Of a stretch of 64,000 bases of DNA, positions 1 through 64,000 are shown in pieces. The position numbers were made by a program, and so were the translations under genes. Position 1 is the stretch's first letter. Every line of letters starts with the position of its first letter. Source of the stretch: Pseudobutyrivibrio sp. OR37 (lineage in GTDB: Bacteria > Bacillota > Clostridia > Lachnospirales > Lachnospiraceae); contig NZ_FOQF01000008.1 of the NCBI RefSeq assembly GCF_900113655.1, forward strand, positions 1 through 64,000, in the 5' to 3' direction. A model generated the notes under the pieces. The model did not search any database, was not told where the DNA came from, and was given only the letters and a program-made list of their open reading frames with translations.

Positions 1-14
1 TTAAAATGGACCCC

Positions 15-131
15 ATAGAGTGGACACGTTAATAAATAATTAGGAAGTATTTTTTGTAATGAATCCATAATGTGGACACATTTTACTATGGATTTTATCT
101 TCATAAAGATTAGAAAACCAATAGTGGACAC
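15..131 (+). repeat. Three TGGACAC motifs at exact 52-bp spacing in the IS left end
   Basis: TGGACAC occurs at 21-27, 73-79 and 125-131, each preceded by a CCATA/CCAATA-like block, so the repeat unit is about 15 bp. The period of 52 bp is close to five helical turns, placing all copies on one face of the DNA. One related GGACAC lies inverted near the right end. This looks like an array of transposase-binding sites, which is an inference. Confidence 0.6.
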
Positions 132-181
132 AGATTTGGCAGTCAATTGCTGATATAATTAGCAATGGAAGGATAATTTTT

Positions 182-619
182 ATGAAGAAGAAAGAACGTG
201 TTTACTCAGATGAACAAATTAGCATACTTGAACAGAATCCATACACTCACTCTGTTACCCCATATAGGCTAACTTTCACATTAGCTTTTAAAGAGTTTTT
301 TATGTCTCAAGTATATAAGCCAGGAATGACTTGTCCGAAGATACTGAAGGCAGCTGGATATGATCCTAAAATGTTTTCCCGTCCATTTATAGATCATCTT
401 CGAAAAAGGATTTTAGTTGAGGCAGCATCACCAGAAGGTTTACAACCTCCTAAAGGCTTATCTCAAGCAGAAAGAATCAAAGCTTTTGCAGAAAAAGATT
501 TGGATAGTCAAAGGACTTCAACATCATTAAAAGAGCTCCAAAGCAGAGTAGTCCATCTAGAACAGCAAGTTGAATTTTTAAAAAAAATTTCAAATACCTT
601 GCATCCACCGGAGGTTTAA
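182..619 (+). CDS. IS3-family transposase OrfA (helix-turn-helix protein)
   Basis: 145 residues. The N-terminal two thirds looks like the DNA-binding OrfA of IS3/IS150 elements, and the C-terminus (about residues 100-140) is a leucine-zipper-like coiled coil ending in the segment VEFLKK that normally leads into OrfB. A run of eight A (580-587) falls at those Lys codons. A -1 slip there enters the orfB frame, which is open from 583 through 637, so an OrfAB fusion can be made, as is usual for the family. A purine-rich GGAAGGA site precedes the ATG. Confidence 0.85.
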   Translation: MKKKERVYSDEQISILEQNPYTHSVTPYRLTFTLAFKEFFMSQVYKPGMTCPKILKAAGYDPKMFSRPFIDHLRKRILVEAASPEGLQPPKGLSQAERIKAFAEKDLDSQRTSTSLKELQSRVVHLEQQVEFLKKISNTLHPPEV

Positions 620-636
620 AAAATAAAAAATATTTA

Positions 637-1554
637 GTGTTCGAAGCCATAAAAAAAGAACTCGAATCTGAATATAACAATCTTGATGTAAAAGAACTAT
701 GCTCTCTAGCAGGAGTATCTCGTTCTGGTTATTATCGATATATATCAGAGGATGGAGCACAAAAACGGTACAATAAGGAACTAAAGGATAGGGAAGATTT
801 TGCTCTTATAAAAATTGCCTATGACTATAGAGGCTATGCAAAGGGATATCGTAGCATTTGCATGCGACTAAATAGGATGGGCACTCCTATGAACCATAAA
901 AAAGTACTTAGGCTCATGAATAAATATGGGCTAAAGTGCCCTATTAGAAAAGCTAATCCTTACAGGCGAATGGCAAAGGCTATAAAAACAAATGTTGTAG
1001 CTCCCAACATCGTTGAGAGACAGTTTAAGAGCCATGGACCACGCCAAGTTCTTTTAACCGATATAACCTACATAAGATTACAAAAAAACTTTTGCTATCT
1101 ATCTGTAATAATTGATGCTTTTACCATGCAAGTACTATCCTTTGTACTTAGTGAATCATTAGAAGTAGATTTTGTGTTAGAAACTGTAAATATACTAATC
1201 AAAAATCATCTGCATTCACTAGAAGCTACCACGATAATTCATTCAGATCAGGGTTGTCACTATACAAGTGTGAAATTTAGAGAACTAATAAAGGATTCGA
1301 ATCTGAGACAATCCATGTCAAGGAGAGGTAATTGCTGGGATAACGCGCCCCAAGAAAGTTTCTTTGGGCACATGAAAGATGAACTAGCTCCATACATCCC
1401 TTTTTGGGAAACGTTCGATGATGTGAATCTTCGAATAACTGATTGGATGGACTACTATAATAACGACAGATATCAGTCTCAATTAAAAGGAATGGCTCCT
1501 AACGAGTACTATCATTACATAGTTACAAATAAGTTACCATCAGCATTGACATAA
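637..1554 (+). CDS. IS3-family transposase OrfB (DDE integrase core)
   Basis: 305 residues from a GTG; the frame is open further upstream to the A8 slip site, so the main product is probably an OrfAB fusion and the GTG may not be used. An HTH_21-type segment (about residues 45-100) precedes the rve integrase core. The catalytic triad is visible as D142 (LTDITYI), D204 (HSDQG) and E240 (PQESFFG), with the D-35-E spacing typical of IS3. No internal stop or frameshift is present, so the element looks potentially active. Confidence 0.92.
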   Translation: MFEAIKKELESEYNNLDVKELCSLAGVSRSGYYRYISEDGAQKRYNKELKDREDFALIKIAYDYRGYAKGYRSICMRLNRMGTPMNHKKVLRLMNKYGLKCPIRKANPYRRMAKAIKTNVVAPNIVERQFKSHGPRQVLLTDITYIRLQKNFCYLSVIIDAFTMQVLSFVLSESLEVDFVLETVNILIKNHLHSLEATTIIHSDQGCHYTSVKFRELIKDSNLRQSMSRRGNCWDNAPQESFFGHMKDELAPYIPFWETFDDVNLRITDWMDYYNNDRYQSQLKGMAPNEYYHYIVTNKLPSALT

Positions 1555-1656
1555 AAATACGGCCAAAAGAATTGGCCGTGTCCTTGACAAGGGGTTCACT
1601 TTACCTAAAACACTACTATCTATTTTTATTTTTTCCTCTCAGGTAGTAAGCTCTAC

Positions 1657-1687
1657 AAAAAAAGTCCCATGGCGCTTGCCATGGGAC
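1657..1687 (-). terminator. Rho-independent terminator of hsp20
   Basis: On the minus strand a perfect 10-bp stem GTCCCATGGC/GCCATGGGAC (1687-1678 with 1673-1664) with a 4-nt loop is followed by seven T (1663-1657), about 15 bases after the hsp20 stop. Confidence 0.9.
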
Positions 1688-1701
1688 CTGTGATTTTCAA
1701 G

Positions 1702-2145
1702 CTATCCTTCAATAGCTATATATTTTGTTTCTTCCTTTTCAGGGATTGCTTCCTTCTTAGGAACTGTAAGGCTAAGAACGCCATCCTTGAATGCTGCGTG
1801 GATATCATCCTGTGTTACTCCATCGCCTACATAGAAGCTTCTAGAACATGAACCTGTGTAGCGTTCACGTCTGATGAAGTTACCATCATCATCCTTCTCA
1901 TCATTGCTGCTATTTGACTCAGCGTTGATGGTAAGATATCCATCCTTAAGCTCTGCTTTGATATCTTCCTTTGCAAATCCTGGAAGGTTCATATCAAGCT
2001 GATATGCATTTTCAGTTTCTTTTACATCTGTTGTCATCATTCGTGAAAAATCACGATCGAATCTGGAACCACCAAAACCTGTTACACGTGGTACTGAGAA
2101 TAAATCATCCATAAAATCATTTGATAAAATACTAGGCATTAACAT
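1702..2145 (-). CDS. Hsp20/alpha-crystallin small heat-shock protein
   Basis: 147 residues, normal for class A small heat-shock proteins, which are ATP-independent cytosolic holdases that keep unfolding proteins soluble. The alpha-crystallin domain spans about residues 38-140 with the LPGFAKEDI and DGVLSLTVPKK strands, and the tail IAI resembles the I-x-I oligomerisation motif. The start is fixed by AAGGAGG eight bases upstream. The gene stands alone with its own terminator, and a perfect CIRCE operator overlapping its promoter puts it under HrcA. Confidence 0.96.
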   Translation of the reverse strand: MLMPSILSNDFMDDLFSVPRVTGFGGSRFDRDFSRMMTTDVKETENAYQLDMNLPGFAKEDIKAELKDGYLTINAESNSSNDEKDDDGNFIRRERYTGSCSRSFYVGDGVTQDDIHAAFKDGVLSLTVPKKEAIPEKEETKYIAIEG

Positions 2146-2242
2146 AATACTTACCTCCTTTTATTGACGCTAGGCTCTCGGTCTAGTGGATTGTGAATTA
2201 GTTCCAAGTGAGGATTTCTTTTGTTCCCCTCTTGTTGATTAT

Positions 2243-2284
2243 GTTATATACCCAAAATTAGCACTCGTCAAGTACGAGTGCTAA
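2243..2284 (-). promoter_or_regulatory. CIRCE (HrcA operator) overlapping the hsp20 promoter
   Basis: TTAGCACTC (2258-2266), nine bases, then GAGTGCTAA (2276-2284) matches the CIRCE consensus exactly. On the minus strand a sigma-A promoter overlaps it: -35 TTGACG (2271-2266) lies inside the operator, a 17-bp spacer follows, and -10 TATAAC is at 2248-2243. Bound HrcA would cover the -35. Confidence 0.95.
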
Positions 2285-2328
2285 TAATTTATAATTATTT
2301 TATATTTTGTTAATAAATTATCTGACTT

Positions 2329-3870
2329 TTACCAACTCAGTGAATCATCAAACTCCTCAAGGCTGGCGTCTACAGGCTCTTCCTTAAGGATGGTGCGCAT
2401 GTAACGGTTGACTTCGGTACGCATGTCGCGGCGGGTGCCGTCAAGGGGAACCATAAGATTGTGATTTACCCAAATCCAGTGGATGCCACGCTTTCTGGCT
2501 TCGGCTTCAAAGAGACCATGGTAGCCAGACATGGCTTTGCAGCCGATGTGAACGTACATGATTACCATGTCTACGTTCATCTGCTCGCAGAGTCTGAACA
2601 GGTCTTCAACTCCTGTTTCGTAACCACCGTTAGAACGATTTCTCATAATCATGTTTTCATAGAGATGTCCTAAATCTAAAAGTGCCTGGTGCTTATCTGT
2701 GGTGCTAACCATTTCTGTGGAAACACAGCAAAGCATATCGTTGATAGGAACGATTCCCCAGCAGTTCATCAGCCAATTAGGGAAAGCTGTATAATACGCA
2801 GCCTGCACGCCCCAAAGAATGGCACGATGTCTGTATTCCTTGCAGGCCATTTCCTTATTCTGGTATGCCTTTGTGGCAAGGGCTGTAATCTTTTTATCTG
2901 TGTCTAAGAATAGCTGGCTTCGGCCACCTGCTGCCATGTAAACACCGTAACGATAGAAACCAAGTGTTGCGCCAAGAAGCTGTGGATAAGGTGTCTTGTT
3001 GATTTCAAGCCATTCCAAAAATTCTTTTGTTTCTTCGTTGAAGCGAGCCATGTTGCTAAACAGATAATTCCAGTCGAATTTTTCTCCTGTATGCTCTTCG
3101 ATGAATTTGATAGCGTTTAATACTTCCTCGCCTGCATATTCCTGTACGCTCTCCTGACGATGACGAATAGGTGCTGCAAGTTGGAAGGTAGGAATGCCCA
3201 TGGAACGAGCCATAAGACCGCCCCCCATAAGACTACCGTCACAGGTGGTGTTGCACTGAACGGCGCAGGCACCAATCATTGGAAAATCATCCTCTAAGGC
3301 TGCACCAAATTCTGCTGCAGGCATAGGGCATACATCGTTAGGCACACCGTATTCGTGAGTCTTATCGATGTAATGCATTACACCGTTTTGGCACATGAAG
3401 GAGCTGGAATAGATGGCTGGCACCTCGTAGCTTACCCATTTAAGATTAGGGAAGCCCCCCATCAGTGTGCTCATCATATTTTCATCAAAGATAACCATCT
3501 TTTTGGAAAGCTCAACATCATTTCCAATTTCAGGGTCTGCCTTGAACATGTCAGTTAAAGACAATGTCATATCAAGAACTATCAGGCCGATTCCCTCATG
3601 GGCAAGACGAAGGGCTGTGCCGCGCAAGCCTTCTGTATGTCTGTCCATGAAATCTGGGACTGCCAGATAATTGCTCATCCAGCGATATCTAAAGAAGCCT
3701 TTGAAATTGTTAGGCTTCATCATAAATTTGCCAAGTGTAAATAAATAGTATAGCCATCTGGTGTAGTCGTACCAGGTGTCCTTAAGGCCGCGCCACTCCC
3801 TACGGCGACGTGGGCGTCTGCCTGAATATATTACCTTACCAAGAGGTTCACTTCCTAATGCTTTTCCCAT
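2329..3870 (-). CDS. 2-hydroxyacyl-CoA dehydratase / benzoyl-CoA reductase family protein, second subunit
   Basis: 513 residues, related to the HgdA/HgdB-BcrB/BcrC family, whose subunits carry a [4Fe-4S] cluster and receive an electron from an ATP-dependent activator. Visible features are a basic N-terminus, clustered cysteines (ACAVQCNTTCDG and GCKAMSGYHG) as potential cluster ligands, and a family-like C-terminal segment. It starts at the stop of the preceding gene (TAATG), so the two are translationally coupled and probably form a heterodimer. The substrate cannot be read from sequence, and no activator ATPase gene adjoins it. Double-cubane-cluster reductases are an alternative within the same superfamily. 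Confidence 0.75.
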   Translation of the reverse strand: MGKALGSEPLGKVIYSGRRPRRRREWRGLKDTWYDYTRWLYYLFTLGKFMMKPNNFKGFFRYRWMSNYLAVPDFMDRHTEGLRGTALRLAHEGIGLIVLDMTLSLTDMFKADPEIGNDVELSKKMVIFDENMMSTLMGGFPNLKWVSYEVPAIYSSSFMCQNGVMHYIDKTHEYGVPNDVCPMPAAEFGAALEDDFPMIGACAVQCNTTCDGSLMGGGLMARSMGIPTFQLAAPIRHRQESVQEYAGEEVLNAIKFIEEHTGEKFDWNYLFSNMARFNEETKEFLEWLEINKTPYPQLLGATLGFYRYGVYMAAGGRSQLFLDTDKKITALATKAYQNKEMACKEYRHRAILWGVQAAYYTAFPNWLMNCWGIVPINDMLCCVSTEMVSTTDKHQALLDLGHLYENMIMRNRSNGGYETGVEDLFRLCEQMNVDMVIMYVHIGCKAMSGYHGLFEAEARKRGIHWIWVNHNLMVPLDGTRRDMRTEVNRYMRTILKEEPVDASLEEFDDSLSW

Positions 3871-5075
3871 TAATTCGCCCCTCCTTCGTTTCGATTATTT
3901 ATAAGCTGTTTATGCTCTACTCGCTCAACAAAAGCCTGTATTCTGGTACGCAGCTGGCCTGATGATCTGACAGAATATGGTCTGTCTACTGAAAGAACAG
4001 GATAACCGTATTCTTCCTCCATGATATGGAAGGCGGCTGCACGCTCGTAGCCCCAGTAATCACAGAACTTAATCTGTTCATAAATGAGTCCGTCAGCCTT
4101 GTATTCCTTTGCAAGATAATCCACGTACTCCCTGCGTTCCATTATCTTTTCCTGATTGAAGAAGCGTGGACATTTACCCCACTGCAAATAAGTACGGCAA
4201 ATCTGTGTAAGCACATCCTCATCATCGTTAAGCTCAATCACCTGTCTGCCAGGAAGTGAGCCAAAGCAGTATCTATCTGCCACAACAAGGGCACCGCATT
4301 CTTCTGCAAGACGGATAAACTCTGGGTCGTCTATTTCAGAGCCTATCATCACAACCCTGATGCGATATTTATTCTTCTCATCAGGCTCTCTTGTTTTAAG
4401 CTCTTCTAAGGTGTCCTGTAATTTATCAATAATCATATCCTTAGGACTGCAGTAGCTGGCCAGGCATAGCACCGCAAACTCATATCCTGTGATAACAGGA
4501 TTATCGCATTTACGATAGTCGCCAATTTCAGTAAGAAGTCTGCTTACTTCATTTTGCTGTTGAACAGCTGAACGCATAGCCTCATCTGAGATATCTACTC
4601 CAAGCTTTTCATGAAGTGGCTCAAGCACATGAATGCGCATCTGCTTAACATAATGCTTAAGCGCTGTCTCATCAGATTTCATTGGAACATCTGAATATGT
4701 AACAAAGAAATCCGGGTTTGGATTAGTTTTAAGATGCTCGATATTTTCCACGCAGCGATTCATCTGTGCACAGGCATCTGGTGCGATGATGCAATCAAGG
4801 AAATTAAAGCCCCCCTCTAAAGCTCTTTCCAAAAATGCACGACAAGCCTCACACAAAGTGGAGCTCATATAATATGTTCCCATTTCAATTGAACCGGTGC
4901 GAGGTGCACGGAGTCTGACAGAAAAACAACCCGGCAAATTAAGTAAAGGCTCAGGAATTTGAAAACAAACATGTCCAATAGCATGTCTTCCCTCGTCCTT
5001 AGCTGCTCTCGCCAGGTCGTTGTAGCTATCCTCAAGAAGTTTTTCGAAATAATATAAATGTTTTAGGTCCTTCAT
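3870..5075 (-). CDS. 2-hydroxyacyl-CoA dehydratase HgdB/BcrC-like subunit
   Basis: 401 residues. The C-terminus carries the family hallmark EQIKFCDYWGYE followed by SVDRPY and GQLRTRIQAFVE, as in HgdB and BcrC. Conserved cysteines also occur in the first third (TLCEAC, PDACAQMNRC). It is the first gene of a two-gene operon, with the partner beginning at its stop codon. Members remove water from 2-hydroxyacyl-CoA or reduce aromatic acyl-CoA; which reaction applies here is unknown. The divergent gene at 5236 shares its upstream region. Confidence 0.82.
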   Translation of the reverse strand: MKDLKHLYYFEKLLEDSYNDLARAAKDEGRHAIGHVCFQIPEPLLNLPGCFSVRLRAPRTGSIEMGTYYMSSTLCEACRAFLERALEGGFNFLDCIIAPDACAQMNRCVENIEHLKTNPNPDFFVTYSDVPMKSDETALKHYVKQMRIHVLEPLHEKLGVDISDEAMRSAVQQQNEVSRLLTEIGDYRKCDNPVITGYEFAVLCLASYCSPKDMIIDKLQDTLEELKTREPDEKNKYRIRVVMIGSEIDDPEFIRLAEECGALVVADRYCFGSLPGRQVIELNDDEDVLTQICRTYLQWGKCPRFFNQEKIMERREYVDYLAKEYKADGLIYEQIKFCDYWGYERAAAFHIMEEEYGYPVLSVDRPYSVRSSGQLRTRIQAFVERVEHKQLINNRNEGGAN

Positions 5076-5235
5076 TTATACCCCCTATTAAGTTATTCTT
5101 GTCTATTTTATCAGCAAAACGCCTTCCAAACAACAAAATTTATCAAATTTTACACCTGTTAATCACAAAATGTAGTAACAAATATATACTTTCGCCACAA
5201 TATATGCTATTATATTGAATAGTGGAGGATAAATA

Positions 5236-6036
5236 ATGTATAGAAATGATTTTTTATTCAGTTCACATTTGAATTATCAAATTAATGCTGCAAAATCAGC
5301 GGAAAGCGAAACAGACATTCCTGACAAGGATATTCTGTCCATTAATCTTAAGAAATGCGATTTTAAGGAATTTTCAAAGGCTCTATTATTTGAAAAGAAC
5401 AAAAATCCTGATTTTAATTTTATGGACTCAAGCCTGGATGCGGTTAAACCATCCAACTTTTCCCCTGATAAGAAATACAACTTTCTGGATCTCACTGAAT
5501 ACGCCAAGCATACTGCCATCACTATTGGCAATATGACTCTTTTCAGCGAGCTTCAAAAGATTGCCAGCGCCTGTGAGGCCTTTAACGCCATCTCCACTGC
5601 CCACTCAAGCACCACCGCACCTTTGGTAAGGTCCTTTGATGATTACGATAGCTTTAGCATCAAGGCTCAACCTACCACACTTGAGGAGCTTGGAAGCTGT
5701 GTTATCGGCGGCGGCAATGAAGGTGCTATCAAAATTGCAGCAACCTTCCACGAAAGCAGCACCAATACACATCCTATTATTTCCGTCAGATTTTATTCTC
5801 TCAACAATGGTGTTTATCTTACAAACAGGGATATAATAGGAATTGACAATATTTATAAGGCTAACGCCTCCTTAATGGAGACCTTTGCCTACATGAGCTA
5901 TCACGATTACATGAACAATCACTTCAATTATTCCTTCGACAAGATTTTAATAAGTGATTCCATCGAAATCGATAGTTTGGATGATATGTACACTAAACAT
6001 TACGATCTTCGTATTTACGATAAATTATATGCATAA
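5236..6036 (+). CDS. Protein of unknown function upstream of an AraC regulator
   Basis: 266 residues with no family I recognise. It has no signal peptide or membrane segment. The N-terminal third is polar and Lys/Asp-rich, and the rest is a mixed alpha/beta-looking domain with a GGGNEG turn near residue 157. It starts after GTGGAGG, and an AT-rich region upstream offers TATTAT-like -10 sequences. It is followed after 22 bases by an AraC-type regulator on the same strand and is probably co-transcribed with it, so a sensing or partner role is possible but unproven. Confidence 0.7.
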   Translation: MYRNDFLFSSHLNYQINAAKSAESETDIPDKDILSINLKKCDFKEFSKALLFEKNKNPDFNFMDSSLDAVKPSNFSPDKKYNFLDLTEYAKHTAITIGNMTLFSELQKIASACEAFNAISTAHSSTTAPLVRSFDDYDSFSIKAQPTTLEELGSCVIGGGNEGAIKIAATFHESSTNTHPIISVRFYSLNNGVYLTNRDIIGIDNIYKANASLMETFAYMSYHDYMNNHFNYSFDKILISDSIEIDSLDDMYTKHYDLRIYDKLYA

Positions 6037-6058
6037 TTAAGAGGCTTTACGAAATATT

Positions 6059-6841
6059 ATGGCAGAAAACGACTTGAAATTTATGGTATCTGGCGAGGAA
6101 AATGAAATAGTTCATCGCCATCAAAACAGCGAATTACTTTTCTATCAGCAGGTTGCAAAGGGAGATCTTGCAGCCATTCATGAGAATTGCCTTCGCCACG
6201 AATTCTTGAATCAGGCAGGGGTGGGTCTGCTTTCAAAGGACCCTATCCAAAATCTTAAATATCATTTTGTAGTTTCCGTAGCTATCATTTCCAGATTGTG
6301 CGTAGATAATGGTATGGAGATGGAAAAATCCTATCGTTTAAGCGATTATTACATCCAACAGCTAGACGATATTACTTCCATCGATGCCATGGAAAAAATT
6401 CATGACAGGATGGTTTCAGATTATACCGAGCGCATGCAGATTATCAGGCAAAACGCAGGCTTGTCACGTCCTATGACAGAATGTATGAATTATATTTACT
6501 CCCACATCAAGGAGCGTATTACTGTTAAGGATTTGGCGGAATACACCAGCAACTCAGCCAGCTATATTTCTCGTCTTTTCAAGGAAGAGGTGGGAGTTTC
6601 CACCAGTGATTATATTAGAAATGCCAAAATAGAAGCTTCAAAGAATCTTCTTCGATTTAGTGATTATAGTCTTGCAGATATTGCAAACTATTATTCATTT
6701 ACTTCTCAGAGTCATTTCAGCCAGATCTTTTTAAAAGAAACTGGCCTGACACCAAAAAAGTACCGTGAGAAATACTACGGTACTCATTGGAAGGGGACTG
6801 CAAACGATATAATGTCTTATACCGCCGAGTCCCAAGAATGA
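6059..6841 (+). CDS. AraC-family transcriptional regulator
   Basis: 260 residues. The last 100 (about 140-240) form two helix-turn-helix units with the signature SLADIANYYSFTSQSHFSQIF-like second HTH ending LTPKKYRE, typical of AraC/XylS proteins. The N-terminal half resembles the helical region of Firmicutes AraC regulators (RHQNSELLFYQQVAKGD) but lacks the usual cupin. It may regulate the GH94-GH3-GH16 operon, whose last gene ends convergently nine bases away; this is inference from position. The SD is weak (AAGAGG about 15 bases upstream), so coupling to the previous gene is likely. Confidence 0.9.
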   Translation: MAENDLKFMVSGEENEIVHRHQNSELLFYQQVAKGDLAAIHENCLRHEFLNQAGVGLLSKDPIQNLKYHFVVSVAIISRLCVDNGMEMEKSYRLSDYYIQQLDDITSIDAMEKIHDRMVSDYTERMQIIRQNAGLSRPMTECMNYIYSHIKERITVKDLAEYTSNSASYISRLFKEEVGVSTSDYIRNAKIEASKNLLRFSDYSLADIANYYSFTSQSHFSQIFLKETGLTPKKYREKYYGTHWKGTANDIMSYTAESQE

Positions 6842-6850
6842 AGAAAATTT

Positions 6851-9541
6851 TTATCCTAACACCACGAGAATTTTATTGTTATTTTCAAGCCTCTCAATAA
6901 CATCTCTTGTGATAATTAGCTGTGAATCATTAACGGGTAGCTTGCTTTCATTTAAGTAAGCTGCCTTTATTTTATATGAACCAAAATCCTTTTGTTCAGG
7001 ATTTTCAATGATGATTTCAAATCTCTTATCTGCAAAATTTAGTTCTATAGCTGCAGTGTTGTTTTCATCAAACTGTTCCTTTATAAGGGCTGGTGAGATT
7101 TCCAGATTTCCTCTATTTCCTCTTACACCAAACACCTCTGTAATCATTGTAAGCAGATACCATGAAGCGGCGCCTGTAAGATAAGGATACTTACCCCTTC
7201 CATCTGCTGCAAAATATTCTGGAATGCCAGGATAGATTCGGCTCACCTTGTAATTCATAGAAGCGTCAAATAACGACTTTAGTGATTTGTAGCCAGCCTC
7301 AGCAAAGCCTCTTTGATATAAAGCATTTGCGTACATTACCGACATGTGAGAAAATACCGCTCCATTTTCCTTTTCACCGTAGGCAAAGCCAAACATTCTA
7401 CCAAGGTCCGATTTCACTTCCTTAAAATCAGTGTTCAATCTATATCCACCGATTTCACCACGATATAAATATCTATCAGCGGCCTTTACAATCTTTTGAA
7501 TGTGGGCGTCATCTGCCACCTTTCCCATGATTGCAAATACCTGACCTGTAAGCATCATTCTGGTGTTTTCATCTATCTCATCAAAATATTCTACCTTACG
7601 CTTGCTATTGTCGTAGTAGCTGTTGAACCAGCCCTCGCCTTCCTTGCCATCAATCCATTCATTAGCATTAAGATATTCTGCAAAATCTTCCGCCATCTGA
7701 TTGATTGTATTTACAAGACTTGTGACAGTAATGCTGCTAAGCTTTCCTGAAATATCTCCATCTACCTGCGCAAGGTAATTTTCAAGAATTTCCTTTTTCG
7801 AAGCCACAGTCTTATCACTTCGTATATACGAATTAACAAGAGTTACAAGCTCTTCCGCTATATCGATTGTGTCGATTCCCTGCTTCTTTGAATAATCTGA
7901 AATAAGTGTCGCTAAATCCTTTAGATTTCCAACATAAGCATAGGAGAATGCACAGGATTCGCCATTTGCTTCTGCCATATCAAGTGCATCATTCCAATCT
8001 GCACCGCGAAGTCTAAGAACTCCATGCTCACCTACCTCGTAAAAGGCTGCAAGATTTTGCACCAACAAATGCTCTATTATAGAACCAGAATATACCTCCT
8101 TAGCCTCTGTAAGCTGCTTGTTTTCGGTATTTTCATATTTTTTATCAACAATAGCTCCACGATGAACGATGGAATCCTTAAAGTATGGAACCATTTCCCT
8201 TAAAATATCGTAATCACCTGACTGATTGATATATAAAAGAAGTGTCTTTAGTGGCCAATATGCATGGTCCATCCAAACTCTGGCGATACCATTTCTATCG
8301 GCAATAAAATTGCCAAGTCCATCGCCAATTATTGTGGCGTTGCTTCCGTCCATTCGCACACCACCAAAGTTTGCCACTATCATCTGGCGCACATTTGCTG
8401 GCTCCATAAAAAGAAGTGATAGACAATCCTGCCACAAATCTCTCCAACCTCTGCCACCTCTGCCATAATCATGATATGGAAGGAAGGAGCAGCCATACAC
8501 TCTTCTAAGGAATGGCTGGAATGCAATCCAGCGCATATATTCATCAAAAGCCCCATTACCTGTTTTAAAGCCTACATTTACCTTGTCCAGCCAATACTTT
8601 TTGGTCTCCTCAAGCTCCTTTTCTACAGCCGAAGATGTGCCGAATCTTTTTACTAAAGCATCGATTTCTGTAACATCTTCTGTTACTCCAAGAAGTATCG
8701 TATATGCGATACTCTCTCCTGCCTTAAGCTCTATTTCAGCAAATCTAAGTCCGCCCACTGCTTCCTTGCCATCAGCTGTATAGCCTGCTGCTACACCAGT
8801 CTCCTGTCGATACACACTTCTTGGCTTGGCAAAGCTTCCGCCTTCACCAATATAGCTTTCCACAGTTGGGAAGAAACCTTCTGGCTTATTTCCACTTTCA
8901 TCAACACCCACCACAAAGTAGGTTTTCTGATTCATTCTATGACCCTTTTCATCAAAGGACATTGTAGGCGTAACCAAAACCCCTGCATCTACAGTTTTGA
9001 TGCGATGCAGCATAGATGTTACGTTGCGGTGATCTCTAAGATTGTCTGCAGACCTTCCATAAATTGGTACTGCTGCAATATTTGTGATAGTCTTTGACTC
9101 ACTGCCCTCGTTTTTGATTAGCACATGCATAATCTCCACATTTGCATCCACTGGGATGAAGGAAGTGATTTCCGAGCTGATTTTATATTCATTGTTGTAG
9201 CGAGTAGCCTTGTGCCACATAAATCCAGCCTCAACGCAGCTTTCATCCTGAGCCAATGTGAACTTTTTACTTTCCTGATCTGCAGAATTTCCCACTGCAG
9301 ACCAGACCTTACAATTGTCCATGTAAGTCCAAAAGTTTCTACCACTTTTATTGTTGTGTAAGTTTTCCACGCTGACAGGTTCTAACAAAAATGTTTCCTG
9401 GTCCACCATTGCATCACCTGCAAGATTTGGGGCAACCGATGCCTTAAGCCCCTTTTCTCCTGCTATTGGAAAATATAAATAACTTGTATCTTCTGCTCTT
9501 GGCACCTTAAAACTACCATTTTTATCTATAAAATCTATCAA
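6851..9541 (-). CDS. GH94 glycoside phosphorylase, probably for laminaribiose or cellobiose
   Basis: 896 residues, near the length of laminaribiose phosphorylases and longer than classic cellobiose phosphorylases (about 810). An N-terminal beta-sandwich (1-300) is followed by a linker and an (alpha/alpha)6 barrel. GRGGRGWRDLWQDCLS and RGADWNDALD (D515 and D518) are GH94 active-site motifs that include the general acid. No signal peptide, so it phosphorolyses imported disaccharides in the cytosol to glucose-1-phosphate. It is third in the GH16-GH3-GH94 operon. The start is TTG, with AAGGAGT eight bases upstream overlapping the end of the GH3 gene. Linkage specificity is inferred from the neighbouring GH16. 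Confidence 0.88.
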   Translation of the reverse strand: MIDFIDKNGSFKVPRAEDTSYLYFPIAGEKGLKASVAPNLAGDAMVDQETFLLEPVSVENLHNNKSGRNFWTYMDNCKVWSAVGNSADQESKKFTLAQDESCVEAGFMWHKATRYNNEYKISSEITSFIPVDANVEIMHVLIKNEGSESKTITNIAAVPIYGRSADNLRDHRNVTSMLHRIKTVDAGVLVTPTMSFDEKGHRMNQKTYFVVGVDESGNKPEGFFPTVESYIGEGGSFAKPRSVYRQETGVAAGYTADGKEAVGGLRFAEIELKAGESIAYTILLGVTEDVTEIDALVKRFGTSSAVEKELEETKKYWLDKVNVGFKTGNGAFDEYMRWIAFQPFLRRVYGCSFLPYHDYGRGGRGWRDLWQDCLSLLFMEPANVRQMIVANFGGVRMDGSNATIIGDGLGNFIADRNGIARVWMDHAYWPLKTLLLYINQSGDYDILREMVPYFKDSIVHRGAIVDKKYENTENKQLTEAKEVYSGSIIEHLLVQNLAAFYEVGEHGVLRLRGADWNDALDMAEANGESCAFSYAYVGNLKDLATLISDYSKKQGIDTIDIAEELVTLVNSYIRSDKTVASKKEILENYLAQVDGDISGKLSSITVTSLVNTINQMAEDFAEYLNANEWIDGKEGEGWFNSYYDNSKRKVEYFDEIDENTRMMLTGQVFAIMGKVADDAHIQKIVKAADRYLYRGEIGGYRLNTDFKEVKSDLGRMFGFAYGEKENGAVFSHMSVMYANALYQRGFAEAGYKSLKSLFDASMNYKVSRIYPGIPEYFAADGRGKYPYLTGAASWYLLTMITEVFGVRGNRGNLEISPALIKEQFDENNTAAIELNFADKRFEIIIENPEQKDFGSYKIKAAYLNESKLPVNDSQLIITRDVIERLENNNKILVVLG

Positions 9542-9553
9542 CTTACTTACTCC

Positions 9554-12352
9554 TTACTGTTCACCCATTCTGGCAAACATTAATCTAAATTCTTCCTCCT
9601 TGGACTTTGCCAAAGAGATTGTCATACCATCTATTTCCATTCCATCCTGCGCAAAATATAATCTCATGAAGAAGGTCATAGCGCAGTTTTCGAATATTAC
9701 CTCAACGTTCTGCCATTCTCTGTCGGCGCCTGTTAAGGTAACCATCTTTACAAGCTCCTTATCCTTGAAAATGCTAAGTGGTATCTGAGCCAAATCGCTT
9801 TTGGCATTAGAACGCACACGCATAGAAAGCTTGTAGTCTCCTCTTTCCTTAAAGGAAATTGAAACTGTATTACTACTGTTTCGTGCAGTCTTGATTAAGT
9901 CTGCCTGAAGCTTTGCACTGCCACTTTCATCAATTCTACAATCTATAATATTGTCAAATTCTGTATCATCATCCTCTGCCTCATTTGCAAGATCAATATC
10001 AAGTGTATTGTTTCTTTCGATAAATCTTGCAAAGGTAGGTGTGTGAAGGATGAATTCGCAAATATTTTTAGCACACTTTTGAAGCTGACTCTTATCAAGT
10101 CTTCCGTCCTCAAGAGCCTCCTCAAGATTGTCCTTGTTGGTGTTATCCTCGGCACACTGTGTTACCATGTACAAATCATTCTGAGCTCTCACGATAGCTG
10201 CCATATCGGTGGAATCGCCGCACTCAGCCTTGCCGCCCTTTGCCCACCAATCTGTCATTACGATGCCCTTAAAGCCCCATTCATCACGAAGGACCTTTGT
10301 AACTAAATCGTAATTAGAAGATGTATAATAGCCATTAATAGAGCCGTAGGTTGTCATTACTGCTGTTGCGCCCGCTTCCTTAACTGCTATTTCAAAGCCC
10401 TTAAGATATATTTCTCTGATGGCACGCTCGCTGGCCACATGTTCTACAGTGTGGCGATGTGCCTCCTGTGTGTTCATGGCAAAATGCTTGATGGTGCCTG
10501 TTACACCGATTTTATGCATACCCTTAAGCTGGGCAGCTGCATTCTTTCCTGTAACAAATGGGTCCTCACTGAAGTACTCAAAGTTACGTCCATTAAGTGG
10601 ATTTCTATGCAGATTCATACCAGGTCCTAAAAGCACATCAATCTTGTTCTTTCTAAGCTCTAAGCCCTCGTATTGATAAAGCTCTTCTGTAAGGTCAAGA
10701 TTCCACATGCAGGCCAACAAGGTTCCGTTTGGCATAGCAAATGCCTTCTTGCCGGAATCCATTCTGATACCTGATGGGCCATCTGTACAACAGCAGGTAG
10801 GAATTCCCTTTTCTATCAATGATTCTGTTACTCCACCGAAGGCGCCCCCACAGCCAGGTGTCACCTTTGGCGAGCTCATTCCCTCACCTCTAACTATTGC
10901 GCAAAGCTCTTCATTGCTAAGCTGTGCTACAAATTCATCAACTGTACATTTGTTATCTAAAACATCAACAAGCTTATAGGACTTATCCCCTGCTACCAAG
11001 GCTTCACATTTTGGTAATTCATAGTTTTCTTCAGTTGCCTTTGGCACATCCTCGTAGGAGATGGTAAAGCCATCCTCCCTAGCTTCTGGCTTGATACGTG
11101 TGAAATCAAGCTTTGGTGCAAGAGCCTCTGAAAGCTGTTCTACCACCCTTGTTCTACCAATATTGTAGGTACCGATTCTAGAAAGATTTCTGATGTTATC
11201 ACCTACATAAAAGACGTAGGTTCCCTCCTCTAAAACATAGGCACTCTTGTGTCCTGTAACTCCACTATCATCAAAGCTTGCCATTTGATAATTCGTAAAT
11301 ACGATATCTAATATTTCATGCTCATCAGCATCAAGCTCCTTTGTTTTGGCGAAGCCTACCAGGTCAAGAACTGGCTTGCCTAGCTTGCCCTGTGGCTTGG
11401 CTACATAAACCTGAACCACTTCCTTGCCCTTGTAATCGCCAATATTTGTTACTGTGATTGAAACCTTGACCTGACCATCCTCTACAGCAAATCCATTGGA
11501 AATGATATCGAAGGATGTGTAAGACAGACCATATCCAAAAGGATACATAACCCTGTCCTTTGCAAAGGTCTCAAAATATCTATAGCCTACATAAATATCC
11601 TCCTGCTGGATATTGCGCTTGCTGTCACCAAAATTTCTTGTTGAAGGATAATCCTCGATGTTGTAGGCGATTGTATCTGTCAGCCTACCTGAAGGAGAAA
11701 CCTTGCCCTTAAGCACATCTAATACACCGTTTCCACCTTCCTGGCCGCCCTGCCAGATGTAAGCTACTGCAGAGGGGTTGTATTTAGCCACCCACTTCAT
11801 ATCAATGATATTTCCTACATTTAAAAGGACGATGGTCTTTTCAAATACCTTTGTTACATTTTCAAGCATCTGATGCTCGTCATCTGTAAGTAAATAGCTT
11901 CCTTTAGCGTTGCTATTATCCTGGTCCTCACCTGCGGTACGTCCTATCAGGACAATAGCAACCTCTGAATTTTCTCTAGCTTCAAGAGCCAGCTCCTTTG
12001 TAACTGGCATCTCCTTTTGGAACCAAGGCTCTGCAGCCCAACCTGCGCCTGCATCAAATGGATTATCTTCAATCCATCTTTCATAGGTATTTCTTAAATT
12101 GCTATTAATCTCAAGACTGCCATCCTGTTCAATGGCCTCGTATACTCCAATGACATATCTGGTGTTGACCATTCCACCAGAGCCTGTGCCGCTCTTGTAG
12201 TAGTTGAACTGACTTCTACCAAAGATTGACACCTTTGTTCCCTCCTTAAGAGGTAAAACCTTTGCTTCGTTCTTGAGTAATACCACTCCTTCAGCAACTG
12301 CCTGTCTTGCTACCTTAGCAAACTCTGTAGTATCAAAAATCTTGTTTGCCAT
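9554..12352 (-). CDS. Circularly permuted GH3 beta-glucosidase
   Basis: 932 residues with the domain order reversed relative to ordinary GH3: the alpha/beta sandwich GH3_C domain comes first (about 15-300), then a fibronectin-III-like domain (300-420), then the catalytic GH3_N barrel (about 470-800) with the nucleophile in GIVMTDWWA (D701), and finally a CBM-like beta domain (830-932). This order is known from Butyrivibrio fibrisolvens and Ruminococcus albus beta-glucosidases, supporting the taxonomic inference. No signal peptide, so it is cytosolic. The gene lies 28 bases after the GH16 gene and 12 before the GH94 gene. It probably hydrolyses short beta-gluco-oligosaccharides. Confidence 0.93.
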   Translation of the reverse strand: MANKIFDTTEFAKVARQAVAEGVVLLKNEAKVLPLKEGTKVSIFGRSQFNYYKSGTGSGGMVNTRYVIGVYEAIEQDGSLEINSNLRNTYERWIEDNPFDAGAGWAAEPWFQKEMPVTKELALEARENSEVAIVLIGRTAGEDQDNSNAKGSYLLTDDEHQMLENVTKVFEKTIVLLNVGNIIDMKWVAKYNPSAVAYIWQGGQEGGNGVLDVLKGKVSPSGRLTDTIAYNIEDYPSTRNFGDSKRNIQQEDIYVGYRYFETFAKDRVMYPFGYGLSYTSFDIISNGFAVEDGQVKVSITVTNIGDYKGKEVVQVYVAKPQGKLGKPVLDLVGFAKTKELDADEHEILDIVFTNYQMASFDDSGVTGHKSAYVLEEGTYVFYVGDNIRNLSRIGTYNIGRTRVVEQLSEALAPKLDFTRIKPEAREDGFTISYEDVPKATEENYELPKCEALVAGDKSYKLVDVLDNKCTVDEFVAQLSNEELCAIVRGEGMSSPKVTPGCGGAFGGVTESLIEKGIPTCCCTDGPSGIRMDSGKKAFAMPNGTLLACMWNLDLTEELYQYEGLELRKNKIDVLLGPGMNLHRNPLNGRNFEYFSEDPFVTGKNAAAQLKGMHKIGVTGTIKHFAMNTQEAHRHTVEHVASERAIREIYLKGFEIAVKEAGATAVMTTYGSINGYYTSSNYDLVTKVLRDEWGFKGIVMTDWWAKGGKAECGDSTDMAAIVRAQNDLYMVTQCAEDNTNKDNLEEALEDGRLDKSQLQKCAKNICEFILHTPTFARFIERNNTLDIDLANEAEDDDTEFDNIIDCRIDESGSAKLQADLIKTARNSSNTVSISFKERGDYKLSMRVRSNAKSDLAQIPLSIFKDKELVKMVTLTGADREWQNVEVIFENCAMTFFMRLYFAQDGMEIDGMTISLAKSKEEEFRLMFARMGEQ

Positions 12353-12380
12353 TTACCTTAATTCCTCTCTTTTCTAAATA

Positions 12381-15300
12381 TTACGCGAAAAGTGATTTAA
12401 AGAAATCAATAATAGCCTTGAAGAAATTAATAATTGCCCCGAAGAAGCCTACCTGCTTCTCATCACCTGCTTTTGCAGTCTCAGGCTCATCAATCTTCTC
12501 TTCTGTAGCCTTATTTGAATCTACTGATTCTTCTTCCTTTACTTCTTCTGTCTCGTCGTTTTCTGTATCTTCCACTGTGTCTTCCGACTCAGCTTTTGCT
12601 GTCTCAGTTTTTGCTGTCACTGTCTTACCAGCTTTTGCATTTGTTGAAGCAGTCTTTGTCGATGCAGTCTTTACACTTGGACTAGCAGATGATGCTCCCG
12701 AAGCCGATGGGGTTTTATCTCCTCCAGTCACCTGTGGCTTTGGAGCAGAAGGGGCTGGTGCATCATCTGTAAGCTCAATTAAGCTAATGTCATCTATATA
12801 AATGTCATGCTTATCAGTAATTCTTTTGCCTTCAACAGAACCCATTGTAATGTTAAATCTTGTGTTAGGGTCTGTATCAGCCTCCATTACAAAATCCTGA
12901 CTAAAGGTCTTCCAATCATTTCCAATTTCTACAGAGCCTGTGCCACTGTAGTTGGTCCAATTGCCCTCAAACTCCTGAAGTGAGTACTTGATGATTCTGT
13001 CAATTGAAGACTTTGCCTTAAAGGATACTCTATATTTCTTGCCCTTCTCCAGCTTGATTCCATCCTGGTTAAGCTGAACGTACCAGCAATTATCATCTGT
13101 ATCAGCAACAGTATCCTCGATTGTGATAGCAAAGGCATTGTCATTTCCATTCATGTTGTCGATGACATAGTTTGCCTTTACTGAATCATATATGTATGGT
13201 GTAAAGCCTGCAAGCCCTGCATTAAAGGAACCATTCTTTAATAGGGCTGCCTCAGCAAGAAATACATTATCAATGTAATACTCACCCGGCTTTGTAAATA
13301 CCAATTCAACCTTAGAATCCTTGCGCTCCAAATTCTTATCAAGCACAAACTTGTGAGAATAGCTTGCGTTCTCCTTTGCAAGCTCAGGTGTAAAGCTCTT
13401 ACCTGCCACATTTACAGTAAGGCCATCCTTAACATCACTGTAACCGTTAAAGCTGATTTCGTATTGGCCTGCCATAAGTGGTGAAAGCTCGCCCTGGAAA
13501 ACCCTGATAGGATTTTTCTTTGATGTGCCCTTAGGTGCTACCACCTTAAGGTATCGCATATTCCTCTTATTAGTAACAGAAACTGCCTCTTTATTATTGC
13601 TCTCCCAATAGCCCAATCGATTTTCACCTTGATCAAAACCTCCATTGTAAATATAATTACCATCCGGACGAATTGTCTTTGCATCGTCTTCAACTATCTC
13701 ATTACCTGATTTGTGTCTAAGCTTTACATTTGAAATTGTAACCGCCGCTGTCGATTTTTGTTTTCCTAAATTAAATTCTAAGGAACCATTTGCATCTGTC
13801 TTTTCATTCATTGTGAAGCTGTAGCTGTAGCTCTGCTTCTTGGTAGATACTGGAACTGATGTATCCTGAAGATATCTCATCCAGCCTCTGTCTGGACCTT
13901 CCACATCAATGATGATGTCTCTATCCTCATCTGCAACTGCATCAAAGGTAAGTTCATATTCCCAACCCTTGTACATTGGGATGTTCTGCTGCTTAAGCTG
14001 TACGCTGTGTGGCTGCGAACCTACAGCAGAAGGCTCTAGCTTAATCTTGTTATTCTCTACCTTGTAAGTAGTTTCCTTGGCATCGCTTTCTAAATGAAGC
14101 TTCCAATTGTTATCATCAGCATCTTCGGCACCATCAATTGCAATGTCTTTTGCAAAATCACCGTTGATTACGTAGTTACCATTTTTATCTGGCTCTCTGA
14201 ACTTTACTGGCTCCTTTTCAGGACGCTTGGCCTTCGCCTCTTCCTTTTCATATTCCTCAGCAGATTTCTGATAAACTCTTACATAATCTACAGCAAAGCT
14301 ATCATCATTCATGTGCTCATAAACGCTGTCATCAGGATAACCTACCCAGCTGCCGCCAACTGCAAGATTAAGTATGATGTAAAAATCCTGATCGAATGGA
14401 GCTGGATAAGTGAGCTGACTATTGTCGTCGCTACCTGTGTACCAATCGTTGGTGCTGAACACCTTTTCATCGTCCACATACCAGGTGATAAGTCCTGGCT
14501 CCCAGTCCACTCTGTAGGTGTGATACTCATCAGCAAAGCTTCCATCTGAAAGAACCTTGCTTCCCTGATTTTCCTTATGACCACTTCCTGAGCTATAGCC
14601 ATAATGGATGGTGTGATAAGACTTTGAAACGTCCTGTCCCATAACCTCCATGATGTCTATCTCGCCACACTTTGGCCACTGGCCGTAAAGGCCTTCGTCT
14701 GTAGCCATGAGCCAGAACGCTGGAAGATATCCCTTGCCCTCAGGCACCTTGGCTCTAGCTTCAAATCTTCCGTAGGTGAAATCATGCAAGCCCTGTGTAG
14801 TGATACGACCTGATGTGATTTCTCGCTTGGAAGAACCAGTGCTTGTCTGTCCACCCATTGCTGATTTTTCTATAGTAGCCTTTGTTCCTGCGTACCAATC
14901 ATATCCGTTGTCAGGATCAAGCAGGCTGATTTCCACCATCCTATCTGCATCTGCCACTGCATCCATTGAAAACTTGTAAGAATGTCCGCTTTCAAGCTTC
15001 AAACCGCTTTGCTGCAGCTGGTAGTTCCAGTTAGCATCGCCGGAGTTGTCTATGGTTAAATAGGCATTTCCATCTTCATATTTGTATGAACCTTCCGCTG
15101 GTGATGTGATGCCACAATACCAATCATCTCCACCAGAAAAGCTTCCGTTTCTAACAAGCTGTGAATCATCCTCTGTATCAATAAGGGAGATGTTTGAAAG
15201 CTTTACGTTAGCTTTTGCATTTCCTGCCTCTGAATCATCTATCTTTCCGAAATTAACCTGAAGAGCAATTGTTTCTGAGGTTGCTTTGTCATCCCCCACT

Positions 15301-15674
15301 GTAAATTCGAAGCTCACATGTGTAACCTTTTCTTCCGCTGGCTCCTCAATAACATCTTCAGTTGTTTTTTCTTCTACGTGAGGCTTGATGACCAGCTTGC
15401 CATCCTTCACCTCTATATTTCCTTCATCTATACCTGTGTATCGTTGAAGCTCTGAATTAACCCAGCCTGGTTCGTGCTTTTCCACGTTCCAATCCTTTAG
15501 GTTAAGATTATCCCCGTCAAATTCATCGTTCCATACCATTTCGTAGCCTTCATCAGAATACTTATCCGTGATGGAGGGTTTCGAATCTGTTTTAGCTTCC
15601 ACCGGAACCCCTGTGAAAGCCATCATACCGGCCATCCCCAAAGCCAGCATGCGCAATCCACTACCATTCTTCAT
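12381..15674 (-). CDS. Secreted multi-domain GH16 beta-glucanase with CBM4/9 modules
   Basis: About 1097 residues. A signal peptide (1-27, ending PVEA) is followed by a GH16 domain split in two: strands to about residue 98 (WNDEFDGDNL, NSELQRYT), then from REITSGRITTQG at 283 onward with the catalytic EIDIME (E338, D340, E343). Between them is a CBM4/9-like insert. Downstream lie CBM4/9-like modules at about 498-655, 670-806 and 811-963, a Thr/Ser/Glu-rich linker, and a terminal amphipathic helix rich in Phe and Ile. It should cleave beta-1,3- or mixed-linkage glucan outside the cell. The start is M at 15674, with AAGGAG ten bases upstream; the ATG at 15683 is only one base from that SD. Confidence 0.93.
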   Translation of the reverse strand: MKNGSGLRMLALGMAGMMAFTGVPVEAKTDSKPSITDKYSDEGYEMVWNDEFDGDNLNLKDWNVEKHEPGWVNSELQRYTGIDEGNIEVKDGKLVIKPHVEEKTTEDVIEEPAEEKVTHVSFEFTVGDDKATSETIALQVNFGKIDDSEAGNAKANVKLSNISLIDTEDDSQLVRNGSFSGGDDWYCGITSPAEGSYKYEDGNAYLTIDNSGDANWNYQLQQSGLKLESGHSYKFSMDAVADADRMVEISLLDPDNGYDWYAGTKATIEKSAMGGQTSTGSSKREITSGRITTQGLHDFTYGRFEARAKVPEGKGYLPAFWLMATDEGLYGQWPKCGEIDIMEVMGQDVSKSYHTIHYGYSSGSGHKENQGSKVLSDGSFADEYHTYRVDWEPGLITWYVDDEKVFSTNDWYTGSDDNSQLTYPAPFDQDFYIILNLAVGGSWVGYPDDSVYEHMNDDSFAVDYVRVYQKSAEEYEKEEAKAKRPEKEPVKFREPDKNGNYVINGDFAKDIAIDGAEDADDNNWKLHLESDAKETTYKVENNKIKLEPSAVGSQPHSVQLKQQNIPMYKGWEYELTFDAVADEDRDIIIDVEGPDRGWMRYLQDTSVPVSTKKQSYSYSFTMNEKTDANGSLEFNLGKQKSTAAVTISNVKLRHKSGNEIVEDDAKTIRPDGNYIYNGGFDQGENRLGYWESNNKEAVSVTNKRNMRYLKVVAPKGTSKKNPIRVFQGELSPLMAGQYEISFNGYSDVKDGLTVNVAGKSFTPELAKENASYSHKFVLDKNLERKDSKVELVFTKPGEYYIDNVFLAEAALLKNGSFNAGLAGFTPYIYDSVKANYVIDNMNGNDNAFAITIEDTVADTDDNCWYVQLNQDGIKLEKGKKYRVSFKAKSSIDRIIKYSLQEFEGNWTNYSGTGSVEIGNDWKTFSQDFVMEADTDPNTRFNITMGSVEGKRITDKHDIYIDDISLIELTDDAPAPSAPKPQVTGGDKTPSASGASSASPSVKTASTKTASTNAKAGKTVTAKTETAKAESEDTVEDTENDETEEVKEEESVDSNKATEEKIDEPETAKAGDEKQVGFFGAIINFFKAIIDFFKSLFA

Positions 15675-15736
15675 TACATCCATTCTCCTTTCATTTTAAA
15701 AATGATAAGGATATGATAGGAAAAATTTTTATAGTT

Positions 15737-15765
15737 TTATATCGAAAATGAACTTTTTTTATCAA
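15737..15765 (-). promoter_or_regulatory. Promoter of the GH16-GH3-GH94 operon
   Basis: On the minus strand TTGATA (15765-15760) and TATAAA (15741-15736), or ATATAA one base earlier, are separated by 17-18 bases. This leaves a leader of about 55 bases before the GH16 start. Confidence 0.6.
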
Positions 15766-15798
15766 ATTCATTCATCAAAAAACAGTGAATTATATTTA

Positions 15799-15816
15799 CT
15801 CTAACTGTGGTTAGAG
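15799..15816. promoter_or_regulatory. Inverted repeat CTCTAAC-TGTG-GTTAGAG, possible operator
   Basis: A perfect 7-bp inverted repeat with a 4-base centre lies between the divergent GH16 operon and perR. It is not a Per box and not part of either promoter core; the binding protein is unknown. Confidence 0.45.
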
Positions 15817-15847
15817 CTATAAAACAGGAATTATTACTAATTTTATA

Positions 15848-15876
15848 TTGACATTCCCTTCAATTTTGTTATTATA
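15848..15876 (+). promoter_or_regulatory. Promoter of perR
   Basis: TTGACA (15848-15853), a 17-bp spacer and ATTATA (15871-15876). The AT-rich TTATTATAAATA over the -10 partly resembles a Per box (TTATAATNATTATAA), which would fit autoregulation, but the match is incomplete. Confidence 0.6.
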
Positions 15877-15915
15877 AATATAGTCACTATTAATTTTTTA
15901 GATTGGCGGTGTTAA

Positions 15916-16308
15916 ATGAATTATAGTAGGCAACGTGAATCAATAAAAGAATATTTAATGTCAACCCATGAGCATCCTACGGCTGATGTAATATATCAGC
16001 ATGTTAAGGAGGATTATCCCAAAATCAGCCTGGGTACTGTCTACAGAAATCTTACTCTCCTTGTTGATTTAGGGGAGGTCAGAAAGATTTCCACTGGTGA
16101 CGGAACAGAGCATTATGATGCAGATACATCAGCTCATAGTCACTACTATTGTAGGTGCTGTCACAGGGTAATGGATTTGGAGGTTACGCCTAGTGTTGAC
16201 CAGATTCTTTCCGCTTCTTCTGCAGGTCTTGGCACAATTGAAATAGCAAGCTTGCTTTTCACCGGTGTGTGCAAAGACTGCATTATAGAGCAAGACAAAA
16301 ATTTATAG
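15916..16308 (+). CDS. perR: Fur-family peroxide-responsive repressor PerR
   Basis: 130 residues, slightly short for the family. A winged helix (1-80, with HPTADVIYQHVKEDYPKISL and GTVYRNL) is followed by a dimerisation domain with YDADTSAHSHYYC metal-binding histidines and the zinc site CRCC...CKDC. PerR senses peroxide through metal-catalysed histidine oxidation. It is the first gene before a reverse rubrerythrin, a known PerR target in clostridia. GGCGGTG precedes the ATG. Assignment as PerR rather than Fur or Zur rests mainly on this neighbour. Confidence 0.88.
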   Translation: MNYSRQRESIKEYLMSTHEHPTADVIYQHVKEDYPKISLGTVYRNLTLLVDLGEVRKISTGDGTEHYDADTSAHSHYYCRCCHRVMDLEVTPSVDQILSASSAGLGTIEIASLLFTGVCKDCIIEQDKNL

Positions 16309-16356
16309 TGAAATCAGTAATGATTATTATATTTTTCAAATGAAAGGAGTCTAGTT

Positions 16357-16944
16357 ATGGCAAAGTATGTATGTTCTGTATGCGGTTATGTTTATGAGGG
16401 CGATAACCCACCAGAGGAATGCCCTGTTTGTCACGCAGACGCAGACAAATTTAAAGAGGTAGAGGGCGAAATTAAGCTTGCAGCTGAGCATGAATTCGGC
16501 ATCTATGAAAAGACAGTTAAGAACAACCCTGATATCACAGACGAAGACAAAAAATACATCTTAGATCAGTTAAAGTCTAACTTTACTGGTGAGTGCTCAG
16601 AGGTTGGCATGTACCTTTGCATGGCTCGTGTTGCACATAGAGAAGGTTATCCAGAAATCGGTTTATATTGGGAAAAGGCTGCTTACGAAGAGGCTGAGCA
16701 CGCTGCTAAGTTTGCTGAGCTCTTAGGTTCAGAACTTGAGGTAAACATGACAGATTCTACAAAGAAGAATCTTGCATGGCGTGTTGATTGCGAATATGGT
16801 GCTACAGCTGGTAAGTTTGATCTTGCTGCTTGCGCTAAGAAAAACAATCTTGATGCAATCCATGATACAGTTCATGAGATGGCTCGTGACGAGGCTAGAC
16901 ACGGTAAAGCTCTTGAAGGACTTTTAAATCGTTACTTTAAATAA
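16357..16944 (+). CDS. Reverse rubrerythrin (N-terminal rubredoxin, C-terminal diiron domain)
   Basis: 195 residues. The rubredoxin centre is at the N-terminus (C6-x2-C9 and C22-x2-C25), followed by a ferritin-like four-helix diiron domain with ExxH motifs ([10 protein letters not shown] and DEARHGKAL). That order defines reverse rubrerythrins, which reduce hydrogen peroxide and oxygen in the cytosol of anaerobes. AAAGGAG precedes the ATG. It lies 48 bases after perR, so it is probably co-transcribed or PerR-controlled. Its terminator hairpin is split by an insertion sequence. Confidence 0.95.
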
Positions 16945-17006
16945 AAGCATATTAAAAAAACTGCCCTCCATGACGGCAATGTCATTAAGTTAAGAGGGAC
17001 CTTAAA

Positions 17007-17047
17007 AGATCTCTGCATCAAAAAAATGATGCAGGGGTCTTTTTTTC
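17007..17047 (+). terminator. Read-in terminator at the left end of the IS4 element
   Basis: A 14-bp stem (17007-17020 with 17027-17040, two G-T pairs) around a loop of six A is followed by seven T. It would stop transcription entering from the rubrerythrin gene. Confidence 0.85.
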
Positions 17048-17060
17048 TGCAAAGAAGGGG

Positions 17061-17165
17061 TTGACAGCAACACCGAAAAGTGCGGCCGCTTTCGCTACTG
17101 ATTGTTTTTAGAGGTAGCGAAAGCGGCCCTTGAAATTGTAAGCATATTTCTCAATTTCAAGGAGG
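17061..17165 (+). promoter_or_regulatory. Transposase leader: TTGACA and two hairpins, the second masking the SD
   Basis: TTGACA at 17061-17066 may be a -35. A perfect 15-bp stem (17084-17098 with 17114-17128) is followed by an 11-bp stem (17128-17138 with 17152-17162). The second takes up AAGG of the AAGGAGGT Shine-Dalgarno (17159-17166), which would reduce translation of transposase from read-through transcripts. Confidence 0.65.
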
Positions 17166-17170
17166 TGCAC

Positions 17171-18487
17171 ATGAAACCACAAATAGTAAAGGATCTTTTG
17201 ATGTCTCAGATCAAAACAATTGCTGCTAATGCCAAGTCTTTCTGTATCGATACCGAGAGGAACTTCTCAAGAAAAAGAAAACTGACTATGGAAAAAGTCA
17301 TTACCGGAATCATTGGTATGGGAAGTGGCAGCCTTACAAATGAATTGCTGGATCTTTTTAATGATAGTCCTGAAACTCCAACTTCGTCTGCTTTTTGCCA
17401 ACAGCGCTCCAAGATTACTGTAGAGGCTTTTGAAGCAGTATTTCGACTTTTTTCAAAAAAACTATGTGATTCTTTTGATGATCAATTACCTATACTTGCA
17501 ATAGATGGTTCAAAAATTCAAATTCCAACGAATCCAGATGATGTGGATTCCTATTTGCCTGGCACAAATGGTCAAAAGCCTTACAATCTCCTGCACCTAA
17601 ATGCTCTATATAATCTCCAGCATCAAATATATCAGGATGCAATTATTCAGAAATCAAAGTATGCTAATGAGCATCTTGCTCTTGTCGAGATGGTTGATCG
17701 TTCTTTACTGCGCAATGCTCTTTTGATGGCTGACAGAGGATATGAAAGTTACAACAACCTTGCTCACATTCAGGAAAAGGGTTGGTATTTTCTGTTTCGA
17801 ATTAAAGATGGCGACTATGGCATTAAACAAGGGTTGACATTGCCAGATGAAGATTCTTATGATATCAGTTTTGAACTTAATCTCACTCGGAAGCAGACAA
17901 AAGAAGTGAAGGAATTGATAAAAGACAGAAATCATTACAGGTGGATTCCAAGTAACATGGTCTTTGATTACCTTCCGCCCAAAAGTCGAAAAAGTGATCC
18001 GGTCAGATTCTATAAACTATCATTCAGGATTGTGAGATTTCCTATATCCGAGGAGACAAATGAAACAATCATAACGAATCTTCCAACAGATAAATATCCA
18101 GCAGAAGAAATAAAGAAACTGTATGCTTTAAGATGGGGAATCGAAACATCATTTAGGGATTTGAAATATACCATGGGAATGCTTGATTTTCATTCAAAAA
18201 AGGTGGAATGCATACAGCAGGAAATATATGCACATCTTATAATGTATAACTTTGCGGAAATGATTACCTCGCACGTAGTCATTAAGAAAAAGCAAAGAAA
18301 ATATACATATAAAGCCAATTTTTCGGTCGCAGCTCACATGTGCAAAAAGTTTTACCGCGGTATTACATCTCCACCTGATTTAGAAACCATCATATCAAGA
18401 AATCTTGTACCCATTAGACCAGACCGACATCGTGAAAGATACCAGTCAGCAAGAATCTTTAGAGGTTTCTTATATAGAGTAGCATAA
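17171..18487 (+). CDS. IS4-family DDE transposase
   Basis: 439 residues from the ATG at 17171, chosen for AAGGAGGTG five bases upstream; the frame is open further upstream through the leader hairpins, but that part is not protein-like. The catalytic triad is D112 (LAIDGSK), D188 (LMADRGY) and E325. The Y-(2)-R-(3)-E-(6)-K signature is exact in YALRWGIETSFRDLK. The frame is undamaged. Confidence 0.95.
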   Translation: MKPQIVKDLLMSQIKTIAANAKSFCIDTERNFSRKRKLTMEKVITGIIGMGSGSLTNELLDLFNDSPETPTSSAFCQQRSKITVEAFEAVFRLFSKKLCDSFDDQLPILAIDGSKIQIPTNPDDVDSYLPGTNGQKPYNLLHLNALYNLQHQIYQDAIIQKSKYANEHLALVEMVDRSLLRNALLMADRGYESYNNLAHIQEKGWYFLFRIKDGDYGIKQGLTLPDEDSYDISFELNLTRKQTKEVKELIKDRNHYRWIPSNMVFDYLPPKSRKSDPVRFYKLSFRIVRFPISEETNETIITNLPTDKYPAEEIKKLYALRWGIETSFRDLKYTMGMLDFHSKKVECIQQEIYAHLIMYNFAEMITSHVVIKKKQRKYTYKANFSVAAHMCKKFYRGITSPPDLETIISRNLVPIRPDRHRERYQSARIFRGFLYRVA

Positions 18488-18558
18488 AAATGAAAAGTTA
18501 AAAATGTTATTTAGGCAGATATACAATCTGTCTTCTTTTAATGTCTAAAAAAGGAAAA

Positions 18559-18594
18559 AACGAGATTGAAGCATATCACTTCAATCTCGTTTTC
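18559..18594. terminator. Terminator at the right end of the IS4 element
   Basis: A perfect 13-bp stem (18559-18571 with 18579-18591), a 7-nt loop and flanking A and T tracts. It is able to act in both directions, ending transposase transcription and insulating it from the surface-protein gene. Confidence 0.8.
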
Positions 18595-18687
18595 TTCATC
18601 GTAGCCTCCACCGCAATGTTAACTTAATGACATTGTCCATGACGGAGGGCAATTTTTATGGGGGTATGAAAGGTATCAATTATGTAT

Positions 18688-21600
18688 TTAGTCATTCTTT
18701 TTTCTAAGTGTCATGTAAAGCATGATAGAGCCTGCTGCTACTGTAATAATTGCAAGCCATACGAAGTAGCAAATACCAAGGAAGGTTGGGCATACATGGC
18801 AAATCTGACACTTCTCTGGTGCTGAAAGATTAACCTTTACAGCTACTGGCATTTCATCAACACTGTCATACATCAATGCATAGGTAGAGAACTGACCTGT
18901 TGAAATTGTGATTGTATCCTTATCATCATCCAAATCCTCAAGTAATGTGCTTACGCCTTCGTGTGCACGCATGATGTAATAATTATCAGACATTCCCTTG
19001 TAATTATCTGGAATATCCACAACGATATCTATAGGCTCTGTATCTGTAATCTGATTCCAATCGCTGTCATCTATTCTCATGAACATACTGATGTCGATAT
19101 AATCTGCCATTGAAAGATTTGGCTTTTCTTCTGCAACTGCTGCAACACCATCAGTAATAACCTGCTTGTCTAATTCAGGAATTGTATCATCATCAAGTGG
19201 AATAACCTCAACCTTAATTTCAAGAATACTTCCTGCTGCAACCATTGCATACTGCTCCTCTGTAAGGAGAGATTTTGCTACTGCCTTTGCATCTGCAAGG
19301 CCTGCTGTGTTTCTTGATGCCTCTGGAGTTTCAAGCTTTACTACTATAGCGCCTTCGCCCATTACAAGTGCGATAGGCTTTTCCTTTACAGGAACCTTTG
19401 CGTTATCTTCAGATTCATTTTCTGCTGCTGCATCACCTGATAATGCTGCATCTGCAAGCTTAATAATTTCACCACCTGTTTCATTGAGCTTATCTAAAAG
19501 CTTGATTTTTGAATCATCTGTCATATCGCCCCAGATGTCACCACGGTCGATAATATTGCCCTTATCAATTGCTGTATCTTTATTTTCTGTCTCTAAATCT
19601 CCTGCAACAAGCTTCTGAACAGAGTCAGGAAGCTCAACCTTTAATTCCTGTGTTGGCTGTACTTCTTCAAGCTCGGTCTTTAATTTCTGGGCTGGTAGCA
19701 CTGCTACTGGTGCTGGTGTTGGCTCAGAAGATTGATTCTGAGGAGCTACTGGTGTTGTATCTGTTGTATCTGTTGTATCTTCAAATATATAGTCTATGTA
19801 TGATGGAGCTGGTGCTGGTTTAGCCTTTGTCTTAAGTGGAATTGCAATCCAGTATGGCTCGTCATTCTTTCCTTGCACATATAAGCGTAATACACCTTCT
19901 GTATCTTCTTTGTTTTCTTCAATATTGTATACAATCTTTCCATCGACGATTTTTACATCTGTAATGTAATCCTGGATATCACCAGACATTTCATATTTAA
20001 TTAATTCTGGCTCCTTGCCAAGCTCTGGTACTTCAAGTGTTCCATTTTCTGTTGACTCTGTTGGAACATTATAAGTCTTTTCAACCTCAACAAAGTTTCT
20101 CGTCTGCTTGTTTATAGTAACTGTGTAAGAACCATAGGTAGTTCTGCAGCCATCCTTTGTAGCCTTGTAATATACTGTGTATGTTCCAGCATCTGTAAAT
20201 TTTGGCTCTGTAGCAGAGTATGGCATTTCAGGGCTTGTGCTGTATGTATTCTTTACGCCATCATCTTCTGTCTCAACTGCTGTGTCCTTTGCTGCGCCAT
20301 CGTAATCTGCAACTGTATTTTCATGAGGCTTTACTGTTGCTGTAGGCTTTAGAGTAATAGTGATTCCTTTTGAAGGCAATGATGCTGGTGCTTTGTTTGT
20401 AGCCTTAACACGAGTCTTTAATGTATAGTCACCTGCTTCCAAACCATCAAATGTGTGGCTCTCGTTTTCGTTTAAGCCAATCCATTTATCTACATTGCTA
20501 TCTGCATCTGCTATACCATATTCCTGGCCATTTGTACCTGCAGTGATTGTAATAGAATCATCTGTAGTAACGATATAATCCTTACCTACTTCCTCTGGCT
20601 TTGATGCATCACCATCATCAAGAGTACCTGCAGAATCAATTTCTGTTGGTGTAGGTCTGTCATTAACATCTACATCTGTTGTGCTGGTTACATCTTCTTC
20701 AGTCAAAGAAATGTGTACAGTCTTTCCTAATAAGCTGTATTCCTTTTCTTCTGTATCTGTTCCTTCAAACTTAATTCCGCCTTCACTATTTGCCTTAATC
20801 TTATATACTGTGCCTGTCTCATCACCTTCGATAGTTACGTCATAAATTGTATTTGGTTCAAAGCCTTCGATTACTTCCTTTGCATAGTTTACCTTTCCAG
20901 AAAGCTGTGAGAAGGTTCTGCTTACATCAGGATCAAGGCTTGAATAATATGATAAGGTTGTTTTTGCTCCTGCCTTAAGAGTACCGCAATCGAATGTAAT
21001 TGCGATACCTGTGTCGCGTTTGTCAAATCCATCAATACCTGAGTATGAAGCTTCCACTGGTACTGTTGGGATACTGTCAGAATCCATCCATAATGATTCA
21101 TCGTAAGCACTACTTACTGAAAGATCATTAATAATTGCTGCTCTTGCGCGCTCATCAAATGCTGCAAAGAAGAATCCTTCCTTTGTTTCACCACCTTTTG
21201 CAACTACCATTGCACATTGATTTGGAGTATAAGCTATTTTGCTGTTTGGATTACTAATTACTTTATTGAATGTTTCATAACTCCAATTAAGATCTGCATC
21301 CTGGTCAGGGTCAAATGCTCTAACCCATCTAACATCTTCTATATCTTTTCCTGTGTTATTTGTAATTTTTACATCTGTGATAAAGAACATATCATTCTCA
21401 TTGAATGATATAGTCATTTCCATATCAACGCCATCTTTAGTAGTACCTGTTGTAACAGACTTAAGCAAGCCTGCTTTAACATTGGATTTATCAACAGTTG
21501 TTGGAGCTACCTTTGGAGATTCCCACTTATCATCACATCTTTCAGCATTATTATTGCTTACTGCTACTCCATCAATCTTATAACCTAAAATATACTGCTC

Positions 21601-23499
21601 TGCAGGTGAACCTGGTAAGAAGAAATCACCTGTAGTAGATGCATTTCCATTTTCAAAGCCATCACCATCTACACTAAGTCCAAGTTCCGATCTTCCTATT
21701 GGATGGAACTTGCTTTTATTATCTGCAGATGGTTCACCTGCTGTACCAAAGGAACCAGTCTTTGCAACACCTACTTCAATATAGTTACCACCAAGGAATA
21801 CATCACCACTACTATTAGTATCACTGTGTGCCCCTACGAGGCCTGGGTCATCTGTAACTACTAAAGTGTAGCTTGTGCCATCATCCATGGTTACAACCAA
21901 AGATTCCTCTGTTGTGAAAGCCTTAAGGGAAACTACATACCAATCCCCTGCTTCACTTTCAGCATAACCGCCAATGCCAGCTGACTGGTCTTCTTCTGGC
22001 TTAAGATATTTCTTTGCGTAGAATAGGTTTTCATTAGAGCTTTCTGCTGATACTACAGTTCCTTCAATTCCTACTGCTTCAAGGATTTCAGAAAGTAATA
22101 CTATAGTTCCGCCCTTCATTACATACTGCAAGCCATTGTAAGTAAACTCTACTGTATAGAAAGAAAAGCCTGTTGTCTCAGCTTCTACTGTATTATATGT
22201 GTTTTCAGTTTCAAGCTTCTCAGCTACTGGTGCAGCTGGGTTTGCATCCTTAATATGGTAGATATCTGCCTCAAGGTTTTCAGCCTTTGCTTCCTCCATG
22301 GCAAACTCCACCTTTACTGTTCCTTTAGTTGTGTCTGGCTGGATTTCCACACCATCTGCATTAAGAATCTTAATATCAAATGTATATGAAGCTGCAACAT
22401 TAGCTACTTCATTTTCTGCTTCATGATTTGCTTCTACTGCTTCTTCAGCAACGGCGGTCTCCTCCTCTGTTGCCGCTCTTGCTGTAAGCTGTGCTCCTTC
22501 AGGGAATACGCCTTTATCTGCCTTGACGGTAATTACTACTCCGTCAACAACAACGCTTTCATTAAAGAGCTTTGATGTACCGTCTGTTCCAATAATTACC
22601 TTAATTGTTGGGACAGCTGCATTTATTGTATAAGCGGTAGGAATGCTTGCCACGTAGATATAGCTTGCACCCTCAATGCTAGAATCAAAGGATGGATTCG
22701 AGCTATTTTCTGCGTCAAGCTTCCAGGTTACACCTGTAAGTGTAAGCTCAGATGTTGTTGTGACTGTCTCTGTTGTCTGAACTGTCTCTGCGGCTGGAGC
22801 TGTCTCAAGAGTAGTCTGCTCTTCTGTTTCTTCTATAATAGTAGTGTCCTCAGCTGCTTTTACTACCATAGCTGGGAAAAGTTTATCTATAACATAAGCT
22901 ACTGGATCTGTTGGTTCAGCTGTTTCTGATTCTGCTGGAGTAGCTTCTGCTGGTGTTGGCTCTGCGACTGGTTCTACTGGTGCTGGGTCTGGTGCTGGTT
23001 CTGCTGGTGCTGGCTCTGCTGCTGGTTCTGCTGGTGCTGGCTCTGCGGCTAGTTCTACTGGTGCTGGCTCGTCTGATGTAGGCTCTTCGGCTGTCTCAGA
23101 ATCTGTTTCTTCTGATGTCTCTGCTGGTGCGTCTGTTGTGTCTTCAGTAGCTTCTTCAGTATCAGTTGTTGTGTCTTCAGTTGGAACTTCCTCTGGTGTC
23201 TCCTCGTCCTGTGTCACCTGCTCCTCCACTATCACTTCTTTAGTTGTCTCAAGAGTTGCTGTGAAGGAATCCGGAAATACGATATCTGTTTCTTCACCAC
23301 CAACCTCTATATACTGAACTGCTACATCTTCAGTAAGAGGATTAATTGCTGAAATAACTGAGTTGCTATCAGCTGCTTCATCTTCTGCAAATACTATTGT
23401 AGGATTGAAGCCCATTGTTAAAGTCATTACTGATGCAAGTGCTAAAGCCAACGCTCTATTTAATATGTTGTTTCCTTTATAAATCTTTCTACCTTTCAT
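18688..23499 (-). CDS. Very large secreted surface protein with Cys-rich C-terminal membrane anchor
   Basis: 1603 residues. A signal peptide (about 1-38, ending IVFA) is followed by an acidic Pro/Ala/Glu/Thr-rich stalk (about 70-205), then beta-rich segments including a NGLQYVMKGGTIVLL unit near 455 and a bacterial-Ig/MBG-like unit near 1080-1180. A second disordered stretch and a globular domain near 1300-1550 follow. The tail has CQICHVCPTFLGIC (C1564, C1567, C1570, C1577) running into one transmembrane helix and KKND. There is no LPXTG. It is probably an adhesin or cell-surface organiser; the substrate is unknown. GGGGG precedes the ATG, and the 5' leader has an intrinsic terminator. Confidence 0.85.
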   Translation of the reverse strand: MKGRKIYKGNNILNRALALALASVMTLTMGFNPTIVFAEDEAADSNSVISAINPLTEDVAVQYIEVGGEETDIVFPDSFTATLETTKEVIVEEQVTQDEETPEEVPTEDTTTDTEEATEDTTDAPAETSEETDSETAEEPTSDEPAPVELAAEPAPAEPAAEPAPAEPAPDPAPVEPVAEPTPAEATPAESETAEPTDPVAYVIDKLFPAMVVKAAEDTTIIEETEEQTTLETAPAAETVQTTETVTTTSELTLTGVTWKLDAENSSNPSFDSSIEGASYIYVASIPTAYTINAAVPTIKVIIGTDGTSKLFNESVVVDGVVITVKADKGVFPEGAQLTARAATEEETAVAEEAVEANHEAENEVANVAASYTFDIKILNADGVEIQPDTTKGTVKVEFAMEEAKAENLEADIYHIKDANPAAPVAEKLETENTYNTVEAETTGFSFYTVEFTYNGLQYVMKGGTIVLLSEILEAVGIEGTVVSAESSNENLFYAKKYLKPEEDQSAGIGGYAESEAGDWYVVSLKAFTTEESLVVTMDDGTSYTLVVTDDPGLVGAHSDTNSSGDVFLGGNYIEVGVAKTGSFGTAGEPSADNKSKFHPIGRSELGLSVDGDGFENGNASTTGDFFLPGSPAEQYILGYKIDGVAVSNNNAERCDDKWESPKVAPTTVDKSNVKAGLLKSVTTGTTKDGVDMEMTISFNENDMFFITDVKITNNTGKDIEDVRWVRAFDPDQDADLNWSYETFNKVISNPNSKIAYTPNQCAMVVAKGGETKEGFFFAAFDERARAAIINDLSVSSAYDESLWMDSDSIPTVPVEASYSGIDGFDKRDTGIAITFDCGTLKAGAKTTLSYYSSLDPDVSRTFSQLSGKVNYAKEVIEGFEPNTIYDVTIEGDETGTVYKIKANSEGGIKFEGTDTEEKEYSLLGKTVHISLTEEDVTSTTDVDVNDRPTPTEIDSAGTLDDGDASKPEEVGKDYIVTTDDSITITAGTNGQEYGIADADSNVDKWIGLNENESHTFDGLEAGDYTLKTRVKATNKAPASLPSKGITITLKPTATVKPHENTVADYDGAAKDTAVETEDDGVKNTYSTSPEMPYSATEPKFTDAGTYTVYYKATKDGCRTTYGSYTVTINKQTRNFVEVEKTYNVPTESTENGTLEVPELGKEPELIKYEMSGDIQDYITDVKIVDGKIVYNIEENKEDTEGVLRLYVQGKNDEPYWIAIPLKTKAKPAPAPSYIDYIFEDTTDTTDTTPVAPQNQSSEPTPAPVAVLPAQKLKTELEEVQPTQELKVELPDSVQKLVAGDLETENKDTAIDKGNIIDRGDIWGDMTDDSKIKLLDKLNETGGEIIKLADAALSGDAAAENESEDNAKVPVKEKPIALVMGEGAIVVKLETPEASRNTAGLADAKAVAKSLLTEEQYAMVAAGSILEIKVEVIPLDDDTIPELDKQVITDGVAAVAEEKPNLSMADYIDISMFMRIDDSDWNQITDTEPIDIVVDIPDNYKGMSDNYYIMRAHEGVSTLLEDLDDDKDTITISTGQFSTYALMYDSVDEMPVAVKVNLSAPEKCQICHVCPTFLGICYFVWLAIITVAAGSIMLYMTLRKKND
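22960..23075 (-). repeat. Imperfect Pro-Ala-Glu coding repeat in the surface protein stalk
   Basis: Short degenerate direct repeats built on GGTGCTGG and TCTGCTGG units encode an APAEPA-like low-complexity stalk. Such tracts change length by slippage, so the stalk may vary between strains. Confidence 0.7.
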
Positions 23500-23835
23500 A
23501 TTGATACCCCCGATCTTTTAATACCTGATAAAGACCTCTAAATCTATATAATAAAAAAGCTCAAATGTACGACTTTGAAAATTCCAAAGTTACACATTTG
23601 AGCTTATTCAGTGCTATTGATAAATTTACCGCAATTAGGAAATGGCCAACTTCCCCCTGTCCAACAATGAAGCAATTTCTATTTGGAGTTGGGGTTGGGG
23701 TTGGGGTCATTCTAATCATAGCCGTCAATCCTTTCCGCGTTACGTTATAGATTTAATATATTTTGATTATAATATCATTTATGTAACGCTAGTTTGTGAC
23801 CAGACTATGATTTAATTATAGAAATTTTGTGTTCT
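23500..23835 (-). promoter_or_regulatory. Long leader of the surface-protein gene with internal terminator (gene-free stretch)
   Basis: No gene is supported here. On the minus strand TATAAT lies at 23771-23766 without a good -35, and the leader would run about 260 bases to the ATG at 23499. It contains a C-rich triplicate (complement of 23691-23706) and a strong two-part hairpin (23594-23605 with 23557-23568, inner stem 23585-23590 with 23572-23577) ending in TTTTTT at 23558-23553, about 55 bases before the ATG. It could be an attenuator for the surface protein or a distant terminator for the flavoprotein gene upstream. No known riboswitch class was recognised. Confidence 0.5.
23553..23605 (-). 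terminator. Intrinsic terminator upstream of the surface-protein start
   Basis: A 12-bp outer stem AAGCTCAAATGT/ACATTTGAGCTT plus a 6-bp inner stem, followed on the minus strand by six T. It lies in the same orientation as, and just before, the surface-protein gene. Confidence 0.7.
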
Positions 23836-24462
23836 CTATTTTCCATCAGGGAAGCTTGTAAAGGAACCTCTTTCAACCTCTGGCTCGCCATATTTTCCCT
23901 TTGCATCAGCAAAAGCCTTTATCATAAATGCCATGTTTCTGGCAAGATTTCTCATGGTCTGAAGTCCTTCTAAATCCTTCTTTACATCTTCTGCGCTAAA
24001 GCCATGAACCTGGTTCCAATAGGTACTTGTTGCAATTGGCATACCGCTTATTGAAAAGTACTTATTTAATACATCAAAGGTTGCAGTATTTCCGCCTCGA
24101 CGAGCACTCACTACTGCAGCACCTACCTTCAAGTGCTTTGAAAAGGATGTGCTATAGAATAATCTATCCATAAAAGAAAGAATAGTACCGTTTGGAGAAG
24201 CATAGTAAACCGGGCTTCCAACTACTATTCCATCAGCCTCCTCAAATTTAGGAGCTACCTCATTTACCAAATCATCAAAGACGCACTTTCCTTTCTCACC
24301 ACATTTACCGCAGGCAATACATCCTCTAATGTCTTTGTTTCCTACATGGATGATTTCAGTCTCGATGCCTTCCTTCTCAAAAACTGTCACCATCTCCTGC
24401 AAAGCTGTAGCTGTACAACCATTAGCCTTAGGACTACCGTTTAATAGAATCACTTTTGCCAT
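23836..24462 (-). CDS. NADPH-dependent FMN reductase / iron-sulfur flavoprotein family
   Basis: 208 residues with a flavodoxin-like fold. LLNGSPKANGCT (about 6-17) is the FMN phosphate loop, and C-x2-C-x2-C-x5-C (residues 48-61, CIACGKCGEKGKC) matches the compact cluster motif of clostridial and archaeal iron-sulfur flavoproteins. GSPVYYASPNG is the flavin ring-binding loop. It probably transfers electrons to a quinone, peroxide or nitro-compound; the acceptor is unknown. AAAGGAGG precedes the ATG. It is a single gene with no close co-directional neighbour. Confidence 0.88.
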   Translation of the reverse strand: MAKVILLNGSPKANGCTATALQEMVTVFEKEGIETEIIHVGNKDIRGCIACGKCGEKGKCVFDDLVNEVAPKFEEADGIVVGSPVYYASPNGTILSFMDRLFYSTSFSKHLKVGAAVVSARRGGNTATFDVLNKYFSISGMPIATSTYWNQVHGFSAEDVKKDLEGLQTMRNLARNMAFMIKAFADAKGKYGEPEVERGSFTSFPDGK

Positions 24463-24634
24463 GTTTCTTCCTCCTTTTACACCGGGTGTTACTCTTACCT
24501 ATTTAAAAGTCTTTTTTGTAAAGCATACCTACTCCACAAATATTTTATACTGTCATATTATACTTCATATCTTCCGAAGAAACACTCTATTTTGAAAACC
24601 CAAGGTACCCTAGTGCATTTCAAAAATCACTACA

Positions 24635-24662
24635 TTGAGATTAATTGGTTTAATGGTATAAT
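24635..24662 (+). promoter_or_regulatory. Promoter of the exported protein gene at 24702
   Basis: TTGAGA (24635-24640), a 16-bp spacer and TATAAT (24657-24662), preceded by TGG and so an extended -10. Confidence 0.75.
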
Positions 24663-24701
24663 ATCGCCTGTATCAAAATTCACATAGGGAGATTATTAAT
24701 T

Positions 24702-25430
24702 ATGACAACAAGAAAAAATAAGAAAAAGAAGAAAACCCGCATCTTTTCTATCTGTCTAATAATCATAGCGCTTCTTTTAATAGTAGGCTGTGGTCTTTAT
24801 ATACTTAAGGATAAGCTTGTAAATACAACTGAGACATCTAACTCTCCTGTTGTTAGCACTGAAGTTCAAAATCAATATGATGATGCTTCAGCTGGTACTT
24901 CATCTGATGAAAATGCAGAAATTAAAGAGGACTTATTTGGTTTATTCTTAGACGGTAAAATAGATGCTGAATCGATATTAGAAGAAGGTATCGAAGGTCC
25001 TATTAATGCTTCTACTCTTGATCTTGAAGGTGATGAATGGGATTCTTATCACTTCTGTGACTACAGAGATGTTAACAATGACGGTGATGCAGAATTAATG
25101 CTCTCTGGCCCTTACGGTTATAGCTTCTTCGATATTAGAGATAATAAGGTCATTCTATTCGAAGATGGTCTGGGCACTGGTGCAACATGCCTCTTGGCAT
25201 ATTACAAAAACGCTTACTGGATTGTGCAGGCTCACGCCTGGGAAGATTCTGATGATTTTAGCATGCACAGATACGAAGGTTCTACTCTAGCTGAAACACT
25301 AAGATTCGGTAGCGATGCAGATGAAAACGACGAAAAATACTTCTACCGCAGCCTTCCTAACAGCGACGACATAGAAAAAATCTCAGAAGCTGAGTACAAC
25401 GAACTAATCGATTCTATCCTTCAGGACTAA
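24702..25430 (+). CDS. Membrane-anchored or lipoprotein of unknown function with a calcium-loop-like motif
   Basis: 242 residues. A very basic N-terminus (KNKKKKK) precedes one hydrophobic stretch (about 14-34) containing IVGC, which could be a lipobox or just part of a signal anchor. An acidic linker (about 45-75) leads to a C-terminal domain with DVNNDGDAELML, an EF-hand-like or dockerin-like calcium loop also common in FG-GAP repeats. The exposed domain is outside the membrane. It has its own extended -10 promoter and terminator. The function is not recognised. Confidence 0.75.
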   Translation: MTTRKNKKKKKTRIFSICLIIIALLLIVGCGLYILKDKLVNTTETSNSPVVSTEVQNQYDDASAGTSSDENAEIKEDLFGLFLDGKIDAESILEEGIEGPINASTLDLEGDEWDSYHFCDYRDVNNDGDAELMLSGPYGYSFFDIRDNKVILFEDGLGTGATCLLAYYKNAYWIVQAHAWEDSDDFSMHRYEGSTLAETLRFGSDADENDEKYFYRSLPNSDDIEKISEAEYNELIDSILQD

Positions 25431-25431
25431 A

Positions 25432-25462
25432 AAAAGTGGTCTAGCAATGCTAGACCACTTTT
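25432..25462. terminator. Bidirectional terminator after the 24702 gene
   Basis: A 14-bp stem AAAAGTGGTCTAGC/GCTAGACCACTTTT with a 3-base loop, flanked by A and T runs. It serves the plus-strand gene and, on the other strand, tRNA-Leu. Confidence 0.88.
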
Positions 25463-25470
25463 ATATATTA

Positions 25471-25554
25471 TGCCGGCTGCGGGACTTGAACCCGCACGAT
25501 GTTGCCACCAACAGATTTTGAGTCTGCCTCGTCTGCCAATTCCGACAAGCCGGC
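25471..25554 (-). tRNA. tRNA-Leu (anticodon CAA)
   Basis: 84 nt with a GCCGGC/GCCGGC acceptor stem, a D-loop TTGGCAGA typical of class II tRNA, an anticodon loop CTCAAAA, a long variable arm (TGGTGGCAACATCG) and the T-loop GGGTTCAAGTCCC. The long arm and CAA anticodon give leucine (UUG codons). CCA is not encoded. Confidence 0.97.
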
Positions 25555-25627
25555 GTCCGCAGACTAGTATACTAAATCTTGTCTGCGTTTTCAATATGAT
25601 TTTAGGATTATTTTTCCAAAAAATTAT

Positions 25628-26896
25628 TTATTTTAACAATCCGTCCACGATGCCTAAATTATCAAATGTAGCCAGATAATCCTTGATGGTTTCTGGGCGT
25701 CTAATTAGCTTAAATGAGCCGTCTTCCTTAAGTAAGACTTCTGCGCTTTTAAGCTTGCCATTGTAGTTGTAGCCCATTGAATATCCGTGGGCACCAGTGT
25801 CGTGGATAAACAGGATGTCACCATCTTCTATTTTAGGAAGCTGTCTATCTACTGCGAACTTATCACAGTTTTCGCAAAGAGAACCTACCACATCATATAC
25901 GTGATCTTCTGGTGCCCCTTCCTTGCCTAAAACTGTAACGTGATGATATGAACCATATACTGCCGGACGCATCAAATCAACAGCGCACGCATCAACGCCA
26001 ATGTATTCCTTGTAGGTGTGCTTCTCGTGGATGGCTGTTGTAACAAGGCCACCGTAAGGGCCAGTCATAAAGCGACCCATTTCTGTAAGAATAGCCACAT
26101 CACCAAGTCCTGCTGGAACCAGGATTTCATCAAATGCCTTATGTACGCCTTCGCCGATAACAGCGATGTCATTTGCCTTCTGATCTGGACGATATGCGAT
26201 ACCAACACCACCTGAAAGATTTACAAATGAGATAGCTATTCCAGTCTTTTCCTTTAGCTCTACAATAAGCTCAAACAATGTCTTTGCAAGTGTTGGATAA
26301 TAGTCGTTGGTAACTGTGTTTGAAACCAAGAATGCATGGATACCAAATTCCTCTACGCCCTTGCTCTTGAGCACCTGATAAGCCTCAAAAAGCTGGTCCT
26401 TAGTCATACCGTATTTGCTGTCTCCAGGATTGTCCATGATGCCGTTTGAAAGCTCATAAACTCCACCTGGATTAAAGCGGCAGCACATCTTTTTAGGGAA
26501 ATGTCCTACAGTCTTTTCATAAAAATCTATGTGTGTGAAATCATCAAGATTTACAATAACACCTAAATCATCTGCATATTTGAATTCGCTTGCAGGTGTA
26601 TCGTTAGAAGAGAACATGATATCGTCCTTCTTGAAGCCAAGCTCATCTGAAAGTGCAAGCTCTACATAAGAAGCGCAGTCAACACCGCATCCCTCTTCCT
26701 GTAAAATTTTAAGTAAGAATGGATTAGGATTAGCTTTTACTGCAAAATATTCCTTGAAGCCCTTGTTCCAGCTGAAAGCCTTGTTTACAGCCCTTGCATT
26801 TTCTCTGATTCCCTTCTCATCATAAATGTTAAAAGGAGTTGGGATAGTCTTTGTAATTTCTTCGATTTGATTTTTTGTAACAAATGGGGTTTTCAT
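25628..26896 (-). CDS. lysA: Diaminopimelate decarboxylase-type PLP enzyme
   Basis: 422 residues. Ala racemase-like barrel with FAVKANPNP (PLP lysine near residue 53), GCGVDCASYVEL, the phosphate-binding LSGGVGIAYRP, and a C-terminal beta domain with VVGSLCENCDKFAVDR, all diagnostic for ornithine/DAP decarboxylases. It converts meso-diaminopimelate to lysine in the cytosol. It overlaps the preceding lytic transglycosylase gene by four bases (ATGA). Carboxynorspermidine decarboxylase is a less likely alternative. Confidence 0.87.
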   Translation of the reverse strand: MKTPFVTKNQIEEITKTIPTPFNIYDEKGIRENARAVNKAFSWNKGFKEYFAVKANPNPFLLKILQEEGCGVDCASYVELALSDELGFKKDDIMFSSNDTPASEFKYADDLGVIVNLDDFTHIDFYEKTVGHFPKKMCCRFNPGGVYELSNGIMDNPGDSKYGMTKDQLFEAYQVLKSKGVEEFGIHAFLVSNTVTNDYYPTLAKTLFELIVELKEKTGIAISFVNLSGGVGIAYRPDQKANDIAVIGEGVHKAFDEILVPAGLGDVAILTEMGRFMTGPYGGLVTTAIHEKHTYKEYIGVDACAVDLMRPAVYGSYHHVTVLGKEGAPEDHVYDVVGSLCENCDKFAVDRQLPKIEDGDILFIHDTGAHGYSMGYNYNGKLKSAEVLLKEDGSFKLIRRPETIKDYLATFDNLGIVDGLLK

Positions 26897-27573
26897 AAAT
26901 AGTTAATCTCCGCTAGTGTGTTTCTAAGTGCAGCATACTCTTCGGTTTCAGGCATTTCCTTAAGCAGGGCTTTTAAGTCGGCCTCTATTTCTGCTTTTGT
27001 AGCATTACGGGAAATGTAATTTGTATAAGGTACGTTAGCACCTCTTTGCATGATTGCCTTTACATTTTCCACATAGCTTAAGGTTTCACCGTAAGGTGGA
27101 ACGCCACCATACATATCTACAGCGTTGCTCCCAGCATTGTAAGCAGCCAATGCTTTATCAAGATCTCCATTATATTCGCTCAGTTTCTGAGAAATATCTT
27201 TTGCACCTGCCATGATATTTTCATAGGCGTCAAAAGGATGTGTCAGCTTCAGCTCATTTGCAGTGGCTGGCATTATCTGCATAATACCCATAGCCCCAGT
27301 ATGGCTTACGGCATTTGGATTAAAGCCGGATTCCTGCTCAGCAATAGCTGTTAATAAGTCATAGCTCACGCCATACTTCTGACTTGCCTCTATAAAGATG
27401 TCCTTATAGGAGGTGGCCGTCTTGATGCTATCTGCTACTGTCTTTTGGTTTAATGCCTCTACAAATGCCTTGCTAGTTGCATTTGTATTACTAGTAGAAG
27501 TTTCCTTGGTGGGACTTTCTATGATTTCCTCATAGGTAATCATAGAGTCCGATGATGCAACCGAAATTTTCAT
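26893..27573 (-). CDS. Soluble lytic murein transglycosylase (SLT domain)
   Basis: About 226 residues. The SLT/goose-lysozyme-like domain spans roughly 65-185: KYGVSYDLLTAIAEQESGFNP with the catalytic Glu, GAMGIMQIMPATA, and AAYNAGSNAVDMYGGVPPY. It cleaves the glycan backbone with anhydro-muramic acid formation. No convincing signal peptide is present, so export may be non-classical or through a cell-envelope or flagellar machine. The ATG at 27573 is preferred because GAGGGA lies six bases upstream; a TTG at 27579 abuts the SD. Translationally coupled to lysA. Confidence 0.88.
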   Translation of the reverse strand: MKISVASSDSMITYEEIIESPTKETSTSNTNATSKAFVEALNQKTVADSIKTATSYKDIFIEASQKYGVSYDLLTAIAEQESGFNPNAVSHTGAMGIMQIMPATANELKLTHPFDAYENIMAGAKDISQKLSEYNGDLDKALAAYNAGSNAVDMYGGVPPYGETLSYVENVKAIMQRGANVPYTNYISRNATKAEIEADLKALLKEMPETEEYAALRNTLAEINYL

Positions 27574-27604
27574 ACTCAATCCCTCATAAAATGACTGTCA
27601 TCTC

Positions 27605-27633
27605 TTGACATCGCTATCCAACTTTGATATGCT
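27605..27633 (+). promoter_or_regulatory. Promoter of tRNA-Thr
   Basis: TTGACA (27605-27610), exactly 17 bases, then TATGCT (27628-27633), about 20 bases before the tRNA 5' end. Confidence 0.8.
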
Positions 27634-27652
27634 TTTTCTTGCTGAATAGCAA

Positions 27653-27724
27653 GCTGGTGTGGCTCAGAGGTAGAGCACTTCCTTGGTAAGGAAGGGGTCA
27701 CGGGTTCGATTCCCGTCACCAGCT
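27653..27724 (+). tRNA. tRNA-Thr (anticodon GGT)
   Basis: 72 nt. Acceptor stem GCTGGTG/CACCAGC, D-loop CTCAGAGGTAGAGC, anticodon stem CTTCC/GGAAG with loop TTGGTAA, T-loop GGGTTCGATTCCC. No encoded CCA. A run of T directly after the tRNA probably terminates transcription. Confidence 0.97.
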
Positions 27725-27810
27725 TTTTTTTATTTAGCTATACTTTAGCATAATAAAGTAATGATGTAAACCAATTTTGTACAATTGATTTTATTTTTTA
27801 GGAGGCAGAT

Positions 27811-28848
27811 ATGAATACAGGAAACTATGTTGATTACATCGTAAAGCAAACAGAGGACATTCTCGCAATCGACAGCCCTACAGGCTTCACTGCAAATGCT
27901 GCAAAGCATCTTATTGCTGAGTACGAAAAGCTTGGCTTCAAGCCAGAGCTCACTACTAAAGGTGGCGTACTTGTTGATTTAGGTGGACGCAACGCTGATG
28001 ACGCTATCCTTATTGAAGCACATATGGATACTCTTGGCGGAATGGTTAGCAAAATAAAGTCTAATGGTAATCTTGAAATCACACCTCTTGGTGGCTTCAA
28101 TCCTAACAATGGTGAATCTGAAAACTGCCATATCTACACACGTGACGGACAGATTTACGAGGGCACACTACAGCTCAACAATGCATCTGTTCACGTAAAT
28201 GATGATTACTCTTCTACTACAAGAGAGTTCAACTGCATGGAGGTTGTTATCGACGAAGAAGTTTCCTCTGCAGATGATACTAAAAAGCTAGGCATTATGA
28301 TTGGTGACATTGTTGCCTTCGAGCCTCGCACAAGAGTTACAAAATCTGGCTACATCAAAAGCCGTTTCTTAGACGATAAGCTTTCTGTAGGTATCCTTTT
28401 AGGTCAGGCTAAATACATTGCCGACAACAAAATCACTACAGACAGAAAAATCTACCACCACATCACCGTTTACGAAGAGGTAGGACACGGAGCTTGCGGC
28501 ACTGTTCCAGCTGGTGTTACTGAAATCCTTTCAGTAGATATGGGATGCATCGGCGAAGGCCTTGATTGTAAGGAAACTCAGGTTAGCATTTGTGCTAAGG
28601 ATTCTGCTGGCCCTTACAACTACGATGTTGTTACCAACCTTATCAACACTGCAAAGGCCAACGATATCGACTTTGCTGTAGATGTTTACCCACACTATGG
28701 TTCTGATGCAGACGCTGCTCTTAGGGCAGGCTATGATGTAAAGCACGGCCTCATTGGTGCAGGTGTTTACGCTAGTCACGGCTACGAGCGTTCTCACAAG
28801 AAGGGTGCAGAAAACACCTTCCGACTACTCATTAACTACGTAAAATAA
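27811..28848 (+). CDS. M42-family aminopeptidase (glutamyl aminopeptidase/endoglucanase M type)
   Basis: 345 residues, the usual size for M42. Dinuclear-metal motifs are AHMDTLGGM, the bridging Asp in RFLDDKLSVG, EEVGHGA with the general-base Glu, and SVDMG; the C-terminal ASHGYERSH carries the last histidine. M42 proteins form large tetrahedral cytosolic complexes that trim peptides. TTAGGAGG precedes the ATG by six bases. Monocistronic, with a terminator shared with the convergent gene. Confidence 0.94.
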   Translation: MNTGNYVDYIVKQTEDILAIDSPTGFTANAAKHLIAEYEKLGFKPELTTKGGVLVDLGGRNADDAILIEAHMDTLGGMVSKIKSNGNLEITPLGGFNPNNGESENCHIYTRDGQIYEGTLQLNNASVHVNDDYSSTTREFNCMEVVIDEEVSSADDTKKLGIMIGDIVAFEPRTRVTKSGYIKSRFLDDKLSVGILLGQAKYIADNKITTDRKIYHHITVYEEVGHGACGTVPAGVTEILSVDMGCIGEGLDCKETQVSICAKDSAGPYNYDVVTNLINTAKANDIDFAVDVYPHYGSDADAALRAGYDVKHGLIGAGVYASHGYERSHKKGAENTFRLLINYVK

Positions 28849-28859
28849 TTATAAAAATA

Positions 28860-28895
28860 GAGCACAGTTACGAAATCGTAATTGTGCTCCTTTTT
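28860..28895. terminator. Bidirectional terminator between M42 peptidase and RACo-like gene
   Basis: A 14-bp stem (28860-28873 with 28876-28889, one G-T pair) flanked by AAAAA on the left and TTTTT on the right. It lies between two convergent stop codons. Confidence 0.88.
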
Positions 28896-28897
28896 AT

Positions 28898-30403
28898 CTA
28901 ACTCAATTTCAAATTATCTAAAAACAGTTCCTGGAACTCTGGCTTCTCGTTTAGAATTACTACTTTTGCATTGTCCTTTATTTCCTGAAGCTCCTCCTCG
29001 TTACCTTCGCGAACAAATTTTATTGCACCTCGTAAAGATGTATTTCCTACTGCCTCGAACTTCGGTAGTAGCTCCTCTGGGAATATTCCAATTCCTGCTG
29101 CCGACCAAATACCGATAGTAGCCCCTAAACCACCTGATACAAATAAATGGTCAATATCCTCCATCTGAATTTTAGCTTCCTTTATTAGAAGTGTTATGGC
29201 GGAATAAATGGCTGCCTTAGCTAATAGCACCTGCTGAATATCCTCTCCTGTCATAATTACATTTTCAGCCACAGGATATCCCTTTTCGCTATACTCATCT
29301 ACCAGCAATCCACCTTCATCTATAAGGTTATTTCGCCTTAATTCATGGATTAAATCTATCACGCCACTGCCACACAATCCAATTGGCGCCTCGCCACCGA
29401 TGGTGGTGTAAGTGCATTTTCCTTTGTTAATGCTAAGGTGATTGATTGCACCTCGCACTGCTGCAACACCACAGCTTAAGCTCGCTCCCTCAAGGGCCGG
29501 TCCTGCCGAAGCAGATGTGCAATAATATGTCTTTCCATCAAATAGAACCAGCTCCGCATTGGTTCCCATGTCTACCAAAAGAAAGCTTCCTCTATCCTTC
29601 AGATAATAAAGTCCCGATACTATATCGCCGCCTACAAAAGCGCTGATGCCAGGCATAAAGAAAATATTTTTTCTGTCCTTTACAAACTTCACGCTATCAA
29701 GTGTATATGGCACAAATGGATACCTTGCAAAGCCATCTACCACCATTCCCAGGAAAAGATGTGTCATGATGCTGTTGCCGCTAAAAACAATTTTATGCAT
29801 CAAAAAATTCTCGCCAAGCAAATCCTTGCCAAGATTAATTAAATCGTTTCTAACGCAATCCATAAGCTCCTGTCCGTGGCCATCCATAGCGGCCTTAACA
29901 CGGCTCATAACATCTGCACCAAAGCGTATCTGCGAGTTGGTACAATTGCGCTGACGTAGTATTTTTCCAGTGGATAAATCAACGATAGCTGTAGCAATAG
30001 TGGTAGTGCCAATATCCACAGCAATTCCGATATTTTCTCTTTCAAGAGTTTCATCCTCGGAAACCTCATCCATTAATACTGATGTTATTTCCGAAGTCAA
30101 AGACGTTGGTACTTCGATTTTACAATCACGAGTGATTATACATTTGCATCCCAATCGATAGCCTGCACGCATATCTGAAAAATCCAATGCACGCTCGTCA
30201 TAAGATGTCATTGGTGGCATTCCATAGACAAACTTAATGACACAGCTAAGGCACTTAGCCACGCCACCACAAGGGCGATAAAAGCTAAGTCCCAACTGAT
30301 TCATTGCCTCTATGAAGCTGATTGGTTCATCCGACAGTAGAGTATATTCCCTCTGTGGATCTGCACCTACAATAACAATTCTAATTTCCATGGCCTCTGT
30401 CAT
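28898..30403 (-). CDS. RACo-like [2Fe-2S] ASKHA ATPase (corrinoid-protein activator family)
   Basis: 501 residues. The N-terminal ferredoxin-type domain has C45, C51, C54 (PCGGVAKCLSC) and C86 or C88 (GCKC) as ligands. A linker follows, then a DUF4445-type actin-like ATPase domain (from about 116: IGIAVDIGTTTIATAIVDL; LLVDMGTNAEL; FVSGGLGA). Family members reductively activate corrinoid proteins using ATP. It is the last gene of a six-gene operon and overlaps the phosphodiesterase gene by about 23 bases. No corrinoid protein or methyltransferase is in the window, so the partner is unknown. A second ATG at 30391 is possible. Confidence 0.85.
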   Translation of the reverse strand: MTEAMEIRIVIVGADPQREYTLLSDEPISFIEAMNQLGLSFYRPCGGVAKCLSCVIKFVYGMPPMTSYDERALDFSDMRAGYRLGCKCIITRDCKIEVPTSLTSEITSVLMDEVSEDETLERENIGIAVDIGTTTIATAIVDLSTGKILRQRNCTNSQIRFGADVMSRVKAAMDGHGQELMDCVRNDLINLGKDLLGENFLMHKIVFSGNSIMTHLFLGMVVDGFARYPFVPYTLDSVKFVKDRKNIFFMPGISAFVGGDIVSGLYYLKDRGSFLLVDMGTNAELVLFDGKTYYCTSASAGPALEGASLSCGVAAVRGAINHLSINKGKCTYTTIGGEAPIGLCGSGVIDLIHELRRNNLIDEGGLLVDEYSEKGYPVAENVIMTGEDIQQVLLAKAAIYSAITLLIKEAKIQMEDIDHLFVSGGLGATIGIWSAAGIGIFPEELLPKFEAVGNTSLRGAIKFVREGNEEELQEIKDNAKVVILNEKPEFQELFLDNLKLS

Positions 30404-30884
30404 ATTCCTCTAACGAATGTAAATCCATTTTGAACTCACCTTCATTATCTACCAAAATTGTCATATAAGTGTGTTCACGACTATTTTGTCTTGGAAATGC
30501 TATACTTCCAGGGTTTGCGATGATTAAATCCTGGTAATGATCGATGGTAGGCACATGTGTATGACCGTAAAGAACAATGTCGCAGCCCTTCTGATGAGCA
30601 ACCTCTGCTATTCTTTCGTAGCCATAATTCACGCCATAGCCATGACCGTGGGTAAGAAGCAACACGTGCTTTCCAACCTCTAAAACAATATCTCCTGGAA
30701 GATTAGTGCCCCAATCGCAGTTGCCACATACGCATTCTACTGGAGCCTCCGTCATCATCCAAAGACTATCCTCAACACCCTGGCCATCACCAAGATGATA
30801 GATTCTATCTGGCTTTTCTATATGAATGGCATCCCTAAGATTTTCAGCTCTGCCATGAGTATCACTAACAACCAATATTTTCAT
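30381..30884 (-). CDS. YfcE/MJ0936-type metallophosphoesterase
   Basis: About 167 residues. Calcineurin-like motifs appear in order: SDTHGR, LGDGQG, GNCDW, THGHGYG and YGHTHVP, which bind two divalent metals. Small YfcE-type enzymes hydrolyse phosphodiesters such as cyclic nucleotides; the physiological substrate is unsettled. The ATG at 30884 has AAGGA upstream and is preferred over the TTG at 30893. It begins inside the 3' end of rdgB and its stop lies inside the RACo-like gene, so translation is coupled. Confidence 0.92.
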   Translation of the reverse strand: MKILVVSDTHGRAENLRDAIHIEKPDRIYHLGDGQGVEDSLWMMTEAPVECVCGNCDWGTNLPGDIVLEVGKHVLLLTHGHGYGVNYGYERIAEVAHQKGCDIVLYGHTHVPTIDHYQDLIIANPGSIAFPRQNSREHTYMTILVDNEGEFKMDLHSLEEYDRGHGN

Positions 30885-31476
30885 GATTAACAATTTCTTC
30901 CTTTATCATTCTAAGAGCCTTGCCACGGTGGCTGATGGCATTTTTATCCTCTGGACTAAGACTGGCTGTGCTAACATCCTTGTCCCAAAGATAAAAGATT
31001 GGATCGTAGCCAAAGCCATTTTCACCCATTGGCTCATAGCCTATATAACCTTCGATAGTGCCGCGAACGCAGGCTTCCTTTCCATCAGGAAAAACTGCTG
31101 AAACTGCGCATACGAATCTTGCACTTCTGTCCTGCTTTTCAACACCCTCTAATCTTTCGATTAAATTGGCGTTTTTAATATCGTAGGATGTGTCCTCACC
31201 CATGTATCTGGCAGAATAAATGCCAGGCTCCTTGTTAAGAGCGTCAATCTCCAAACCGCTATCATCAGCAAGCACAATCGCATCCTTCGCATGCTCTGCA
31301 ACAGCCCTTGCCTTGATAAGTGAATTCTCCTCGAAGGTAGTGCCATCCTCTACAATATCAACATCAATTCCAGCTTCCTTCATGGACTGAATATCATATC
31401 TGTCCTCACCAAGAATTTCACGAATCTCTCGCATCTTGTTAGCATTACCTGTTGCAAAAATAATTTTAGTTTTCAT
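30865..31476 (-). CDS. rdgB: RdgB/HAM1 XTP/dITP pyrophosphatase
   Basis: 203 residues. The N-terminal FATGNANKMREI loop, the metal site VLADDSGLEIDAL, GIYSARYMGED, ENGFGYDPIFYL and the C-terminal SHRGKAL are diagnostic. It removes deaminated purine nucleoside triphosphates from the nucleotide pool. Overlaps the amidase gene by 11 bases at its start and the phosphodiesterase at its end. Confidence 0.97.
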   Translation of the reverse strand: MKTKIIFATGNANKMREIREILGEDRYDIQSMKEAGIDVDIVEDGTTFEENSLIKARAVAEHAKDAIVLADDSGLEIDALNKEPGIYSARYMGEDTSYDIKNANLIERLEGVEKQDRSARFVCAVSAVFPDGKEACVRGTIEGYIGYEPMGENGFGYDPIFYLWDKDVSTASLSPEDKNAISHRGKALRMIKEEIVNHENIGC

Positions 31477-32533
31477 CTAAATACTCTAGCACTGCATCGT
31501 AAAGTGCCTGTGCTGCCTTTCTTTGATATTCTTTATCTTGAAGATTTTCAAGTTCCTTTTGATTAGTCATAAATCCAACCTCCACAAGGGCCACTGGAGA
31601 TTTGGACATACGTATGATGTAGACCTCGTCGCCTACCACTGTTCCTTTAGATTTGGAACCAAGCTCCCCTAAAAGATGGTCTAGGCAAAGACTGGCAAAT
31701 TTCTTAGATTCTCCAGAAGAATCACCGCCCTCGTACATAACCTCGCTACCATTGATGGAAGACATACGACCAGAGGCAGTAGAATTATTGTGAACCGACA
31801 GGAACACATCAGCCTTGGAATCATTAGCCAGCCCTACTCTGTTTTCAAATGATGGATTACTATCATCCGTACGTGTGTAGTAAACGCCAATGTTCTTGTC
31901 GCATCTATCAAACTTACGCTTTAGCTCCAAAACTATATCAAGATTAATATCCTTTTCGTAAACGCCCATTTTGGTGGCTCCTGGAACATTGCCACCATGG
32001 CCTGCATCTATAACAACAATCTTGTCGTAAACCTCATGTGGGTCTACAAAATCGATATAAATATATTCACCTTCCGATGTCATCTGGGCCTCTAAAACCC
32101 TATCCAAAGTGATTTCGATAACACCAACAAGATTCTCACTAGCATAAGTAATATCTGTGATATTGTTTGATTCGCCTAGCATTGGATACTCATCAAAATA
32201 ATCCTTGCCGATTCCATTAATTGAAATCGCAATATTTTTATCTACATGAAAATTCTCAATGCTAACACTGGCACTCGTAACATTTTGTGGCAGTGTCAAT
32301 CGAATTTGATGCCCCTTTAATACAGTTTTTCTTGTTTCTTCTCCCTCGCCCTGTAGCTCCATATCACTGGCTTTCAACATATCCATAACTGATACTCTTC
32401 CCCCAGTGAGCTTGCTGTCCTCTATCTTCAGAGCAATTATGTGCATGTTTGGCACATAAATCAAAATGCAGCTCATTATTATCGCAACAGCAAGAATAAT
32501 CGCTGTAAAGGCGCCCATGACCCTTCGTTCCAT
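31466..32533 (-). CDS. N-acetylmuramoyl-L-alanine amidase (Amidase_3)
   Basis: 355 residues. A membrane segment at residues 8-30 acts as signal anchor, then an AMIN-like beta domain (about 40-165), then the Zn-dependent amidase (170-353) with VIDAGHGG, YEKDINLDI, the histidine in SVHNNS, and EVGFMTNQKE containing the catalytic Glu. It cuts the lactyl-peptide bond of peptidoglycan outside the membrane. It begins at the stop of the papain-like protease gene (TAATG). Confidence 0.93.
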   Translation of the reverse strand: MERRVMGAFTAIILAVAIIMSCILIYVPNMHIIALKIEDSKLTGGRVSVMDMLKASDMELQGEGEETRKTVLKGHQIRLTLPQNVTSASVSIENFHVDKNIAISINGIGKDYFDEYPMLGESNNITDITYASENLVGVIEITLDRVLEAQMTSEGEYIYIDFVDPHEVYDKIVVIDAGHGGNVPGATKMGVYEKDINLDIVLELKRKFDRCDKNIGVYYTRTDDSNPSFENRVGLANDSKADVFLSVHNNSTASGRMSSINGSEVMYEGGDSSGESKKFASLCLDHLLGELGSKSKGTVVGDEVYIIRMSKSPVALVEVGFMTNQKELENLQDKEYQRKAAQALYDAVLEYLDEN

Positions 32534-34287
32534 TATTGCCTTACCTTACTAGCCTCATCCTCAAAAACTTCCATAACATTATTTGCATAGGCCTTAATGC
32601 AAAGGTTGGACTTAACTGCATCCTCAACATTTTCCCAATCCAATCCATTATTGCTTATAAAGCCCTTTCCGTCTGTGATATCCACCGCCTGGGTCATCTT
32701 GTCAGTAGCGTATTCCACTGCAAGAGGACGCTTGGTTTCTGGTGTATTCACATATAAAACTATAGCAAAGCTTTCTCCCTTTTTAACTGTCTTTGCTGAG
32801 TTGAACTTAATAGTGTAATAGCCTTTTTCAACAACAGTGCCTGATGCCACTAGTTCCTTCTCAGACAATGTGCTGGTGTTTTTATAATTTGGCACAAAAT
32901 AAACCTGATAGTTTGTGTTTTTCCCCAAAGCGTAAAAGCCTGCAGCTTCTATTTGCTGGTCGGCATCTGCCTCAAAGGTATTTGCGCCATAAGCCCATTC
33001 CTTGTTGTAACCTATCTGGCCTACCCATCCACATAAATCTGACTGATAGATATAATTATATGTGTTATTGGTATCAGCCTTTACGTAGGAAACCGCCTGG
33101 TTACCAATGTTGGAATCGTAATAAGAAATATAAAACACTCCGTCATCACCAAAACCTGTACCCCAACTGTTTTGGCAGATGAAAGCTCCATCCTTTGGAA
33201 CCTCTTCACTGAAATTTTCAGCAGGATATTTGTCATCCCAGCCGATAATTACTACATCATGATTAGGCTTAGAATTGCCTGTGTAGCAATATGAATTAGT
33301 CCTTCGATTATAGCTGCTTGAACGATTCAGATTTGACGTGGAAACACTTGCGTATATTGATGATGAAACTCCACCATATTGATATACCGCCTGTTTGATT
33401 TCATCCAGATTCTCTGAATCATAGAAATGAGCCTCCTGCAAATGAACCTGAAACTCATTATCATTATTTGAAGTAAGTGTGCTTATCAGATTGTTAGAAT
33501 CGTCCTTTTCCAAGGATGGTCCTTGCCAAGACAAAAGATATGCCAGGGCCATGGTATACTTTCCGCCTGCCGATTCATCTAGTCCAAAGCTGTTGTCTTT
33601 TATCATTGAATCCACCGAAAACAAGTAAGGCTTTGCTGGTAGTAAGGAGGATTCAAGGGCCTCTAAAGAGGCGCATGCCCAACAGGTGGCTGTAGAGCCC
33701 TGATTTCTGATTGTGCTTACTCTATTTACACTTCGTAAATCGTATGTTGTGGGAAGATTGGGAACCTTGTCGTATTCGATGCTTACAGTGTATGCGCTTT
33801 TGTCATAGCTGTAATCGTATCCAAATACATCGCACAAATCCTCCAGCCCCACATAAAGCTCTCCCAAATGTATGGAAGGCTCGATGGTCAGCTTCATATC
33901 GTCGCCATTTTCTGCGGCGGTCTTGCTGCCTTCCATGAATTCATAAATACTATTTGTAATCTGGACCACGGCGCTCTTATCATCTTCCATGAAGGCCGAG
34001 CCCTTCAATTCGCTTTTAATAAAATCCAACGAGCCTACCGGATTAAGCTTGTCATCAAGTATTACCTCGGAATTATTAGAAACGAATTGATTTCCATTTA
34101 TGTAAACTCTAAGCTGTCCAGCGTCGTTGAGATTCTTCGACATGAGAGGGTACAAAACATCCTCGTTAAGAGTAGCCCCTCGAAAGGTCTCAACTGCCGC
34201 GTATCTGTCATTCCAATTATTCAATTTCCAAATCAGTGTCACTGCAATGATGATTGTAAAAACCAAAATTCTCTTGGAAAATTTCAT
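32533..34287 (-). CDS. Exported papain-family (C1) cysteine protease with lectin-like domain
   Basis: 584 residues. Signal anchor (5-22), a copper-amine-oxidase-N-like or propeptide region (about 60-175), then the C1 domain: Cys202 in GSTATCWACAS, His343 in NHDVVIIGW, Asn373 in NSWGTG. A C-terminal lectin-like beta domain (about 425-560) follows, as in clostridial surface proteases of this class. The oxyanion Gln precedes the Cys (RNQGST). Acts at the cell surface; substrate unknown. It lies seven bases after the rRNA methyltransferase gene and is coupled to the amidase. Confidence 0.9.
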   Translation of the reverse strand: MKFSKRILVFTIIIAVTLIWKLNNWNDRYAAVETFRGATLNEDVLYPLMSKNLNDAGQLRVYINGNQFVSNNSEVILDDKLNPVGSLDFIKSELKGSAFMEDDKSAVVQITNSIYEFMEGSKTAAENGDDMKLTIEPSIHLGELYVGLEDLCDVFGYDYSYDKSAYTVSIEYDKVPNLPTTYDLRSVNRVSTIRNQGSTATCWACASLEALESSLLPAKPYLFSVDSMIKDNSFGLDESAGGKYTMALAYLLSWQGPSLEKDDSNNLISTLTSNNDNEFQVHLQEAHFYDSENLDEIKQAVYQYGGVSSSIYASVSTSNLNRSSSYNRRTNSYCYTGNSKPNHDVVIIGWDDKYPAENFSEEVPKDGAFICQNSWGTGFGDDGVFYISYYDSNIGNQAVSYVKADTNNTYNYIYQSDLCGWVGQIGYNKEWAYGANTFEADADQQIEAAGFYALGKNTNYQVYFVPNYKNTSTLSEKELVASGTVVEKGYYTIKFNSAKTVKKGESFAIVLYVNTPETKRPLAVEYATDKMTQAVDITDGKGFISNNGLDWENVEDAVKSNLCIKAYANNVMEVFEDEASKVRQ

Positions 34288-34293
34288 TTATAA

Positions 34294-35445
34294 TTAGCCC
34301 TTCTTCTTAGGTTTAGGTCCCAAAAACTGATAAAAGTATGTCTTTATCATTCCATTATATATCTTTCTATTTTTGTCTGCCTTTCTGCCGATAGACTTTG
34401 GCGCATCCTCGTAGCTGGTGATTACGTACATAGACCAACTATCAAGTGCCTTGAAGGCATCACCAAGTTTGCCGTAGATGGCAGGTAAATCCCTTTTATC
34501 CTCAAGTCTCTCACCGTAAGGTGGATTGGTAAGAATGAAGCCGAACTTCTTAGGATGACGTAAATCTGCCACGTCTCTTGCCTGGAAATGAATCATGTGA
34601 TCCACACCTGCCTGCTTGGCATTAAGGCGAGCAATCTTAACCATCTCTGGGTCAATATCAAAGCCCTGTAGGTCGCATTCTACTGATGTATCAACATCTG
34701 CTCTAGCCTCGTCAAAGCAATCCTTCCAAGTCTTTTGATCTATAAGATTGTCCCAATCCATTGATGTAAATTCCCTGTTAAGACCAGGTGCAATATTGGC
34801 TGCAATCATGGCTGCTTCAATCAAAAATGTACCTGAACCACAGAAAGGATCCACAAGGATTCTGTCTGGATGCCATGGTGTAAGCTGGATAAGAGCTGCT
34901 GCCATAGTTTCAGAAAGTGGAGCCTTACTTGTGTAGGTTCTGTAGCCCCTCTTGTGAAGTGGTGTACCTGTTGAATCCAGAGTAACCACAACCTCGTCCT
35001 TTAATAGGAAGATTCTGACAGGATACTCGGCGCCAGTCTCCTCAAACCAGTTGATATCATAGTAGGACTTCATGCGCTCTACCATGGCCTTCTTAACTAT
35101 AGACTGAATATCTGTAAGGGAAAAAAGCTTACTTTTAACAGAGGTAGCCTTTGTAACCCAAAACTTACCATCCTTTGGAATATAGTTTTCCCATGGCAAA
35201 GCCTTGATGCCCTGGAAGAGCTCCTCAAAGGTGGTGGCACGGAAACGACCTACCTCAACAAGTACGCGTTCTGCAGTACGAAGATGGATGTTGGCGCGGC
35301 AGATGGCTTCTGCATCACCAGTGAAGGTTACTCTTCCATCCGTAACCTCTGTGATATCGTACCCCAAATCATATATTTCTCTTTTAAGTGGTGCCTCAAG
35401 TCCGAAATGACATGGGCAACTAATTGTAAAAATTTCTGTTCTCAT
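34294..35445 (-). CDS. THUMP-domain 23S rRNA guanine-N2 methyltransferase (RlmL/YpsC type)
   Basis: About 383 residues. The N-terminal THUMP RNA-binding domain (1-160) is followed by an UPF0020 methyltransferase domain with the SAM-binding VDPFCGSGTFLIEAA and the catalytic NPPYGERL. It is shorter than E. coli RlmKL because it lacks the second methyltransferase half, as in Bacillus YpsC. The start is placed at the ATG at 35445, where homologous sequence (MRTEIFTISCPCHFGLE) begins; the upstream open frame is not family-like. First gene of the six-gene minus-strand operon. Confidence 0.92.
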   Translation of the reverse strand: MRTEIFTISCPCHFGLEAPLKREIYDLGYDITEVTDGRVTFTGDAEAICRANIHLRTAERVLVEVGRFRATTFEELFQGIKALPWENYIPKDGKFWVTKATSVKSKLFSLTDIQSIVKKAMVERMKSYYDINWFEETGAEYPVRIFLLKDEVVVTLDSTGTPLHKRGYRTYTSKAPLSETMAAALIQLTPWHPDRILVDPFCGSGTFLIEAAMIAANIAPGLNREFTSMDWDNLIDQKTWKDCFDEARADVDTSVECDLQGFDIDPEMVKIARLNAKQAGVDHMIHFQARDVADLRHPKKFGFILTNPPYGERLEDKRDLPAIYGKLGDAFKALDSWSMYVITSYEDAPKSIGRKADKNRKIYNGMIKTYFYQFLGPKPKKKG

Positions 35446-35589
35446 ATTACTCTTTCTAAAAATCATTTTTATATATATTATAGCCATTTTGCCCCCTTCA
35501 TACCACTGTAAAATCGTGGATATTAATAGATGTTTACTGGATGTTTTTGTTGTACAATGGTGTAAACACAGAAATAAGAGGGAGTTTAA

Positions 35590-36741
35590 ATGAGACGTAT
35601 ATTTTCTGCAGGTGCAGTTGCACTATTTTTAGTACTTTGTATTCTAGTATCTTACAACGATTCAACTATCATTATTTCAGGGGAAGAGCCAGCCTTGGCA
35701 GCTTGTCCAGTGGAAGATGATTTTTCTTTGAGTTCCTACAAAAACAATCACGTTAAAGTAAAAGGTATATACATCACTGGCCCAACCGCCGGCACCGAGC
35801 GTATGGATGAAATTATTCAGCTTATTAACGATACTGAATTAAACGCTATCGTTTTGGATGTGAAGGATGATAATGGTAACATTTCCTTCAAAATGGATAA
35901 TAATGACGCTATAGAAACTGGAGCTTGCATTCCATACATTTCCGATATTAATCAGCTTATGAAAAAGCTTAAGGACAATAATATTTACGTAATTGCAAGA
36001 ATTCCTTGCTTCAAGGATCCTACATTGGCTGCAGCAAAGCCTGACCTTGCCCTGCGCACTCTTTCTGGTGATGCTGTCACTGATGCAAACGGCAATGCTT
36101 GGGTAAATCCATGCAAGGAAGAGGTTTGGAACTATATAATCAGCCTTGCTAAAAGCTGTGCCGATTTAGGCTTCGATGAAATTCAGCTTGATTATGTTCG
36201 CTTTCCTGTCGGCGTCAACGCAGACATGGCATATTACGGGGCCCCATCTGATGATGAGAGTCGACAAAAATACATAAATGATTTTATTTCAAAAATCACT
36301 GATGCCCTTCATGAGCAGGATATTCCTGTTACTGCTGATGTGTTTGGAACCATCATCAAAAGCTCTCTGGATTCAAAGCATATTGGACAGGACTACAAAA
36401 ATCTGGCTTCTTCTTTAGATTGCCTTTGTCCTATGATTTATCCTTCACATTATGCCAGCGGCGAGTTCGGATTAGAAACTCCTGATGCCAATCCTCACGA
36501 TACTATTTACATGGCCCTTGATGGTTCAAAGCAGGTGTTAAAGGACATTCCTGAAGATGAATGTGCTGTAATTCGTCCATGGCTACAGGCCTTCACCGCT
36601 TCCTGGGTGGAAGGTTATATTGATTATGATGGAGCTGCCATAAGAAAAGAGATTGATGCCGTATATGAAGCTGGCTACGATGAATGGATTCTTTGGAATT
36701 CTAAAAGTAATTACACTTCCGATGGGCTAAAATGTCAGTAA
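35590..36741 (+). CDS. DUF4015 putative glycoside hydrolase, exported
   Basis: 383 residues. Signal anchor (5-22), then a TIM-barrel-like domain with KGIYITGPTAGT, LNAIVLDVKDDNG, YVIARIPCFKDP, FDEIQLDYVRFPV and LCPMIYPSHYASGEF, the pattern of DUF4015 proteins, which are distantly related to GH13. Possible acids lie in DVKDD and QLDYVRFP. No biochemical function is established for the family; a cell-wall or extracellular polysaccharide substrate is likely. AGAGGGAG precedes the ATG. Confidence 0.87.
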   Translation: MRRIFSAGAVALFLVLCILVSYNDSTIIISGEEPALAACPVEDDFSLSSYKNNHVKVKGIYITGPTAGTERMDEIIQLINDTELNAIVLDVKDDNGNISFKMDNNDAIETGACIPYISDINQLMKKLKDNNIYVIARIPCFKDPTLAAAKPDLALRTLSGDAVTDANGNAWVNPCKEEVWNYIISLAKSCADLGFDEIQLDYVRFPVGVNADMAYYGAPSDDESRQKYINDFISKITDALHEQDIPVTADVFGTIIKSSLDSKHIGQDYKNLASSLDCLCPMIYPSHYASGEFGLETPDANPHDTIYMALDGSKQVLKDIPEDECAVIRPWLQAFTASWVEGYIDYDGAAIRKEIDAVYEAGYDEWILWNSKSNYTSDGLKCQ

Positions 36742-36832
36742 AGTCAATATAAACTTCTGGATTTTTAAATTTTCAGCTAAAATTCAGATTATTTTTATTG
36801 CAAAGTTTTAGATTGTATATTATAATCTTTCT

Positions 36833-36913
36833 CGTAACTAGGAGTTTCCTAGTTTCACCCTTATTAATTATTTATACTCCCCTCAAAAAGACCGAGAATT
36901 CGGTCTTTTTCTT
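36833..36913 (+). ncRNA. Candidate C-rich small RNA
   Basis: TTGCAA (36798-36803), a 17-bp spacer and TATAAT (36821-36826) would start a transcript near 36833. It would contain an 8-bp hairpin (36836-36843 with 36847-36854), single-stranded C-rich patches TTTCACCC and ACTCCCCTC, and end at a perfect 11-bp terminator stem (36885-36895 with 36900-36910) plus T-tract. C-rich unpaired patches are typical of Gram-positive sRNAs that pair with Shine-Dalgarno sites. A 3'-UTR of the upstream gene is the alternative. Confidence 0.5.
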
Positions 36914-36915
36914 TT
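36885..36915 (+). terminator. Intrinsic terminator of the candidate sRNA / DUF4015 gene
   Basis: Stem AAAAAGACCGA/TCGGTCTTTTT with a 4-base loop followed by CTTTT. Confidence 0.88.
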
Positions 36916-37005
36916 GTCTAATTTTATCTTCACAGGTTCACGGAAAACTAATTGTGCAAAATTAGTTTCCCGTTGCGCCACATCATTTATTTTTTGTGCA
37001 CAGGC

Positions 37006-37032
37006 AAAAAAAGAGACTGCAAATGCAGTCTC
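37006..37032 (-). terminator. Terminator of cheY
   Basis: On the minus strand GAGACTGCA/TGCAGTCTC (37032-37024 with 37021-37013) is followed by a run of seven T, about 20 bases after the cheY stop. Confidence 0.88.
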
Positions 37033-37053
37033 CGTAAAATCATTATTCAATTA

Positions 37054-37437
37054 TCATTTAAAATGAGCTAGCGCCTCCGCGAATCTAACCTCATCAAAAG
37101 GCTTAATAACAAAATCCTTTGCGCCTGCTTCGATAGCCTCAATAACATAGCACTTCTGCCCCATAGCGCTTACGACAAGGATTTTGGCATCTGGATCAAA
37201 TTCAATAATCTGTTTGATAGCATCAATACCATTGGAGCTACGACCTATAGTATGTCCATCTACAGTCATTGTGATATCCATGGTTACTATATCAGGCTTT
37301 AATTCTTTGTATCTTGCAACCGCTGCATCAGAGCAATCGGCTTCAGCTACAACAGTACAGCCATTTTTTTCAACTTCGTTTTTGACGACAGCTCGCATAA
37401 ACCTTGAATCGTCGACTATCAGTACTGTTTTACCCAA
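37054..37437 (-). CDS. CheY-like single-domain response regulator with an enlarged beta3-alpha3 loop
   Basis: 127 residues, receiver domain only. Acidic pocket D9-D10, phosphoacceptor D54, switch S90 and K112 are all present. After DITM, where CheY proteins normally have PEMDGIEA, this protein has TVDGHTIGRSSNGIDA: about eight extra residues and no conserved Pro. The start is TTG, with GAGGAGG about nine bases upstream; no in-frame ATG is near. An extended -10 (TGCTATAAT, 37490-37482) precedes it. No chemotaxis gene adjoins it, so the output partner is unknown. Confidence 0.88.
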   Translation of the reverse strand: MGKTVLIVDDSRFMRAVVKNEVEKNGCTVVAEADCSDAAVARYKELKPDIVTMDITMTVDGHTIGRSSNGIDAIKQIIEFDPDAKILVVSAMGQKCYVIEAIEAGAKDFVIKPFDEVRFAEALAHFK

Positions 37438-37548
37438 AGGTCATCCTCCTCACTATTATTGTTAATGGATGATTTATGGTTATTATAGCACAAGATATAT
37501 CGAACTGAATATGAACATTATGTTAAATGTTGGCGACGCTGTGTATTA

Positions 37549-38550
37549 CTAGCAAATACGAGGCAATCCTTCGCCTTGAAGAATGTCTAAAAATCTTCTT
37601 CCACCTATTTTTGTTTTCATTACAAGAGCACCCTTTTCAGAATCATCGGAAGGATTCTTTACCTCTCCAATGACACAGGCATTCTCGCCGTACTTACTGC
37701 TTCTGATAAGCTCGACTGCCTTATCAGCGTACTCTCTAGGAACTATAGCTACCATCTTGCCTTCATTTCCCATGTACATTGGATCAAGGCCAAGCAAACC
37801 GCAGAAGGACTGAACCTGAGCATCCACTGGCACTGAATCCTGTGCTAGCTCAAAAGTAAGGCCACTTGAAAGAGCAAGCTCCTTCAATACTGTAGCAAGT
37901 CCACCTCTTGTCACATCTCTAAGAACATGTACTGGCACCTTTGCATCAGTAAGCTTCCCAACCATCTCCTGAAGAGGAGCATTATCACTAACGATTGTAT
38001 TCTTGATTCCCATACGCTGGCTAAGAACTGTGGCATGATGGTCACCAACATTACCAGATACAATAATCACATCATCTACTGTGGCATTTTTAGCCTTAAT
38101 ATCCACGCCCTTTGGAACAAAGCCTACACCTGCAGTATTAATATAAATACCACCATTTCCTTCGATAACCTTTGTATCACCGGCAACAATCTTTACTCCA
38201 GCTTCGTTTGCTGTTTCAGCCATTGATTTCACAAGTCTTCTGAGTGTTTCCACATCAGCGCCCTCTTCCAGAATAAAACCGCATGTAATATATTTAGGAA
38301 CTGCGCCTCTCATGCACAAATCATTTACAGTACCGCAAATACAAAGTCTACCGATATCTCCGCCTGGGAACTCCAAAGGAGTTACGACAAAGCTATCTGT
38401 TGTCATAGCGATTGTGGCATCGCCTGGGACGACGGCGGCGTCCTCCATCTCAGAAAGCACATCGCTATTAAACTGTGCCTCAAATATTTCTCTTATCAAT
38501 TCTCCAGTTGCACGGCCGCCTGAGCCATGCTCCATAATAATTTTCTCCAT
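37549..38550 (-). CDS. hypE: Hydrogenase maturation protein HypE
   Basis: 333 residues. EHGSGGRATGELI at the N-terminus, DSFVVTPLEFPGGDIG and the AIR-synthase fold match HypE. The invariant C-terminal PRIC ends in the cysteine that is carbamoylated by HypF and dehydrated to thiocyanate, the precursor of the Fe-bound cyanide of [NiFe] hydrogenases. Last gene of hypF-C-D-E, separated from hypD by a 220-bp region with repeats. Confidence 0.97.
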   Translation of the reverse strand: MEKIIMEHGSGGRATGELIREIFEAQFNSDVLSEMEDAAVVPGDATIAMTTDSFVVTPLEFPGGDIGRLCICGTVNDLCMRGAVPKYITCGFILEEGADVETLRRLVKSMAETANEAGVKIVAGDTKVIEGNGGIYINTAGVGFVPKGVDIKAKNATVDDVIIVSGNVGDHHATVLSQRMGIKNTIVSDNAPLQEMVGKLTDAKVPVHVLRDVTRGGLATVLKELALSSGLTFELAQDSVPVDAQVQSFCGLLGLDPMYMGNEGKMVAIVPREYADKAVELIRSSKYGENACVIGEVKNPSDDSEKGALVMKTKIGGRRFLDILQGEGLPRIC

Positions 38551-38582
38551 ATCTGTATCTCCACTTTAGTCCGCGTTGTTAC

Positions 38583-38744
38583 GTTAACAAGCATTATTAT
38601 TCCTCACTCGACTAATGTCTCGTTCGAAACAATAATAGCTTGTTAACTACAACGCTCACTTAAATTTATTATACACACTCTCATCCAATATCTTCTTCAA
38701 AACGATAATAGCTTGTTAACTACGAAGCTCACTTAATTATTATA
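38583..38744. repeat. Two direct and one inverted copy of a ~20-40-bp repeat in the hypD-hypE gap
   Basis: ATAATAGCTTGTTAACTAC recurs at 38633-38651 and 38705-38723 inside roughly 40-bp copies (38629-38673 and 38702-38744), period about 73 bp. An inverted partial copy GTTAACAAGCATTATTATT lies at 38583-38601. Either direct copy could pair with it. Read on the minus strand this is the leader of hypE. Confidence 0.75.
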
Positions 38745-38770
38745 ACGTATCTAATAGATATATTTTCGTG

Positions 38771-39814
38771 TTAACGTCTTACCAAATACGCGTTGAAGCA
38801 GCTACCTTCTTCGGATACCATGCAGGCACCCTCTGGGGACATTGGGGTGCATACCTTGCCGAAGAGTGGGCAATCCTTTGGGGTTGCTTTGCCCATTAGG
38901 ATGTCGCCGCAGCGGCAGGCTTTGTTGCGCTTGTTGTCCTCATCTAATCCTGCGCTTCCTGCGTCAAAGCGGGCATATTCATCCTTTAGCATCAGGCCTG
39001 AGCCAGGGATGATGCCCATGCCTCTCCATACCACATCTGCAGGAACGAAATATTTATTTAACTGACGTGTGATAATATCATTCTGGCCTGCATCTACCAC
39101 TGATGTGTAGTAGTTCTTTACCTGTGGCTGATGCTTTATTATCATCTGAACCAAGCCGTAGATTGCAATTACCAGCTCCTGATCGCCAAAGCCCGAAACT
39201 GCAAAAGGTATTTGATATTTGTCAGCAAGCCCGTTGAAATAATCTGCTCCTGTAACGGCACTTACGTGGCCTGGGGCGATAAAGCCATCGATGGCTGCGC
39301 CGTGGTCACACAAATAAGATATAGCACCTGGCATTGTCTTAAGTGCTGTAAGGATACGAATATTTGTAAGATTCATTGCTATAGCATTATCTAAAAGCAA
39401 TGTATAAACTGGAGCAGTGGTTTCAAAACCAACTGCTGCAAATACATAATTTCTATCAGGATGCTCCTTTGCCAATCCCAAAACATCCATTGGAGAATAA
39501 ACCATCTCCACCGAGCCGCCTCTGCCCTTTGCCTCATTAAGGCTTTCCTTCGAGCCAGGGACTCTAAGCAAATCTCCGAAGGTGGCAACTGTAGTGCCCT
39601 CCTCCAAGCTAAGCTCTATAAGCTTATCAATATATGCTGTAGGTGTAACGCATACAGGGCAGCCAGGGCCTGATAAAAGCTGAATATTAGGTGAAAGCAA
39701 ATCCCTAATGCCATGCTTTGCAATAGCATGAGTATGGCTTCCACAAACCTCCATCAAACGAACTGGTGCGCCATCGTATGTTCTTAAAAAGTCAACAATT
39801 TCACTGATTTCCAT
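38771..39814 (-). CDS. hypD: Hydrogenase maturation protein HypD
   Basis: 347 residues. MEVCGSHTHAI, GPGCPVCVTP and GFETTAP are the HypD active-site motifs, and C-terminal cysteines (CRCGDILMGK, CPLFGKVCTP) ligate its [4Fe-4S] cluster. HypD assembles the Fe(CN)2CO unit with HypC and HypE. It starts at the hypC stop (TAATG). Confidence 0.97.
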   Translation of the reverse strand: MEISEIVDFLRTYDGAPVRLMEVCGSHTHAIAKHGIRDLLSPNIQLLSGPGCPVCVTPTAYIDKLIELSLEEGTTVATFGDLLRVPGSKESLNEAKGRGGSVEMVYSPMDVLGLAKEHPDRNYVFAAVGFETTAPVYTLLLDNAIAMNLTNIRILTALKTMPGAISYLCDHGAAIDGFIAPGHVSAVTGADYFNGLADKYQIPFAVSGFGDQELVIAIYGLVQMIIKHQPQVKNYYTSVVDAGQNDIITRQLNKYFVPADVVWRGMGIIPGSGLMLKDEYARFDAGSAGLDEDNKRNKACRCGDILMGKATPKDCPLFGKVCTPMSPEGACMVSEEGSCFNAYLVRR

Positions 39815-40023
39815 TAGCCCTCAAGGCCTCCCATAAGTTCAAGAATCTCTTCGGCCTCATCCTTCTTAAGTGTCTGGATGACACAGCCTGCGTGAACTAA
39901 TGCATAATCGCCCTCGTTTACATTAACAAGTCCTGCGTATGCTTCAACCTCGTTACCATTGAAATCTACTGTTACTTTTCCATCCTTTTTCTTTTTAACT
40001 AATCCTGGTATTGCTACACACAT
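39814..40023 (-). CDS. hypC: Hydrogenase maturation chaperone HypC
   Basis: 69 residues starting MCVAIPG, with the essential Cys2 that holds the Fe(CN)2CO group. GDYALVHAGCVIQTL is the conserved OB-fold core. AAGAGGTAA precedes the ATG. It lies between hypF and hypD and is coupled to hypD. Confidence 0.97.
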   Translation of the reverse strand: MCVAIPGLVKKKKDGKVTVDFNGNEVEAYAGLVNVNEGDYALVHAGCVIQTLKKDEAEEILELMGGLEG

Positions 40024-40100
40024 AATTATTACCTCTTAAACCAAAACTTACTGCTACTAGTTTAGCACAATTTATCATGAAGGATTGTATAAAATATTGG

Positions 40101-42380
40101 TCAGCTTTGCCTTGAAATTAGGTACGCCTGCCCAAGGCAAAGTCCCCCATCTCCCGGTGGAAGCTGCTGGGAAGTATAAACGCTAAAGCCTCTTTCTTCC
40201 AATCCCTTTATTACCCCTTCTAACAGGATACGATTCAGGAAGGTTCCTCCTGATAGAGCTATCTGTTTTTTATCATCAAGCTGTGACGCATTTTTCTCTG
40301 CGATACTGACAACATATTTTGCCACCCCATCTATAAAGCCTCTGGCAAGACTAGCTTTTGATGCTCCATTTGATATCGCATATACGATATCTTCAAACAG
40401 CTTTTTTGTATCTCCATTTTCATCTATTGATAATGGGTACGAATCATTTGTTAAAGCCGCCACATTTTCAAGCTCAATTGGAGCCTGGCCTTCGTAGGAA
40501 TTGTAGTGACATATTTCAAGAAGGGCCGATACTGCATCAAACAATCTTCCCATGGATGTGGATGTGACTGTGTTTATATTGTTATCAATGGCCGCTTTTA
40601 TAAGCTGCTGCTCCATGGAATCCTTGTTTGCATCTGGTAGCTGTAGCCCATAGTTATGAAGCATCCCCGTCAAAATGGTATCGCAATTCTTAGCGCCTTC
40701 ATCTCCGCCTATAAGCTTCATAGGCTTCAGGTGAGCAATTCGCGTCATCTCAGATATTCCATCCCACAGGAATGTTTCGCTTCCCCATATACTTCCATCA
40801 TCACCATAGCCTGTTCCATCAAATGCGAAACCAAGCACCTTACCTGTTAGCTTATGTTCTGCAATCACCGATGCAACATGGGCTTTATGATGTTGAATCT
40901 GAATTAGCTTCAGATTAGCATTCTCAGCTGCCTCTTCTCCTGATTTTCTGCTGAAATAGCCAGGGTGCTTGTCCACTGCCATAACTTCTGGCGCAAATCC
41001 AAATATACGCTCCATAGCCGCCTTTTCATTCTGATAGAAATGCTGACAGCTAACGGATTCCATATCACCTAAATACTGGCTCACATAGGCTAATCCATTT
41101 TTCACATAGCAAAAGCTGGATTTAAGATCTCCACCTGCCGCAAACAATTCACCTGAGATATCCACACTGATAGGGTTTGGAACATAGCCCCTTGCACGTC
41201 TTATGAACTGCTGTCTACCGCAAACCACCTTCATTACAGAATCATCCATTGGACGAAGGATTCTTCTGTTATGGCTAAGTATTCCAATTGGAGTGTCCTC
41301 TATCTCTTTTGAAGCCACTCTTTCCTTTAGCCAGTTAAGCATTTTATTATCATCCGTTTCAAGCACATCCCCACTGGCATTTCCACTAGTCATAATGATT
41401 GGGCCAAGCTTTTCTGCCAGCAAAATCTGCACAGGATTACATGGAAGCATGGCACCTATAGAAGGACTGGTTAGACATACGTTGTCTGCAAGCTTCTTTT
41501 TATTATCGTATATATGTTTTAACAAAACGATAGGTCTGGCAGGGCCTTCCAAAAGCTCCTGCTCCTGGTCATTTACCTCGCAATAATCCCTAACAGAATC
41601 CACATCAGGGAACATCACTGCAAATGCCTTTGCCTCCCTATGCTTTAATATTCTAAGAGCAGCCACAGCCTTCTCATCAAAGGGATTACAGCACAGATGA
41701 TATCCACCAATATCCTTCACCGCCAGGATTCCACCTGCTGCAATAACATCAACTGCCTTTTCAAATGTATCTTCTGATTTTTCTACACCTGCCACCTGCT
41801 CAAAAGAAAGCCTTGGGCCACAGTCCTTGCAGGCAATAGTCTGGGCATGACGTCTCCTATCCAGCTTTCCTGTATATTCCTTCTCACACTCTGGGCACAT
41901 TTCAAAATCACCCATGGTGATAGTATCTCTATCGTATGGCAAGCTTTCTATTATGGAATATCTAGGCCCACAGATAGTACAGCTAATAAATGGATGCAAA
42001 TATCTTCTGTTGTTAGGATCTAGCAATTCCTCTTTACATTTATCACAGGTACAAATATCCGCAGGAATCAGCGGAAGATTTGCCTTCACATCACTGTCAG
42101 ATTCAATAATCTTAAACTGATGAGCTGATGAAAGCTCCACATCACTTTCTTGAAGCTCCTCTTCATCGATTGATGTGACAAATCCTCCTGTTGGCACATC
42201 CTTGCTAAGCCTGTTCTTTAACTCATCAAGCTTTGTCTCATCTCCTAATGCTACCACAGTAACAATGCCGCCAGTATTTCTAACATATCCTTCTATATTA
42301 AGTTCATCTGCCAGCTTGGCCACCCAAGGTCTATATCCAATCCCCTGCACCAAGCCCTTAATCGTATATTTCCTAATCAT
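40101..42380 (-). CDS. hypF: Carbamoyltransferase HypF
   Basis: About 759 residues. An acylphosphatase domain (1-90, GLVQGIGYRPWVAKLA) is followed by paired zinc-finger motifs (CTCDKC, CTICG, CPEC, CKDCG), a YrdC-like domain (about 200-380) and a Kae1-like C-terminal domain with HHKAHVASV and FDGTGYGDDG. It forms the carbamoyl group that becomes the hydrogenase cyanide ligands. The ATG at 42380 follows AAGG at a good distance; an open frame begins with TTG at 42398. First of the hyp genes. Confidence 0.96.
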   Translation of the reverse strand: MIRKYTIKGLVQGIGYRPWVAKLADELNIEGYVRNTGGIVTVVALGDETKLDELKNRLSKDVPTGGFVTSIDEEELQESDVELSSAHQFKIIESDSDVKANLPLIPADICTCDKCKEELLDPNNRRYLHPFISCTICGPRYSIIESLPYDRDTITMGDFEMCPECEKEYTGKLDRRRHAQTIACKDCGPRLSFEQVAGVEKSEDTFEKAVDVIAAGGILAVKDIGGYHLCCNPFDEKAVAALRILKHREAKAFAVMFPDVDSVRDYCEVNDQEQELLEGPARPIVLLKHIYDNKKKLADNVCLTSPSIGAMLPCNPVQILLAEKLGPIIMTSGNASGDVLETDDNKMLNWLKERVASKEIEDTPIGILSHNRRILRPMDDSVMKVVCGRQQFIRRARGYVPNPISVDISGELFAAGGDLKSSFCYVKNGLAYVSQYLGDMESVSCQHFYQNEKAAMERIFGFAPEVMAVDKHPGYFSRKSGEEAAENANLKLIQIQHHKAHVASVIAEHKLTGKVLGFAFDGTGYGDDGSIWGSETFLWDGISEMTRIAHLKPMKLIGGDEGAKNCDTILTGMLHNYGLQLPDANKDSMEQQLIKAAIDNNINTVTSTSMGRLFDAVSALLEICHYNSYEGQAPIELENVAALTNDSYPLSIDENGDTKKLFEDIVYAISNGASKASLARGFIDGVAKYVVSIAEKNASQLDDKKQIALSGGTFLNRILLEGVIKGLEERGFSVYTSQQLPPGDGGLCLGQAYLISRQS

Positions 42381-42461
42381 CAAACTTTCCTTCAACAATA
42401 GTCTTTGCCTATTTTAACACTTTCTAACGAATATTTCACTTTGTATGCAGAACCGCATCTC

Positions 42462-42747
42462 TTAATCGGCTAATGCAATACTTGAATTGACATGTCGAGA
42501 AAGACTCTAGGCCCTATCTTAGTTGCCTTGGAACGAGCTTAGTAAAATAAAAAGTGAGTTTCACATATATTGGCATGAACCGCTAGGATGGCGGTTCAAG
42601 TGCGTAAGCAACACGATGTTGCATGGAGCACGGTGCCTATATATGAGAAACCCACTTTTTTAATTTTACTTAGCGAGTGTAGTGGCAAATAAGATAGGGC
42701 CTAGAGCCTTTCTCGACATGTCACTCAGCCTAAGGTATTAGCCGATT
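42462..42747. other. Large palindromic, multi-helix element between hypF and uppP (gene-free stretch)
   Basis: No protein gene lies between 42381 and 42737. The outer arms TTAATCGGCTAAT recur inverted at 42462-42474 and at the uppP stop (about 42735-42747). A 40-bp near-perfect inverted repeat follows (42488-42527 with 42684-42723), then an inner pair (42543-42574 with 42634-42666). The centre holds hairpin GAACCGC/GCGGTTC (42577-42597) and a GTGC/GCAC stem capped by GCAAC/GTTGC. The inner stem is flanked by T-tracts on both strands, so it may also terminate transcription. A MITE-like mobile element or a structured RNA gene are both possible. Confidence 0.75.
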
Positions 42748-43595
42748 AAACCTGCGATGCCGCAGACAACGACGATAACGCCAAGGATGATTCGGTACCA
42801 TCCAAACACCTTGAAATCGTGCTTCTTGATGTAGCTCATTAGGAACTTGATTACGAACATTGATACTGCGAAGGCTACTACCATACCAACAAGAAGAATG
42901 GCTGCTTCCATGCCTGTGAATGAAAATCCGAACTTAAGGATTTTAAGAAGGCTGGCGCCAAACATTACAGGGATTGCAAGGTAAAAGGTGTACTCTGCTG
43001 CAACTGTACGTGAAACTCCGATTAAAAGGGCGCCTACGATAGTTGCTCCTGAACGTGATGTACCAGGAAAAATAGCAGCGATAAGCTGGAACATACCAAT
43101 TAAAAATGCTGTTGTGTATGTGATATCTGCTACTGCGTTAATCTTAGCGCTGTGGCCAGATTTCATATTTTCAACTACGATAAATGCTACACCAAAAATG
43201 ATAAGCATGATTGCTACTGTAGTGTAGTTGTAGAAAAGTGCTTCAAAAACATCATCCCAAAGGAGTCCTACGATGGCTGCTGGAACGCAAGAAACCAGAA
43301 TGTGGAACCAAAGTACGAAAATATCTGTCTTAATCCATGCTCCGATGCCACTCTTTGTTAAAGGTGCCTTGTTGTTCTTTTTACCAAATGGCCAAATCTG
43401 ATTCCAGAAAATAAGAACTACTGCAAGGATTGCGCCAAGCTGAATAACTACCTGGAACATGCTGTAGAATTCTTCTGAAACGTCAAGCTTAACGATTTCG
43501 TCTAAAAGAATCATGTGGCCTGTGCTACTGATTGGGAGCCATTCTGTGATACCCTCAACAATACCAAATAATATAGCTTTTAATATCTCTAACAT
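42738..43595 (-). CDS. uppP: Undecaprenyl-diphosphatase UppP (BacA)
   Basis: About 285 residues, integral membrane. The signatures EGITEWLPISSTGH near the N-terminus and PGTSRSGATIVGALL mid-protein are the two catalytic motifs. It recycles undecaprenyl pyrophosphate for cell-wall synthesis. The ATG at 43595 has GGAGG eight bases upstream; the open frame extends further but overlaps the relQ terminator. Its last codons form one arm of the palindromic element. Confidence 0.96.
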   Translation of the reverse strand: MLEILKAILFGIVEGITEWLPISSTGHMILLDEIVKLDVSEEFYSMFQVVIQLGAILAVVLIFWNQIWPFGKKNNKAPLTKSGIGAWIKTDIFVLWFHILVSCVPAAIVGLLWDDVFEALFYNYTTVAIMLIIFGVAFIVVENMKSGHSAKINAVADITYTTAFLIGMFQLIAAIFPGTSRSGATIVGALLIGVSRTVAAEYTFYLAIPVMFGASLLKILKFGFSFTGMEAAILLVGMVVAFAVSMFVIKFLMSYIKKHDFKVFGWYRIILGVIVVVCGIAGLIG

Positions 43596-43610
43596 AAAAT
43601 TATCCTCCAT

Positions 43611-43646
43611 AAAAAAAAATGAACTGTCGTTATACACGACAGCTCA
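43611..43646 (-). terminator. Terminator of the small alarmone synthetase gene
   Basis: On the minus strand TGAGCTGTCGT/ACGACAGTTCA (43646-43636 with 43630-43620, one G-T pair) is followed by nine T. It sits only about 16 bases upstream of the uppP start codon. Confidence 0.85.
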
Positions 43647-43658
43647 TATTATATTACA

Positions 43659-44351
43659 TTAAATATTTTCTTTCCAGTTGTTCTTGTGGCGCTGCTCAGC
43701 CTTGAGTTTCTCTTCCTCTTGGTGCTTCGTTTGCATGATAGCCTCATTCAACTGAAGCATCTTGGTATCCATCATTGAAACGATTTCAGAACACTCTCTT
43801 AAATCGCGGCTGATATAATCTGGTGCATTACCCTCGAACTTGTAGTAGATTTTGTGCTCTAAGCTTGCCCAGAAATCCATGCCGATGGTACGTATTTGAA
43901 TTTCTACCTTTGTATCAACTGTCTTGTCTGACAGATAGATAGGAATAGTAACAAGCATGTGATAGCTCTTATAACCAGATATCTTTGGATTTTTAATATA
44001 ATCCTTGATAGAGATAACAGTAACATCTGCCTGGCGGCCAATCATTTCTGCTATCTGGTAAATATCCGATGTGAAGGAGCATACAATTCTGACACCTGCA
44101 ATATCGTTACAATGCTCAATCATATTTGGGATAGAGATTTCATAGCCATTTTTCTTGAGCTTTTTAACAATACTTTCTGGAGTTTTTACTCTAGTTTTTA
44201 TGTATTCAATTGGATTATATTGATGTACTTGCTGAAATTCGTCGTTTAGAATCTCAACCTTGGTACGAAATTTTTTAATAGCTGATTCATAAAGTAGCAT
44301 GACAGTGTTCCATGAATTAACCCCGTCATCAGGAAACATTCCTATATCCAA
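43659..44351 (-). CDS. relQ: Small alarmone synthetase, RelQ/YjbM type
   Basis: 230 residues, synthetase domain only (no HD hydrolase). The GTP/ATP site motifs SGYKSYHMLV and VEIQIRTIGMDFWASLEHKI are clear. C-terminal helices resemble the RelQ oligomerisation region. It makes (p)ppGpp independently of the ribosome. A TTG start with GGAGGTGAT six bases upstream is most likely; an in-frame ATG lies four codons later. Confidence 0.93.
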   Translation of the reverse strand: MDIGMFPDDGVNSWNTVMLLYESAIKKFRTKVEILNDEFQQVHQYNPIEYIKTRVKTPESIVKKLKKNGYEISIPNMIEHCNDIAGVRIVCSFTSDIYQIAEMIGRQADVTVISIKDYIKNPKISGYKSYHMLVTIPIYLSDKTVDTKVEIQIRTIGMDFWASLEHKIYYKFEGNAPDYISRDLRECSEIVSMMDTKMLQLNEAIMQTKHQEEEKLKAEQRHKNNWKENI

Positions 44352-44431
44352 AAAGAATCACCTCCCCGTTTTTATTACAAATATATAATACCATAAAACC
44401 ACAAAAAATTTTATTAAGTCTTTATTAATTT

Positions 44432-45796
44432 TTAGTTATGCCAAACATGCTGTGTATCGTAAGCGTGGGTCCAATCCTGTGTTAAAAGCCATATCGTAAA
44501 TACGATAGTTGAGCATGCCCATGTAAGAGGATAACACCAGCTGATAGTGGTAAACTTTGGAATGTAATGTACTGCGATAGTTACATATACAATTCTAACT
44601 CCACACCAGAAGGTAAGCATGGTAACCATTGGGATTATTGATTTCCCTGCCCCTCGCATTACACCTGCTGCACAATGTGAATATGCCAGCAGACAATAGA
44701 AAAATGCACATGTGGCAACCTGCATATGACCAAATAAAATATCCTTAGGGTTCTTTATAAATATACTTAGAAGTGGATCTGCAAACAGATAGAAGGCAAG
44801 ACCTATCACCTCTGCCAGCACCACACCTACAATAATGCTAAATCTGGCTCCCTTTTTAGCTCTATCATACTGGCGAGCACCAAGATTCTGGCTAATAAAT
44901 GTAGGCACTGCCATTGAAATACTGTTGATAGGCAAGAATACAAAGCCTTCAATCTTTGCATAGGCTCCCATACCGTTCATAGCGTGTGGACCAAAGGCAT
45001 TGATGTTTTTCTGAACAACAATATTTCCAATTGAGATTACGGAATTCTGTAATCCCATAGGAAGTCCCTGTACAAGAATCTGATGAATAATCCTTGGATG
45101 CCAAATAAAAATCTTCGATAGCTTAACACCTGTGTAGTCATCGGTGCGAAGCAATCTAATGAAGCATAGTAGTGCTGATAATCCCTGTGAAATAACAGTA
45201 GCTGCTGCGGCACCAACTACACCAGTGTGCAAGTAAGCAACAAATAGCAAATCCAAGCCAACATTTATCACAGAAGATATAAGCAGATAAATAAGTGGAT
45301 GGAAGCTGTCTCCCACAGAACGCATTATGTTCATAAAGGTGTTGTATAAAACGATAGTTGCTATACCACCAAAATAGATTCTAAAATACTGCAAGCTATA
45401 TGGCAGTACCTCAGCTGGTGTATCTATTATTCGAAGCATAAATGGAACAAATATCAATCCAATAACAGTAGCTACAGCAGAACAAATAAGAGCAAAAAGT
45501 ACGTTGCTGTGAATAGAATTTACAACATTCTCCTTATCTCCTGCGCCAAAATATCTACTGATGATAATTCCACCACCAGCTCCCATGCCGCCGAAAAATC
45601 CAACAATAAAAAAGCTCAAAGCACCGCCAGAGCTAATGGCTGCAAATGCATTACTTTCTGCAAAATTTCCTACAACCCAAGCATCAGCTATATTATAAAG
45701 CTGCTGCAAAAGTTGACCAATAAAAAGGGGGATGCAAAACTGAATCATCCCCCTTACAATTGAACCATTTAACAAATCAACCGATTTTTTATTCAT
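44432..45796 (-). CDS. MATE-family multidrug/sodium antiporter
   Basis: 454 residues with about twelve membrane helices. MIQFCIPLFIGQLLQQLYNIADAW-type N-terminus and the repeated NorM-like halves (FIVGFFGGMGAGGG; FVFLPINSISMAVPTFISQNLGA) define the MATE family. Exports cationic compounds using Na+ or H+; the substrate is unknown. AGAGG precedes the ATG. No regulator is linked. Confidence 0.94.
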   Translation of the reverse strand: MNKKSVDLLNGSIVRGMIQFCIPLFIGQLLQQLYNIADAWVVGNFAESNAFAAISSGGALSFFIVGFFGGMGAGGGIIISRYFGAGDKENVVNSIHSNVLFALICSAVATVIGLIFVPFMLRIIDTPAEVLPYSLQYFRIYFGGIATIVLYNTFMNIMRSVGDSFHPLIYLLISSVINVGLDLLFVAYLHTGVVGAAAATVISQGLSALLCFIRLLRTDDYTGVKLSKIFIWHPRIIHQILVQGLPMGLQNSVISIGNIVVQKNINAFGPHAMNGMGAYAKIEGFVFLPINSISMAVPTFISQNLGARQYDRAKKGARFSIIVGVVLAEVIGLAFYLFADPLLSIFIKNPKDILFGHMQVATCAFFYCLLAYSHCAAGVMRGAGKSIIPMVTMLTFWCGVRIVYVTIAVHYIPKFTTISWCYPLTWACSTIVFTIWLLTQDWTHAYDTQHVWHN

Positions 45797-45846
45797 AAGT
45801 ACCTCTTCAGTCAGCTAGCGCTGACAGCTTCCCTTCATGGTGAAGC

Positions 45847-46110
45847 CTAATCTTCTTCTATAATGTGAATCTCTAAGTAATCAAATGGAATCTCGTCAAC
45901 AAAATTGTCGCTACTAAATCTGGCTTTTCCGTGGCGTTTGAACTCTCTGATAGTGGAATCCAGCCAAACCGGTTTACTTGTATCAAACTCATAACACGCC
46001 TTATCTACAGCATTAAAAATCTTATGTGTGCGAGTATCTTCCGATTCATCCTCCACCATAAAATCATGCAGCATGTGATTATCTTTCCATGATTTAAACC
46101 ATATACGCAT
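45847..46110 (-). CDS. Small conserved-looking protein of unknown function
   Basis: About 87 residues, acidic, no membrane segment. The ATG at 46110 is preferred because TTAGAGGATAATGTT places AGAGG at a normal distance; the frame is open to 46134. It follows the HAD-like gene closely and is probably in its operon. The family is not recognised. Confidence 0.65.
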   Translation of the reverse strand: MRIWFKSWKDNHMLHDFMVEDESEDTRTHKIFNAVDKACYEFDTSKPVWLDSTIREFKRHGKARFSSDNFVDEIPFDYLEIHIIEED

Positions 46111-46142
46111 AACATTATCCTCTAAGCATTTCAAAAATCCTA

Positions 46143-46667
46143 TTACCTAGGTAAATTTTTTATATGCTCTGCTCTCTTAATTATTTTATCTTTCCAATCA
46201 TCATCCTGGGCATCAAGCTGATATGTTTTGAAGCCATACTGTGGCCCCATTGTGCATACCACACTTTCGTCATCAATATGCAGTGATATGCGATATCTGC
46301 TTGGCAGCTTCTGTGGAAGTATCATTTTGTTGTCTCTTTGTACTTCCTTCAAATGACGTTGAGCGTTTATTATACCATCAAAATGAATTTTGTAGTGCTT
46401 AAAAAGTCCTTTTATATATCTTTCTGTTCTAAAAGAAGATGTATAAACCCATACCTCGTAGCCCAGGGCCTGCAGCTCATTAATAAGCTCCGGCGTGCCT
46501 AATCTAAGTCTTTCCTTGTAAATATGATTGAACGGAAAATGTAAAGGTTTCTCTGTCTTATGAGTTTGAGGAGATACAAATAATACCTCATCCAAATCAA
46601 ATGATACCCTCATCTTTTCATTATGTTCTTTTTGTCGAAGCCCTTTTAATGTCATACCCCTGGCCAT
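46143..46667 (-). CDS. HAD-superfamily-like phosphatase
   Basis: 174 residues. Motif I is VSFDLDEVLF (DxD with the nucleophile Asp), motif II VWVYTSSFRTE, and a late acidic motif LHIDDES. This is a small HAD enzyme with only a minimal cap. Substrate unknown. Start uncertain: ATG at 46667 follows a possible 33-residue ORF by two bases; an ATG at 46613 directly before the motif is the alternative. Confidence 0.72.
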   Translation of the reverse strand: MARGMTLKGLRQKEHNEKMRVSFDLDEVLFVSPQTHKTEKPLHFPFNHIYKERLRLGTPELINELQALGYEVWVYTSSFRTERYIKGLFKHYKIHFDGIINAQRHLKEVQRDNKMILPQKLPSRYRISLHIDDESVVCTMGPQYGFKTYQLDAQDDDWKDKIIKRAEHIKNLPR

Positions 46668-46669
46668 CC

Positions 46670-46771
46670 TTATACATTAAGTCCCTTTATGATGTCGATT
46701 ACTGCTTTAGACCAATTATCCTTATCTGCGATATCATATTCAAAAAAGTCTTTTGCAATATTATCAATCAT
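46670..46771 (-). CDS. Possible 33-residue peptide upstream of the HAD-like gene
   Basis: An ATG-to-TAA frame whose product starts MIDNIAKDFFEYDIADKDNW and ends KGLNV, with a protein-like composition. Its stop lies two bases before the HAD ATG, which would couple translation. No clear SD precedes it, so it may be non-coding leader. Confidence 0.35.
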   Translation of the reverse strand: MIDNIAKDFFEYDIADKDNWSKAVIDIIKGLNV

Positions 46772-46843
46772 TAATACTATATATAATATATCGGTTTATA
46801 TAAAAAATAAATGCCAATTTACATTGACATTTATCCCTTAAAT

Positions 46844-47650
46844 TTATTTTCTTTGCCTATGTGTCTCATACATAAGAAGACTCGCAGCAACCGACGCATT
46901 AAGAGATTCCAACTGTCCCTCCATAGGAATCTTAAGATAGCTTGTAGCTAATTCTGACATTTCATCAGAAAGACCATTTCCTTCATTTCCAATCATGAAA
47001 GCTGTAGGCCCAGTGAAATCCATTTCGTCGTAATAGCGATCCCCTTTTAAATGCGCAGCGTAAACTGATACGCTATGTTCATTTTCCAAGGTCTGAATTG
47101 TAGCTGCCAAATCTTTCACTATAATGTGTGGCACTCTAAAAATACTGCCCATGGTAGAACGCACAACCTTTGGTGAATACATATCCACCGAAGTAGAATT
47201 GATAATAATTCCTGTAGCGCCTGCACCTTCTGCAGTACGAATGATAGTGCCCATATTACCAGGATCCTGCAAAGTCTCAAGAATAATTACATGAGCAGGC
47301 TTATCAAGCCCCTTACCTAGCACATCCTCTAAAGTGAAATCCTGCATCTTAACAACAGCAAGCACGCCCTGTGGTGTCACTGTGTCACACATCAATTTGA
47401 ATACATTTGCTGTAACCTCTTCTAAAGGTGCATGTGGAGCCTTTTCGATGATGTCGTTTATAAACTCCTTGCCCTCTACTGAAGCCGCAAAGCCTTCAAT
47501 GTAATAAACAGCAGAAAGAAGCTCTCCTGGAACCTCCAGAACAGCCCTGATTCCCTCAACCACAAAAAGCCTTTGAGCTTTACGCTCTCTGGCTTTTTTG
47601 TTAAGTGCAATTATATTTTTGATTTGATTGTTATTCGTACTTGTAATCAT
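46844..47650 (-). CDS. SpoU/TrmH-family RNA 2'-O-ribose methyltransferase
   Basis: 268 residues. An N-terminal substrate-binding domain (NNQIKNIIALNKKARERK) is followed by the knotted SPOUT domain with ETLQDPGNMGTIIRTAEG, FMIGNEGNGLS and ESLNASVAASLLMYE, the three SpoU motifs. It probably methylates a tRNA or 23S rRNA ribose. The start lies within the last 20 bases of pfkA, so translation is coupled. Confidence 0.94.
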   Translation of the reverse strand: MITSTNNNQIKNIIALNKKARERKAQRLFVVEGIRAVLEVPGELLSAVYYIEGFAASVEGKEFINDIIEKAPHAPLEEVTANVFKLMCDTVTPQGVLAVVKMQDFTLEDVLGKGLDKPAHVIILETLQDPGNMGTIIRTAEGAGATGIIINSTSVDMYSPKVVRSTMGSIFRVPHIIVKDLAATIQTLENEHSVSVYAAHLKGDRYYDEMDFTGPTAFMIGNEGNGLSDEMSELATSYLKIPMEGQLESLNASVAASLLMYETHRQRK

Positions 47651-48620
47651 TGTTCAAAGATTTGCAAAGTGAGTACTGATACTCGTCAACGTCCTTCTTC
47701 ATAGCAAGTGCCTCGTCAATATCGAAATCAACGAACTCACCATGTCTGTAACCAACTACGCGGTTTGTCTTACCTTCGCAAAGAAGGTCAACTGCCATAG
47801 CACCCATTGTAGATGCGTATACACGATCCTTACATGTAGGTGAACCACCACGCTGCATGTGACCAAGGATAGTAGCACGTGTCTCAATACCTGTAGCTGC
47901 TTCAATACGCTTAGCCATAGATGTTGAATGACCGATACCCTCAGCATTGATAATGATATGATGCTGCTTACCCTTCTTACGGCCTTCGATGATATGGTTA
48001 ACAAGCTTCTGCTCATCATAATCATATCTCTCTGGAAGAAGAACATCCTCAGCACCATTAGCGATACCACACCATAAAGCGATGTAACCAGCGCCACGAC
48101 CCATTACCTCGATGATAGAGCAACGCTCGTGTGATGTAGATGTATCACGAACCTTATCGATAGCTTCCATAGCTGTGTTAACAGCTGTATCAAAACCGAT
48201 AGTATATTCTGTACATGCGATATCAAGATCGATAGTACCTGGAAGACCGATTGTGTTAATTCCATACTTAGAAATCTTCTGAGCACCCTTAAAAGAACCG
48301 TCACCACCGATAACAACAAGGCCATCGATACCTGCAGCGATTGCATTCTTAGCAGCCTTCTCCTGATACTCAGGATTAAGCATCTCTAAACAACGAGCTG
48401 TCTGAAGAATAGTACCGCCTCGCTGAATAGTCTCAGAAACGCTATGTGCGTTCATATCTATAATCTCACCAGATAATAATCCGGCGTAGCCTCTTCTAAT
48501 ACCTTTAACTTTCTTACCTCTAGCAATAGCCTGACGAACAACTGCACGGATAGCAGCATTCATACCAGGAGCATCACCGCCGGATGTAAGAACACCAATT
48601 GTGGTTACTTTATCTGCCAT
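47631..48620 (-). CDS. pfkA: ATP-dependent 6-phosphofructokinase
   Basis: About 329 residues. GVLTSGGDAPGMNAAIR, the GGDGSF loop (Gly favours ATP over pyrophosphate), and MGRGAGYIAL are standard. The catalytic loop reads GTIDLDI, where the consensus is GTIDNDI. It commits fructose-6-phosphate to glycolysis. The ATG at 48620 is chosen for AGGAGG ten bases upstream; 26 extra upstream codons are not family-like. The dnaE-pfkA order is common in Firmicutes. Confidence 0.95.
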   Translation of the reverse strand: MADKVTTIGVLTSGGDAPGMNAAIRAVVRQAIARGKKVKGIRRGYAGLLSGEIIDMNAHSVSETIQRGGTILQTARCLEMLNPEYQEKAAKNAIAAGIDGLVVIGGDGSFKGAQKISKYGINTIGLPGTIDLDIACTEYTIGFDTAVNTAMEAIDKVRDTSTSHERCSIIEVMGRGAGYIALWCGIANGAEDVLLPERYDYDEQKLVNHIIEGRKKGKQHHIIINAEGIGHSTSMAKRIEAATGIETRATILGHMQRGGSPTCKDRVYASTMGAMAVDLLCEGKTNRVVGYRHGEFVDFDIDEALAMKKDVDEYQYSLCKSLNNDYKYE

Positions 48621-48749
48621 TTTGATAAATCCTCCTAAAATAAATCCCTCTTTATAATAATTCCATCCTATTTTATCCTCTTTTGGCACCGTTTTCAATA
48701 TAAAACATGCAAAAAAACTAAGCTCATTTACACTATTTTTTAATTATTT

Positions 48750-51700
48750 TTAGTAGCGGCGGCGTGTTTTTTCGAATTCAATCTTTTTATCCACAGTCTT
48801 GACGTTTTCTTCGCCGAATAATCCACGAAGTGCGGCAAGGTTATTCTCGGAAGCGGATAAGCTGCAGTTGGCTCCCATGCGCTTTACAGCTTTTTCTTCT
48901 GTAAGGTAGATTATGAGGGCATCGTTTCCATCCATCTGGCGGATGGTCTCTAGAAGTTTGGCTTCTGCGACGTTGTAGGCATCCTTGTTGGAAAACTGAA
49001 TCCAGATTTCACGGGCGCAATCATCAAAGGATTTGATATCATCGCATATCAGCTTGGCGCCTCGTTCATCTTCGTTTTGAACGTGTCCCTTGATGAATAT
49101 CTTATTTCCTTCTGCCAAAAGTGCTCTGGATTTTTCAAAGCTGTTAGGGAATATGATTACCTCAAGTGGACCAGTTAAGTCTTCAATGTGGATAAATGCC
49201 ATGGCTTTGCCGTTCTTTGTGTATTTAATGGTAGAATCCATGATGATTCCACCCACTACAACCTCGGCGCCATCCTTGATGGTAGCGTAGGCTTCTTCCA
49301 TCTGTCCATTAGCCTCGTCGTCTGCATCTGCAGATGACATAAACTCGCTGGCATGGGCAGTAACATTCTTTTCTAAAACTGGGATATAGTCATCAAGTGG
49401 ATGGCCACTAACATATACTCCCATCAATTCCTTTTCGAAGGCCAAAAGTAATTCCTTTGGGAATTCATCTGCCTCAGGAAGTGAAATCTTAAGAGCTTCC
49501 TTCTGTTCCTCGTCAGCAAAATCAAACAGAGTCATCTGACCTGCCATGGAATTCTTTTTAGAATGATTTACAGAATCCATAATCTGCTGATAAATGAGTA
49601 CCTTCTGACGTCGGTTACCCTCTAAGGAATCTAGTGCTCCTGCTTTTATCAGATTTTCTACTGTACGCTTGTTGGCATCATATTTGCTTACACGATTTAT
49701 GAAGTCCTCAAGGTCTCGGTAAAGGCCATATTTTTCACGTTCTTCAATGATAGAAAGGACTGTGCTGCCACCAACCGATTTGATAGCAGAAAGACCATAT
49801 CTAATATTTCCATTATCTACGGAAAAATCTGCTTCTCCATAATTTACATCAGGTGGAAGAAGCTTTATTCCAGCCTCACGACATTCTGCAATGTATTCAG
49901 CAATCTTTGTACTGCTGTTAAGTACAGAGGTCATGAGTGAAGCCATATATTCTAGTGGATAATACTTTTTCAAATATGCTGTCTGCACAGCAACATAAGA
50001 ATATGCTACGGCGTGAGACTTGTTAAAACCGTACTCAGCGAAAGGCATAAGCTGATCAAATAGCCAGCCTGCATCTGCCTCGCCTATTCCATTAGTTTCC
50101 TGACAACCCTGAACGAAGGCTGGACGCTCTGCTGCCAACTTGTCACGCTTCTTCTTGCTCATGAATCGTCTAACGTTATCCGCACGTCCCATGGTGAAGC
50201 CTGCGCAGGTAGTCATAATCTGCATAACCTGCTCCTGATAAACAGGGAAGCCGTAGGTATCAGAAAGCACATCCTTAAGTATTGGGAACTTCTCAATAAA
50301 TGGTGATTGCTTTCCAGTGTTTTTACATTCGATGATATTAGGAATGAAATCCATTGGTCCTGGTCTGTAGACTGCATTGGCAAGGACTAAATCCCCAATA
50401 TGCGTTGGATTAAGCTGCTTTAACAGGCCCTTCATTCCAGAGGATTCAAACTGGAATACACCCTCTGTTTTGCCTTCTGCAAAAAGCTCCATCACGGCAG
50501 GATCGTTGTAATCAATTTCGTGCATATCAAGCTTGATGTTGTAGTTCTTTTCTACCTGCTTGATAGTGTCACTTATAACTGTAAGGTTTCGAAGGCCGAG
50601 GAAATCCATCTTTAACAGACCGATAGCCTCGATAACTTCCTTTTCGTACTGGGTGATGATTACATCGCCCTTTCCAAGGGCAAGTGGCATGTATTCTACT
50701 GTAGGCTTGCCGGAAATAACAACACCTGCTGCATGCACACCAGTGTTACGTGGCAATCCCTCTAAGCTCTTACATATATCAAGCAGCTGACGAACCTGGT
50801 CGTCACTGTCATAGATAGCCTTAAGCTCGGGGCTGTAGGCTAGGGCTGTTTCGATGGTAACCTTCTTTTCAGGGATAGCATCTGGAATCAGCTTTTTAAT
50901 ACTATTTGTAAAAGGAATAGGAAGGCCCATTACTCTTCCTACATCCTGAACTACGCTCTTTGGCTTTAGTGTACCAAATGTAACAATCTGGGTAACGCAA
51001 TCATCCCCGTATTTCTTACGGACATAATCGATTACCTCTTCACGGCCTTCTGGATCGAAGTCCGTATCAATATCAGGCATGGATACACGCTCTGGATTGA
51101 GGAATCGCTCGAATACCAGCTTGTATTCCATAGGATCAATATCTGTAATGCCTGTAGTGTAACTGATAAGTGAACCAGCGGCCGAGCCTCTACCTGGTCC
51201 TACTGGAATGCCATGGGTTCTGGCATAATTTATAAAATCCCACACAATAAGGAAATACTCTACATATCCCATTTCCTTGATGGTATTAAGCTCGTAGGTA
51301 AGGCGCTGCTCGTACTGAGTAGATTTATCACCATAGCGCTCCTTCAAGCCATCAAAGCAAAGCTTATTTAAATATGTCCAGGCATCATAGCCCTCTGGAA
51401 CATCAAAAGGTGGAAGGCCTGCAATATGATATTTAATCTCCACATTACATCTGTCTGCTATCTCCTGAGTGCGATAAACAGCCTCCTTTGCATAAGGGAA
51501 CAGCTCCAGCATTTCCTCCTCAGACTTAACATAGAACTCCTCTGTCTCGAAGCGCATTCTATCTTCGTCCTCTAATCTAGCAGCTGTCTGAATACAAAGA
51601 AGTACATCATGGCTATATGCATCCTCTTTATTTGTATAGTGGCAATCGTTTGTGGCTACCAAAGGAATGCCAGTCTCCCTTGAAAGACGAAGCAGGCCCT

Positions 51701-52262
51701 GGTTAACATTCTTTTGTTCAGCAATACCATGGTCCTGCATCTCCAGAAAATAGTTATCCTTGCCGAAGCAATCTCTATACTGGATAGCTACCTTTTTAGC
51801 CTCTTCATAATCACCACGATTTAGGGCGCGGGCTACCTCACCAGCAAGACATGCTGATAGGCAGATGAGCCCCTCATGATACTTTTCAATAGTCTCGAAA
51901 TCTACACGTGGCTTATAGTAAAAGCCATCCACGTAACCTATAGAGACAATCTTCATAAGATTGTGGTAGCCTACATCATTTTCTGCAAGCAAAATAAGGT
52001 GATAGTATCTATCCTCACCTTTAACCATTTCTCTATCAAATCTTGAGCCTGGAGCCACATAGACTTCGCAGCCAATAACTGGCTTCAGTCCCTGGGCCAT
52101 ACACTCATCATAAAATTTGGTTACACCATACATATTGCCATGATCTGTGATGGCTGCGGCGGTCATGCCCATATCGAGACACTTCTTAACATAAGCCTTT
52201 ATCTTGTTGGAGCCATCCAATAGCGAATACTCTGTATGGGTGTGTAAATGTACAAAACTCAT
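48750..52262 (-). CDS. dnaE: DNA polymerase III alpha subunit DnaE
   Basis: About 1170 residues. PHP domain HLHTHTEYSLLDG at the N-terminus, palm motifs GPGRGSAAGS and PDIDTDFDPEGRE with catalytic aspartates, helix-hairpin-helix region, and an OB-fold (VVGGIIMDSTIKYTKNGKAM). It replicates DNA, the lagging-strand/primer-extending partner of PolC in Firmicutes. The ATG at 52262 follows AGAGG; upstream codons are not conserved-looking. Preceded by a long structured leader. Confidence 0.96.
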   Translation of the reverse strand: MSFVHLHTHTEYSLLDGSNKIKAYVKKCLDMGMTAAAITDHGNMYGVTKFYDECMAQGLKPVIGCEVYVAPGSRFDREMVKGEDRYYHLILLAENDVGYHNLMKIVSIGYVDGFYYKPRVDFETIEKYHEGLICLSACLAGEVARALNRGDYEEAKKVAIQYRDCFGKDNYFLEMQDHGIAEQKNVNQGLLRLSRETGIPLVATNDCHYTNKEDAYSHDVLLCIQTAARLEDEDRMRFETEEFYVKSEEEMLELFPYAKEAVYRTQEIADRCNVEIKYHIAGLPPFDVPEGYDAWTYLNKLCFDGLKERYGDKSTQYEQRLTYELNTIKEMGYVEYFLIVWDFINYARTHGIPVGPGRGSAAGSLISYTTGITDIDPMEYKLVFERFLNPERVSMPDIDTDFDPEGREEVIDYVRKKYGDDCVTQIVTFGTLKPKSVVQDVGRVMGLPIPFTNSIKKLIPDAIPEKKVTIETALAYSPELKAIYDSDDQVRQLLDICKSLEGLPRNTGVHAAGVVISGKPTVEYMPLALGKGDVIITQYEKEVIEAIGLLKMDFLGLRNLTVISDTIKQVEKNYNIKLDMHEIDYNDPAVMELFAEGKTEGVFQFESSGMKGLLKQLNPTHIGDLVLANAVYRPGPMDFIPNIIECKNTGKQSPFIEKFPILKDVLSDTYGFPVYQEQVMQIMTTCAGFTMGRADNVRRFMSKKKRDKLAAERPAFVQGCQETNGIGEADAGWLFDQLMPFAEYGFNKSHAVAYSYVAVQTAYLKKYYPLEYMASLMTSVLNSSTKIAEYIAECREAGIKLLPPDVNYGEADFSVDNGNIRYGLSAIKSVGGSTVLSIIEEREKYGLYRDLEDFINRVSKYDANKRTVENLIKAGALDSLEGNRRQKVLIYQQIMDSVNHSKKNSMAGQMTLFDFADEEQKEALKISLPEADEFPKELLLAFEKELMGVYVSGHPLDDYIPVLEKNVTAHASEFMSSADADDEANGQMEEAYATIKDGAEVVVGGIIMDSTIKYTKNGKAMAFIHIEDLTGPLEVIIFPNSFEKSRALLAEGNKIFIKGHVQNEDERGAKLICDDIKSFDDCAREIWIQFSNKDAYNVAEAKLLETIRQMDGNDALIIYLTEEKAVKRMGANCSLSASENNLAALRGLFGEENVKTVDKKIEFEKTRRRY

Positions 52263-52469
52263 AAAACCTCTAGTCCGCAAGAATCAGTAACAAGTGCTCC
52301 TAGTTTTCCGTGCTCCCGGAAGCCATCTCCCATTGCAGTCAAGGGAACCTCCCTAAAGGGTCCCTCCTTAACTACATGGGGCCCTCTTCCTCGCGCTCGC
52401 CTAGGTTATGCACACTTGTTACTTTCTCGCTCATATAAATAATTGTAGATTCTTGTTTTTCATCAGCAA
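52263..52469 (-). promoter_or_regulatory. Structured leader of dnaE with promoter; rod-shaped RNA fold
   Basis: Promoter on the minus strand: TTGCTG (52469-52464), 16-bp spacer, TACAAT (52447-52442). The transcript would carry an 11-bp closing stem AGTAACAAGTG/CACTTGTTACT (52423-52413 with 52296-52286), a CCTAG/CTAGG stem, a long imperfect apical hairpin (between about 52381 and 52329) and a small TTCCG/CGGAA hairpin on the 3' side. This outline resembles 6S RNA, but no conserved sequence proves it. There is no terminator before dnaE. Confidence 0.55.
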
Positions 52470-52498
52470 AACAGGAATGAACCATAAACTAAATGACG

Positions 52499-54295
52499 TT
52501 ATACTAATGTCTCCAATTCACGTACAATTTCGCCCATCTTACGGAGGGCTGATTCGATTGGAGCTGGAGTGGTTAGGTCTACGCCAGCGATTTTGAGAAG
52601 CTCTACTGGGGCGTCTGTGCAGCCTGATGATAGGAACTTCTTGTAGCGAGCTACGGCTGGCTCGCCTTCTTTTAGAATCATTTCTGCGATGGCTACAGCA
52701 GCGCAGAAGCTGGTAGCGTACTGATATACGTAGAAATTGTAGTAGAAGTGAGGGATACGTGCCCACTCGTATGCAATTTCATCGTCAGAAATCATATCTG
52801 GTCCATAATAACGTGCGTTTATGTCCTTATATAGGGACGATAAATTTTCAGCGTTAAGGCTCTCTCCCTTTTCTACCATTTCATTTGTAATCTTTTCAAA
52901 TTCAGCGAACTGAGTCTGACGATATACTGTGCCCTTGAAGCTATCAAGGTAGTGGTTGAGAAGGTACGCCTTTTCCTTTTTGTCAGTGCAGTTCTTAAGT
53001 AAATACTCTAATAAAAGGATTTCGTTACAGGTAGATGCTACCTCGGCAACGAAAATCTTGTAGTGTGAGTAGATAAATGGCTGTGCTTCATTTGAATAGT
53101 GGCTGTGCATGCTGTGGCCCATTTCGTGAGCTGTTGTAAACATATCATCGAAGGTATCGTGATAGTTTAAAAGCATGTATGGGTGAACGCCATAGGCTGT
53201 GTCAGAATAAGCGCCACCACGCTTGCCCTTGTTCTCATAAACATCAATCCATCTGTTTGCAAAGCCTTCCTTAAGAAGCGCAACATAATCATCACCTAAC
53301 ACTGAAAGTGCCTTGCAGATTGTCTCCTGAGCCTCCTTGTAGGTTACCTTCTTTGCAGCATCTGCAATCATAGGTGTGTAAATATCGTACATATGAAGCT
53401 CGTCTACACCTAAGCACTTCTTACGAAGTGATACATAAGCATGTAATTTATCTAAATTCGCATTTACGGTTTTAACTAAGTTATCGTAAACCTCTGGCGA
53501 AACATTGTTTGCATCAACAGCTGCCTTAAGATTTGAATCGTAGTTTCTAACGCGTGAGTAGAACATACGCTGCTTAACCTCACCGCTGTAAGAAGCTGCG
53601 AAGGTATTTAAGTAGCCCTTCATTGTGCCATAGTAGGTCTTGAAAGCTTCCTCTCTTACACGTCTGTCTGCAGACATTAAATATGGAACAAGGCTTCCGT
53701 TTGTAAGAGCAGCCTCTTCACCATTTTCATCCTTGATGTTAGGGAATGTAAGGTCGATATTTGTAAATGCCTCGTACACTTCGCCTGGTGTATTTGCCAT
53801 TTCTGCTGTCATAGCAACAACCTTTTCCATCTCTGCTGAAAGAGTGTGATTCTTTAATCTTTGAATTTCCTTAATCTGCTTCTTATATAAATCAAGGCCT
53901 GCCTCTTCCTTATAGAATTCTTCAAGCTTTGCGCTATCGCAGGCTAATATTTCAGGTGTGATGAAGGACAAATCTGATTCCATTTTTGCATACATAGAAA
54001 CCATCTTCTGATTCATGCTTCTATGCTTTGAATTGCCCTGATCCTGATCGAAAAGTCTTGCTGAGTAAAAATATGCTCTTTCTAATTTTTCCTCAGCTGC
54101 TGCTGTCTGCTCTAATACTGAAAGAAGTGTAGTGGCACTTTCGCATACCTTGCCCTCAAACTTAACAATCTCAGCTATCTTCTCTTCGAGTACTTTTAAA
54201 TCTGCTTCCCATAAAGCTTCTGTTTCATAAATATCATTCACATTCCAGGTATCTTCTACCTTTACCTGGTCTCTGGACATTAATTCCTTTGCCAT
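52499..54295 (-). CDS. pepF: Oligoendopeptidase F (M3B)
   Basis: About 598 residues, usual for PepF. The zinc site HEMGHSMHSHYSN and the downstream Glu in EVASTCNE are visible, along with SYSGEVKQRMFYSRVRNYDS in the N-terminal part. A cytosolic metallopeptidase cutting peptides of about 7-17 residues. The ATG at 54295 has GGAGG upstream; 12 earlier codons are probably not translated. Confidence 0.96.
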   Translation of the reverse strand: MAKELMSRDQVKVEDTWNVNDIYETEALWEADLKVLEEKIAEIVKFEGKVCESATTLLSVLEQTAAAEEKLERAYFYSARLFDQDQGNSKHRSMNQKMVSMYAKMESDLSFITPEILACDSAKLEEFYKEEAGLDLYKKQIKEIQRLKNHTLSAEMEKVVAMTAEMANTPGEVYEAFTNIDLTFPNIKDENGEEAALTNGSLVPYLMSADRRVREEAFKTYYGTMKGYLNTFAASYSGEVKQRMFYSRVRNYDSNLKAAVDANNVSPEVYDNLVKTVNANLDKLHAYVSLRKKCLGVDELHMYDIYTPMIADAAKKVTYKEAQETICKALSVLGDDYVALLKEGFANRWIDVYENKGKRGGAYSDTAYGVHPYMLLNYHDTFDDMFTTAHEMGHSMHSHYSNEAQPFIYSHYKIFVAEVASTCNEILLLEYLLKNCTDKKEKAYLLNHYLDSFKGTVYRQTQFAEFEKITNEMVEKGESLNAENLSSLYKDINARYYGPDMISDDEIAYEWARIPHFYYNFYVYQYATSFCAAVAIAEMILKEGEPAVARYKKFLSSGCTDAPVELLKIAGVDLTTPAPIESALRKMGEIVRELETLV

Positions 54296-54420
54296 TATTC
54301 TTCCTCCAATAATTAATTTCAAATAGTACAATCTTTCACTATTCTATCACAGTTTCTTCAAAGATACATTGTATTCTAATAATACTTACTGTGAAAATTT
54401 TTATCGATTAGGAGGGCGCC

Positions 54421-54783
54421 ATGGCAGGTAGAGAAGATCTGATTAAAGGATTAAGTCAAGCTATGAATAATAACAAAGAGGACGAACTTGGTCGACAGTT
54501 TTTCGCTGATACAAACACATTGATGACTGGTGCAGCTGGTGGAAATGTGGAAGTAAGCGTGGTGGTTTCCAAGGCTGAATTTGCCCGAATTGCAAGTGGC
54601 GTCGTGAAATATCATGTAACAAATAGACGTGGTATTGAGGATGGAAATGATATTACCTTTAACGAGGTAGAGGATGATGGCTTCACCCAGACAGGCCACA
54701 AGCTGACTAAGAGAGTACTTGATGTAAAATCTTATTTGCAGATTGAAGGCCTGAAGGATGGCTTTTCCGTCGTTGCTTTTTAA
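54421..54783 (+). CDS. Protein of unknown function
   Basis: 120 residues, soluble. GGAGGGCGCC precedes the ATG. A helical N-terminus (REDLIKGLSQAMNN) is followed by a Val/Gly-rich strand segment. The family is not recognised. Its stop overlaps the stop of the convergent DHH gene by four bases. The strong SD and coherent composition support it as real. Confidence 0.7.
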   Translation: MAGREDLIKGLSQAMNNNKEDELGRQFFADTNTLMTGAAGGNVEVSVVVSKAEFARIASGVVKYHVTNRRGIEDGNDITFNEVEDDGFTQTGHKLTKRVLDVKSYLQIEGLKDGFSVVAF

Positions 54784-56315
54784 ACCATATCAAAAATCTT
54801 TTCGAAGAGTTCCCGTTCGAAAATTAATATTTCGGAGGTGTCCCCTTCTAACACGCCAATGTAATCACCAGGCTTTCCCAGAAGATAATGTTCTGGATCA
54901 TGCTTGGTGAATACCTTGGTTCTATTATTCAATTCTTTTGCAAACATCATACTATTGCCTGAAGTAACACAGCTGTGGGCAAAAGGCAAAATTTCTATTG
55001 TTCTTCCATCAATATCTCTTCTAATGGTAGGAATGTAATCACCAGGATAAACATATTCAGAAGAATCCACTTTAAAATATTTATCAAACAGGCTTCTGCT
55101 AATGGCTGATACCTCGCCTCGAATACCAATAACGATAATAGTATCCTCTTGAACATGAATTTTAACATCACCCTGAATAGTACGGATGACAGCTTTAGTG
55201 CCTACTGGTAAAACATCTGTAGCGACTACATAGCCTGCCTTTAGGGACTTTCTAACATAGCGCTTCATGCCTGTAATATCTACATTATAATCGCCTGCGT
55301 AGATAATATCATTGTTGTAGAAGTAATCCTGCATTCTGCTGCGGAAGAACTGCTGAATGCAAGGTGGATTGTAATCCAGCTCCTGAATCTCCAGAAGCTT
55401 TCTTTGGATGGAACCGCCAGCCTTTATAAGGTGGCCACCACCATTTCCTACACCCTCGCAGATAAACTGGGCAAGCTCATCCGCCTTGACCTCCTTGACG
55501 CAGCTGCGCACAGAGATTTTGATGCCGCTTTCGTGGATGGAATAAACAAGACAGCATTCAACATCCTCAACCTCAAGAAGCATATCTGAAATAATGCCAA
55601 GTACATTAGGATCACAAGGATCGGTCTTGACAATGGCGTAATGATTATCACGATAATATTCTGAACCAAGGAGGGCTATTCCGGCTATGCGAAGCTCCTC
55701 CTGGGATATATTTGAATTTTTAAATTTGGTAATGATGGATGAGCTGATTTTAAGCTCATCGCGCATATCCATATCGACAGGATGATGCAGCTCGGAGAAA
55801 TTGTTGCTATCGGTAAGGAGGCCGTAATATAAGGCTGTAGCAAGCTTGATATCGTGATTTACATCCAAGCCCTCTGCCCTAAGCATATCCCAAACAACAG
55901 TGGCACAGCTGGCCTGATAAGAGCGCACCTCTGACAATACAGGCAGTGGTCCTTCCACCTGATGATGGTCTATGATGGCAACCTCCTTCGCCTCGAAGTG
56001 CTGAATATTTCCTTCAGAATACTGGCCGTCAACAGTAACCAGCAATTCTGGCAAAGCTCCCTCTGAAAGACCTAGTAATGAAGCCAATTCCTCTTGGGTT
56101 CTGACGTGATAAACATCGATACCTAAATCTCCAATCATCAGCTTAAGATTGCTTTTGGCTACCTCGAAATTACCACCGTATACGAACTTGGCGTTTTTGC
56201 CAAAGGATTTTAAATATCTAAGAACAGCATAGCCTGATGCAAGAGCATCTGCATCTGGATTGTTGTGACACTGCACTATGATATTGTCAAATTCTAGTAG
56301 CTGGGAAAGCTTCAT
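54780..56315 (-). CDS. DHH-family phosphoesterase with NrnA-like core and C-terminal extension
   Basis: 511 residues. The DHH domain (1-180) has HNNPDADALASG and AIIDHHQVEG; the DHHA1 part has GNGGGHLIKAGG. Such enzymes hydrolyse nano-RNA or cyclic dinucleotide products with Mn2+. The C-terminal 190 residues are an additional beta-rich domain with two PGDYI motifs (VYPGDYIP and GKPGDYIGV), which I do not recognise in NrnA. Cytosolic. Its promoter region overlaps a terminator-like hairpin. Confidence 0.85.
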   Translation of the reverse strand: MKLSQLLEFDNIIVQCHNNPDADALASGYAVLRYLKSFGKNAKFVYGGNFEVAKSNLKLMIGDLGIDVYHVRTQEELASLLGLSEGALPELLVTVDGQYSEGNIQHFEAKEVAIIDHHQVEGPLPVLSEVRSYQASCATVVWDMLRAEGLDVNHDIKLATALYYGLLTDSNNFSELHHPVDMDMRDELKISSSIITKFKNSNISQEELRIAGIALLGSEYYRDNHYAIVKTDPCDPNVLGIISDMLLEVEDVECCLVYSIHESGIKISVRSCVKEVKADELAQFICEGVGNGGGHLIKAGGSIQRKLLEIQELDYNPPCIQQFFRSRMQDYFYNNDIIYAGDYNVDITGMKRYVRKSLKAGYVVATDVLPVGTKAVIRTIQGDVKIHVQEDTIIVIGIRGEVSAISRSLFDKYFKVDSSEYVYPGDYIPTIRRDIDGRTIEILPFAHSCVTSGNSMMFAKELNNRTKVFTKHDPEHYLLGKPGDYIGVLEGDTSEILIFERELFEKIFDMV

Positions 56316-56339
56316 TAAATATTTCCTCCGAATAAAAAT

Positions 56340-56394
56340 AAAAAAGACCCAAAAGTGGGCCAGATAATAGCCTTATCTTCTGAGTCTTATTATA
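56340..56394 (-). terminator. Terminator after the GH8 gene, overlapping a promoter-like site for the DHH gene
   Basis: On the minus strand AGAC...GTCT with an inner AGATAA/TTATCT stem (56387-56345) is followed by six T. An extended -10 TGCTATAAT (56397-56389) lies immediately upstream, so a DHH-gene transcript would start just before this hairpin. A 14-bp palindrome ACATTATATAATGT is at 56407-56420. Confidence 0.6.
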
Positions 56395-56426
56395 GCATAA
56401 CCAAAAACATTATATAATGTAACTAT

Positions 56427-57545
56427 TTAATATATCTTATACCTTCCACTTAGGGATAACATGGCAAACATGTACAAGCAATTGTCATAATATCTGCGTT
56501 CTCCTGTTCTAAGTGGAGTATTCCAAAATTCTTCGACGGCACGAAGGGCAAACTCTCCATCCGCTGCCAAACTCGCTTGCGCGATTGTGGCAGTCAAGCC
56601 AACTGGGTGTAAAGCTGCCCCTTCAAGGATTGTGCCATCTATTTCATATATTCCTCTGTTTTGATCAGAGGGAAGAGTGAAGAAGAAGCGTTGTAAATTG
56701 TTTGCAGTCTGTCTGCAAAATTTATCAAAATCGGAATCTTTTGACTCCCACTCATAAGCTAATCCTAAGTTTGCAACTGTACGATAGGCATCACTGTAAA
56801 ACCAATCGTGACGACCACCAAAATGCTCATGGTCAGGATATGGCTTTCCATCATAGTAGCTATACTCTGGTGAAAGACCTGTAACTGGGTGGCATGCCTT
56901 CTTCAAGTATTCTCTACTTGCAGCTGCTGCCTTCTTCCAGAAAGCACTATCCTCTTCATAGCAATTTTCTGCAAACAAATCATAGAAATGTGGTAAATGA
57001 TATGAGGGGTCTGTGAAATCAAGCCCCGGTACGAACTTGATTAATCCATCATCTGTCCACATGTTATGTCCACCATAGAGCTCCTCATGATGGATGCATG
57101 TCCTAAGCAACTCTTTTGCCTGATGGCTGTAGTTATAGATACCTTCGCCATCGCCCCATCTGTGGCTTGCAAAAATGAGTGACATTGCAAAGAATTCCTC
57201 TCCGTCAGGAGCTGGTCCAAAAGCATTTTTATTTCCGTCAGTTGCCACTGACCAGGCAAAGTATCCTTTATTTTCTCCCTTATCAAGATACATGTTTGTC
57301 ATTGCCCAGTTCCAGAGCTGGTCGAATTCTTTTTTCTTGTCAAGCTGGACACACATCATCATGCCATACGAGATTCCCTCGGTACGGGTATCGTTGTTAC
57401 CCGTATCGATGAGATATCCCATGGAACCGTCTTCTGTGGTGCCATAAAAATTATTACTGCCATAAAAAATCTCATTAAATGTCTCTTCTACGCGAGCATC
57501 AATTTCCTCATGAGACTTTCCAATTTCTAAAAAAACATTACGCAT
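56427..57545 (-). CDS. GH8 reducing-end xylose-releasing exo-oligoxylanase
   Basis: 372 residues, close to Bacillus halodurans Rex (388). EGISYGMMM carries the catalytic Glu (E56), YFAWSV and DWFYSDAYRTV match the GH8 Rex subfamily rather than endoxylanase or cellulase GH8. No signal peptide, so it shortens imported xylo-oligosaccharides from the reducing end in the cytosol. It lies three bases after the second permease gene, with AAAGGAG inside that gene's end, and is the last gene of the operon. Confidence 0.92.
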   Translation of the reverse strand: MRNVFLEIGKSHEEIDARVEETFNEIFYGSNNFYGTTEDGSMGYLIDTGNNDTRTEGISYGMMMCVQLDKKKEFDQLWNWAMTNMYLDKGENKGYFAWSVATDGNKNAFGPAPDGEEFFAMSLIFASHRWGDGEGIYNYSHQAKELLRTCIHHEELYGGHNMWTDDGLIKFVPGLDFTDPSYHLPHFYDLFAENCYEEDSAFWKKAAAASREYLKKACHPVTGLSPEYSYYDGKPYPDHEHFGGRHDWFYSDAYRTVANLGLAYEWESKDSDFDKFCRQTANNLQRFFFTLPSDQNRGIYEIDGTILEGAALHPVGLTATIAQASLAADGEFALRAVEEFWNTPLRTGERRYYDNCLYMFAMLSLSGRYKIY

Positions 57546-57548
57546 GTA

Positions 57549-58505
57549 TTACTCCTTTACACCACCGAGTGTAAGACCAGTTACGAAGTACTTCTGTAAG
57601 AATGGATAAATACAAATAATTGGAAGCATTGTTACGATAGTTGCTGCTGCTCTTACAGATGTAGGAGTTACAGAACCTTCACCTGCGTTCTTCATAGCCT
57701 CGGCTGATGAGCTCTGGTTAGAAACTGAAGAAAGGAGCTTCATTAACTCGTACTGTAAAGTTGTATACTGTGATGCCATTCTGTTATAAAGCATTGCATC
57801 GAACCATGAGTTCCACTGTCCTACAGCTACGAAGAGTGCTACAGTTGCATAAACTGGCTTACATAATGGAGAAATGATTTTTAGGAAGATTGTAGTATAA
57901 CCAGCTCCATCAAGCTGTGCAGACTCTTCCAAACTGTCAGGAATACCTCTCATATAGGTTCTAATAACTAACATGTTAAAGGCAGAAAGCATTCCAGGAA
58001 TTACGTATACAGCAAAGCTGTTTGTAAGACCGAGGGATTTAAATAGAAGAAAGGTTGGAATCAATCCACCATTAACATACATTGTAATTACCCAAAACAG
58101 TGATACCTGCTTAGCAAAGATAAAGTTCTTACGGCTAACGATAAATGCAAGTATTGCATTTGTTACAAGAGCAAGAGCAGTTCCTATTAAAGTTCTTGCT
58201 ACAGTAACTACAGCACCTGTAATAAGGTTGTCTTTAGACAAAACTGTCTCATAGTTTTTCCATGTAAACACTCTAGGCCAAAGGTAAATACCACCTCTAA
58301 GAGCATCAGTACCATCATTTAATGAAACTGCTAAAGTGTTGAGTACAGGATAAAGTGTAACAACAACAAATATAATCATAAATAAGCCGTTACAAATTCT
58401 AAATGCTAAATCGGCACTAGAAATTTTCTTACGCTTTTTAGCTTTTGTCATAGCGACCTCCTTGGTTTTCCCAGTGGCGCGTGTAATATTTAATGTCTGA
58501 TCCAT
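57549..58505 (-). CDS. Sugar ABC transporter permease, LplC/YtcP type
   Basis: About 318 residues, six membrane helices. The cytosolic coupling loop EESAQLDGAGYTTIFLKIISP matches the EAA motif of binding-protein-dependent permeases of the CUT1 family. ATG at 58505 has AGGAGGT six bases upstream; a GTG three codons earlier overlaps the SD. No ATPase gene is in the operon, so a shared MsmK/UgpC-type ATPase encoded elsewhere is presumed. Confidence 0.94.
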   Translation of the reverse strand: MDQTLNITRATGKTKEVAMTKAKKRKKISSADLAFRICNGLFMIIFVVVTLYPVLNTLAVSLNDGTDALRGGIYLWPRVFTWKNYETVLSKDNLITGAVVTVARTLIGTALALVTNAILAFIVSRKNFIFAKQVSLFWVITMYVNGGLIPTFLLFKSLGLTNSFAVYVIPGMLSAFNMLVIRTYMRGIPDSLEESAQLDGAGYTTIFLKIISPLCKPVYATVALFVAVGQWNSWFDAMLYNRMASQYTTLQYELMKLLSSVSNQSSSAEAMKNAGEGSVTPTSVRAAATIVTMLPIICIYPFLQKYFVTGLTLGGVKE

Positions 58506-58517
58506 AATGTGCACCTC

Positions 58518-59435
58518 CTAGAATAGTCTTTCTTCGCCGTGTTTCTTAGCAATATGGTTAAAGAACACAATAAGAATAATTGAAACCAAACTCTTGAAGA
58601 TACCTGCTGCAGTACCGATTGAGTAATCGCCCTGGCTGATACCCCATTTTAATACGTAGATATCGATTGTCTGTGATACATTCTGTACAAGACCATTTCC
58701 AAGTAAGTACTGAATTTCAAATCCGGCGTTAAGTACGTTACCAACGTTCATAAGTAAAAGAATCATAATAGTTGGCTTAATACCAGGAAGTGTTACGTTC
58801 TTAATTTTTGCCCATCTACCTGCACCATCAATAGCTGCTGCTTCATAAAGTGATGGGTCAATAGATGTAATAGCTGCTAAATATATAATTGCATTCCAGC
58901 CTGTTTCCTTCCAAACATTTGCGAAAGCAACGATTGGCCAGAAGTATTTTTCGTGAGCAAAGAAGTTGATTGCTTGATCAATCACTCCAAAGTGAAGTAA
59001 AAGTGTGTTAATAATACCTGTTCCTGAAAGGGCATCGTGAAGAATACCAGTAACGATAATCCAAGAAAGGAAGTGTGGAAGATAAGAAATAGTCTGAACT
59101 ACTTTCTTTCCACCCTTGAATGCCATTTCATTTAACAGGATGGCGAATACAATTGCCATTACAAATGTAGAAACAAGATTGATAACTCCCATTGCAAGAG
59201 TATTTCGAATTACTCTTATGAATGTTACGTCTGAAAATAATAATTTAAATTTGTCTAATCCAACAAACTCTGAATGTAAAAGACCTGTAACAGGTTTGTA
59301 GTTTTGGAATGCCATAAGCCATCCGCAAAGTGGTAGATAATGGAATATAACGCCATAAATAACAATTGCAACAGCCCAGACAATCAGCACTCTTTGGCGT
59401 TTAAAGTCGGCCATGGTTAATGATTTTTTAGTCAT
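58518..59435 (-). CDS. Sugar ABC transporter permease, LplB/YteP type
   Basis: About 305 residues, six membrane helices, with EAAAIDGAGRWAKIKNVTLPG as the coupling-loop motif. ATG at 59435 has GGGAGGAAAG upstream; the 24 earlier codons are not family-like. Forms a heterodimer with the next gene's product for xylo-oligosaccharide import. Confidence 0.94.
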   Translation of the reverse strand: MTKKSLTMADFKRQRVLIVWAVAIVIYGVIFHYLPLCGWLMAFQNYKPVTGLLHSEFVGLDKFKLLFSDVTFIRVIRNTLAMGVINLVSTFVMAIVFAILLNEMAFKGGKKVVQTISYLPHFLSWIIVTGILHDALSGTGIINTLLLHFGVIDQAINFFAHEKYFWPIVAFANVWKETGWNAIIYLAAITSIDPSLYEAAAIDGAGRWAKIKNVTLPGIKPTIMILLLMNVGNVLNAGFEIQYLLGNGLVQNVSQTIDIYVLKWGISQGDYSIGTAAGIFKSLVSIILIVFFNHIAKKHGEERLF

Positions 59436-59464
59436 ACTTTCCTCCCAATTTTGATAGAAATATA

Positions 59465-59504
59465 GCGAGCACCTCTCATAGTGTACCCTTTGATCAGTGC
59501 TCGC
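59465..59504 (-). other. Intra-operon stem-loop between binding-protein and permease genes
   Basis: A perfect 8-bp stem GCGAGCAC/GTGCTCGC (59465-59472 with 59497-59504) with a 24-base loop and no T-tract. Such structures commonly protect the upstream mRNA and give more binding protein than permease. Confidence 0.6.
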
Positions 59505-59543
59505 CAAGGGGTTTATACCTCTACCCGTTTTTCTTACTTATTT

Positions 59544-61217
59544 TTATTCGTATTTAGCTGCTTCTTCCATTCTTCTCTCAAGTTCAGCCTGCATCTCTGA
59601 AATGAAGTCTTCTGGCTTGCACTCTTCATAAACCTTCATGTACTCAGCCCAACCCTTTTCAAAGTCGTCAGCCATAACAACCTTTGGAAGATACTGGTGC
59701 TTAATTTCACCCATCTTTGTCCAAGCTGTACCACCTGGTGTAGCTGTTGTCATTGAGCTAGAGAATGTGTACATTGGATACCAAGGACCTGGCTTCTCTG
59801 ATGTACCAATCATCTCTACGTATGTCTTAGCACCATATGCTTCGAAGCACTTCTTGATTGGCTCTGAAAGTCCATCGAAGAATTCCTGCTCCTGTCCATC
59901 AGACTTCATAGCATTCTTGCCATCACGGCTTGTTCCATTATACTGTGGGAAGTATGAGTAAGAGCATGTGTGTGAAGCCTTGTAAGCTGTATCAGATGCC
60001 TGCTTTCTCATCTCAGGTGTTCTGTAGTACATACCGTCATCGTCAACTAAGTAATCTTCGCCTTCAACACCCCAGAATCTTAAATCGTGGATGTCCTGAT
60101 CAAGAAGATCGTTTACAAACTGAAGTGCACCCTCAACATCCTTGCATGATGTTGTGATTGCAAGACCTGAAGCTACGTTAAGAACTCCGCCTGAGTTGTG
60201 CCACTGGTTGTGCATTCCCTTTTCAATTGTGATTGGAAGTGGAACGTACTGGCAACCCTGCTCATCAAGACCTGCTGACTTGATTGCATCTTCGCCTGTG
60301 TAAGCGAAATCCCACCACTGGTCAATCATACCAAGTACACGACCTGAAGAAATCTTAGCGATGTACTCATCATATGTCTGTGTGAATGACTCAGGATCTA
60401 CGATACCCTTGTGATACTCCTCGTTAAGCTTCTTGAAGTACTTAACAGCTGTATCTGTTGTGTTGTAATCGATAACCTTAAGGTTTTCTGGATCTACGAT
60501 AACTGATCCATCGTTTGGATAACCATCAAGGAACTCTGGTGCGTTCTCTAAGCAGAAGTATCTCCAGTCATCGCAAAGGATTGTGTAAGGGATATTCTTT
60601 GTTGTACCATCAGCCATTGTTGGGTTAGCTTCGTTGTATGCTTCGATTAAGTCGAAGTACTCATCCATTGTCTCAATCTTTGGATATCCAGCCCACTCAA
60701 GAACTCTTGCCTGAATCCAGAATGCTTCATCGTTGTGTGTACATACACGCTCTTCTCCGTAGATGTTAGAGAACTGTGGAATCCAGTAGATGTGTCCGTC
60801 GCTCTGACGAAGCTGATCCCATTCCTGATCTGTGAAGTATTCTTTGATGTTTGGATATTTGTCGATATAATCATCAAGTGCTACAAGAGCGCCTGCTTCA
60901 TACATCTGTACTGAACCATTTCCAGCTTCTACAAAATCTGGATACTCGCCACCAGCTATAAGAGTACCAATTGCCTCTTCAGCTGTCTGACCTGTAAGCC
61001 ATGTCTCCTTTACCTTGCAACCAGTCTTCTCAGCAATAATCTGCTGGATCTCGTTGTCATCATTGATTTCTGAGCCAGGTACTGCAAAGAATGCTGTAAA
61101 CTCTTTGATACCATCCTCATTAACTGCTCCGCCGCCTGCTGCTTGTTTTCCGCAACCTGCTAACATGCTTGAGAGCATCGTAGTGATAAGTAATGCACTT
61201 ACGATTTTCTTCTTCAT
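59544..61217 (-). CDS. Extracellular solute-binding lipoprotein, LplA/YtcQ type
   Basis: 557 residues. Signal peptide with lipobox LAGC (Cys at about 22), followed by a Gly-rich tether and a large two-lobe sugar-binding protein of the family 1 type, at the long end of the range as in LplA. AAAGGAGGG precedes the ATG. First gene of the operon binding protein-permease-permease-GH8; the ligand is inferred to be xylo-oligosaccharide from the GH8 enzyme. Confidence 0.94.
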   Translation of the reverse strand: MKKKIVSALLITTMLSSMLAGCGKQAAGGGAVNEDGIKEFTAFFAVPGSEINDDNEIQQIIAEKTGCKVKETWLTGQTAEEAIGTLIAGGEYPDFVEAGNGSVQMYEAGALVALDDYIDKYPNIKEYFTDQEWDQLRQSDGHIYWIPQFSNIYGEERVCTHNDEAFWIQARVLEWAGYPKIETMDEYFDLIEAYNEANPTMADGTTKNIPYTILCDDWRYFCLENAPEFLDGYPNDGSVIVDPENLKVIDYNTTDTAVKYFKKLNEEYHKGIVDPESFTQTYDEYIAKISSGRVLGMIDQWWDFAYTGEDAIKSAGLDEQGCQYVPLPITIEKGMHNQWHNSGGVLNVASGLAITTSCKDVEGALQFVNDLLDQDIHDLRFWGVEGEDYLVDDDGMYYRTPEMRKQASDTAYKASHTCSYSYFPQYNGTSRDGKNAMKSDGQEQEFFDGLSEPIKKCFEAYGAKTYVEMIGTSEKPGPWYPMYTFSSSMTTATPGGTAWTKMGEIKHQYLPKVVMADDFEKGWAEYMKVYEECKPEDFISEMQAELERRMEEAAKYE

Positions 61218-61352
61218 AAATTATAAACCCTCCTTTAATTTGTGGGACTTATCTGTCCCTCTTTCATAATGGTATTTTATGACAATTCTGTGAACGAAAC
61301 ACCCAAAAAAGTATAGATAAAGGGGGGAGAAAATTTAAACTTTTTACCGGAA

Positions 61353-61383
61353 AAAAAATAGAGCCTAGCTAAAAGCTAAGCTC
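61353..61383 (-). terminator. Terminator of yesN, overlapping its stop codon
   Basis: On the minus strand GAGCTTAGCT/AGCTAGGCTC (61383-61374 with 61370-61361, with one mismatch) is followed by eight T after a short ATA. The stem includes the TAG stop. Confidence 0.82.
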
Positions 61384-62965
61384 CTATGTTTTTCTTGTAT
61401 TTAGTTGGGGTGCAGCCGTTTGCTTCGATGAATTTATTTACGAAATAATCTACATCCTTGTAACCTACGGCCTCGGCCACCTCATATATTTTCATATCAC
61501 TTTTACGAAGTAAGCGTGAGGCTTCCTCGATACGCTTTTCGTTTAGATAATCCTTGAAGGAACATCCATACTTTTTCCTGAACAGCTGTCCTAAGTATGC
61601 TGAATTGATAAAGTACTTTTCACTAAGATCCTTAAGTGTAAGGTTGCTGGAATAGTTTTTCTTTATCTCCTCTTCAATTTCTCCAAGAACGCCCTTTGAT
61701 ACATTTTTACGAAGCTGGGCTAAGTATTCGCCATAGGCATAAGCCATTCTGCAAAGATGAGTTTTGCCGCCTCGTCTGATTCCCTCTTCTGAAGTGCTCT
61801 CAGAAATCATACGAAGAATTTCCTCCTGGTTTACCTCGCTATCAAGCTCGCTGGCAAGATGTATCAACTGGAATAACAGGTAATTGATGTTAAGATTCAT
61901 GGTAGATTCTGTAACACCGGTGTTCTTCATTTCTCCGTAGAAGGCATCAACCTTCTCGCGGATATTCACATGCTCACCCTTTTCGATAGCTTCGATTAAA
62001 TCATCCAGCTGCTTCTTACAGATAATGATTCCAGAATCTGTAACCTTGTATTCATCCTCGTAGTAATATAGTCTTTTCTTTTCTCTAAAGCCCTGAAGAG
62101 AACGAAGCATATTAGCTGTGCCGTAGGACTTTGAAATATTTTTTATGCCAGATACGGTTTTTCCTACTAAAATAGTGGCAGGTAAATTCGTATTTACGAT
62201 AATAAACTCTAAAAATTCTGATATGAATTCCTTCATGGTAAGCTGCAGGCGCTGCCCCATTGATTCTGTGTAGATGAATCCCAAATCATAAATCTTTTCG
62301 CTATCAGAAACATCCATTACACACAAATCCGCATCAGTCTTTAGAAATTCTGTTGCTGCTGAATATAGCTTTTTCAGCTGTTCCTTTTTCTCATCATCGG
62401 AATAATCCTCTGATAAAGCCACATCATCCAGCTGAACCTCAAGATAACACATTTCATCATCTATATTGATTTTATTGGAAAGAAATTCAAGATTACCCTT
62501 ATCGTACTTTCCACTAAGAAGAGACATAAGATTTCTGTCAAGAAATGCTCTTTCCTTTTTTGCTCTGTCTAAATTAAGACTTTCCTTTTCTGTATTAAGT
62601 GCAGACACCTTACGAAGGATTGTAATAAGCTGTTCCTTTTCTACAGGCTTTACTATGTAATCTGTACAATTATATCTTAATGCTTCCTGAGCATAATTAA
62701 ATTCTGCAAAACCACTTAGAATTACAAAATAAACATCACTGTGTTTTGTCTCTCTAAGCTCTTTTAGCAATTCTAAGCCAGTCATCACTGGCATTTTAAT
62801 ATCAGCAATAACTAAATCCACAGGATTGTAGCTTATAAAATCAAGTGCTTCCTTACCATTAGTGGCAGTGTGAACCTCGTAGCCTTCTGCCTCCCAGTCA
62901 AGAATAAGCTTTAACCCCTGTAAAATAAATGGTTCATCATCAACTAGTAATACCTTTAACATCAT
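61376..62965 (-). CDS. YesN-type response regulator with AraC DNA-binding domain
   Basis: 529 residues. N-terminal receiver (1-120) with DDEP, phosphoacceptor D in VIADIKMPVMTG, and the switch Lys in YIVKPVEK. A central helical linker (about 130-410) leads to two C-terminal HTH units ending NGCTPTKYKKN. It should activate the adjacent SBP-permease-GH8 operon. Coupled to the kinase gene by an ATGA overlap. Confidence 0.94.
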   Translation of the reverse strand: MMLKVLLVDDEPFILQGLKLILDWEAEGYEVHTATNGKEALDFISYNPVDLVIADIKMPVMTGLELLKELRETKHSDVYFVILSGFAEFNYAQEALRYNCTDYIVKPVEKEQLITILRKVSALNTEKESLNLDRAKKERAFLDRNLMSLLSGKYDKGNLEFLSNKINIDDEMCYLEVQLDDVALSEDYSDDEKKEQLKKLYSAATEFLKTDADLCVMDVSDSEKIYDLGFIYTESMGQRLQLTMKEFISEFLEFIIVNTNLPATILVGKTVSGIKNISKSYGTANMLRSLQGFREKKRLYYYEDEYKVTDSGIIICKKQLDDLIEAIEKGEHVNIREKVDAFYGEMKNTGVTESTMNLNINYLLFQLIHLASELDSEVNQEEILRMISESTSEEGIRRGGKTHLCRMAYAYGEYLAQLRKNVSKGVLGEIEEEIKKNYSSNLTLKDLSEKYFINSAYLGQLFRKKYGCSFKDYLNEKRIEEASRLLRKSDMKIYEVAEAVGYKDVDYFVNKFIEANGCTPTKYKKNIGA

Positions 62966-64000
62966 ATCAACCCCTTTAAAAATTCTGTTGGAATAGTGAT
63001 TTGAACTAATGTCCCTGTACCCGCCTCGGAATCTAAATCAAATGTTACCCTGTTATCGGAAATCATTTTTAATCTTAAGCAGGCATTAACAACACCAACT
63101 CTACCCTTCTCCTTCAACATATCGATGCTTGCATTACGCATTCGATATAAAAGCTCCTTCGCATCCTCCTCTGGAATTCCATTACCTGTATCTTCTATTT
63201 CTATAGTAGTAATAGAATCATCTCCAGATACTCTAACAAAAATCCAGCCAGGTGTGGTCTTGCTTTCTATTCCATGAACAACTGCGTTTTCCACAAAGGT
63301 TACCAAAGTAAGCTTTGGTATACACAATTTTTTGCAGTCATCCTCAATATCGATTTCAAATGATAGTCTATCACCAAATCGATATTTTTGCAGTTTTAAA
63401 TATGCATCCACAAATTCCATTTCGTTTTCAATGCATATATTATCCTGCTGCCATTCTGTGTATTGACGCTGAAGCTTTGCAAGATGCTCCACCATGGAAG
63501 CCGTTTCATTCTCCTGCTTGAGCAGCGAATGCATTCTAATGCTTTCAAGGGAATTAAACAAAAAGTGAGGATTAATCTGGCTATGCAATGCCAAAAGCTC
63601 GGCATTTTTTCTAGCCACCACAGTCTCCTGCTCCTTTAGTTTATTCTTGTAAGCTGTGTGCATTAGATCACTGACAAATAATGGCAATGCAATATTAATA
63701 ATAAGCATAAATAGCAATTGATACCACTTATTTTTGAAAATATACCAAAAATTTGTAGGGGCTCCTACGATTTTAATCTGTAGCGTTTGACCATATACCT
63801 CAATATTCTGTATATAAGATATATCCCTTAGATTATCCACCGAAGAATAGTTTTTTGCAACATTACTATATTTTCCATTGGACATACGAATGTACTCATC
63901 ATCACAAATATATGCCCTAAACTCATAATTGAGATTTTCCAGCTGCTCTACAAACTGAGCATAATCAATCTCTATCAGCATAATATTTTTAGAATTGTAA
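62962..64000 (-). CDS. YesM-type sensor histidine kinase, 5' end beyond the window
   Basis: The reading frame stays open to the window edge, so the N-terminus (expected first membrane helix and most of the extracellular sensor) is missing. What is seen: the end of the sensor domain, one membrane helix (about residues 87-105 counted from the ATG at 63981), then a His_kinase domain with LHSQINPHFLFNSLESIR (phosphoacceptor His) and a HATPase domain with ENAVVHGIESK and DTGNGIP. Family proteins are about 580 residues. Partner of YesN. Confidence 0.93.
   Translation of the reverse strand, partial: YNSKNIMLIEIDYAQFVEQLENLNYEFRAYICDDEYIRMSNGKYSNVAKNYSSVDNLRDISYIQNIEVYGQTLQIKIVGAPTNFWYIFKNKWYQLLFMLIINIALPLFVSDLMHTAYKNKLKEQETVVARKNAELLALHSQINPHFLFNSLESIRMHSLLKQENETASMVEHLAKLQRQYTEWQQDNICIENEMEFVDAYLKLQKYRFGDRLSFEIDIEDDCKKLCIPKLTLVTFVENAVVHGIESKTTPGWIFVRVSGDDSITTIEIEDTGNGIPEEDAKELLYRMRNASIDMLKEKGRVGVVNACLRLKMISDNRVTFDLDSEAGTGTLVQITIPTEFLKGLI

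Follow-up and report, generated by a model that had tools for sequence, protein, structure and literature searches.

Anatomy and identity of the palindrome

The region between uppP and hypF of Pseudobutyrivibrio sp. OR37 holds a large palindrome, which raises the question whether this locus represents a mobile DNA element, a structured RNA, or both. The palindrome (42462..42749 of the window, i.e. the whole stretch of 64,000 nucleotides of contig NZ_FOQF01000008.1 that was analyzed; no strand assigned) was delineated by arm pairing, by its fold, and by the orthologous locus in genome G008 (L066). As both uppP (42738..43637, minus strand; PF02673 BacA/UppP, E 9.6e-85) and hypF (40101..42398, minus strand; HypF domains in Pfam) lie on the minus strand, this intergenic element follows uppP and precedes hypF. 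The initial annotation had described 286 nt of nested arms around a junction with two hairpins, an outermost arm duplicating the last uppP codons, and T-tracts beside the inner stem on both strands, all of which was borne out, the right end extending 2 nt further. Positions 42462-42553 pair with 42658-42749, giving 92-nt arms that are 78% complementary, and a weaker arm similarity continues outwards (329 nt in total at 75% identity, by outward extension). The RNA fold of the 286 nt amounted to -153.8 kcal/mol, compared with a mean of -69.2 (sd 4.9) for shuffled sequences (z -17.2; 0/200 shuffles as good).

The outermost arms are 13 bp each. The right one (42737..42749, minus strand) holds the final codons of uppP together with its stop, as judged from the sequence and the CDS position, and corresponds to the native uppP end, being identical in G008 and similar in L076 and L078. 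The left one (42462..42474, plus strand; TTAATCGGCTAAT) is without counterpart in G008 and is, on this comparison, an inverted copy of the native uppP 3' end. Middle arms of about 40 bp (left, 42489..42527, plus strand; right, 42684..42722, minus strand) were read from the sequence. The inner stem consists of a 5' side (42549..42575, plus strand) that is 89% complementary to, and pairs with, the 3' side (42634..42660, minus strand), and T-runs come after this stem on both strands. At the junction, hairpin 1 (about 42576..42598, plus strand) carries GGAU in its loop, a loop in which GGA occurs in all 43 aligned cores, and hairpin 2 (about 42600..42631, plus strand) has the loop CACGAUG, with CGA where better members have GGA; an AUGGAG is located 3' of the latter loop. 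The orthologous locus in G008 contains neither the junction hairpins nor the left outer arm.

The central 159 nt of the palindrome (42527..42685, plus strand) matched positions 1-168 of the Rfam model of TwoAYGGAY RNA (RF01731; cmscan, 53.9 bits, gathering score 43). This was the sole Rfam hit over the cut-off on the element, and other RNA families were therefore dropped. RF01731 was also the only family hit in ten further loci scanned against Rfam. Of 35 loci found by DNA similarity, 20 were scored with the model, and 17 of these exceeded the cut-off. Loop 1 of the window copy reads UAGGAU, keeping GGA and being one base short of AYGGAY, and loop 2 reads CACGAU, thus lacking GGA. On its score and its homology to better-scoring copies, the window copy is classed as a diverged TwoAYGGAY member, namely a short form whose larger anatomy is visible only in relatives. 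In Rfam, the family belongs to clan CL00106, which we take to be the clan of CsrA-binding RNAs. The initial annotation had recognised no match and had hesitated between a MITE-like element and an unrecorded structured RNA. The first statement was overturned by the Rfam match, as was the word unrecorded, and an unrecorded RNA was dropped as a candidate. The remainder of this alternative stood, since dispersed copies and paired changes were both present: the search for copies in this genome and its relatives returned many of them, a sign favouring a mobile element, and strong paired changes were found across cores and also between copies at orthologous sites.

As far as the 2010 screen deals with TwoAYGGAY, it rates this motif a likely RNA that is unlikely to regulate in cis (PMC2864571), and binding to CsrA was proposed later in remarks on this family (PMC4333381). 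Literature searches on CsrA and small RNA in Clostridia, MITEs in Lachnospiraceae, palindromic repeats in Butyrivibrio, and template switching and terminators returned nothing on the element.

Distribution among genomes

RF01731 occurred in 27 of the 29 Pseudobutyrivibrio genomes, with one to at least 49 copies each, and in 0/14 control genomes. The genus was identified as Pseudobutyrivibrio from named uppP relatives. Two genomes of the genus were without a match, G010 and G026, the former nevertheless having DNA matches. These copy counts are lower bounds, as many draft contigs end inside copies, for instance in G018. Indeed, nine G018 contigs start inside matches to the TwoAYGGAY element, indicating that assemblies break there. 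In a survey of the best 12 candidates per genome, 22 of 61 genomes showed DNA similarity to the window copy, all of them within the genus (22/29, against 0/32 outside). RF01731 itself reached further, as it was retrieved from 45 of 299 sampled family genomes (43 over the cut-off), the best nine candidates per genome being scored and the genomes being taken as Lachnospiraceae, a family name that we infer. In other genera, TwoAYGGAY pairs in opposite orientation were seen about 180-300 nt apart (G036:C47:139778-140356; G036:C33:53805-54433; G089:C123:25808-26314; G259:C69:180277-180803).

Conserved loops and co-occurrence with csrA

The loops were compared with the CsrA binding consensus. GGA was present in loop 1 of 43/43 genus cores and in loop 2 of 16/43, and copies from other genera had GGA in both loops in 9/10 cases. 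In addition, for 40 of the 43 cores the Rfam strand gave the better fold. Among the family genomes, csrA accompanied RF01731 in 44 of 45 cases, and 110 of the 254 genomes lacking this RNA encoded csrA (Fisher p 1.7e-13, kinship ignored, and assuming that the same 299 genomes underlie the RF01731 and csrA surveys). The 45 genomes represent 44 genera, and the sole one without csrA (G219) is a 1.6-Mb draft; the host genome of the window encodes CsrA. This co-occurrence favours the published proposal, and the RNA may bind CsrA. A genome with csrA need not have the RNA, as no RF01731 match was found in the CsrA-bearing controls E. coli, B. subtilis, and T. maritima.

Full-length units and mobility

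In relatives, the core often sits at the tip of a much longer palindrome. In G014, G021, and G002, the RF01731 core tips a conserved unit that measures about 480 nt, and outside this unit follows a further base stem that differs among copies and matches within one copy. The palindrome extended at least 199 nt beyond the core in 82 of the 108 genus loci (out of 111) that were followed by outward extension, an unanchored left/right alignment of whole loci being uninformative. Similarly, 9/10 copies from other genera carried matched arms of 30-80 nt. The clearest complete units measure about 730-755 bp (G025, G018) and end in inverted repeats of the CTATTCACGGACAT type. A strict search for these terminal repeats in four genomes retrieved them in two, in the form of four pairs (spacing 731-744 bp) plus three unpaired sites; the pattern was absent from G000 and G014. 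The window copy has neither terminal repeats (no pattern match in G000) nor long outer arms. The L236 unit, of 754 bp and with a slightly longer terminal repeat, was the sole unit checked for ORFs; its longest ORF-like stretch is 79 aa and it contains no transposase ORF. A partner transposon with the same ends was not seen when the strict pattern was searched in these four genomes.

Four copies of G025 (L238, L239, L240, and L242), located on different contigs, were 94-98% identical over 488-567 bp, and several sites existed without the unit. The 754 bp of the L240 unit are missing in G006, where the flanks lie 3 nt apart, as well as in G008 (8 nt) and G000 (7 nt); as G018 also carries this unit, on broken contigs, insertion versus loss is judged only from its absence in these three genomes. 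For L238, 736 bp are missing in G006, where the flanks join with an 8-nt overlap. L239 is missing in G000 and G008, where 20-25 nt separate the flanks, and its counterpart in G006 keeps the outer arms without the inner 500 bp or so, suggesting that the inner part of the palindrome was deleted there. A scenario in which the unit entered the loop of an already existing hairpin was rejected, given that this G006 counterpart, which resembled such a case at first, reads as an internal deletion and that a base stem is absent from the sites without L238 and L240. Apart from the 8-nt overlap at L238, no target-site duplication was clear at L240 or L236, and none was consistent over these three loci. 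Together, these data suggest that the element behaves like a mobile fold-back (MITE-like) element; as neither a target duplication nor, in four genomes, a partner transposon was established, it is said to behave like a MITE and not to be one.

An alternative explanation would be a purely selfish fold-back element, the hairpins of which serve transposition only and the csrA link of which reflects shared ancestry of motile lineages. Near-identical dispersed copies, terminal repeats, unit-free sites, and the absence of a long ORF agree with this explanation, as does a core that points either way, but it leaves unaccounted for the GGA kept in loop 1 of all genus cores and in both loops of nearly all copies from other genera, an association with csrA that extends over so many genera, and the fact that several species retain a copy at a shared site (L002, L064, L241, L249, and L253). 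A purely selfish element is therefore rather unlikely.

Paired changes in the arms

The outer arms of a G021 copy resemble each other more than they resemble those of other copies. In 40 of the 46 copies of G021, left-arm segments 170-205 nt from the core were 41% alike among copies, compared with 38% when shuffled, and 66% alike to the right arm of their own copy; these segments have 66% GC in loci of 41% GC. Of the 111 loci, six (L066, L070, L071, L023, L073, and L207, the last duplicating L018) were left out of the core alignment, and removal of near-duplicates kept 43 of the remaining 105. In these non-redundant cores, 94.6% of cells paired and double changes occurred in 41 of 52 pairs (285 cells), compared with 21.9 pairs and 65 cells in shuffles and also far lower values in slid controls. 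Between cores at least 90% identical, there were 82 two-sided and 36 one-sided differences, where 6.7 two-sided ones were expected if the sides changed independently. RNase P RNA from the same genus served as a control and gave 0 two-sided and 91 one-sided differences; this control is rough, as 39 of 62 pairs of the predicted structure were kept, 20 of 27 loci were used (seven longer ones being left out), and sequence pairs are not independent. As 0/27 of these loci reached the RF00011 cut-off, their identity rests on full-length matches of lower score. The RNase P RNA matches L231, L232, L233, and L234 (in G025, G006, G002, and G003, respectively) were about 80-120 nt longer than those in other genomes of the genus, which perhaps represents an expanded helix or an insertion.

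Eight comparisons of orthologous sites, with flanks 89-98% identical, some loci shared (L010, L249), and only columns palindromic in both copies counted, yielded 29 matched double changes, 26 single changes, and seven other double changes, where about five doubles were expected. Fifteen of the 29 matched doubles were transversions. The pair L235/L248, with flanks about 97% identical, contributed 13 of the 29 matched doubles, 12 of these 13 within 22 columns, and two of the eight comparisons had no matched double. Furthermore, the tip was inverted between the orthologs L034/L246 and L241/L249. The palindrome of L033 reaches into both convergent genes, the ends of which share AAGAACATTCTACATCAGA, although comparison with the counterparts in G015 suggests that both are native.

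As far as work on quasipalindromes treats it, template switching homogenises arms, makes multi-base paired changes, and inverts the loop (PMC8794818, PMC8604942). Mostly two-sided changes, transversions included, are what template switching from arm to arm predicts, and this process would explain the left outer arm of the window copy as an inverted uppP end too. Template switching between arms hence appears to be the simplest reading of the paired changes. Alternatively, these could result from ordinary stepwise compensatory selection on RNA structure. Indeed, the structure is strongly kept, and of the G.U-type mismatches in conserved arms, more point to the Rfam strand than to its complement (62 vs 24, in columns that repeat across copies and are not independent). 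This alternative is nevertheless unlikely, in view of the few one-sided intermediates, the transversions that make up half of the matched doubles, the clustered two-arm changes of L235/L248, the inverted tips, and base-stem mismatches that, in these copy-specific stems, are without strand bias (40 vs 44).

Location at gene ends

Gene context was determined for the 94 of 111 loci with a gene called on both sides, by means of codon-scored ORFs without a trained gene finder. The flanking gene pairs were tandem in 64 cases, convergent in 24, and divergent in six, compared with 67, 7, and 7, respectively, among 81 background pairs from the same loci. Stop codons facing the core were at 200-299 nt from it in 78 of 122 cases, and facing starts in 17 of 82. 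Relative to tandem genes, the core went either way (38 '--' and 26 '++'), which counts against a strictly strand-specific cis role.

Other palindromic sequences were seen at such sites. At the orthologous site of L030, L157-L161 (in G025, G006, G000, G023, and G008) have a different palindromic hairpin of about 110 nt in terminator form, where G018 has TwoAYGGAY; the loop of that hairpin is inverted in G000, and neither L157 nor L159 gave an Rfam match. Directly after uppP, L080 and L082 (similarly L081) contain a motif AGGCATCAAGCTCTTAG ... CTAAGGCTTGTAGCCGT within terminator-like stems of differing outer sequence, without an Rfam match, which is possibly another dispersed 3'-end element. Also directly after uppP, L076 and L078, in two Pseudobutyrivibrio genomes, contain repeated CTGTCACA hairpin-like units; L076 gave no Rfam match.

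A bidirectional terminator or 3'-end protector, i.e. a giant hairpin with unbound loops that ends or shields tandem and convergent transcripts, would fit the location directly after stop codons, the T-runs after the inner stem, the convergent pairs in excess of the background (24/94 vs 7/81, divergent 6/94), and the different hairpin at the L030 site in five relatives, but is quite unlikely, as a simple scan of the window region found no terminator-like site, ordinary terminators are, by eye, already present beside L047, L237, L238, and L239, and the kept GGA and the csrA link would go unexplained. Promoter-like sites in the window region were near chance (2 vs 0.9 expected).

A proposed explanation

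On balance, we lean towards the interpretation that the window feature is a diverged, short-armed TwoAYGGAY copy and that TwoAYGGAY in this genus caps a fold-back element that is dispersed through the genome and comes to lie at gene 3' ends, its GGA loops putatively binding CsrA. Firstly, the unit would spread as DNA, with up to about 755 bp between its terminal inverted repeats, as is supported by the near-identical dispersed copies and the sites without the unit. Secondly, replication would switch template at the palindrome, so that one arm is overwritten by a copy of the other, at times including the end of the neighbouring gene, and the tip becomes inverted; the paired changes, the inverted tips, and the duplicated uppP codons point to this step. 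Thirdly, the tip would be transcribed, either together with the gene upstream of it or from a separate start, and would present one or two GGA loops that bind CsrA, in line with the loop conservation and the co-occurrence with csrA. Many copies could jointly constitute a CsrA-binding reservoir, or mark mRNA 3' ends.

A bolder form of this interpretation, which we regard as rather doubtful, sees in the element a giant palindrome that moves, rewrites itself, and carries CsrA-binding RNA tips to the 3' ends of genes throughout the family. Each landing would gain its own GC-rich arms (66% vs 41% GC in G021), kept matched by replication copying, and the copies would form a distributed CsrA reservoir sized by transposition.

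The findings link an RNA family that had been an orphan with dispersed palindromes, and they broadly support, from genomes outside the Gammaproteobacteria, CsrA as its proposed partner. The many copies also serve as natural replicates in asking how the two sides of a paired stem come to change together, and template switching and stepwise compensation predict different outcomes here, given strain-level genomes. Covariation statistics on such palindromes may overstate selection on RNA.

Comparison with known systems

The element shares its core sequence and structure with TwoAYGGAY RNA, over the full model length and above the gathering score. Rfam models 168 nt, whereas here this core is often the tip of palindromes of several hundred bp, the arms of which differ among copies. 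With the CsrA-binding RNAs of clan CL00106 it has in common the GGA hairpin loop, the clan itself, and csrA in 44/45 genomes, but it has at most two GGA loops per copy and many copies per genome, and its relation to CsrA is a proposed one. MITEs are short, dispersed elements with terminal inverted repeats and no transposase ORF. The present element resembles them in its short dispersed copies, in the terminal inverted repeats of its full-length units, and, as judged from the L236 unit, in the lack of a transposase ORF. It differs from them in being almost wholly palindromic, with arms that vary among copies and no established target duplication or partner transposase, and the window copy is without the terminal ends. 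Finally, arm homogenisation, multi-base paired changes, and loop inversion recall the template-switch correction of quasipalindromes, to the extent that this is covered in PMC8794818 and PMC8604942, except that the present case concerns an element several hundred bp long that is dispersed in bacterial genomes. What is new seems to be the setting, namely dispersed giant palindromes at gene ends, with copy-specific arms that change together and a strong association with csrA.
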